Below, one piece after another: positions 1-33,163 of a DNA stretch of 33,163 nucleotides. Below the pieces are notes generated by a model. It was not told the origin of the DNA, searched no databases, and saw only the letters and a list, made by a program, of their open reading frames with translations. The stretch comes from Gemmatimonadota bacterium (GTDB lineage: Bacteria > JBHIER01 > G020348925). Where the stretch lies: positions 888,376-921,538 of the forward strand of contig CP070758.1 of assembly GCA_020348925.1 (NCBI GenBank), given 5' to 3'. A program made the translations under genes and the position numbers. Position 1 is the first letter of the stretch. Each line of letters begins with the position of its first letter.

Positions 1-5
1 GGATA

Positions 6-3000
6 ATGGCTTGTGTGATGTTTCTGTTTTGGAGTTCAATGTCCTTCGCTCAATGTACGGTCACGGTGACCGCACCGAATGGGAGTGAATCCTGGTGCGC
101 GGGTGAAATCCAGGATATAACGTGGTCCTCGTCGAATACCAGCGGTGATGCAAAGATCGAGTACTCAACAGATGGCGGCTCGAAATGGCTGGAAGTGATC
201 GGCAGTACTCCTGACGACGGCGCCTATGAGTGGACGATTCCGGTAATCTCTTCGACAACCTGTCTGGTAAAAGTCTGTGACGAGTTGGATACCGATTGCT
301 GTGATCAGAGCGACAATACGTTTTCGATTGTTTGCCGGATGAATATCTCATCACCTACTTTCGGAAAAAATTGGTGTGAGGACAGTCTCTATACTGTAAC
401 CTGGACTGCGGAGTGTTGCTTAAGTGGACTATATCGCATCGAATATTCAACGGATGACGGGTCAAGCTGGACAATGGTGGATATGACGGACGGAACATTA
501 TATGATTGGACTGTACCCAAAACGCCCTCCGATAAATGCAGGATAAAAATCTGCTGCGTGGATGAGGATCCCGAGTGCTGCGCCCAGAGCGAAATCTTTT
601 ACATCTGGGAGCGGGCTTTATTGAAGCTGTTTTATGCCACAGCAGGAGATTCCTGGAAGAACAACTCGAACTGGTTGTCGGAAAACGATCCGATCTGGGA
701 TTGGTACGGCGTCACACATGCTAATGGTCGGGCTGAAACGATCGACCTCGCTGACAATGACCTGAATGGGACAATTCCTGCCCAAATAGGTGATTTTGAA
801 GCTCTTCGCGTTTTGCGATTGAATAGTAACACAAAAATTACCGGCAACATCCCTGTTGAGACTGGAAACCTATCCTTGCTGGAAGAGCTACATCTTTCGG
901 GGGATGATTTAACCGGAGAGATCCCGAATGAGATTGGAAACCTGACGGAACTGCGAATTTTGCGCCTCAACAACAATACGCAGCTAACAGGTCCCATTCC
1001 GGATCCAGAGATCGGCAATCTGTCGAAATTGGAAGTGTTGGATCTTTCGGGGGATGATTTAACCGGAGAGATCCCGGATGAGATTGGAAACCTATCCTTG
1101 CTGGAAGAGCTAAATCTTTCGGGGGACAAGTTAAGCGGAGAGATCCCGAATGAGATTGGAAACCTGACGGAATTGCGACTTTTGCGCCTCAACAACAATA
1201 CGCAGCTAACAGGTCCCATTCCGGATCCAGAGATCGGCAATCTGTCGAAACTGGAAGTGTTGGATCTTTCGGGGGATGATTTAACCGGAGAGATCCCGGA
1301 TGAGATTGGAAACCTGACGGAATTGCGACTTTTACGCCTATCTGAGAACGAACTGACTGGTGACATACCGAATATCGGCAGTCTGATCAACTTAGAAGAA
1401 TTGAATGTCTATAATAATGAACTGGAAGGCAACATTCCGGCCAACATAGGATTGTTGACAAATATGCAGATTTTGAACCTTCAACAGAACAATCTGTCCG
1501 GCGGCATTCCGGGTGGCATCTGCAATCTGACAAAGCTGGTCGAGTTGAATCTCTCTGATAACAACCTTAATGGCGGTATCCCGGCCGACATCGGAAATGT
1601 GGCAGGTTCACTGCGCGTTCTGCGCCTCCAGAGAAACAATCTGTCCGGCAGCATTCCGGACGGCATCTGTAATCTGACGAAGCTTGAGGAATTAAATCTC
1701 TCTGAAAATAACTTTAATGGGAGTATCCCGGCCGACATAGGAGATGTGGCAGGTTCACTGCGCGTTCTGCGCCTTCACAGAAACGGCCTGTCTGGGGGTA
1801 TCACTGAAATTGGTAAATTAACAAATTTGGAGGAGCTCAATCTCTCCAGCAATAGCCTGAATGGCGTGATACCGACAACCACTGGAGATCTGACACAACT
1901 GCAGATTCTCCGACTGCACCGCAATGATCTTTCGGGCGTGATTCCAGACGGGATCGGTGCATTAACAGAGCTCGTGGAGTTGTACCTTTCGAGTAACGGC
2001 CTGTCAGGTGGAATTCCTTCCACTATCGACGGATTATCCGCATTGGTAGAATTGGACCTGAGTTACAATCAGCTTGACGGCAACATACCACCTGAGATAG
2101 GAAGTCTGAGTGCATTAAAAGAATTGAATCTTTCGGGAAACCAGCTCGTGGGCGACATCCCGCCCCAGATCAGTAACCTGGTCAAATTGAGAATATTAAA
2201 TCTTTCCGGGAACGCACTCAATGATGTATTCCCCATCGAAATCTTTGCCATGGACACATTGGAGACATTAAACCTTTCGGACAACACCTTATACGGTCCC
2301 ATCTCTTCAGGTATCGGTACGCTTAACTCCTTACGAATCCTGAATCTTTCAACCAATCTGTTCGAGGGTCTTATCCCGAGTCAGATAGGCAACTTAGAAA
2401 AATTGAACTATTTATCCCTGGGATCTAATCTCCTGTCCGGCACAATTCCCTCTGTAATCTGGAATCTGACCTCACTGGAATATTTGGACGTCTCGTCCTG
2501 CGAAAAAATAAAGAGTGAAATTCCCGCATCGATTCAAAATTTGATACATCTGGGAATATGCGACCTTTCTGACGACAGTTTATACGGTTCCATTCCGAGT
2601 GAAATCGGAGAGCTGAGTTCTTTGCGGCAATTGGATCTTTCCTTCAACTGGCTTTCCGGAACCATTCCAGCGACGATAGGAAATCTCGATAATGCGCGAG
2701 CCCTGTCCCTCCAATCAAATCAGCTCTGCGGTGCGATTCCATCTGAGATAGGGAATTTAAGTAACATTGAAGATTTATTCTTGGGCATGAATCGGCTCTC
2801 CGGATCTGTCCCTGACGCTATTATCAGCCTTAGCGAACTTGATGATTTACATATTGGATACAATATGCTCTTCAGCAATGATAGTAACGTGAGGAGTTTT
2901 CTCAATGACAAAGATCCCGACTGGGAGGATACCCAGACCGTGCCACCGATCGACGTGACCATCGATTCTATTACCCACAAGAGCATTGAAGTCAAATGGT

Positions 3001-4886
3001 CACCGATCCCTTACACCTGGGACGACGGCGGATATTGGGTCCAGTATGGCACATCCTCCGGCGCTTACACTGATTCAGTTGGCCAGACTGCCGGAAAACT
3101 GGATACCTCCTTGACCATAACAGATTTGAATACCGATACCGATTACTACTTCGTTGTCAAAACACACACACTGCCCCACGGTTCTCAGAAAAACGATCTC
3201 TACAGTACCATCAGCACGGAAATCATGGCCCGAACCCTGAGGGATGTTGACGAAGATGGAGTCGCAGACGATGATGACAACTGTCCAAACGATGCCAATC
3301 CCGACCAATTGGATAATGATAGTGACGGAGTGGGGAATGTCTGCGACAACTGTCCGGATGTCCATAATCCTGTTCAAACCGATGTCGATGGCGATGGGTT
3401 TGGCGATGCGTGCGATCTCTGCCCAGGTTTTGATGACAGCCAGGATTATGATGGTGATGGTGTTCCTGACGGCTGCGACAACTGTCCGCACACGTGGAAT
3501 GAGGACCAGACGAATTCTGATGACGATAGCCGAGGCGATGTCTGCGACAACTGCCCGGGCGAAGACAATGAGGATCAGGACGATACAGATGGTGATGGAG
3601 CAGGCGATGTCTGTGACCTCTGTCCTGGCTTTAATGATATGCAGAATTCAGACAGTGACGGCATACCGAACGGCTGTGATAATTGCGACTTCGTGGATAA
3701 TCCCGATCAGGCGAATTCAGACACTGATTCCCTCGGAGATGCCTGCGACAACTGTGATTTTATTTACAACGTCGATCAAGCTGATGGAGACCTGAATGAA
3801 CTCGGAATCCCGGCGCCAGATGGAGTTGGTGATGTCTGCGACAATTGTCCGGATGTCCCAAATCCTGCTCAGGAGGACGCTGACGGCGACGGAATTGGTG
3901 ATCACTGCGAGATAGACGCTGATAACGACGGGATCATCAATGATGAGGACAATTGCTGGCAGGACTGGAATCCGGATCAGACAGACGGGGACGGTGATGG
4001 TGTGGGCGATGTCTGCGACAACTGCCCTGGAATTTCTAATCCGGCGTTGGACGATCTTGACGGCGACGGCCATCTTGACCAGGTTGACACCGACGCCGAC
4101 AACATTGGCGATCAATGCGACAATTGTGCAGCCGTTTTCAATCCCCTTCAGGAGGATGGCGACGGCGATGGTCTTGGAGATTCGTGCGACTACTGTCCGA
4201 ACGATCCGATGAACGATGTGGACAGTGACGGTGTCTGTGGTGATGTGGACAACTGCCCGGCCATCTTTAATCCCAACCAGGAAGACGGTGACGGTGATAG
4301 TGTTGGTGATGCCTGCGATGGCTGCCCGGAAGACCCGAATAAAACTGATGAGGGTCTCTGTGGATGTGGAATTCCCGATACCGACGATGACAGCGACAGT
4401 CTGATTTACTGCCATGACAATTGCCCTTTTCACTTCAACCCGGATCAGACCGATGGCGATGGAGACAGCGTTGGTGATATCTGCGATAACTGTCCGACTG
4501 TCGTAAATGAAGATCAGATGGATAGGGATAGAGACGCACTGGGTGATGCCTGTGACAACTGCCCTACTGTTTTTAATCCCGACCAGGCGGATAGCAACGG
4601 CAACGGCATTGGCGATGTGTGTGAGGGCCTGAGGGGAGACGTAACCGGTGACGGAGAAATCAATATCCTGGATGCACTGGCGGTGATCAATCATATTCTG
4701 GGAATCCATGCCTTGGAATACAATGCTCTTTTCCTGGCCGATTGCAACGGAGATGTTGAGATTAACATATTGGATGTGTTGGGTATTGCGAATGTGGTTT
4801 TAGGCATCAGTGAGTGCGAGCCCGCCGCTTTACGAGAGTTACCTGTACGAGAGGGCATGAAGCTGAGGAAAATGCAAAGGCAATAG
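6..4886 (+). CDS. Giant secreted LRR / thrombospondin-3 / dockerin protein (start probably upstream of window)
   Basis: A 1626-residue exported modular protein. Residues 1-17 look like the hydrophobic core and cleavage site (SFAQ|C) of a signal peptide but lack the usual basic N-terminus, and the frame is open to the window edge, so the true start probably lies upstream. Two Kre9/KNH-type beta domains (about 18-108 and 110-200; '[10 protein letters not shown]' and '[10 protein letters not shown]') precede an LRR block (about 203-958) of the plant-like type LxxLxxLdLSxNxLxGxIPxxIGNL. A fibronectin-III-like domain follows (about 980-1077), then a long array of calcium-binding thrombospondin type-3 repeats (DxDGDGxGDxCDNCP, about 1078-1542). 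A C-terminal type-I dockerin (about 1543-1605) has two calcium loops ending INILD. A dockerin implies docking to a cohesin, none of which is encoded here. Likely a surface or extracellular adhesion or scaffold protein; the ligand is unknown. Confidence 0.9.
861..1304 (+). repeat. Two tandem near-identical 222-bp LRR units inside the giant gene
   Basis: The stretch from about 861 recurs at an offset of exactly 222 bp (74 codons, three LRRs). For example 'cctatccttg' is at 869 and 1091, and 'cagctaacag' is at 981 and 1203. Identity is almost complete at the DNA level, including synonymous sites, whereas other LRRs in the gene share only the protein motif. This indicates recent in-frame tandem duplication. 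A further partial copy of the 'gggggatgatttaaccgg' segment follows. Confidence 0.8.
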
Positions 4887-4952
4887 TCTCCGTTGGCGTG
4901 TTCCCCGACGTACAAGAAACAGACGGTGTTGATGAAATAGTTCCAGAATGAC

Positions 4953-4992
4953 ACCTCGGAGTCTAAGAGACTCCGGGGTTTCTGTTCTTTCT
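4953..4992 (+). terminator. Intrinsic terminator after the giant LRR gene
   Basis: An 11-bp stem, ACCTCGGAGTC (4953-4963) paired with GACTCCGGGGT (4969-4979) with one G-T pair, has a 5-nt loop TAAGA. It is followed by the T-rich tract TTTCTGTTCTTTCT. It lies 66 bp after the stop codon at 4886. Confidence 0.8.
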
Positions 4993-5002
4993 AAACGGAA
5001 AA

Positions 5003-5293
5003 ACTTTGAGCGGGTGGGCGGTTTTGGGTTTCTGACAAAAACAGTAAAAATCCTACCCTCTTGCAACTCACCTCTCTGAGGCGTTTCACTTTCTCTTCAG
5101 AGCCGCAACCCGCTCAAAGTAAATATACATCTCGGAAATTCTACGATTTTCGAGATGTATCAGGGGATTTGGGGGAAAGGATGTACTTTCCCCCAAGGGG
5201 TAACAGGATTTCGATGTGAGCTGGCAGAGCATCGAAATCCGCCAGAGGGGCGAAAGCCCCTTGGGAACGTTGCGAGCAAAGCGAGCTCAGTTC
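5003..5293 (+). ncRNA. Highly structured non-coding element, candidate novel RNA or mobile-element end
   Basis: At least five stems are packed into about 290 bp. P1 is ACTTTGAGCGGGT (5003-5015) with ACCCGCTCAAAGT (5108-5120), continued by GCGG/CCGC (5018-5021/5103-5106) and enclosing CTCTGA/TCAGAG (5074-5079/5097-5102). P2 is ATACATCTCG (5125-5134) with CGAGATGTAT (5151-5160), extending inward to a 16-bp hairpin. P3 is TTGGGGGAAAG/CTTTCCCCCAA (5169-5179/5186-5196). P4 is GGATTTCGATG/CATCGAAATCC (5206-5216/5230-5240). P5 is AGGGGC-GAAA-GCCCCT (5246-5261), with a GNRA tetraloop on this strand. CTGGC in the P4 loop (5221-5225) can pair with GCCAG (5241-5245) as a pseudoknot. I recognise no Rfam class. 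RNA is favoured by the GNRA loop, but a palindromic DNA element is possible. Confidence 0.45.
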
Positions 5294-5455
5294 AAAACGG
5301 ATTCTCACAAGTCTGTGCGGCTTCTCAAACAGCCTCATTCAAGGAAGATTAGAGAGGATGACATATTTTTCGTATCCAGAAACCAAATGCAAATAGAAAT
5401 CGAGATACCTCGATTCTAAAAATACCCTCAAGCCTGAGCCGCTGACGGTCCTGGT

Positions 5456-5495
5456 GAAGGTTTTGAACCGGCCTTCCTTTTCGTCTCTCTATCTT
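5456..5495 (+). terminator. Possible terminator-like hairpin downstream of the structured element
   Basis: GAAGG (5456-5460) can pair with CCTTC (5472-5476), enclosing TTTTGAACCGG. A pyrimidine-rich CTTTTCGTCTCTCTATCTTT follows. The stem is short and the tract is interrupted. It could end a transcript of the structured element, but this is weak. Confidence 0.25.
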
Positions 5496-5499
5496 TGGT

Positions 5500-6000
5500 C
5501 AGCAAAGTAGAAGAAGAGAAATTATGTTCCCACTTCCATCAGATGCCTGAAAGAATATGCCAGCTCAAATATTCCTCATATTCGGCTTTTCATTCACCCC
5601 ATCGATCCAAGGACTCTCCCAACTGATGGGACATCATCGCTTATTGTTCGTGAGGAAGCCAACATCTCAGCCCATCGCTCCGACACATTCTATGAAGAAA
5701 CCAAGTTTGGACATTCTCTAAAAAAAATGAGGAAAATCTCAAAGATTTTTTGGAGGAGAGTCTACCAATCTCCCTTGATTGTAGTAAATTCCCACAGTTA
5801 GTGACGCCATTTTCCACAATAATATTACCCCTTCAGTGTTAATAAGTTAAACAAAAGTGAGGCGCCGATCTTAGAATCACTGTCGGATTATCCTACGATT
5901 GTGCGCTGTATTTTCTAACACTGTCACAAATCCGATCGACAGGATGCATCAGCAAGACAAATAGAATCAAAATGTTAGTATAATGTGCTCTGAACTGGTC
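5500..6000. other. Intergenic stretch with no recognised gene
   Basis: About 500 bp of mixed composition between the structured element and the redox operon promoter. I see no ORF with a recognisable product and no tRNA. Two direct CACTGTC copies (5878-5884 and 5919-5925) are spaced 41 bp apart, about four helical turns, roughly 85-130 bp upstream of the sigma-54-like promoter. They could be activator sites, but the motif is short. Confidence 0.4.
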
Positions 6001-6006
6001 TTTTTT

Positions 6007-6022
6007 AGGCATACCTTTTGCA
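6007..6022 (+). promoter_or_regulatory. Sigma-54-type (-24/-12) promoter for the redox operon
   Basis: AGGCATACCTTTTGCA matches the sigma-54 consensus TGGCACG-N4-TTGCA at the key positions: GG at 6008-6009 and GC at 6020-6021, separated by exactly 10 nt, with GGCA and TTGCA intact. Predicted transcription start is near 6033, giving a leader of about 77 nt to the ATG at 6110. An NtrC-family sigma-54 activator is encoded downstream in the same gene cluster. Confidence 0.6.
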
Positions 6023-6109
6023 AAATGAGAGAGACGGAACGAGAAAAGCAAAGGTTCTGTGAAATGTGGAACCGAAAGCAAGTAAAGTCGAAAGAAAGGA
6101 GGTACCATC

Positions 6110-6790
6110 ATGGTGGCCATATTAGTTGCGCTGACCTTCATCCTGGCGGTCACTATTGACGCACTCATCCGCAGGCGTCAAAAAGCGAAAGCGGTTGTGG
6201 CTGTTACCGCCAAGCCGATGCCCAGTTTTCCCTTGGGATATTTCCTCACTCCTGGGCACGTGTGGTTGAATCTTCGTCCCTCAGGAAAGCTGTTCATGGG
6301 TGTGGACGAATTGATCCAACGGACTCTCGGCAAAGTGAGTCAGATACGCCTCAGAAAAGAGGGTGAGACCATCCAGACAGGAGAGGTCTTGGCAGTATTG
6401 AGCCAGGGTGATCGAGACATTCGCCTTCTCTCCCCGGTCGATGGAACCATTGAGAAAACGAATGTTACGCTGGAAAAAAGCCTCCACCAGTCTTTGGAGC
6501 GCCCCTATGAAAGCGGCTGGTTTTACCTTATCCGTCCTTCGAATCTCTCGGAAAGCTTAAAAAACTTCATTATTTCGGATAAAGCCAAGGCCTGGTGGTC
6601 CCAGGAGTTGAAACGCCTTAGGGATTTTTTTCAAAGCCGCATACCACAGGAGGCGCTGGCCGGTTCGACTCTTCTCGATGGCGGTCCGCCCCTGGACGAA
6701 ATTGCGCAGCATCTCGATAACAAAGCGTTCGAAGAGTTTGAAACCCTCTTTCTGCATGCTGCATCCGTAAAAGACGGGACCGTAGAATAA
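6110..6790 (+). CDS. Membrane-anchored GcvH-like (lipoyl-domain fold) protein without the lipoyl-lysine
   Basis: 226 residues. One N-terminal transmembrane helix (about 2-20) is followed by RRRQKAK, placing the rest in the cytoplasm by the positive-inside rule. Residues about 44-148 resemble glycine-cleavage H protein: PGHVWLNL, a 'MGVDELIQRTLGKV' segment, 'KEGETIQTGEVLAVL', 'LSPVDGTIEKTN' and 'SGWFYLI'. Counting back from the SPV motif, the modified lysine of GcvH is replaced by Asp101, so lipoylation is unlikely. The C-terminal part (about 150-226) is unrecognised. A good Shine-Dalgarno (GGAGG, 7 nt before ATG) supports the start. First gene of the redox cluster, 12 bp from the ferredoxin gene. 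It probably acts as a structural or docking subunit of the membrane complex (inference). Confidence 0.8.
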   Translation: MVAILVALTFILAVTIDALIRRRQKAKAVVAVTAKPMPSFPLGYFLTPGHVWLNLRPSGKLFMGVDELIQRTLGKVSQIRLRKEGETIQTGEVLAVLSQGDRDIRLLSPVDGTIEKTNVTLEKSLHQSLERPYESGWFYLIRPSNLSESLKNFIISDKAKAWWSQELKRLRDFFQSRIPQEALAGSTLLDGGPPLDEIAQHLDNKAFEEFETLFLHAASVKDGTVE

Positions 6791-6802
6791 GGAGCTTACA
6801 CG

Positions 6803-7546
6803 ATGAGCAAACACAATGCACTCCTCGTCGATTTCACGAAATGCATCGGCTGCGAGGCCTGTGCTTACGCCTGCAAGGAAGCGAATCATCTGCCGGACAA
6901 GGAAGAACATCAACTGTCTTCCACAGCGTATACAGTCGTGAAGGAAAAGAACGACGTATATTTTCGGCAGATGTGCATGCACTGTGATGAGCCGACCTGC
7001 GCCTCGGTCTGTCCTGTAAAAGCTTTCGAGAAGACACCGGAAGGTGCCGTTATCTATCACGATAAAAAATGTATCGGCTGCCGCTATTGCATGCAGGCAT
7101 GTCCCTTCGGTGTTCCGACGTACGAATGGGACAAGACACTCCCCCTGGTGCGAAAATGCACAATGTGCATCCAAAGACAGAGACAAGGAGAAATCACTGC
7201 CTGCTCGGAAGCGTGTCCAACCGAAGCCACGCTTTTCGGGAACAAAGCGGAATTGTTGCGCGAGGCTCGAAAGCGGATACAGGAAAATCCGGACCTCTAT
7301 GTCGATCACATTTACGGTGAGAAAGAGGCCGGTGGAACTTCCGTCATATGTCTGTCCAGTGTACCTTTTGAGAACCTGGGGTTTCCCACGAACGTATCGC
7401 ACGAACCTCTGCCCTCACTCACCTGGAAAATTATGTCAAAGATCCCCAATTACGTTGTCGTCAGCAGCTTTCTCTTGTATGGGATCTATTGGATCATCGA
7501 CAGGAGAATGGAGGTCGCCGGGGCGAAGCGCGAAGTGAGCGAATAG
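6803..7546 (+). CDS. Four-cluster 4Fe-4S ferredoxin subunit, HybA/DmsB-like, with C-terminal membrane anchor
   Basis: 247 residues. Four cysteine clusters typical of the DmsB/PsrB/HybA electron-transfer family are visible: CIGCEACAYAC (about 14-24), CMHCDEPTCASVCP (about 58-71), CIGCRYCMQACP (about 90-101), and CTMC with CSEACP (about 118-139). A C-terminal hydrophobic helix (NYVVVSSFLLYGIYWII, about 213-229) resembles the anchor of HybA. Unlike typical HybA there is no Tat signal peptide, so which face of the membrane it occupies is unresolved. It lies between the GcvH-like gene and a HybB/NrfD gene, its expected partner for moving electrons to or from quinone. No catalytic molybdopterin or NiFe subunit is encoded nearby. 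Shine-Dalgarno AAGGAG precedes the ATG. Confidence 0.9.
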   Translation: MSKHNALLVDFTKCIGCEACAYACKEANHLPDKEEHQLSSTAYTVVKEKNDVYFRQMCMHCDEPTCASVCPVKAFEKTPEGAVIYHDKKCIGCRYCMQACPFGVPTYEWDKTLPLVRKCTMCIQRQRQGEITACSEACPTEATLFGNKAELLREARKRIQENPDLYVDHIYGEKEAGGTSVICLSSVPFENLGFPTNVSHEPLPSLTWKIMSKIPNYVVVSSFLLYGIYWIIDRRMEVAGAKREVSE

Positions 7547-7596
7547 TGTCTTGCCACACAGACTGAACGAACCAACAGTACAAAAGTGAGGTCAGC

Positions 7597-8778
7597 ATGA
7601 AATTCAAGATTCCCTTCAAGATAACCTTCTGGAAAGTGGTCTTAATCGCAGCCTGGATTTTTGGCATCGTTGCCGGCATTCTTCGGTTCTCAAAGGGATT
7701 GGGAGCAGCCACGCATTTAAGCGATCACTTTCCGTGGGGCCTGTGGATTGGGTTTGACATTCTGTGCGGTGTGGGTCTGGCCGCCGGCGGTTTTACAATC
7801 GCCGCCATTGTGTACGTCTTTCACATTAAGAGATTCTATCCTATATTACGGCCCACGATCCTGACTGCTTTTCTGGGATATCTCATGGTCATCGTGGGAC
7901 TTCTATTTGATCTGGGACAGCCGTTTCGCATCTGGCACCTCATTTTCTGGTGGAACCCTCATTCCGTGTTGTTCGAGGTCGGCTGGTGCGTCATGCTCTA
8001 CACGACGGTATTGGCCCTGGAGTTCAGCCCCGTGCTCTTCGAGCGTCTGGGATGGACCGGCCCCAAGAAATGGATAAAAAAGGTGACCATCCCCCTGGTC
8101 ATTGCGGGCGTGATCCTCTCCACCCTGCACCAATCTTCCCTCGGTTCCCTGTATCTCATCATGCCTGGGAAGCTCTATCCCTTCTGGTATTCGCCGATCC
8201 TTCCCTTTTTATTCTTCATCTCGGCTGTAGCGGTTGGGTGCGCCATGGTCATCTTCGAATCCCATTTAAGCGGACGGGCTTTCGGGCATCGACTGAGAGT
8301 GGACGTTCTTGCGGATTTGGGCAGAGTCATGCTCGTCACGTTAGGGGTCTACCTGATTCTGAAGATTCAAGACTTTACAGCACACGGCGTCTGGCAGTAC
8401 CTGTCTCAAATGCGGACGGAGACGTACCTGTTCCTGTTGGAAATCGTGACCGGCGTTATTGCCCCCATCGTCTTGCTCCTGATTAAGAAAATCAGGATCT
8501 CCGCTCGCGGTCTGTACTACGTCTCTGTGTGCACGATTACGGGCTTCTTGCTGAATCGTATCAACGTTGCCATAACCGGCATGCAGGCCTCTTCTGGAGT
8601 GAGCTATTTTCCTTCGTGGATGGAGATTGCGATCACTACCGCTATCGTCGCCACAGGATTCTTCGTCTTCTCCATGGCGACTCGATATTTACCTATTTTT
8701 AAACATCCCGAAAGTTTTGATGAATTGGAGGATCATGAAGCCCTACCTCAGGACGCCGTTTTCGAAGCAGGTGTTTGA
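7597..8778 (+). CDS. HybB/NrfD-type polytopic membrane subunit (quinone-interacting)
   Basis: 393 residues, about ten hydrophobic helices, typical length for HybB/PsrC/NrfD proteins. The N-terminal half carries 'HFPWGLWIGFDILCGVGLAAGGF', here spanning residues about 44-66, the hallmark loop and helix of HybB-like subunits, followed by 'LLFDLGQP' and 'WWNPHSVLFEVGWCVMLYT'. Such subunits hold the quinone site and exchange electrons with a partner ferredoxin subunit, encoded immediately upstream. The 50-bp gap has a weak ribosome-binding region (GTGAGG). The acidic C-terminal tail (DELEDHEALPQD) is hydrophilic. Probably part of a quinone-linked oxidoreductase whose electron donor or acceptor is unidentified. 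Confidence 0.9.
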   Translation: MKFKIPFKITFWKVVLIAAWIFGIVAGILRFSKGLGAATHLSDHFPWGLWIGFDILCGVGLAAGGFTIAAIVYVFHIKRFYPILRPTILTAFLGYLMVIVGLLFDLGQPFRIWHLIFWWNPHSVLFEVGWCVMLYTTVLALEFSPVLFERLGWTGPKKWIKKVTIPLVIAGVILSTLHQSSLGSLYLIMPGKLYPFWYSPILPFLFFISAVAVGCAMVIFESHLSGRAFGHRLRVDVLADLGRVMLVTLGVYLILKIQDFTAHGVWQYLSQMRTETYLFLLEIVTGVIAPIVLLLIKKIRISARGLYYVSVCTITGFLLNRINVAITGMQASSGVSYFPSWMEIAITTAIVATGFFVFSMATRYLPIFKHPESFDELEDHEALPQDAVFEAGV

Positions 8779-8820
8779 AAAGCTCTTTTTTAAACTGTGT
8801 TGTTTCAGGAAATGAGACTC

Positions 8821-9636
8821 ATGACAAAAGAACAACCCAACAAAAGAACCTCTCCTGATCCGGATCATACGTCTCAAGAGCGTTGCATTTGGATGACAGC
8901 AGGAGTCGTGTCGTATAAGCTTTGTCCCTTGCAGTATGACTGTGAACACTGTGAATTTGATGAAGTTATGAGACACCAGTTCACACAGAGAGGCGTCCCT
9001 AAAAAGGGCATCGGTCTCAAGAAAAAGTCGTCCGCTGCGACGAAAGCACATAAGGAAGACCCATTTTTCACCTTTTCTGTCGATGAACTCCCTGAGGAGT
9101 GCTACTTCCATCTGACGCATGTGTGGGGTCGTCCGAGAAAAAAGGACATATGGGAGATGGGCATCGATCAGCTCTTGAGCTATATTTTACCCCCACCCAT
9201 AGGATTCGAGGTGTTCGCCGACAAGAGGAACCTGGTCCAGAAGGAGGTGCTGGGCAGGATAATAACCACCGGTGGCTCGGTTTTTCTCATCACCCCGCTG
9301 TCCGGGTCATTCATTCGCATGAATCCGGAAGTTTCGAAACGGCCGCAGTTGATGCAGGAAGATCCTTTGGGGAAAGGGTGGTTGGCACAGTTTCAATGGT
9401 CCCAGGACAGATCCGAACTCAGGGAATTCTATACCGGTGCTGAAGCGAGAAAATTTCTGCAAGAGGAAGCGTGTCACCTGAGACATGTACTCAAGTATCG
9501 CGGAGTAGAGGTTGGAAAAACAGGCACGACCCTTCGCGATGGGGGTGACAATTTTAAACACTTACATCAAATTCTCCCTTTAAAGCTGTGTGCGGAACTC
9601 TCCCGGATTCTTATTGCCCTTGGAAAGGCAATTTAA
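8821..9636 (+). CDS. Cys4-motif protein with degenerate GcvH-like domain
   Basis: 271 residues from this ATG; in-frame alternatives are GTG 8797 and ATG 8812, but AGGA at 8807-8810 is best spaced for 8821. A soluble N-terminal segment has the conserved-looking cysteine motif CIWMTAGVVSYKLC followed by DCEHC (Cys22, 35, 41, 44), suggesting a metal or Fe-S site. Residues about 97-193 resemble the GcvH fold ('LTHVWGRP', 'MGIDQLLSYIL', 'ITPLSGSFIRMN', 'DPLGKGWLAQF'). The lipoyl-lysine position, counted back from the TPLSG motif, is a glycine in a shortened loop, so it should not be lipoylated. It sits between the HybB-like gene and the sensor kinase, so it may link the redox complex to signalling (inference). 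No transmembrane helix. Confidence 0.75.
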   Translation: MTKEQPNKRTSPDPDHTSQERCIWMTAGVVSYKLCPLQYDCEHCEFDEVMRHQFTQRGVPKKGIGLKKKSSAATKAHKEDPFFTFSVDELPEECYFHLTHVWGRPRKKDIWEMGIDQLLSYILPPPIGFEVFADKRNLVQKEVLGRIITTGGSVFLITPLSGSFIRMNPEVSKRPQLMQEDPLGKGWLAQFQWSQDRSELREFYTGAEARKFLQEEACHLRHVLKYRGVEVGKTGTTLRDGGDNFKHLHQILPLKLCAELSRILIALGKAI

Positions 9637-9818
9637 TCTGGAGCAAAGAGAGTAAAACGCATTTTGGTTCTGTTGTTCCCATTTCCACGCCGTTCCAAAG
9701 AAAAATTCAACCTTGAGGCCATTCCTAAAAACAACTTGCCTTGATCGGATACGGGTCATATCTTCAGTGATCAGTAGAGTATTTTTATGTACGACCTTCA
9801 AAGTAATGTAAAATTTAC

Positions 9819-11462
9819 ATGTCCTTAGGATTAAAACTCTTCATTACGCTGGCCGTAGTCATGTGTTTGGGATTGGGACTGTTCACCTTCCTCAATATGA
9901 AAAGCCATACGAACAACCTGATTGAGCTGGTTCAATTAAACGCCCTCCAGGCGACAGACTTAATCAAGGAATCCACGCATTACAGCATGCTCATTAACCG
10001 GAAAGAGGACATCCATCAGATATTTCAGAATTTCAGTGAGCTGCCGGGATTCGAGGTCATCCGGATTTACAATAAGGAAGGCGATATTATTTTCACAACA
10101 ATACCTGAGGAGAGATTGAAAAAGGTCCCGATCACCTCAGAGGCGTGTCAGGTCTGCCACAGGTACCCACAACCGCTCAAGGCTTTGGCCACACAGCAGC
10201 GACAAAGAATCATCAAATCACCGGACGGACATCGGATTCTGGCCCTCATCAATCCCATCGAAAACGAAAAAGCATGTTACGGGTCAGGATGTCACGAACA
10301 TCCTGATGACAGATCCATATTGGGGGCTCTGGATGTCCAGATGTCTCTGACAACGGTCGATACGGATATTTCCCGCAGCCGCAAACAGACGATGTTGATG
10401 TTAATTGTTCTTGTCCTCTGTGTCTTTTTCGTCGTCGGGATATTGATCTGGACGTTGGTTCGGGCCCCCATTCGCAAGCTCATAGATGGGACCAAGGCTA
10501 TTGCCCACGGGAATCTGGATTACACCATTCCCCTGCACAAAAAAGATGAGATCGGAAAGCTCGCCGACTCCTTCAATATCATGACAACGGAGTTGAAAAA
10601 GGCCCAGAATGAGATCACACAATGGTCAAAGACCCTGGAGAAAAGGGTAGAGGAAAAAACAGAGGAACTGAAACGCATCCAGGCTCATCTCATTCAGGTT
10701 GAAAAAATGGCCTCGTTAGGCAAGCTCTCGGCCACAGTCGCCCACGAGCTGAACAACCCCCTGGGAGGCATTTTAAACTATGCCAAGCTGTTGCAGCTGA
10801 AGTTAGACTCCGGCAACTTGACCAAGGAAAGACTCGAATCAATCCAGGAGGAGCTTTCCGTCATCAGTGAAGAAGCCATGCGTTGCGGAAACATCGTCAA
10901 TAACCTGTTGCTGTTCTCCAAAAGGCAAATCGGTGAATTTTCAAGGACCGACATCCATGAAATTTTGGACCGCTGTTCTCAATTGATCCATCACCACTTG
11001 GAACTGAATAAGATACGTCTCATAAAATCGTATCACAGCCAACATTCAGAACTGTTGTGTGATAAGGATCAAATTCAACAGGCGACATTGGCTATTCTCA
11101 TGAACGCGGTTGATGCCATGCCCAACGGAGGGGTGTTAAACATAACGACAGAAGATCATGCGAACGAAAAAGCTTTCATTCTAAAAATTCAGGATACCGG
11201 ATCAGGCATTCCCCAAGAGGATCTCTCTCACATCTTCGAGCCTTTTTTCACCACGAAACAAGAGGGGAAAGGGGTTGGATTGGGCTTATCAGTAGCCTAT
11301 GGCATCTTTGAAGCCCACAATGCAAAGGTCGAAGTGAGCTCGAAAGTGGGTCAAGGGACGACATTCGTCGTGAAGCTCAACCGCGACCTGGCGCAGATAT
11401 CGGATCCGCGAGTGAAATTCGAAAAAGATTTGAAAGAAGGTAAAGAAAATGAAATCGAATAA
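9819..11462 (+). CDS. Membrane sensor histidine kinase with periplasmic c-type heme motifs
   Basis: 547 residues. Transmembrane helix 1 (about 6-26) and helix 2 (about 191-213) bracket a periplasmic sensor region. That region contains a canonical c-heme motif C110-QV-C113-H114 and a second C153-x4-C158-H159. Then follow HAMP (about 214-265), a coiled coil, HisKA with phospho-acceptor His309 in VAHELNNP, and HATPase_c with N box (NAVDAMP) and G boxes (DTGSGIP, GKGVGLGLS). The heme motifs suggest detection of redox state or a gaseous ligand in the periplasm. It overlaps the response-regulator gene by 14 bp. The start has no clear Shine-Dalgarno, but an in-frame stop at 9804-9806 limits any extension. 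No sigma-54-like site was found in the 182-bp gap before it. Confidence 0.92.
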   Translation: MSLGLKLFITLAVVMCLGLGLFTFLNMKSHTNNLIELVQLNALQATDLIKESTHYSMLINRKEDIHQIFQNFSELPGFEVIRIYNKEGDIIFTTIPEERLKKVPITSEACQVCHRYPQPLKALATQQRQRIIKSPDGHRILALINPIENEKACYGSGCHEHPDDRSILGALDVQMSLTTVDTDISRSRKQTMLMLIVLVLCVFFVVGILIWTLVRAPIRKLIDGTKAIAHGNLDYTIPLHKKDEIGKLADSFNIMTTELKKAQNEITQWSKTLEKRVEEKTEELKRIQAHLIQVEKMASLGKLSATVAHELNNPLGGILNYAKLLQLKLDSGNLTKERLESIQEELSVISEEAMRCGNIVNNLLLFSKRQIGEFSRTDIHEILDRCSQLIHHHLELNKIRLIKSYHSQHSELLCDKDQIQQATLAILMNAVDAMPNGGVLNITTEDHANEKAFILKIQDTGSGIPQEDLSHIFEPFFTTKQEGKGVGLGLSVAYGIFEAHNAKVEVSSKVGQGTTFVVKLNRDLAQISDPRVKFEKDLKEGKENEIE

Positions 11463-12801
11463 AGATGAAAAATCACTGGGGATCTTGGTGGTCGATGATG
11501 AGCGGAGTGTGCGGGACTCATTGAGGAAGTGGTTCGTCGAAAGCGGCTACAATGCCGACTCGGCTGCGGATGCGAAAGAGGCTTTGAATAAGCTCCAAAA
11601 GGGGGGGTGGGATATCGTCTTTTTAGATATCAGGCTCCCCGGTATGGATGGCATGGAGCTTCAAAAGAGGATCAAGGACCTCTCACCGAATACCATCATC
11701 ATCATGATTACGGCCTATGCTTCAGTTGACACCGCCGTTCAGTCTCTCAAGGAAGGTGCCTACGACTATATCACAAAACCTGTGGATCCCAATTATCTGA
11801 TCCATCTTGTAAACAAGATCGCCCAACAGCGACTTCTCATCTCAGAAAACATACAGCTCAAGGAAAGAATTCAGGAGCTCTACGAAGTCGACCAGATCGT
11901 GGGGGAAAGCTCTTCGATGCTGAAAGTCTTTGAGCTCATCAAAGCTGTGGCACCGACGGATACCTCGGTCATGATCAGAGGCGAGAGCGGGACGGGAAAG
12001 GAGCTTATCGCCCGGGCCATTCACTCAAGCAGCCCCAGACGATTCCATCCCATTATTACGGTCAACTGCGGAGGCCTGACAGAAGGGCTTTTGGAGAGCG
12101 AGTTCTTCGGTCATGAGAAGGGAGCATTCACCGGTGCCCTCTATCGTCGCAAGGGGAAATTTGAGATGGGCGACGGGGGAACCATCTTTCTGGATGAGGT
12201 GGGCAATATAGGCGTGAAGACCCAGATGGATCTCCTCCGAGTTCTGGAGACGAAACAGTTCACCAGGGTTGGAGGGAATGAGGTGATCCAGGTAGACTTC
12301 CGTCTCATCTGCGCCACAAACCGGGACTTGGAATTGGCCGTCAAGGAAGGGGATTTCAGGGAGGATCTCTATTACCGGCTCAACGTCTTCTCCATTTCAA
12401 TCCCCCCTTTGCGCGAAAGAAGGGGCGACATTCCTCTGCTGGCCGAACACTTCTTGAAAAGACTGACGTCCTCAATGAGCAAACAGATCTACGGGTTTAC
12501 TCCGGAGAGCATGGAACTTCTGAAAAAATACGATTGGCCCGGTAATGTGCGCGAGATGAAAAATGCCATCGAAAGGGCCATTGTTGTCGGCAAGGGGAAC
12601 TATATCACGGTCGGCGATCTTCCCATTCCTGCCTCATTAAAAATTTCCCCGGAGGATCGAAGTCTGGAAGCTCTTGAGAAGGCGCATATCTTTAATATGT
12701 TAGAAGAGATGGGATGGAACATCACCCATGCAGCGGAAACGTTAAAGATAGACCGATCAACGCTGTACAGTAAAATAGAAAAATACGGCCTGCGAAAATG
12801 A
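11449..12801 (+). CDS. NtrC-family sigma-54-dependent response regulator
   Basis: 450 residues with the full NtrC layout. A receiver domain (about 10-125) has acidic pocket DD16-17 and phospho-acceptor Asp60. An AAA+ sigma-54 activator domain (about 148-375) has Walker A GESGTGKE (178-185), the sigma-54 contact loop GAFTGA (225-230) and Walker B GGTIFLDE (243-250). A C-terminal Fis-type helix-turn-helix (about 408-450) has 'NITHAAETLKIDRSTLYSKI'. It overlaps the sensor kinase gene, so the two form a two-component system. The sigma-54-like promoter upstream of 6110 is the obvious local target. Confidence 0.95.
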   Translation: MKSNKDEKSLGILVVDDERSVRDSLRKWFVESGYNADSAADAKEALNKLQKGGWDIVFLDIRLPGMDGMELQKRIKDLSPNTIIIMITAYASVDTAVQSLKEGAYDYITKPVDPNYLIHLVNKIAQQRLLISENIQLKERIQELYEVDQIVGESSSMLKVFELIKAVAPTDTSVMIRGESGTGKELIARAIHSSSPRRFHPIITVNCGGLTEGLLESEFFGHEKGAFTGALYRRKGKFEMGDGGTIFLDEVGNIGVKTQMDLLRVLETKQFTRVGGNEVIQVDFRLICATNRDLELAVKEGDFREDLYYRLNVFSISIPPLRERRGDIPLLAEHFLKRLTSSMSKQIYGFTPESMELLKKYDWPGNVREMKNAIERAIVVGKGNYITVGDLPIPASLKISPEDRSLEALEKAHIFNMLEEMGWNITHAAETLKIDRSTLYSKIEKYGLRK

Positions 12802-12804
12802 CCG

Positions 12805-13359
12805 GTGCATACACTACAGAACATCTTACACATCTGCTTACTTCCACTCTCTTTTCCAGATCACGAACTCCTGACTGAGCTTTCATCTGTTCTTGGGGAA
12901 ATATTTCGAATCCCAGTCGTCATTTCAAATAAACATTTCTCTCTGGAAGATGGAAAGGATTATGTTCGCAATCAGTACAATTCTACCTGGATCTTAGCCC
13001 AAATTTTAGAACAGTTCCCCGAAGACTCTTACAAAATCTTGGGAGTAACCACCGTCGATTTGTATGTCCCAGTCCTGACGTATGTTTTCGGTGAGGCCCA
13101 GTTGGATGGGACAGCCGCTGTCGTCTCAATCCACAGACTGAGAGATGAGTTGTACGGGCTCCCCAAGAATCCGCAAAAACTGCAGGAGCGGTTGGAAAAG
13201 GAGGCCATCCACGAATTGGGACATACCTTCGGGTTGATTCACTGCTCCCAGCCGCAATGTGTCATGTATACCTCCACCTACGCCGAGGAGATCGATTTCA
13301 AGCCCAAGTACTTCTGTCACTCCTGCCTTCAGGAACTCAGTGCAAAATCGAAAAAGTAG
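12805..13359 (+). CDS. amzA: Archaemetzincin-family zinc metallopeptidase
   Basis: 184 residues from a GTG start three bases after the regulator's TGA, so probably translationally coupled to it. The diagnostic archaemetzincin signature is present: H136-E-L-G-H140-xx-G143-xx-H146, directly followed by C147-x4-C152-x-M154 and a C-terminal C171-xx-C174. The three histidines bind the catalytic zinc, the downstream Met gives the Met-turn, and the four cysteines form the family's structural zinc site. Archaemetzincins are putative peptidases of unknown physiological substrate, widespread in archaea and patchy in bacteria. Its place at the end of a redox two-component operon is unusual. No signal peptide, so cytoplasmic. 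Confidence 0.9.
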   Translation: MHTLQNILHICLLPLSFPDHELLTELSSVLGEIFRIPVVISNKHFSLEDGKDYVRNQYNSTWILAQILEQFPEDSYKILGVTTVDLYVPVLTYVFGEAQLDGTAAVVSIHRLRDELYGLPKNPQKLQERLEKEAIHELGHTFGLIHCSQPQCVMYTSTYAEEIDFKPKYFCHSCLQELSAKSKK

Positions 13360-13490
13360 GTCGAATTACAAAACGTCCTCCGATCACGAAATGGCAGTGG
13401 AACCATGAATCGCATTGGATTCGTGGTCATCCGTTCCGGTTCGGATGTGCCGACCTCTCATCTCACGCAGTTCAACTTTTCAAATTCTCC

Positions 13491-13519
13491 TTGACACGAC
13501 GGTTTGAATGCTGTACTTT
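13491..13519 (+). promoter_or_regulatory. Sigma-70-type promoter for the EamA transporter gene
   Basis: TTGACA (13491-13496), a 17-nt spacer and TACTTT (13514-13519) match a housekeeping promoter. The predicted start of transcription near 13526 lies downstream of the in-frame ATG at 13504, which argues for translation from the ATG at 13603. Confidence 0.55.
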
Positions 13520-13602
13520 CGGGAGTGATTTATTGCGACGTTCTGTTTTCCACCTGCTTTACAAAGGTCTCTGAGCGCAACTCAAAAATCTCTTTGACAT
13601 CT

Positions 13603-14529
13603 ATGCCCCGCCCAAATCGCAACAGTCGAGACGGACAGAGGAACGTATCACCCGCCCAAATGGCTGTGTGGGCCAGCCTTCTCGTCCTGATCACCCTCCT
13701 CTGGGGAAATTCCTTCATTGCCATTAAATATGTCGTCCGGTATGTGACGCCCCTGGAGCTGGTTACTGTCCGTTTTGTGCCGGTAGCCATTACCTTCACG
13801 ATCATATTACTGCCGAAATACAGAAGTGGGGTATGGAGCATCATTCGCAATGAATGGTGGAGACTGATGCTTCTGGGACTGACAGGTGCGGTGCTTTACA
13901 ACGTTTTCTTAAGCTGGGGCGAGACCAGGGTTGCCGCAGGAACCGCCAGCTTGATTATCACGCTCAATCCCGCCTTCATCTACACCCTCGCCGTCCTTTT
14001 TCTCAAAGAACAGTTTTCCTGGGGTCGCGTGTTAGGGCTGGCCGTCGCCTTCGGAGGCGTATTCGTCATCGTCCGTTGGGGCAGCGGCCGTGCTGTGACT
14101 CTCGACGACATTGGCTTCGCAGGGATCACCATGCTTGCCCCGGCCATGTGGGCCATCTTCACTGTGACAGGCAAGACTATCGTAACACGATATCCTCCCC
14201 TGCTGGTGACCGGTATCTCAATGACATTCGCAGGTCTGTTCTCCCTCGTCTTTATACGACCTTCCTTCGCAAAACTACTCCCGGCTTTTCCCGTCCTGTT
14301 TTGGTGGGCAGTTCTCTTTCTCGCCTTGCCGTGTACGGTCTTTGCTTTCTACATCTGGTTTGCGGCTTTGGAACGCTTATCGGCCGCTCGTGTGGCCAGC
14401 TTTGTCTATCTTGTGCCCATGTTCGGCGTTACCTTCAGCCGCTGGCTTCTCAACGAATCCATCACCCCCGCTCTCATTCTGGGAGGAATTATCCTCATCG
14501 TTGGCATATGGCTGGTCAACCGGCGGTAA
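13603..14529 (+). CDS. EamA/RhaT-family drug-metabolite transporter
   Basis: 308 residues, about ten transmembrane helices arranged as two EamA domains (about 20-150 and 160-305), the usual size for DMT-superfamily exporters. Typical features are 'LLWGNSFIAIKYV' in helix 1, 'AAGTASLIITLNPAFI' at the end of the first EamA unit, and 'FYIWFAALERLSAARVASFVYLVPMFG' (residues about 247-273) in the second. The substrate cannot be predicted. The frame is open from ATG 13504, but a sigma-70-like promoter overlaps that codon and the extra residues are not protein-like, so 13603 is preferred. No strong Shine-Dalgarno. Confidence 0.88.
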   Translation: MPRPNRNSRDGQRNVSPAQMAVWASLLVLITLLWGNSFIAIKYVVRYVTPLELVTVRFVPVAITFTIILLPKYRSGVWSIIRNEWWRLMLLGLTGAVLYNVFLSWGETRVAAGTASLIITLNPAFIYTLAVLFLKEQFSWGRVLGLAVAFGGVFVIVRWGSGRAVTLDDIGFAGITMLAPAMWAIFTVTGKTIVTRYPPLLVTGISMTFAGLFSLVFIRPSFAKLLPAFPVLFWWAVLFLALPCTVFAFYIWFAALERLSAARVASFVYLVPMFGVTFSRWLLNESITPALILGGIILIVGIWLVNRR

Positions 14530-14567
14530 AACCCAAAATTCGAATCAAAGAAATAGAGAGGGACAGC

Positions 14568-14660
14568 ATGCTGCAGACCTGTTACGAGTGCTGTTCATTC
14601 CATTTTACGTTCAAAACACACTCCTGCAACGGAATCCCTCATCATCCTGAAACGTATTGA
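14568..14660 (+). CDS. Possible 30-residue Cys/His-rich microprotein
   Basis: A short ORF starting MLQTCYECC, with four Cys and four His in 30 residues. It is preceded by GAGAGGGACAGC, an acceptable ribosome-binding site, and lies 38 bp after the EamA gene. The Cys/His spacing would suit a single zinc site. No family recognised; it may be chance. Confidence 0.2.
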   Translation: MLQTCYECCSFHFTFKTHSCNGIPHHPETY

Positions 14661-14795
14661 CAAACGAGGAAAAGGATCTTAGATTGAAACAGAATATCTG
14701 AAATGCGGCGAACCTATGCTGCAATTGCGTCGGTTTCATTTCGCTGTTATATCATCAAGGGAAACCTATTTGTGTAACAAGGAGGTACAGAGCAC

Positions 14796-15263
14796 ATGAA
14801 TCCGCTTACATCTCAATTCTGGATCGGGGTCGGTTGTGCTGTGCTGTGCGGGGCTATTCTTGGTTTCGAGCGTCAGATACGAGGCAAGCCGGCTGGAATC
14901 CGGACAAGTATCTTGATCTGTCTGGCCACCAGTATTTTCATCCATCTCGGAGCCAGCTTCGGGGGTCCGCATGTCGATCCGACGAGGGTGCTGGCTCAGG
15001 TTGTGACAGGTGTGGGCTTTTTAGGAGCCGGTGTCATCCTCGCCCGGGAAGGCCTTGTTGTGGGAGTAACGTCGGCTGCAGTCATTTGGGTTCTGGCCGG
15101 TATCGGGGCCATGATCGGGTTTCGAAAGTTTACCCCCGCCATCGCACTTTCGGTCGTAACAGTGGCCATTTTGACCGGTATCGAATTCCTCGAAAGGGGC
15201 ATCCATCGACTCCGCAGCGGCTTCCACGCGGGGAATGAGGACAGAAAGACGAGCGATGTCTGA
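14796..15263 (+). CDS. MgtC/SapB-family membrane protein
   Basis: 155 residues matching the N-terminal membrane domain of the MgtC family: 'GAILGFERQIRGKPAGIRT', 'LICLATSIFI', 'DPTRVLAQVVTGVGFLGAG' and 'GLTSAAVIW'-like 'GVTSAAVIWVLAGIGAMIG'. Four to five helices are followed by a short charged tail, without the C-terminal ACT-like domain of Salmonella MgtC. Family members are linked to magnesium homeostasis, F-type ATPase modulation or acid tolerance; the exact role is open. A perfect AAGGAGGT 10 nt before ATG fixes the start. Preceded by 266 bp and followed by 385 bp of non-coding DNA, so probably monocistronic. Confidence 0.9.
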   Translation: MNPLTSQFWIGVGCAVLCGAILGFERQIRGKPAGIRTSILICLATSIFIHLGASFGGPHVDPTRVLAQVVTGVGFLGAGVILAREGLVVGVTSAAVIWVLAGIGAMIGFRKFTPAIALSVVTVAILTGIEFLERGIHRLRSGFHAGNEDRKTSDV

Positions 15264-15551
15264 TATATGATGAGAGAGTGAAAAGCTTCTTCCTCGTTCC
15301 CGATACGGACTTCCCCGTTTACAGGTTTATTGTTTGAGTTGAATACACCGCAAATTGGTCAGAAGATAATTTAACATATTTTTTTGAACTATGAAAGTTA
15401 TGGCCTTGAACTCCGCTCGTTTTTGCTTTCCACAGGAACACCGCATGTCATTCCGGTCTTATACCGGAGTCTCCTGAGTAGAAAGGAAGTTGAGCCAACC
15501 GAGGAGATTTCCCGATAAATCAGGATCGAAACGACAGCTCATGAATAAACC

Positions 15552-15580
15552 TTGACAAAGGGAATAGAAAATTTTATTTT
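15552..15580 (+). promoter_or_regulatory. Sigma-70-type promoter for the beta-propeller gene
   Basis: TTGACA (15552-15557), a 17-nt spacer and TATTTT (15575-15580). The expected start near 15587 gives a 62-nt leader. The remainder of the 15264-15551 stretch shows no gene or clear terminator. Confidence 0.5.
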
Positions 15581-15648
15581 AAGCACGTTATCCGACAGTG
15601 AGCATTTTGAATAAGCGTTCGAGCTAAAGAGGAAAAGAGGAGGCTATC

Positions 15649-16506
15649 ATGAAAAGAACGTTTTTCGTTCTGCTGTTGGTGAGTCTTGCCTCCGCTGCAG
15701 CAGATGAGTACGGACTCGAAAAAGTCTGGGAAACTGAACAGATTCTAAAAACACCCGAATCCGTCATTTATAATCCTGCCGATAGCATGCTGTATGTCTC
15801 CAATATCAACGACAGCCCATCGGCAAAGGACAGCAATGGATTTATCTCTAAGGTCTCGCTTGACGGAAAGATACAGCAGTTAAAATGGGCAAGCGGATTA
15901 CACGCCCCCAAGGGTTCGGGGATATTCAAGGATACATTGTACGTCACCGACATCGATCATCTTGTTGAGATCGACATGAAATCGGGCAAAATTATGGATC
16001 GCCATCCGGCCCCCGGGGCGAAGTTCTTAAACGACGTGGCCATCGATACTTCAGGCAACGTGTATGTTTCCGATTATTCCAAGGACAACAGTGCCATTTA
16101 CAGATTCAACGGAAAAAACGTTGAGGTCTGGGCAAAGAGCAAAGACATCAAATCGCCCAATGGCCTTTGGCTTGAAGGGGTGGAACTGTTCTTCGGCAAT
16201 ACCGGTGACGGCTCGCTGAAGGCCATCAATTGTGCAACCAGGAAGATCCGTAAAATCGTTGATGTCGGTTTCGGCATCGATGGCCTGCGGGCCGACGGCC
16301 GCGGCAACTGGCTTGTTTCGGACTGGCAGGGCAAGACGTCATTGGTAGAGGAGAATGGCAAGATAACAGTACTTTTGGATACAACCAAATCCAAAATCAA
16401 CTCGGCGGATATTGAATTCGTTTCAGGCATGAATCTTTTGATCATACCGACTTTTTTTGATAATAAGGTTGTTACTTATAAAATTGAATTGAAAGAAAGA
16501 AAATAA
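15649..16506 (+). CDS. Secreted SMP-30/gluconolactonase-like six-bladed beta-propeller
   Basis: 285 residues. The signal peptide (MKRTFFVLLLVSLASAAA) indicates export. The mature part follows the SMP-30/LRE-like pattern: 'TPESVIYNPADSMLYVSN', 'FISKVSLDGKI', 'KGSGIFKDTLYVTDIDHLVEID', 'FLNDVAIDTSGNVYVSD', 'SPNGLWLEG' and 'GIDGLRADGRGNWLVSDW'. In the family, Glu, Asn and Asp residues at these positions bind a divalent metal, and members hydrolyse lactones or act as binding proteins. Similar periplasmic versions are often annotated only as SMP-30-like or ATP-binding. Shine-Dalgarno AGGAGG precedes the ATG. Not obviously in an operon. Confidence 0.85.
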   Translation: MKRTFFVLLLVSLASAAADEYGLEKVWETEQILKTPESVIYNPADSMLYVSNINDSPSAKDSNGFISKVSLDGKIQQLKWASGLHAPKGSGIFKDTLYVTDIDHLVEIDMKSGKIMDRHPAPGAKFLNDVAIDTSGNVYVSDYSKDNSAIYRFNGKNVEVWAKSKDIKSPNGLWLEGVELFFGNTGDGSLKAINCATRKIRKIVDVGFGIDGLRADGRGNWLVSDWQGKTSLVEENGKITVLLDTTKSKINSADIEFVSGMNLLIIPTFFDNKVVTYKIELKERK

Positions 16507-16524
16507 GAATGGTCTCGCCTTGTT

Positions 16525-16818
16525 TCAAAATTCCGTCCAACTGATGACACCTTTGGCGATCCGGAACAGTTTCTCTTCAACCGATAATTGTTCTTCAAGC
16601 CACCCGCTATATTCTTCAGTCGTTCTGAATTCCCTATGATAGCGGTTTGTCAGGGGATCACATCCTCCGTTCGCATAAAATCCAGCGCTGGACCAGGACC
16701 ATTCCCTGGCATGTTTACACAACCCCGCACTCACGGGATTCCGCTCAATGTAACGACCGCAGGCCATCATGTATAGCTCGATCTCACGGGATATGTATGC
16801 TGGGTGAAAATCTTTTTT
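16525..16818 (-). pseudogene. C-terminal remnant of a REP-associated tyrosine transposase (RAYT, Y1_Tnp)
   Basis: Reading leftward, the frame gives 'HPAYISREIELYMMACGRYIERNPVSAG', spanning residues that match the RAYT C-terminal signature (YLL.C.RYIE.NPV.AG), followed by 'REWSWSSAGFY' (PWSS.. motif) and a tail ending at 16525. The family's N-terminal half, with the HUH catalytic motif and the tyrosine, is absent. Upstream (to 16887) the frame is open but unlike a transposase, ending at a TGA at 16888-16890. This is therefore a decayed fragment of a protein of about 180-220 residues. REP-like hairpins lie beside it. Confidence 0.75.
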
Positions 16819-16845
16819 GGGTGTATCTCCCTTCCCATCCCCCTT

Positions 16846-16863
16846 ACAGGATATATATCCTGT
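16846..16863. repeat. Perfect 18-bp palindrome
   Basis: ACAGGATATATATCCTGT is its own reverse complement. It lies just beyond the homologous part of the RAYT remnant and before REP-like hairpins. Function unknown: operator, REP part or chance. Confidence 0.6.
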
Positions 16864-16964
16864 GCGATCTCGTGGTCCTGTCCGATCTCAGCCTAACCCT
16901 CACCACGCCTGGACACCTCGATTCCGTTTCATTCCACACAGAATAGCATCTTAACAAAACGAAA

Positions 16965-17007
16965 GACAGGGTTTATCCCTGTCCGAGGACAGCCGTAAAG
17001 GCCGTCC
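16965..17007. repeat. REP-like double hairpin next to the RAYT remnant
   Basis: Two adjacent inverted repeats: GACAGGG-TTTAT-CCCTGTC (16965-16983) and GGACAGCC-GTAAA-GGCCGTCC (16987-17007, one mismatch), followed by CTACAT. The pair has the look of dispersed intergenic REP/BIME units mobilised by RAYT proteins, and the transposase remnant lies about 150 bp away. Confidence 0.6.
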
Positions 17008-17112
17008 CTACATCTTCAAAAAATCCTCAAACACAGCCTCAAGGAAAGCCTTTGATAATTCATGTATAATAACTAAATTAATTCAGATATCTCAGAAATC
17101 TTTCAGATCAAT

Positions 17113-17141
17113 GTAAACCGATTCTCCTCCCAACTCGTCTT
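17113..17141 (+). promoter_or_regulatory. ECF-type promoter upstream of the sigma gene (autoregulation)
   Basis: TGTAAACC (AACC at 17116-17119), exactly 16 nt, then CGTCTT (from 17136). The same AACC-N16-CGTC arrangement occurs upstream of the third HEAT gene at 21381. The AAC/CGTC pair is typical of ECF-sigma promoters. The start of transcription would be near 17147, giving a leader of about 15 nt that contains the Shine-Dalgarno. Confidence 0.55.
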
Positions 17142-17161
17142 TCTGATCGGAAGGAGGTTAC

Positions 17162-17743
17162 ATGAAGGATGGTGAGCAGAGGCTCATTGAGCAACTCAAG
17201 GCCGGAGAGACCGAAGCCTTCAGGGAGCTGGTCGAACGATACAAGAAACAGGCGTACTACGTCGCCTACGACCTTATGGGCACTCACGAGGACGCCGAGG
17301 ACATCTCCCAGGAGGCCTTCATCAAGGTGTATCAATCGATCGGGAGCTTTCGGGGCGAAGCCCAGTTCAGCACCTGGTTGTACCGGATTGTAGTGAACCT
17401 ATGTATCAGCGAAAAGAGAAAGAAGAGTTCGAAAGAAATGGAATACTATGGAGATACAATACCCGAGGCAGCGCATCACGCCCAGGACATCGATCCCTCG
17501 GAACACCCGGAAAAGGCCCTTCAGTCCCAAAAAATTCAAGAGCACATCCGGGAGGCTCTGGACAAACTCCCCTCACAACAGAAAACCGTTTTTGTGCTGC
17601 GCTTTTATCAGGATCTGTCCCTCAAGGAAATCGGACGTATTATGAAATTGTCCGAAGGGACGGTGAAAAGTCATCTCTTTCGGACATTGCGAAAATTGAG
17701 AGAATATCTGAAATTCTACGAAGCCGATTTCGGACTAGAATGA
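17162..17743 (+). CDS. ECF-family RNA polymerase sigma factor (RpoE-like)
   Basis: 193 residues, normal for ECF sigmas. Region 2 (about 20-88) includes 'YVAYDLMGTHEDAEDISQEAFIKVY' (residues about 38-62) and 'FSTWLYRIVVNLC', the -10-binding and core-binding parts. Region 4 (about 125-183) includes 'LPSQQKTVFVLRFYQDLSLKEIG' and the helix-turn-helix 'LSEGTVKSHLFRTLRKLR'. Shine-Dalgarno AAGGAGG fixes the start. An anti-sigma gene follows after 11 bp, then three exported HEAT-repeat genes, so it likely drives an envelope-related response. Confidence 0.95.
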   Translation: MKDGEQRLIEQLKAGETEAFRELVERYKKQAYYVAYDLMGTHEDAEDISQEAFIKVYQSIGSFRGEAQFSTWLYRIVVNLCISEKRKKSSKEMEYYGDTIPEAAHHAQDIDPSEHPEKALQSQKIQEHIREALDKLPSQQKTVFVLRFYQDLSLKEIGRIMKLSEGTVKSHLFRTLRKLREYLKFYEADFGLE

Positions 17744-17754
17744 GAGGTTAGAAA

Positions 17755-18594
17755 ATGAAGGCATGCAAAGAATTTAAAAAATTATACGTCGAATACCTCT
17801 TCGGTGAGCTTGAAGCAGAGAAGCGTGGAAACTTCGAGGGCCATTTGTCTCAATGCTCCAATTGCGCGTCCGAACTGGCAGAGATGAGGCGGACTTTGGA
17901 GATGATGGGGCACAGCAGACGTGTGGAACCTCCCGAGGAGTACTGGGACACCTACTGGTCGCGGTTGTCGACTCGTATGGAGAAAGAGCTGGCACCCAAG
18001 ACCCGGGCGAAAATCGGAATCTGGGGGAGAATCAAGGAATCCTTTCCGACCATCCCCAGCCCCGCGTACAGATGGGCGGCCGTGGCAGCAGCCCTGGTTC
18101 TCGGAATTGTTATTGGCAGATATCTCGTCACTTCGGGCGGTGTAAAGGAAGCACCCGTGGCGCAGAGCCCCGCTCAACCGGAACAGGAGATGTACGCCCA
18201 GACTGTGGACTCTCGCGCGGAAAAATACCTTGAGAAATCCAAGATTTTTCTCCTCGGCTTTGTGAACACCAACGGAGAACTCGAAGAGGGCGATTTCGAT
18301 ATGTCCCGGCAGCGTGATATTTCCCAGGGCCTCATCCAGGAGGCCTCATACCTGAAGGATAACTTACAGGGACATTCGCAGCAGAGGCTCAGAACGCTCA
18401 TTGAGGACCTGGAAACCATTCTCATCGAGATCGCCAATCTTGAAGAACAGGAAGATCTTCCCGACATCGAGCTCATCCGGGACGGCATCGACCGGAGGGG
18501 CATTTTACTGAAGATCAATGTGCATCAGATGAAAGATGAGTTTGATCGAGAAGATATGAAATCGAAGAAAGAAAGGGACAAAACACTCATCTGA
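17755..18594 (+). CDS. Membrane anti-sigma factor with zinc-finger (zf-HC2) domain
   Basis: 279 residues. The N-terminal anti-sigma zinc site is complete: C4-x25-H30-x3-C34-x2-C37 (HLSQCSNC). A single transmembrane helix (about 107-125, WAAVAAALVLGIVIGRYLV) separates the cytoplasmic sigma-binding part from a periplasmic domain of about 150 residues. The periplasmic part is mostly helical and charged, with 'SRAEKYLEKSKIFLLGF' and a possible coiled coil at about 200-270. It probably holds the ECF sigma inactive until a periplasmic signal releases it. The 12-bp gap to the HEAT gene indicates one operon. Confidence 0.9.
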   Translation: MKACKEFKKLYVEYLFGELEAEKRGNFEGHLSQCSNCASELAEMRRTLEMMGHSRRVEPPEEYWDTYWSRLSTRMEKELAPKTRAKIGIWGRIKESFPTIPSPAYRWAAVAAALVLGIVIGRYLVTSGGVKEAPVAQSPAQPEQEMYAQTVDSRAEKYLEKSKIFLLGFVNTNGELEEGDFDMSRQRDISQGLIQEASYLKDNLQGHSQQRLRTLIEDLETILIEIANLEEQEDLPDIELIRDGIDRRGILLKINVHQMKDEFDREDMKSKKERDKTLI

Positions 18595-18623
18595 GGCTCT
18601 ATACTTTGAAAGGAGTGATTGAA

Positions 18624-19454
18624 ATGGAAAAGAGAACACTATTCATCGGCGTCACGATACTATGTCTCATGAGCACTATTGCCCAGAGCAATGCCCTAAG
18701 CGCATATATGACTTCGTCATCGATTTCCATCAGCGGCGCTCAAGATGATGAAGATCGTTCCGCATCAAGAGAGGCAAGAGAAGCTTACAGGAAGGCGTAT
18801 GATCTCATCCTGGACGAAAATTGGCCGGACGCCCGGAAGAGTCTGTCGACATTCCTCGAGAAGTACGCCGAAAGCGCCTATTCTGACGACGCCAGTTTCT
18901 GGATCAGTTACACCCTTGAAAAACAGGGAAAATACGAGGACGCTTTCAAGTCCTATCAGGGTTTTGTGGAAGCATACACAAACAGCAAATATGTCGATGA
19001 CGCCGAATCAAACATGATAGCCTTGGCCAAGAAACTCTATCAGATGGGTAAGACCCAGTACAAGATCTACTTGGATGAAGCCGGCGAAGATCCTGATGAG
19101 GACATCAAGCTTCAAGCTCTGGCAGCCCTCGGTCAGATGGACAGCGAGGAAGCCCTGCCCATCCTCAAGGATGTCCTGAAAACGAGTAAGAGCAAAAAAC
19201 TGAGAGAGAAAGCGGTCTTTGTCATCAGCCAGATTGGCGGTAACGAAGCGTTAGAAACCCTCCTCGACTTAGCCAAGAACGATCCTGATCCTGATGTTCG
19301 TGAAAACGCGGTTTTCTGGATCGGTCAGGAAGGAGGACGCGAATCTCTCGGCGTGCTGATGGATGTTTTCAAGTCAACCCAGAATCAGCAGGTGCGCGAG
19401 AAGGTCGTCTTTTCGATTTCACAGATCGGTGGGCCGGAGGCCGTTGATATTTAG
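18624..19454 (+). CDS. Exported TPR-like/HEAT-repeat protein, N-terminal part up to an in-frame amber codon
   Basis: 276 residues before TAG. Start ATG 18624 is preceded by AAAGGAGTG. The signal peptide covers about 1-25. Residues about 48-135 form helical repeats like YbgF/CpoB TPRs ('YDLILDENWPDARKSLSTFL', 'ALEKQGKYEDAF'-type). From about 150, HEAT repeats (PBS-lyase type) begin, with alternating signatures AVFWIGQEGG and VVFSISQIGG. Translation stops at 19452-19454 in the middle of a repeat, where sister repeats have leucine (TTG to TAG). The same frame continues with five or more intact repeats to 20150. This is therefore a recent nonsense mutation, a sequencing error or readthrough of a gene of 508 sense-plus-amber codons. 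Confidence 0.8.
   Translation: MEKRTLFIGVTILCLMSTIAQSNALSAYMTSSSISISGAQDDEDRSASREAREAYRKAYDLILDENWPDARKSLSTFLEKYAESAYSDDASFWISYTLEKQGKYEDAFKSYQGFVEAYTNSKYVDDAESNMIALAKKLYQMGKTQYKIYLDEAGEDPDEDIKLQALAALGQMDSEEALPILKDVLKTSKSKKLREKAVFVISQIGGNEALETLLDLAKNDPDPDVRENAVFWIGQEGGRESLGVLMDVFKSTQNQQVREKVVFSISQIGGPEAVDI
19452..19454 (+). other. In-frame amber codon splitting the first HEAT gene
   Basis: The repeat reads EAVDI-stop-TTIAKTDKD, where sister repeats read EALETLLDLAKNDPD and KAIETLIDIAKNDKD. The stop falls exactly on a conserved Leu position. Several neighbouring genes (for example those ending at 4886, 7546, 13359 and 22232) use TAG as their terminal stop, so amber is not globally reassigned here. 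Confidence 0.85.
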
Positions 19455-20150
19455 ACAACAATCGCCAAAACCGACAAAGACCCGGACATCAGGGAAAACG
19501 CCGTTTTCTGGATCGGTCAGGAAGGGGATGAGGACGTCCTCGACGCCCTGTGGGATATTTTCAACAGCACGGAGGATAAGGGGGTACGCGAAAAGGTGGT
19601 CTTCTCTATCTCACAGGTGGGCGGCAGAGAGGCCATGGGAATACTCGAGAGGATAGCCCGGGACAATTCGGACTCTGAAGTCCAGGAAAAAGCGATCTTC
19701 TGGATCGGCCAAGAAGGGGGATCGGAGAGTCTCGAAATTCTGACGGATATTATCGATGAGGTCATAGAGTCAGAAATTCGGAAGAAGGTTGTCTTCTCGA
19801 TTTCACAGATCGGCGGGTCGAAGGCTATTGAAACTCTCATTGACATTGCCAAAAACGACAAGGATCCTGAGGTCCGGGAGAATGCGATCTTTTGGATCGG
19901 CCAGGAAGGCGGGACTGAAGGTCTGGACGCGTTGTGGGATATCTATCAAACAACGACCGACCGGGAAGTCAAGGAGAAGATCGTCTTTTCGATCAGCGAA
20001 GTGGGTGGAAAACGTGCCGTCGAAAAGTTAGTCCTCATAGCCAAAAACGACAAGGATATCGAGGTCAGAAAAAAAGCCATTTTCTGGTTGGGTGAATCCG
20101 GTGATCCGAGGGCACGCGAGGCGTTGCTTGAAATATTGGAAGGGAAATAA
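19455..20150 (+). pseudogene. HEAT-repeat protein, C-terminal part downstream of the amber codon
   Basis: 231 further codons in the same frame as 18624-19454. They contain alternating HEAT repeats 'RENAVFWIGQEG' / 'REKVVFSISQVGG', ending in 'LGESGDPRAREALLEILEGK'. No Shine-Dalgarno precedes the first internal GTG (19596) or the other internal starts, so independent translation is unlikely. It shows no further stop or frameshift, so the disruption is either very young or tolerated through readthrough. It is 21 bp from the next HEAT gene start. Confidence 0.75.
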
Positions 20151-20171
20151 ACAGTGATGGAGGTGATTGAA

Positions 20172-21371
20172 ATGAAACAATCCAATCATATTCGTCAGAT
20201 CGTCGCAGGTATTCTCATCGCGGCGGCTTGCTTCGGATGGTATGTCTTGACGGAGGGCAAAATACCCCAGGTGGTGCGATACGATGGCGGGGATGAGCCG
20301 TTAGTTGAAAAATGGAAATGGGCTCTGAATGAGGGGAAATCCGTTCAAGATCATGATGCCTTCTGGATCGGATACTCCGTTACAAAATGGATGAGCCCGC
20401 ACGAGTTCTACGGCGATGACTGTATCTACCGCAGAGGCGGTGGCAGAACCATTCAGCAGCTCATAAGTGGGGATACGATCATCCGCTTGGAGGAGACGGA
20501 TGAGGGGGACGACCTGAGACGGATTACCCTCGGGGCTTTGAAGAACCTTGGCGACGATGAGGCGGCTGAAAAGCTTCAGCGTGAATACCATGATGATGAG
20601 GACCGTGCCGAGAGAGATCTCGCCATCTTGGCTTATTATGAAACGACAAAAAACACACCGCGTCTGGAGGATGTGAAAATTCGGAGGATGGACCGAAGAT
20701 ATGAACCTGAAGGAGATGTACTGTACTGGTTGGGGCACACGGAGGATGGGGAAAGTATCGATTTATTATGGGATTTATTCCACGAAGCCGACCGGTTGAA
20801 GTTGCAGAAACATATCGCGACAGCGATTGGGGTCCACGATGCACCAAAAGAGGTTGTTCCTCTCCTGGAAAAGATCGCTTGTGGAGACTACCGAGAGAAG
20901 CTGAGGGAAAACGCCATCTTCTGGTTGGGTCAACAGAAAGGAGAAGAAAGCCTGAGGGTTCTTAAAAGGTTGCTGCGGGACGAGAGGGATTTCGAATTGA
21001 GGGAGAAAGTTATTTTTTCAATATACTGTTACGGCGGTGAAGAGGCTATCTCCATTCTCTCCGATGCTGCCCGCGGGGACCGATCCACGAAGGTGAGGAA
21101 AGAGGCCGTCTTCTGGCTGGGACAGCTGGCGGCGGCAAAGACCCTTGATATACTGTCCGATATCGCGATCGATTCGGAGGAAACGGAGATTCAGGAGCAC
21201 GCGGTCTTTGCCATCAGTCAGCACTCCGATGACGAAGCCGTACCGACACTGATCAAAATTGCCAAGACACATAGAAACCCTGAAGTCAGAAAGAAAGCCA
21301 TTTTCTGGCTCGGCCAGACTGAGGATGAACGGGCACTCGATTTCTTTGTGGAACTTTTAAAAGGTGATTGA
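20172..21371 (+). CDS. Second exported/anchored HEAT-repeat protein
   Basis: 399 residues from ATG 20172, chosen because GGAGGTGATTGAA precedes it, the same leader as the first HEAT gene; GTG 20154 is in frame upstream but poorly placed. The N-terminus has a basic start and a hydrophobic segment (about 8-26), a signal peptide or anchor. Residues about 35-150 are unrecognised, with a 'DAFWIGYSVTKWM' segment echoing the repeat signature. HEAT/PBS-lyase repeats (about 150-399) again alternate AIFWLGQ and VIFSIYC/AVFAISQ types. Likely a periplasmic protein-binding scaffold made with its two neighbours; ligand unknown. Confidence 0.85.
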   Translation: MKQSNHIRQIVAGILIAAACFGWYVLTEGKIPQVVRYDGGDEPLVEKWKWALNEGKSVQDHDAFWIGYSVTKWMSPHEFYGDDCIYRRGGGRTIQQLISGDTIIRLEETDEGDDLRRITLGALKNLGDDEAAEKLQREYHDDEDRAERDLAILAYYETTKNTPRLEDVKIRRMDRRYEPEGDVLYWLGHTEDGESIDLLWDLFHEADRLKLQKHIATAIGVHDAPKEVVPLLEKIACGDYREKLRENAIFWLGQQKGEESLRVLKRLLRDERDFELREKVIFSIYCYGGEEAISILSDAARGDRSTKVRKEAVFWLGQLAAAKTLDILSDIAIDSEETEIQEHAVFAISQHSDDEAVPTLIKIAKTHRNPEVRKKAIFWLGQTEDERALDFFVELLKGD

Positions 21372-21377
21372 TTTCGG

Positions 21378-21407
21378 TGTAACCTTTAAAAGACTCGGAA
21401 CGTCTAA
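21378..21407 (+). promoter_or_regulatory. ECF-type promoter upstream of the third HEAT gene
   Basis: TGTAACC (21378-21384), a 16-nt spacer, then CGTCTAA (21401-21407). Motif and spacing are identical to the sigma-gene promoter at 17116-17139. It would give a leader of about 53 nt to ATG 21465, letting the third HEAT gene be induced separately. Confidence 0.6.
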
Positions 21408-21464
21408 CCATACGAAAGAACGATTCAATTTTCAATTTAATATATTAAAGAGGAGGGATGAAAA

Positions 21465-22232
21465 ATGAAGCGTACTCTTATCGCACTCGTTCTCGTAAGC
21501 CTCATCGGTCTTCTCGTCCTTTCATACGCCGTTGCACATGATGATGAAAGTGGTCACAAGAAGGAGAAGGCGAAGGCCAAGGTTTATTGGAATGATGATT
21601 GGGATCTTGATTTTCATCACGATTGGCAATGGGATTTCTCGGACCTCGAAGAATTAGAAAGTCTCGAAGCTCTGAAAGGTCTCGAAGCTTTAAAAGGATT
21701 GGAGGCCCTTGAGGATTTGGATTTCGACTTTGACTTCGATTTCGAGTTCGATTTTGATCATTGTTTCGAAGCGTGGGAACATACGGATAATATATGGGAC
21801 CATTTACCTGTTCTTCCAAATCCGGTTATAGCCCTTCCACTGCCTCCCCTACCCCCTCTCCCTGCGATGACGAAGGACTGTCTTTCCCATTTCCACTGGG
21901 ATTGGGATGGGTGCGACGACTACATAGAGCATGAGGATCTCACGGAAGAGGAGGAATTACGCCTGCATACCCTCTCCGCCCTCCGCAAGTTGGACGGAGA
22001 TGAATCCATACCCATTTTAGAGGAAATATTGAGAGAGGAAGAAAATCCCGCCATTCGGAGCAAAGCACTTTCTGTTCTGAATATGATCGACGATGATCGA
22101 GTCGTCCCCATTTTGGGAGAGGTGGCGAAACACGACAGTAATCATCGGATCAAAAAAAGAGCCATATATTATTTGGGAATATCGGGCGACGACCGGGCCT
22201 TAGAGATCCTGAAGGAGATCTTGGAAAAGTAG
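21465..22232 (+). CDS. Secreted low-complexity protein with C-terminal HEAT repeats
   Basis: 255 residues with a clear signal peptide (MKRTLIALVLVSLIGLLVLS, cleavage near AVA|H). The mature N-terminal part is strikingly biased: Trp/Asp/His-rich (WNDDWDLDFHHDWQWDF), then repeats of LEALKG, then DFDFDFDFEFDFDH, then a proline stretch (PLPPLPPLPA). The C-terminal third (about 160-255) holds three short HEAT repeats ('YYLGISGDDRALEILKEILEK' at the end). Shine-Dalgarno AGAGGAGGG is strong. The acidic/His/Trp region could bind cations or carbohydrate, but that is speculation. It is convergent with the next gene, with only 3 bp between stop codons. Confidence 0.85.
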   Translation: MKRTLIALVLVSLIGLLVLSYAVAHDDESGHKKEKAKAKVYWNDDWDLDFHHDWQWDFSDLEELESLEALKGLEALKGLEALEDLDFDFDFDFEFDFDHCFEAWEHTDNIWDHLPVLPNPVIALPLPPLPPLPAMTKDCLSHFHWDWDGCDDYIEHEDLTEEEELRLHTLSALRKLDGDESIPILEEILREEENPAIRSKALSVLNMIDDDRVVPILGEVAKHDSNHRIKKRAIYYLGISGDDRALEILKEILEK

Positions 22233-22235
22233 GAC

Positions 22236-22988
22236 TTAAAAGAGATCGTATCCGGCGTAACGCATCCGAGCCACGGCCGTCGGATATGGACTGCAATCCT
22301 CTTCCTCGAGGTAGTCATAATAGCCTATCCTTTCGAGCTGCCGAATCATTTCCTTGCGCTCTTTCGAAGGCATAACCCGCGGATCGCTCATACAGGCGAC
22401 CCTCATATCGGTTCCAAGTTCAAGAAGATACCCCACAGCCTTGAAAGGTAGATTGAAGAAATCACCCAAGGCCCCGGTCCTTCGTTCAAAACCCCAGGCA
22501 TCACCGGCCTTGATGGAAACTCGAATATAGAGATTCTCATATTTGGACAGCGCTTCAGCATACGATCTGTCGTGTCCCAGGAGAATGCCGTTCGTCTCAA
22601 GAATGAATAAATATCCCAGAGGATCTGTAAGATCGAGAAGCTGGAGAAGGTGCTCTCTGTTCAACGTCGGTTCGCCACCGGATATGCGCAGTCTGCCAAC
22701 ACGTTTCCTTCTGGCGATGTTGATCAATCGATTGAACACCTGCTGAGGTGAGTAGAACTGACCGTGCTTTTCAGGGTAATCCCGCGACCAATCGACCCAG
22801 CAGAAGGGACAGCGCAAGCAGCAGCCAACCAGATAGCCAGTGGCGATCCCTCCGTACACACCGACCTTGTAAAAGTCGGTATACTTTCTCGAAGATCCTC
22901 TGCCGACGATACTCATTGTCTTCTCGCATAAATCCAGCGGGTCAAAGGGCTCGAATTTCGGTGTGAGATATCTGGGGTAGTCTTTCAT
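22236..22988 (-). CDS. Radical SAM protein of an archaeal-type uncharacterised family
   Basis: 250 residues. The radical SAM cluster motif C57-x3-C61-x2-C64 sits in 'GCCLRCPFCWVDWSRDYPE', followed by the SAM-binding 'RISGGEPTL' (about 99-107) and 'FILETNGILLG'. The N-terminal 'PFDPLDLCEKT', 'RKYTDFYKVGVYGGIATGY' and the late 'ACMSDPRVM' match, as I recall them, a conserved family common in Thermococcales and methanogens and sparse in bacteria. Reaction unknown. The start codon has only a weak GAAAAG before it. The last gene of a minus-strand group. Confidence 0.85.
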   Translation of the reverse strand: MKDYPRYLTPKFEPFDPLDLCEKTMSIVGRGSSRKYTDFYKVGVYGGIATGYLVGCCLRCPFCWVDWSRDYPEKHGQFYSPQQVFNRLINIARRKRVGRLRISGGEPTLNREHLLQLLDLTDPLGYLFILETNGILLGHDRSYAEALSKYENLYIRVSIKAGDAWGFERRTGALGDFFNLPFKAVGYLLELGTDMRVACMSDPRVMPSKERKEMIRQLERIGYYDYLEEEDCSPYPTAVARMRYAGYDLF

Positions 22989-23004
22989 CTTTTCGATTTT
23001 CGTT

Positions 23005-23098
23005 TTTTACCACAGAGACTCTGTGATGCTGAGCGTTGAATAACCTTCAAGGGACTGAGATTTACGAAAAAATAACTCCGTGCACTCAGCATCTCAAT
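23005..23098. repeat. Dispersed intergenic inverted-repeat element (ACCACAGAGAC type)
   Basis: TTTTTTACCACAGAGACTCT leads into GATGCTGAG (23025-23033), which pairs with CTCAGCATC (23085-23093). The start, TTTTACCACAGAGAC, recurs at 27273-27287. Such CACAGAG/CTCAGC units are typical of small non-autonomous dispersed repeats in environmental genomes. Confidence 0.55.
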
Positions 23099-23116
23099 GA
23101 TTGACAAATAAAAAGA

Positions 23117-23722
23117 TTATATTTCCTCCCTTTGAACACATTCTATGACTCTTTCAGGCGTAAGGATGTAATCGATCCGTTTATCCCATCTTTCCATCAA
23201 TTCTGAGAAATCATCGAGAATCTGCTTCTCGTGCACGACCGTCAATGTCTTTTCATTTCCCCCGATAAGTCGACGTTTCCTCAGATGCTCCCACTCCTGA
23301 TCGCCGTATCCCTTCCCTTTTCCCAACCTGTTTCCTTTGAGATCCACAGCAACGCTGCCCTGGACGAAGAGGTCGATCTTCGTCTCGAGCACCTTTCCGA
23401 ACCGGCGAAACCCTTTTATACTGGTAGCCTGCCCGATACGTTCTCTCTCCACAATCTGGAGAAACCCGGTCATGTGGGGCAAAGCCACGGCGAGAATTTT
23501 CCCCTCTTCAAGAACAATCTCTCGTATTCTCTTCAGTACTCGGTCTGGAGCACAAAAGATGCACCTCGCCTCCTTGAACTCGGGTACACTTCGTATCCGT
23601 TCCCCGGCCTCATCACTCCCTGTAAAATTGGGAATCCGCCCGTGGCAGGGCCGTGGAAAGGTGACGAGATTCTTATCTTCTAAATACGTCCAAATTCTTT
23701 TTCGTATATCGTCCTTCGTCAT
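23117..23722 (-). CDS. 5-formyltetrahydrofolate cyclo-ligase family protein (archaeal/MTHFSD-like type)
   Basis: 201 residues, a little longer than bacterial YgfA. The family's C-terminal phosphate loop is seen as 'GNRLGKGKGYGDQEWEHL' (about 131-148), and the N-terminal half has 'RIPNFTGSDEAGERI' and 'KEARCIFCAPDRVLKRI'. The enzyme would activate 5-formyl-THF to 5,10-methenyl-THF with ATP. Homologues of this subgroup (archaea and MTHFSD-like) are less well studied, so activity is inferred. Shine-Dalgarno AAGGA precedes the ATG. It lies 34 bp downstream of the DUF488 gene, likely the same operon. Confidence 0.82.
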   Translation of the reverse strand: MTKDDIRKRIWTYLEDKNLVTFPRPCHGRIPNFTGSDEAGERIRSVPEFKEARCIFCAPDRVLKRIREIVLEEGKILAVALPHMTGFLQIVERERIGQATSIKGFRRFGKVLETKIDLFVQGSVAVDLKGNRLGKGKGYGDQEWEHLRKRRLIGGNEKTLTVVHEKQILDDFSELMERWDKRIDYILTPERVIECVQREEI

Positions 23723-23756
23723 TTGAGATCCTTTTCACCCACCCACATATTCTCAC

Positions 23757-24209
23757 TCAATCTTTCAGGAAATCAAGCTGTTCCTCTGGCTCCCAGGTTT
23801 TATTCGCCTCAATAATATGGATGACGCTCCGACCCCTCGCTCTCAACCGATCCGCAATAAACCTGCGATGACACCGCCAGGGCAATCTTTCGGCACACAC
23901 AATAACGGAAGACTCCGTTTCAGCCATGCGCTCGACTCGATCGAGAGCTTTCTGAAAAGGATCGGTTTCCATGTAGCTTTTATATCCACCTGCGCGATAT
24001 CCTCCCAACGTATCCCCTGAATAACTGTATAGAAATCCCTTCGACTCCAACATACTCAAAAGATTCTCTTTCTTGAAATGGGCGAACTTTGAGGTAGGAA
24101 ACCTCCGCACGTCTATGACCCGCTGAATCTCATACTCCCGCAAAACATCCAGGAACTCTTTGATGCTCCGATCACTGGTACCGAGAGTATAGATGGATTT
24201 TTCATTCAT
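23757..24209 (-). CDS. DUF488-family protein
   Basis: 150 residues with the DUF488 hallmarks: 'YTLGTSDRSIKEF' at the N-terminus, 'RVIDVRRFPTSKFAHF', 'YSGDTLGGYRAGGY', and the conserved late 'VIVCAERLPWRCHRRFIADRL' region (about 101-121) with Cys-x(n)-CHR. The function of the family is not established; the conserved Cys, Glu and Arg suggest an enzyme. The ATG directly follows the stop of a tiny ORF. Confidence 0.88.
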   Translation of the reverse strand: MNEKSIYTLGTSDRSIKEFLDVLREYEIQRVIDVRRFPTSKFAHFKKENLLSMLESKGFLYSYSGDTLGGYRAGGYKSYMETDPFQKALDRVERMAETESSVIVCAERLPWRCHRRFIADRLRARGRSVIHIIEANKTWEPEEQLDFLKD

Positions 24210-24392
24210 TTAGAAAAGTTTCCAATTTTGATTCAAACAGGGAAGAACAAGCTTTACGAAAATCTCCTCGGTAACGACAGCTCGTTGCACTCCAAATCTA
24301 TTTCCACGAATAATGGGAGTTAAATGATTCATCATTTCAAAGTTTTCCGGGAATTCAGAAAAAATCCCCTTCAAGTCAACGTGTATTCCCAA
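24210..24392 (-). CDS. Possible 60-residue hypothetical protein
   Basis: A TTG-initiated frame (an internal ATG is also possible) that overlaps the end of polX by 17 bp and stops immediately before the DUF488 ATG (TAA-ATG). The tight fit between neighbours hints that it is translated. The sequence ('RFGVQRAVVTEEIFVKLVLP') matches no family I know, and no good Shine-Dalgarno is present. Confidence 0.3.
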   Translation of the reverse strand: MGIHVDLKGIFSEFPENFEMMNHLTPIIRGNRFGVQRAVVTEEIFVKLVLPCLNQNWKLF

Positions 24393-26082
24393 AATATTTC
24401 AACAGCTTTTTCAACGGATACGTATTGATCACGTCTTCTCGTCCGAGCCATCCTCTTCGAGCGACAGCCACACCCAATCTCATCATCCACAACTGATCAA
24501 GATGATGGGCATCGGTACCGATAGCCAGCCTCGCTCCCATCTCCTTCGCTTTCCTGCAGGAAACGTCATCGAGATCGAGACGCTCAGAGTGCGCATTAAT
24601 TTCCAGGACAGTACCGGTCTCGGCGGCCGTTCGCATCACGGCGTCAAGATTCACATCATATCCCTCACGGCTGGAGATGAGTCGTCCGGTCGGGTGGGCA
24701 ATACTATCGACATGCGGATTCTCCATGGCCTTGATCATTCGCTCGGTGACGTTCTTCTTGAACCCGGAATGAATTGCCGCCACCACGACGTCCAATTTTT
24801 CCAACAATTCATCAGGACAGTCGAGATGACCATCAGTTTTGATGTCAACCTCAATTCCCGAAAGAAGCGTAACACATGATATTCGTTTATTGATAGCTTC
24901 GATCTCCTCAATTTTTTCAACCAACTTCTGCTGCGAGACACCACCGGCGTAAAAGACCGATTCCGAATGATCACAGAGCGCTACATATTCGTATCCCATT
25001 TCTCTGGCCCGAACTGCGATCTCCTCCAGCGATGCCGACCCATCGCTGTAGCTGGAGTGAACGTGCAGGTCCCCTCGAACCTCCTGATACTCGACCAATT
25101 TCGGCAAGTGATCTGAAAGTGCCACCTCCACCTCACCCCGATCCTCCCTCATCTCCGGGGGAATCCAGGGTAACCCGAGGGCGGCATACACCTCCTCCTC
25201 TGTTTTGCCGCCTATCTTCTTTTCTCCTTGAAAAACTCCATACTCGTTCACTTTCAATCCCCGCTCCCTGGCGAGCCCTCTGAGGCGGACGTTGTGATCC
25301 TTCGATCCGGTAAAATACTGCATCGCCGCTCCGAAGGAGTCAGGTTTGACAACCCTGAGATCCACCTGAATGCCACCCTCGACAATGACACTCCCCTTCG
25401 TCTCCCCGGCGGCCAACACCTCCTCCACCAGATCGAAACGGATAAAGTGGTCGATAATATCTTTCCCCTTACGGCCGGTTGCAAGAATGTCGATATCACC
25501 GATGTTCTCGCGCATCCGGCGCAGGCTTCCGGCAGGAGTAATGTCTAAAACTCCCTTCACCCTCTTCAATTGCTCGACAATCGACTCAACGAGCGGTAGG
25601 GCAACGCCCAGGGGAATTCTGCCCAGGCTGGCGGACCGGAGTTCAATCCCTCTCAAAATATTCTCAATTTTCTTCGCTCCCATGCCAGGTAAGGATTCCA
25701 AGGCTCTACTGTCAATAGTCTTCTTCAGATCCTCCAGATTCTTCACCCCAAGTTCTTTATGGACCAGGGCCAGTGTCTTCGGTCCAAGCCCCTGAATGGA
25801 CATCAGCTCCATGAACCCATCCGGTACACTCTTCGTCACCTCTTCATATTTGCTCATCCGGCCGGTTTTCAGATACTCATCGATCTTCTTGGCAAGGGCC
25901 ACTCCTATACCTGGGATACTTCGAAGTTTCCCATTCTCCCAGTTCAGTTCGATATCTTCCCGAAGATCACTGAGAACCCGGGCCGCCTTCCGATAGGCGT
26001 TCACTTTGAACGATAGTTCTCCCTGAAACTCAAGGATGTCGGCTATCTCTTCAAACATCGAAGCAATCGTTCGGTTTTTCAT
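24376..26082 (-). CDS. polX: Family X DNA polymerase with PHP exonuclease domain
   Basis: 568 residues, standard PolX length. The N-terminal helix-hairpin-helix region (about 1-150; 'SIPGIGVALAKKI', 'SIQGLGPKTLALV', 'SLPGMGAKKIENI') is followed by the polymerase palm with catalytic aspartates in 'GDIDILATG' and 'VDLRVV'. The C-terminal PHP domain (about 340-560) has 'RGDLHVHSSYSDGS', 'ALCDHSES', 'SGIEVDI', 'AIHSG', 'AHPTGR' and 'GTDAHH', the metal ligands of a 3'-5' exonuclease. It acts in gap filling and base-excision repair. First gene of its minus-strand group; a 367-bp AT-rich gap lies upstream. Confidence 0.95.
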   Translation of the reverse strand: MKNRTIASMFEEIADILEFQGELSFKVNAYRKAARVLSDLREDIELNWENGKLRSIPGIGVALAKKIDEYLKTGRMSKYEEVTKSVPDGFMELMSIQGLGPKTLALVHKELGVKNLEDLKKTIDSRALESLPGMGAKKIENILRGIELRSASLGRIPLGVALPLVESIVEQLKRVKGVLDITPAGSLRRMRENIGDIDILATGRKGKDIIDHFIRFDLVEEVLAAGETKGSVIVEGGIQVDLRVVKPDSFGAAMQYFTGSKDHNVRLRGLARERGLKVNEYGVFQGEKKIGGKTEEEVYAALGLPWIPPEMREDRGEVEVALSDHLPKLVEYQEVRGDLHVHSSYSDGSASLEEIAVRAREMGYEYVALCDHSESVFYAGGVSQQKLVEKIEEIEAINKRISCVTLLSGIEVDIKTDGHLDCPDELLEKLDVVVAAIHSGFKKNVTERMIKAMENPHVDSIAHPTGRLISSREGYDVNLDAVMRTAAETGTVLEINAHSERLDLDDVSCRKAKEMGARLAIGTDAHHLDQLWMMRLGVAVARRGWLGREDVINTYPLKKLLKYFGNTR

Positions 26083-26449
26083 GATCGTTTCTTTCTCTCA
26101 AGATTTCTTTGTTTATGAATTCCAAAATTCAATTCAATATCAAAATACCCCAAAAAGACCACTCGGTCAAGAAGAAAACCAGAGCCAATACTGCCGTCCA
26201 ATGACATGTATTCCTTTCGGGGCATTCTTTACAAAACTTTTCTGCACAATAAGTTAAGAGTTCAATGTTTCAAAAAAGAAAAAGTGGAACGATAAAAAAA
26301 GTGTTCTCATTCTCTTAAAACGGTTATGATTATCGATGAATCACGCGCCTTGAGACAGAAGAACGGCAACGTGAAAGGATAAATAAACTCTCAATTCTAA
26401 GTGGGGAAACGCGTAACAAAGAGCGTTCTCTTTATTTTCTGCTTATTTC
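26083..26449. other. AT-rich intergenic region upstream of polX
   Basis: 367 bp without a recognisable gene. The only clear structure is AAAGAG-CGTT-CTCTTT (26418-26433) followed by ATTTTCT, a possible weak terminator for the minus-strand protease gene or for either strand. Confidence 0.4.
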
Positions 26450-26828
26450 CTAAAATTCCATGAACTCTCTTCTCCTTAAACCTGACAGATCAAGAGTTGC
26501 ATCTTTCGGATTCGGAATTATCTCCCACTCTTCCATAGTGAGGGCACCAATGAGAACATCGAGAGTTTTTCCATTGATCTTGCCAATCTCATCCACTGGA
26601 ACAGCCTTTGTATCAGAATCAAGCCCTTCAATCCTGCCATGAATAAGGCAGAATTCGTTTACCTCTATCTCTTTAGCTACTAAAGCCACTTTAAACTTCT
26701 TCAGAATACAACGTCTCGGTACTCCCTCAGTTAGACGCCTCTGAATGTAAGTATGCACTGCACCTGTGTCGAATAATGCTACCACCTCTTTCCTTTCAAC
26801 ATTCAATTATCTTTACAATCCTCGGCAT
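26450..26828 (-). pseudogene. Retropepsin-like (clan AA) aspartic protease with 1-bp frameshift near the start
   Basis: The frame 26806-26450 encodes 'VVALFDTGAVHTYI', with the single DTG catalytic triad of prokaryotic retropepsin-like proteases, and 'DVLIGALTMEEWEI' plus 'LSGLRRREFMEF', the usual ending of this family of about 125 residues. It lacks a proper start: the codon before TTG 26806 is a stop. In another frame, ATG 26828 with an ideal GGAGGA (26834-26839) reads MPRIVKIIEC-stop. Removing one A at about 26807-26812 fuses them to MPRIVKIIDVERKEVVALFDTG, exactly the expected N-terminus. Either recently inactivated, a sequencing error or programmed slippage. Confidence 0.75.
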
Positions 26829-26893
26829 CTCGATCCTCCAGGTTGGAGATTTTCAATGTGCAGGTGAGCTATGATCGGTGTCTGTTTGCTGTA

Positions 26894-26922
26894 AGATTAG
26901 CTTTTCTGCATACTGCTGTCAA
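26894..26922 (-). promoter_or_regulatory. Sigma-70-type promoter for the aspartic protease gene
   Basis: On the minus strand TTGACA (26922-26917), a 17-nt spacer, then TAATCT (26899-26894), about 60 bp before the ATG at 26828. The -35 is perfect, the -10 is weak. Confidence 0.4.
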
Positions 26923-27249
26923 GCTATTTCTTGGTCCAATCGACTGCTCCATTTTTCATCCTCGAACCCTTGCCGTGATCTTTTCGTCAACTGGCCGCTA
27001 TATCACCCAATTGTAGGGAAAAGACCTCCAAAAAACGTGGCGTAAGATTCTCATTTTACGCCGACCATTCCTAACGTCATACAAGACATAATATTTCAAG
27101 GAAAAAGAAGATAGCAGATTTTCTTGAAATTTAAGGCACTGAATTTGCAGTATAAATATGATGCGGGTGAGTAGCGAATGGGTTAACTGACAAAAATAGC
27201 ATTCCCTCCTATTTCCCCTCCAAAATCACCTACCTTTTTTCCCTCTAAG
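26923..27249. other. Intergenic region, no gene recognised
   Basis: Contains a hairpin GGCGTAA (27039-27045) with TTACGCC (27056-27062) and AT-rich stretches. No recognisable coding sequence. A plus-strand terminator follows at 27250, although the flanking genes are on the minus strand. Confidence 0.4.
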
Positions 27250-27276
27250 CCGCGAAAGCCCGCGGTTTTTCTTTTT
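27250..27276 (+). terminator. Orphan plus-strand intrinsic terminator
   Basis: CCGCG (27250-27254), loop AAAGCC, CGCGG (27261-27265), then TTTTTCTTTTT. No plus-strand gene precedes it within the gap, so it may end a small RNA. Confidence 0.55.
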
Positions 27277-27310
27277 ACCACAGAGACGCAGAGATACAGA
27301 GAAAAAAATC
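27273..27310. repeat. Second copy of the TTTTTACCACAGAGAC intergenic repeat
   Basis: TTTTTACCACAGAGAC, then GCAGAGATACAGAG and an A-run. It shares its first 15 bases with the element at about 23006. Confidence 0.5.
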
Positions 27311-27407
27311 AATACCTGCTCTTTTGACCAATCAGGTGTATGACTGACCACGGTTCACAAACATCTTTCTGTGCCCTGTATCTCAGGAGATTCATGAATG
27401 AATCACA

Positions 27408-28682
27408 CTAATTATGGCCGAAAGTTTCCTTGGGGGGGTTGAAATACCCGAAACGAAGATGCGGGAATCGCTTCTTCAGCCGATCCATCGTCTCTTTCAC
27501 TCCGAAGCCAACACTCAGTGCGTTCGGTGGCAGCGAGTCGATATAGATCTCAGGATCAATATTCAGGTTGCGCATCTGAATCATGTTCGGTTTGACGTCA
27601 TCAATCAAAGGTACAAGGACCTTCAGCTCTAACTCGGTATCGGTGATTCCGGGAAAAACGAGAAGGTTTATACTTGAGATTTTCTCATACGTTCTGGCGA
27701 TCTTCAGTGTCTCGAAGACATCCGCAAGCTCATACCCTTGAGGCTTGAAGTAGGCATCATAGAGATCCCTCCGCGGGCTGTTCAAGGAGACGCGGATACT
27801 GTCCAAGCCGGCCCGGAAAAGACGATCAACAACATCGGGGAAGCTGCCATTCGTGTTGAGGTTGACGGTCCCCTGAGCGGTTTCCTTTCGTATGAGCCGA
27901 ATACTCTCCTCCAAGAGATCGCCCATAAGAAGCGGCTCGCCCTCGCAGCCCTGGCCGAAGCTGACCACGGCTCGCTTTACCCGTCCGATATGGCCAACGG
28001 CCACTTCGGCGATCTCCTCTGCTGTGGGTGGAACATCAAGTCGCTCATGGGAAGCTTTAAATTGTCCGTCAGGCTGCAGAGAGATGCAACCCACACACTG
28101 CGCATTGCAGGCGATACTTGTCGGCAGCGGCGCTTCCCATCGATCCAAAAAGAAGTTCTGCGCGGCCCTGCAGCCGTACTCCATAGCACAGCGGACCAGC
28201 TGCTGCACAAGTCTGTTACAACCCATGTGTTGAAGACGTTTGTCAATGCGCTTCTGAATCATATCCGTCTTGAACCGCCACGGATCCTGCCTCGGATCCG
28301 TATCCACTCTCAGCCCCGCCACCCAGAACTGTCCCCTGGCAAATCCCAATGCAGTGTAAGCGAAGAGTGGGAGAACGGGAGCATCCTTGAGGGTGACATA
28401 AGCAGGGCGCATGGTCTGGGTGTGCGCCGGTGCCATAAAGACGGCTGCCGCATACACAGGATCCCCCTTCCATCTCTCCAGAACGACGGGTTGCCCTGTG
28501 TGGTGATCGATACCCACAGGATGCCGCTCCGGAAGTATCATAAAATCGCTTCCACGCGGAACAGGAACGACATCCCGGTCACTCACTGCGCGCGGTTCAG
28601 GACCGTCAAGAGCGGCCATGAGCAGTTTCGGGTGGTCATAGATATTTCCGCCCTCATCACAGAAGACGGTATGAAGTTTCAT
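27408..28682 (-). CDS. Radical SAM protein with long N-terminal extension
   Basis: 424 residues. The N-terminal about 190 residues are unrecognised ('FCDEGGNIYDHPKLLMAA', 'PVGIDHHTGQPVVLE'). The radical SAM core begins at 'SIACNAQCVGCISLQPDG' with the CxxxCxxC cluster motif, followed by 'VVSFGQGCEGEPLL' (in place of GGEP), 'NLNTNGS' and 'SIRVSLNSPRRDLYDAY'. This resembles an uncharacterised bacterial family. It is not the canonical AmmeMemoRadiSam enzyme, whose motif context differs, though MEMO-AMMECR1 fusions are encoded upstream on the same strand. A purine-rich GAGAGAGAGA precedes the ATG. An 81-bp gap separates it from the PH-domain gene. Confidence 0.85.
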   Translation of the reverse strand: MKLHTVFCDEGGNIYDHPKLLMAALDGPEPRAVSDRDVVPVPRGSDFMILPERHPVGIDHHTGQPVVLERWKGDPVYAAAVFMAPAHTQTMRPAYVTLKDAPVLPLFAYTALGFARGQFWVAGLRVDTDPRQDPWRFKTDMIQKRIDKRLQHMGCNRLVQQLVRCAMEYGCRAAQNFFLDRWEAPLPTSIACNAQCVGCISLQPDGQFKASHERLDVPPTAEEIAEVAVGHIGRVKRAVVSFGQGCEGEPLLMGDLLEESIRLIRKETAQGTVNLNTNGSFPDVVDRLFRAGLDSIRVSLNSPRRDLYDAYFKPQGYELADVFETLKIARTYEKISSINLLVFPGITDTELELKVLVPLIDDVKPNMIQMRNLNIDPEIYIDSLPPNALSVGFGVKETMDRLKKRFPHLRFGYFNPPKETFGHN

Positions 28683-28763
28683 TCTCTCTCTCTGTTCTAC
28701 AAGTTATCGATTGAAAAATGAAAACAGTGTCACGTAGGATTTTAAGAGTGGTGCCTCATGCGG

Positions 28764-29267
28764 TTATGACACGTACGACGTGACCACTTCGACAAACTCA
28801 TCCGGCCGATCGGGTGTTACGACAAAGTTTTTATCAGCAGCTATGAGGACCCCATAATCCCTGTGGGTGGCGTATATTTTAAAGCTACCCAACTCCTTGT
28901 TCCTGAACGATCCGTAGTATCCAAAGAGTCCTCCGTTGCCAAAGGTCCGGCTTGATTTCATGAATCGGTCTCTCTCGATCCGAGTCACCCTCTGTATGCT
29001 CCCCATTTCGATTCGTACCGGTGCCACTTTCCTCTCGATGCTTATTCCGGTTTCGTCGATCAAGAATCCCTGAGGAGCGTAGAGATATGAAAACAGGAGG
29101 ATCACAATGTTGCATACAACGACCAAAAATGTAATGAACTGAGCCGTCATCTGCGAGGCAGTCAGAAACAGAGCGATTGCAATGACGATCGTTTCAAGAA
29201 CGAAAAATGCCACCACTGCATACGTCATCGTTTTGAGCGACTTATCCCAAGGGGCATCATAATACAT
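28764..29267 (-). CDS. Membrane protein with bacterial PH (PH_10-like) domain
   Basis: 167 residues. Two adjacent transmembrane helices (about 15-38 and 42-64) precede a PH-like beta domain with 'LIDETGISIERK', 'IQRVTRI', 'RTFGNGGLFGYYGSFRNKELGSF' (residues about 107-129), 'YATHRDYGVLI' and 'VVTPDRPDEFV', the characteristic string of this family. The role is unknown; family members are thought to bind partner proteins or lipids at the membrane. Its ATG touches the stop of the PAP2 gene (TAA-ATG), so the two are co-translated. Confidence 0.88.
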   Translation of the reverse strand: MYYDAPWDKSLKTMTYAVVAFFVLETIVIAIALFLTASQMTAQFITFLVVVCNIVILLFSYLYAPQGFLIDETGISIERKVAPVRIEMGSIQRVTRIERDRFMKSSRTFGNGGLFGYYGSFRNKELGSFKIYATHRDYGVLIAADKNFVVTPDRPDEFVEVVTSYVS

Positions 29268-29882
29268 TTACTCAGTCCCTTTGGTAACACCGGGGCTTTT
29301 CATCTTTATGTGTCGAATCAATCTGACCGCCTGACTCTTCAAAAGCAATACAACCGCTGTGCAGGTAACACCAAGAACCGCACCGAAGAGAACATCGAAG
29401 GGAAAATGGACACCCACATAAACGCGGGAGTACCCGACAAGGAAAGCAAGCGGAATAAGGACAGGCGTCAGCTTCCTGTATGTATAGGCAAAAAGGGTCG
29501 CCTGTGCAAAAATATTGGTTGCATGAGAGGAGGGAAAGGAGAACGCTTTCGTACAATGCACCAAGAGGTGCACATTTTCCAGAACGTTACAAGGCCGCGT
29601 TCGAGCAAAATACGGTTTCAGAACGCTGCTACTGAGTTGATCGGAGAGAGCCAAGCAGACTCCAGCCAGGAGCGCCACAATCCGTCCCTTTTTACCCCCG
29701 AAGATGAGAAGGCCCACCCAGATCACGGCCAGTGGAATTCGCCAGTTGTCAATCTCTGTCAAAAACGGCATCACGACGTCGAAGAGACGGTTGTGTGTTC
29801 CGTTGTTGACGAGATAGAAGAGAGCAACATCCCATCGGGTCAATATCTCAAGAAAAAGGCTTAGAGTTATCGGCAGCATCAT
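29268..29882 (-). CDS. PAP2-family membrane phosphatase
   Basis: About 204 residues, six hydrophobic helices. The three PAP2 phosphatase motifs are intact: K-x6-RP (KPYFARTRP), PSSH in 'FSFPSSHATN', and SR-x5-H-x3-D in 'SRVYVGVHFPFD'. Such enzymes remove phosphate from undecaprenyl-PP or phosphatidate-type lipids. Start uncertain: TTG 29894 is in frame but lacks a Shine-Dalgarno; ATG 29882 or 29879 follows AAAGGAG closely. Lies 46 bp after the second MEMO-AMMECR1 gene. Confidence 0.92.
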   Translation of the reverse strand: MMLPITLSLFLEILTRWDVALFYLVNNGTHNRLFDVVMPFLTEIDNWRIPLAVIWVGLLIFGGKKGRIVALLAGVCLALSDQLSSSVLKPYFARTRPCNVLENVHLLVHCTKAFSFPSSHATNIFAQATLFAYTYRKLTPVLIPLAFLVGYSRVYVGVHFPFDVLFGAVLGVTCTAVVLLLKSQAVRLIRHIKMKSPGVTKGTE

Positions 29883-29928
29883 CTCCTTTCGCAATGTGTA
29901 ATGAGGTCATCTTTCAAAAGTTCTCCTC

Positions 29929-31452
29929 CTATTGCTTCTTCTCACTGAAGATGTCCGCAGAGAAAATGAAGATTTCCGTATCCTTTTCTCGCCACGCATC
30001 GGTCGGGAGCCCGGCTTTCAGACACGTATGCTCTAAAAATGTGTTTCGATCCCAGCCGTATTCCGTGGCCACCTGTGGCAAAAGAAGCCCGGAATAATAG
30101 CCCTTCTTGATGTAGATCCCGTGGAGACCGACTTCGATCTCATCCGTATGTTCGATCTTTCGCAGCGGTGTCAGAGCCGATATCTCGATTTCAAGATCCT
30201 TCAGTTCACGCTCGGCTACCGGCGTAAACCGTGGATCGCTCAGCGCGGCCGATTCTGCCATTTCGCGGACAGTCTCATGCAGAGGTTTGATCGGCTCGAT
30301 GTATCCGATGCAACCCCGGAGTTGACCGTGTTTATTGATCGTAACGAAAGCTCCTCGATGTTCTGCGAGGACCTCTGATGTGACGTCGAATTTTGGAACA
30401 TCCTCTCCTTTCACCCTCTTCTCAATAGTGGTCCGCGCAATCTCTAAAAGAAGTTTCTTGTCCTCGGCACTCAAGCCCACTTTAACGCCCACCTCTCTCT
30501 GTTCCTCGGACGGTTTCCCATCGGCGCTCTTGTAAATAGCCACAGATGCATATCCAACACAATAGCCACTTCGTTCGGCCATGACATCATTTGAATTGGT
30601 CCGGGCAATGACCTTGGCCTTATCGGCTCCCAGCTCCTTGGCCGCCAAAAGAGCCACCGTTATGGGGCCTCCGCCGCAGGCATGATATGCTTCCTGCCCC
30701 AATCCTTTGCAGAACTTTTCAGGATTATACTCCTCGATAGCCTTGAGCGTCCGTGTGTCGGCCGCCACACATTCGTCATAGGAGTACCCGTGATAAAGAT
30801 CCGAGCTTGCCACAATAAGGACACTCCTTCCCTTCGCCGCTTTGGCTATCGCCATGGCGAGTCTTTCACACAAACTGAATGACCGATCGGCCATGACGAT
30901 AGGCACAATCTTCAACCCAGGAATGGCTTCCTGAAGAAAGGGAAGTTGCACCTCCAGGGAATGCTCTTCCCGGTGCCCGACTGCACTCGATGTGATGACC
31001 TCATCACCCTCCACAAGAGCCTTGGCGAGAACCTCATCAACCGGCACCACACCGAGCGGCGTCTCGTATCCACCCTCGGTGTAAACAGAAGCTCCTGGGA
31101 AATACTCAGAATGGCTCGGTGCAATCACGACGACGGCATCATACTTGTTCCCCGCAACCTGTTTATATGCGACTCCGGCAATCCCTCCAGAGTAGGGATA
31201 GCCCGCATGGGGGGAAATCAGGGCCAGTATTTCACCATCGATTGCGGCGGATTCGGCCCTCTGCAGAAATCCATCGACCTGATTTTTTAAAACCGTTGGA
31301 TCAGCAGGATAGAAAGCTCCTGCAACCGCCGACTTGCGAACCTTCTTGGGATCAATATCCTGTGGGCTCATGAACGACACCCCCTTTGAAGACTTACAAA
31401 AAACCAAAGTCAAAATACAAAATCCAAAAAGTACAACGATTCGCTTAATCAT
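29929..31452 (-). CDS. MEMO-AMMECR1 fusion protein, paralogue 2, exported
   Basis: 507 residues. The N-terminus (MIKRIVVLFGFCILTLVFCKSS, residues 1-22) looks like a signal peptide or lipoprotein signal without a perfect lipobox. The MEMO domain (about 40-310; AmmeMemoRadiSam protein B) shows the metal-site histidines in 'ISPHAGYPYSGG', 'APSHSEYF' and 'HREEHSLEVQLPFLQ', plus 'SSDLYHGYSYDE' and Cys in 'HACGGGP'. The AMMECR1 domain (about 325-500; protein A) has its hallmark LRGCIGY. These families are conserved to human, and their joint reaction is not established. The ATG overlaps the stop of paralogue 1 (ATGA at 31449-31452). Confidence 0.92.
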   Translation of the reverse strand: MIKRIVVLFGFCILTLVFCKSSKGVSFMSPQDIDPKKVRKSAVAGAFYPADPTVLKNQVDGFLQRAESAAIDGEILALISPHAGYPYSGGIAGVAYKQVAGNKYDAVVVIAPSHSEYFPGASVYTEGGYETPLGVVPVDEVLAKALVEGDEVITSSAVGHREEHSLEVQLPFLQEAIPGLKIVPIVMADRSFSLCERLAMAIAKAAKGRSVLIVASSDLYHGYSYDECVAADTRTLKAIEEYNPEKFCKGLGQEAYHACGGGPITVALLAAKELGADKAKVIARTNSNDVMAERSGYCVGYASVAIYKSADGKPSEEQREVGVKVGLSAEDKKLLLEIARTTIEKRVKGEDVPKFDVTSEVLAEHRGAFVTINKHGQLRGCIGYIEPIKPLHETVREMAESAALSDPRFTPVAERELKDLEIEISALTPLRKIEHTDEIEVGLHGIYIKKGYYSGLLLPQVATEYGWDRNTFLEHTCLKAGLPTDAWREKDTEIFIFSADIFSEKKQ

Positions 31453-33020
31453 CTCTCACCAAAAACCTGGGTGGCGTAAACGTAAAGTTCCGCTCCATCC
31501 CTCCATGCCCCTGAAGGCAGGCCGGCTTTTCGACACAAGTGCTCCATCTCCTCCTCTTTCGTCCAACCCGCCTCGAGTGGCACTTCCGGAAGGTAGGTCG
31601 CTGCCCGTCCTCCCTTTGTCAGAATAATACCATGTCTTCCCAGTTCAAACTCATCAAGATTATCAATCTTGTAAACATTGCTGAGATAGACGGATATTTT
31701 GATCTCAATATCATCGAGCTCATCCACTGAGAGCGGTGGAAAACGGGTATCCTTCACAGCAGCGGCTATGGCCCGATCAGGTATGAGCTTGAAGAGGGGA
31801 ACATCATGACCATGATAGCCGATACACCCTCTAAGAAGACCCTGTTTCGTAATCGTAACAAACACCCCTCTCTTTTCGTTCAAAACCGGATGCTCAGGCT
31901 CGTACTCGGGTGTTCGCCCTGTCCTCACGTATGTCTCAATAGTCTCTCGTGCCATGCGTAATGCCACCTGCTGCGCTTCCTCATCTAGAGGTTCAAAGGT
32001 AATTTTCTCGTCTTTCATATCACCCTGATATACTGCTACTGCTCCATAGCCGACCACTCTGTCTCGGTCTCCGTAGGGAGTATCCCCTGAATTTGCATAT
32101 TTTAAAATCTTTACGGCATTCGCTCCAAGGCCACGGGCAGTTATCATTGCGACAAGGACCGCCTTCAATCCACAGAACGTGCAGCTTACATTTCGATACC
32201 CAGCTCCCATAATCTTGGAATCCGTCCGAACGAGCCGCTGCACATCAAAGCTTTCAACTGCGGCCAACATCTCCTGATCTATCGACACCGCCTCATCGTA
32301 TGTCGGATAGTGAGACATATCCGAACTCGCAATGAGAACCACATCATCTCGTTGGCTGATCAGATCAACGAGAGCTTCGGAAAGATGCACACAATCCTCA
32401 ACGCTACAAAGCGGCCCAATGACCACGGGTACAAAATCGAATTTTGGCAAGACTCTTTGCAGAAATGGCAATTGAATCTCCAAACTATGCTCGTTTGCGT
32501 GAGCCTCAGGAGCAAAGGAGACAAGGTCACAGGTTGAGATGAGGTGATGTGCCAGTTGGGTATTAATAGGCACGACACCTAAAGGGGTTTCGTATCCTCC
32601 TCTCGCGTACACCGAAACACCTCGGAACGAATGACGATGGCTTGGACCGAGGAGCACAACTGTTCGCACCCCTGAGCCCCGAAGGAGCTTCAGGGCGTGC
32701 GCGGCTACGGAACCGGAATACCTGTATCCGGCATGGGGAGCAATGAGTGCTACAAGCTCTCCCTCAACTGTTTCATCAGGGGCTTTGCTCAAATAACCGT
32801 CGACTACAGCCGAGAGCTCTTCCCGATCACCGGGATACCATGAGCCGGCAATAACGGATTTTCGAATTTCCCGATCGATTACATCTGCGTTGCTCGCACC
32901 CTTCCCGGAATCGGAAGATCCGCGACAGTCCAGTGAAAAAAGAGACGCACAGCAACTCACTGCGAATAGAACAGCCAACAACGATGGTGCTTTTGACCAA
33001 ACCTTGATTTTCTGAGCCAT
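31449..33020 (-). CDS. MEMO-AMMECR1 fusion protein, paralogue 1, exported
   Basis: 523 residues from ATG 33020, the first codon after the upstream YchF-like stop (TAA-C-ATG); the frame is open further upstream, but that part overlaps the YchF tail. A hydrophobic signal-like segment (KAPSLLAVLFAVSCCASLF, about 10-28) precedes the MEMO domain with 'IAPHAGYRYSGS', 'GPSHRHSF', 'HANEHSLEIQLPFLQ', 'SSDMSHYPTYDE' and 'CTFCG'. The AMMECR1 domain carries LRGCIGY. It is clearly homologous to paralogue 2 over its full length, but diverged, so the duplication is old. No Shine-Dalgarno was seen; translation is probably coupled to the upstream gene. Confidence 0.9.
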   Translation of the reverse strand: MAQKIKVWSKAPSLLAVLFAVSCCASLFSLDCRGSSDSGKGASNADVIDREIRKSVIAGSWYPGDREELSAVVDGYLSKAPDETVEGELVALIAPHAGYRYSGSVAAHALKLLRGSGVRTVVLLGPSHRHSFRGVSVYARGGYETPLGVVPINTQLAHHLISTCDLVSFAPEAHANEHSLEIQLPFLQRVLPKFDFVPVVIGPLCSVEDCVHLSEALVDLISQRDDVVLIASSDMSHYPTYDEAVSIDQEMLAAVESFDVQRLVRTDSKIMGAGYRNVSCTFCGLKAVLVAMITARGLGANAVKILKYANSGDTPYGDRDRVVGYGAVAVYQGDMKDEKITFEPLDEEAQQVALRMARETIETYVRTGRTPEYEPEHPVLNEKRGVFVTITKQGLLRGCIGYHGHDVPLFKLIPDRAIAAAVKDTRFPPLSVDELDDIEIKISVYLSNVYKIDNLDEFELGRHGIILTKGGRAATYLPEVPLEAGWTKEEEMEHLCRKAGLPSGAWRDGAELYVYATQVFGER

Positions 33021-33021
33021 G

Positions 33022-33162
33022 TTACACATGGAAACGGTAGAAGATGATATCTCCGTCCTGAACAACATAATCACGCCCTTCTGACTGAAGCAATCCTTGA
33101 TCACGGGCATGAGACCAACCACCAGCCTGTCTGAATATCTCGAAAGGTACCACCTCAGCCTT
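33022..33162 (-). CDS. C-terminal end of a YchF-like GTPase/ATPase (TGS domain), cut by window edge
   Basis: Reading leftward from 33162, 46 residues begin KAEVVPFEIFRQAGGW and end 'GRDYVVQDGDIIFYRFHV' before TAA at 33024-33022. The 'DYVVQDGDxxxFRF.V' ending is the diagnostic C-terminus of the TGS domain of YchF/OLA1 proteins, preceded by 'GLLQSEG'. The rest of the gene lies outside the window. It is followed one base later by the MEMO-AMMECR1 start codon. Confidence 0.8.
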   Translation of the reverse strand, partial: KAEVVPFEIFRQAGGWSHARDQGLLQSEGRDYVVQDGDIIFYRFHV

Positions 33163-33163
33163 A

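Follow-up and report, generated by a model that had tools for sequence, protein, structure and literature searches.

RseB and MucB are exported co-regulators that bind the periplasmic domain of the anti-sigma factor in the Sigma-E/RseA and AlgU/MucA systems (PMC7593790). The same arrangement as in Sigma-E/RseA/RseB and AlgU/MucA/MucB is proposed here for a HEAT-repeat operon in a 33,163-nucleotide stretch of Gemmatimonadota DNA, hereafter the window. The sigma/anti-sigma pair of this operon also resembles Sigma-W/RsiW of Bacillus subtilis, with which it has in common a SigW-like ECF sigma factor, a zf-HC2 class I domain and a single transmembrane (TM) segment.

The operon and its sigma/anti-sigma pair

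The operon runs from an ECF sigma factor through a zf-HC2 anti-sigma factor to three HEAT-repeat proteins, HEAT1–HEAT3, and ends at position 22232. Its features are as follows:

17112–17139, forward strand: predicted ECF-type promoter (TGTAAACC at 17112–17119, a 16-nt spacer and CGTC at 17136–17139)
17162–17743, forward strand: SigW-like ECF sigma factor (Pfam Sigma70_r2 1.1e-19, r4 1.7e-18)
17755–18594, forward strand: zf-HC2/class I anti-sigma factor (zf-HC2 2.9e-7; RsiW profile match)
18624–19454, forward strand: first part of HEAT1, with a signal segment, a TPR/YfiO-like region and four HEAT repeats, stopping at an in-frame TAG (19452–19454)
19455–20150, forward strand: remainder of HEAT1 past the TAG, with seven alternating HEAT repeats, the frame kept and no signal sequence of its own
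20172–21371, forward strand: HEAT2, with an export segment, an alpha/beta N-terminal domain (W.WA...FWIGYS motif) and a HEAT solenoid
21465–22232, forward strand: HEAT3, with a signal peptide, a low-complexity (L-x-x)n and (DF)n region and about three HEAT repeats

A preliminary description of the locus had listed an ECF sigma factor, a zf-HC2 anti-sigma factor and three exported HEAT proteins. The domains and export segments agree with that list, but HEAT1 is not one intact open reading frame (ORF). HEAT_2 matches above the Pfam cut-off were obtained at 5.6e-24/2.7e-32, 8.7e-29 and, for HEAT3, 2e-16, and each of HEAT1, HEAT2 and HEAT3 has a hydrophobic export-type segment at its N-terminus.

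The sigma factor is a protein of 193 residues in which Pfam recognises regions 2 and 4 only. Its top NCBIfam model is SigW, with a score below the cut-off of that model, and in a quick tree it groups with the main HEAT-linked ECFs, with moderate support for the deep branches. The promoter, with an AAC-type −35 and a CGTC-type −10 element, has a motif and spacing that recur 5′ of the ECF genes in related operons, where AACC-N14..18-(CGTC or GTCT and variants) was found in 42 of 64 upstream regions, compared with a mean of 2.7 (maximum 6) in shuffled sequence. As an ECF-type promoter precedes these operons, the HEAT genes are probably controlled from this predicted promoter by the sigma factor of their own operon, which supports at the sequence level the earlier proposal that exported HEAT solenoids are under ECF control. 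Scans for sigma-70-type promoters and terminators gave matches at the level of shuffled sequence. A promoter-based regulon search of the source genome returned seven matches, compared with four in a reversed control, and so only one additional candidate is mentioned, without a claim: a promoter-like site that precedes a DUF4097 gene next to BlaI/M56-HEAT.

The anti-sigma factor consists of a zf-HC2/class I domain (residues ~1–80), a TM helix (~103–127) and a periplasmic helical domain (~143–278). Its gene adjoins the sigma gene, and the zinc-finger residues of the HX3CX2C motif, His30, Cys34 and Cys37, are nearly invariant across 44 homologues. Hydropathy reaches 2.2 near residue 107, the AlphaFold model (pLDDT 86.5) places a helix at 103–127, and a TM helix is predicted in 61 of 65 anti-sigma factors from related loci. 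A profile search matched RsiW (5wuq) at 1.4e-10, and 5wuq was also the top Foldseek match of the model (probability 1.00, E 0.42); Foldseek found no PDB fold match for the periplasmic domain beyond the RsiW part. A single-sequence anti-sigma scan of a collection of genome contigs gave no match. The source genome encodes M50 and PrsW-type proteases.

The HEAT-repeat proteins

The HEAT1 ORF call (18606–19454) starts at TTG, and an ATG with a ribosome-binding site lies at 18624. Beside the HEAT repeats, the N-terminal region of HEAT1 is TPR/YfiO (BamD, YbgF)-like. Recoding of the in-frame TAG that splits the gene found no support, as HEAT3 itself terminates with TAG. As HEAT1 is interrupted, the system may be impaired in the source genome. 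A stronger proposal, that the TAG is a real nonsense mutation in a locus that is decaying as the system falls out of use, draws on the presence of the stop and on the lack of any indication of recoding. This proposal is regarded as doubtful, since the 231 codons past the TAG keep both frame and motifs to 20150, and the ECF, anti-sigma, HEAT2, HEAT3 and promoter are all intact. Furthermore, the TAG may equally be an assembly error or a polymorphism, the comparison covering a single genome and no near relative. Decay here would fit with any functional reading of intact operons elsewhere.

The HEAT2 ORF call starts at GTG 20154, and its likely start is ATG 20172. Its AlphaFold model (pLDDT 90.4, pTM 0.83) contains an N-terminal domain unmatched by fold, and HEAT2 has orthologues in other phyla. 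HEAT3 has only about three repeats, with no clear alternation; a HEAT3-like third gene is present at locus L094 and a comparable low-complexity gene at L112.

The repeats are 32 residues long, with a spacing of 192 nt at the DNA level that corresponds to a period of two repeats. In HEAT1, mean identity between repeats is 0.53 at even lags and ~0.36 at odd lags, and the difference between same- and cross-parity identity is 0.166 (permutation p = 0.008). Strict alternation of FWIGQEGG and FSISQIGG units had been described for HEAT1 and HEAT2; the two-repeat period holds, but HEAT2 alternates Trp with non-Trp repeats without literal FSISQIGG units. Across phyla, 589 neighbouring repeats alternate in this way, compared with one Trp–Trp pair. 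Amplification by unit duplication, which had also been suggested, was rejected as a recent tandem event because repeats two apart (lag 2) are only 59% identical in DNA and the alternation is common to several phyla. Judged from these sequence comparisons, the alternation is ancient.

A Phe-x-x-x-Gln ladder occupies positions 26 and 30 in alphaRep numbering, with Trp at position 27 in every second repeat, and the majority of repeats across phyla carry this Phe and this Gln. By alignment to alphaRep (PMC3754942, PMC6362204), both the ladder and the Trp alternation are predicted to lie on the concave face of the solenoid.

Conservation and candidate functions

A scan seeded with an alignment of the HEAT C-terminus, rather than with the sigma factor, returned 80 loci. 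Upstream sequence was available for 68 of these loci, and in 62 of the 68 the ECF, anti-sigma and HEAT genes lie on one strand, most commonly in the order ECF–anti-sigma–HEAT1–HEAT2, and at least seven phyla are represented. Carriers include Acidobacteriota, Aminicenantes, KSB1, Calditrichota, Gemmatimonadota and others. Median intergenic gaps are −11, 10 and 12 nt; five loci (L093, L094, L121, L129 and L161) have HEAT genes without an adjacent ECF or anti-sigma gene. An N-terminal hydrophobic segment was predicted in 133 of 152 HEAT ORFs and in none of 73 ECFs. The gene order is thus conserved in relatives, and the HEAT proteins are predicted to be secreted rather than cytoplasmic, as first described. 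With gene order, export and promoter all conserved, the overall interpretation as an envelope-type ECF system with exported HEAT proteins is largely supported.

Because the anti-sigma alignment retrieves mostly generic zf-HC2 proteins from the sampled genomes, prevalence was based on HEAT2. Among 386 genomes spread over families and chosen regardless of gene neighbours, seven encode HEAT2-type proteins; six of these have ECF and anti-sigma genes upstream, and the seventh is a fusion behind BlaI and M56/BlaR1. In this fusion, at locus L177 (genome G172), HEAT2 is C-terminal to a BlaR1-type M56 protease, in an alignment spanning both the N-terminal domain and the repeats (8e-39). Locus L105 (Latescibacterota) encodes an M56-HEAT protein with the same repeats, which precedes HEAT2. 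Anti-sigma factors of the zf-HC2 type with C-terminal HEAT were found in Ignavibacteria and in the source genome.

The operon is predicted to regulate itself from its ECF-type promoter. As HEAT repeats are fused both to M56/BlaR1 proteases and to zf-HC2 anti-sigma factors, it is reasonably likely that the exported HEAT solenoids form the periplasmic input arm of the ECF/anti-sigma system. The probable task of the HEAT proteins is to sense the condition of the cell envelope or to buffer it, and a role in envelope stress is inferred. It is proposed that the HEAT proteins would contact the anti-sigma factor through its periplasmic domain and set whether it is proteolysed. The concave Phe/Gln ladder may accommodate a ligand that is regular and extended, for example an unfolded polypeptide or an envelope polymer, and binding would alter the HEAT–anti-sigma contact. 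The anti-sigma factor would then undergo regulated intramembrane proteolysis, like RsiW, and the freed sigma factor would raise expression of its own operon, yielding more HEAT protein.

Several points count against an input role: the five HEAT loci without an adjacent ECF or anti-sigma gene, the interruption of HEAT1 in the source genome, the occurrence in Gemmatimonadota of anti-sigma factors that lack the zinc finger, and the fact that ECF-activated genes are outputs as often as regulators. The HEAT proteins might instead be periplasmic chaperones or scaffolds that are induced by the ECF, bind envelope material that is unfolded or misassembled and take no part in sensing. The HEAT genes do stand behind the ECF's own predicted promoter, the start of HEAT1 resembles YfiO (BamD, YbgF), and a concave aromatic/amide ladder would suit client binding. 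Nevertheless, a pure output role is considered unlikely, as fusion of HEAT2 and the same repeat type to M56/BlaR1, and of HEAT to anti-sigma factors, is expected of sensors, and outputs seldom remain next to a sigma gene over so many phyla. Still less probable is a role as envelope assembly machinery, in which TPR/HEAT scaffolds for outer-membrane, polymer or surface structures would have their own ECF switch and stress would be incidental. The YfiO/BamD/YbgF-like region of HEAT1 and the DUF4097 proteins recurrent near related loci fit such a role, but no recurrent assembly enzyme or transporter is shared across the related operons, and the genes 3′ of HEAT2 vary by genome.

A more speculative and rather unlikely extension of the input model is that the HEAT2 type, with its alpha/beta cap and its Trp-alternating solenoid with a near-invariant Phe/Gln ladder, is an interchangeable periplasmic sensor of one regular, extended envelope polymer. 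It would serve two unrelated systems, as a separate protein next to ECF/anti-sigma pairs and as a fused domain in BlaR1-type proteases, and the (L-x-x)n segments, which HEAT3 and some HEAT1 proteins contain, would be built-in mimics of its ligand. With one sensor in two signalling chassis, the question of the ligand would be open to direct test on isolated domains, and the promoter motif common to these operons provides a handle on the regulon. If the input model is true, a HEAT-solenoid input component is added to ECF envelope signalling, in carrier groups with few cultured members and barely known stress responses.

Comparison with known systems

ECF/anti-sigma envelope signalling is known, and the HEAT-solenoid component appears to be new. 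In the parts of the literature that were accessible, no description was found of HEAT proteins with ECF, anti-sigma, BlaR1 or M56/BlaI; a published ECF classification may list the ECF group.

Among solved structures, RsiW comes closest to the window's anti-sigma factor, whose periplasmic helical domain differs in having no confident PDB match. RsiW is not known to have HEAT proteins beside it. RseB and MucB are not HEAT proteins, and neither domain searches of HEAT1–HEAT3 nor the HEAT2 AlphaFold model revealed an RseB/MucB fold or family; the HEAT proteins share with RseB/MucB their predicted export and their place in the sigma operon. In BlaR1/MecR1 with BlaI/MecI, the likeness is to L177 and L105, where HEAT sits C-terminal to M56 and BlaI is adjacent. 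Where BlaR1 carries its beta-lactam sensor, these two loci carry HEAT, not a penicillin-binding domain. The window operon differs again, as Pfam found no M56 peptidase domain among its genes.

Both sequence and fold put the operon HEAT proteins in one repeat family with the alphaRep artificial binders and PBS-type HEAT repeats. The concave face is hypervariable in alphaReps, whereas in the operon HEAT proteins it mostly has Phe26 and Gln30. The WxxxN ladder of importin-alpha and armadillo proteins offers an analogy only, in that aromatic-xxx-amide pairs line a solenoid groove: armadillo repeats have three helices with WxxxN, whereas the operon HEAT proteins are built from two-helix, 32-residue repeats with FxxxQ.

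Operon organisation and conservation

Five genes, lying on one strand in the window, make up the operon, and the next gene, on the opposite strand, encodes a radical SAM protein.

17112-17139: predicted ECF-type promoter, 22 bp before the ECF ATG
17162-17743, + strand: ECF sigma factor
17755-18594, + strand: zf-HC2 anti-sigma factor
after the anti-sigma factor, the last ending at 22232, + strand: three HEAT-repeat proteins (HEAT1, HEAT2 and HEAT3)

HEAT1 begins with a TPR/YfiO-like region, followed by 11 repeats of 32 residues each; HEAT2 has a distinct N-terminal domain with HEAT repeats behind; HEAT3 opens with a signal peptide, after which come a low-complexity stretch (LESLEALKGLEALKGLEAL...DFDFDFDFEF) and roughly three repeats. 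All three HEAT proteins of the preliminary description are present, but HEAT1 is interrupted by an in-frame TAG (19452-19454), beyond which 231 codons keep the frame and repeat motifs, to 20150. This TAG may be a nonsense mutation, a polymorphism or an assembly error; the genome set searched included no near relative of the window genome. Elsewhere in the window (6-4886) lies an exported protein of 1626 aa that combines leucine-rich and thrombospondin type 3 repeats with fn3 and, at the C-terminus, a dockerin.

The C-terminal HEAT alignment, a query blind to neighbouring genes, was scanned against 84,980 species genomes, and 80 loci were kept. The gene order was retained in relatives: 62 loci carried ECF, anti-sigma and HEAT genes on one strand and one carried ECF and HEAT, while 12 were cut by a contig end and five had neither ECF nor anti-sigma. 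By deposited titles, the 62 belong to Acidobacteriota, Aminicenantes, Calditrichota, KSB1, Gemmatimonadota and Ignavibacteriota, one record titled Deferribacteres and four other bacteria. Median gaps between operon genes were -11, 10 and 12 nt. In a second, family-spread set of 386 genomes, HEAT2-type proteins occurred in seven, with ECF and anti-sigma upstream in six and a gene fusion in the seventh (G172). The HEAT-adjacent ECFs showed clustering in a quick tree, with 15 label changes vs 45 in shuffles. This count understates the real clustering, as several rows labelled 'other' are duplicates of HEAT loci or truncated versions of them; deep support was weak, and Gemmatimonadota formed a group apart.

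The window genome has a second ECF/anti-sigma/TPR-HEAT operon (L031:5037-7811; G000:C1:4699536-4702310), in which an unknown C-terminal domain replaces the alternating array. A near-identical copy of its TPR-HEAT protein, adjoined by a transposase-like ORF (L039:2971-5070; G000:C1:2679970-2682069), is apparently a recent duplication.

Promoter motif

Upstream of the ECF genes, KSB1 and Calditrichota carry the motif TGTAAACC-N16-CGTCTTA and Acidobacteriota a CTAACCG-N-GTCTAA form; the general form was found in 42 of 64 upstream regions vs 2.7 in shuffles. With an AAC-type -35 and a CGTC-type -10, the predicted window promoter is laid out as is usual for ECF promoters; transcription of the operon, HEAT genes included, is thus very probably driven by its own sigma factor, in line with the ECF control proposed for them earlier. 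The window genome has one further exact copy, TGTAAACC-N16-CGTC with the spacing of the window operon, ~68 bp upstream of a DUF4097 gene from which BlaI and M56-HEAT genes diverge (L033/L173; G000:C1:3538332-3541988). A regulon search of the window genome by promoter pattern gave seven matches vs four in a reversed control, too near chance to define a regulon.

Repeat alternation and protein topology

In HEAT1, where the periodicity appears in DNA as a 192-nt spacing, repeats share ~53% of residues at even lags vs ~36% at odd lags (permutation p = 0.008), which bears out the two-repeat period described previously. The two types have the approximate consensuses VRKKAIFWLGQS.DPRAL and VRKKAVFALSQLP.D.GVP.LI.IAK, and both share a frequent Phe (80%) and, four residues later, a frequent Gln (70%). 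Among ~925 repeats from the window and related loci, neighbouring pairs were W/non-W in 589 cases, non-W/non-W in 90 and W/W in one, counts that span several phyla but, the sequences being related by descent, are not independent of one another. At lag 2 the DNA is just 59% identical, which marks the alternation as an old, maintained pattern; this, with its occurrence across several phyla, argues against the amplification by unit duplication suggested earlier as a recent event.

By a hydropathy rule, as opposed to a trained predictor, N-terminal hydrophobic segments were found in 133 of 152 HEAT ORFs, 0 of 73 ECFs and 284 of 723 other ORFs, so the HEAT proteins are predicted to be exported, as first proposed, and not cytoplasmic. 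A single TM helix was found in 61 of 65 anti-sigma homologues. The cytoplasmic part of the anti-sigma factor resembles RsiW by sequence (1.4e-10), and RsiW was also the best Foldseek match of its model (5wuq; prob 1.00, TM-score 0.79 on target, but E 0.42). The periplasmic part is a helical domain, for which a Foldseek search with the predicted model found no match.

The HEAT2 model (pLDDT 90.4) combines an alpha/beta N-terminal domain with a HEAT solenoid resembling alphaRep binders. On our reading of the alphaRep motif, the conserved Phe and Gln align with alphaRep positions 26 and 30, both of them tabulated as variable in the binding surface (PMC3754942). Targets are bound on the alphaRep concave face (PMC6362204). 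Since this face is hypervariable in alphaReps, whereas the corresponding face is largely invariant here, the comparison suggests a regular ligand for the HEAT solenoids. (L-x-x)n stretches occur in 13 of 158 HEAT proteins vs 3.9 in shuffled sequences, with long runs in exported HEAT proteins at L167, L149, L146, L094 and window 21630-21760; speculatively, they could mimic this ligand.

HEAT fusions and relation to known systems

Three arrangements link HEAT modules to transmembrane input. In G172 (L177:6179-9456), one 906-aa protein, adjoined by BlaI, joins an M56/BlaR1 peptidase to a complete HEAT2, N-terminal domain and repeats included (8e-39 vs G190 HEAT2, 3e-28 vs window HEAT2). Similarly, BlaI and an M56-HEAT protein with FALSQ/FWLSQ repeats of the same type lie between ECF and HEAT2 in a Latescibacterota locus (L105). 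Furthermore, anti-sigmas of the zf-HC2 type that end in HEAT repeats are found in Ignavibacteria, where the operon has HEAT2 and no separate HEAT1 gene, and at one further locus in the window genome. The latter (L032:3355-6739; G000:C1:3384354-3387738) encodes ECF, anti-sigma-HEAT and two DUF4097-like proteins; the Ignavibacteria order (L138) is similar, ECF/anti-sigma-HEAT/DUF4097-like/HEAT2.

The sensor of BlaR1 is its C-terminal extracellular part (PMC7593790), and HEAT2 likewise lies C-terminal to the peptidase in G172. Mainly because of the M56-HEAT and anti-sigma-HEAT fusions, we favour HEAT proteins acting on the input side, as a periplasmic sensing arm, over an output role as ECF-induced chaperones or scaffolds. 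By analogy with related systems, the anti-sigma factor would sequester the sigma factor and regulated proteolysis would release it; M50 and PrsW-type proteases, both common, are encoded in the window genome. Sequence analysis shows the parts of the system, their topology, the promoter motif, and the structure of the operon and its conservation.

No description of an ECF/anti-sigma/HEAT operon, or of exported HEAT proteins under ECF control, was found in the literature searched, the main ECF classification lying outside its scope, which agrees with the preliminary view of an undescribed pathway. The ECF group of the window operon may already be listed in that classification. An ECF sigma factor with an anti-sigma factor and an exported co-regulator is a known kind of system; the HEAT component, the two-repeat code and the sharing with BlaR1-type proteases appear to be new.
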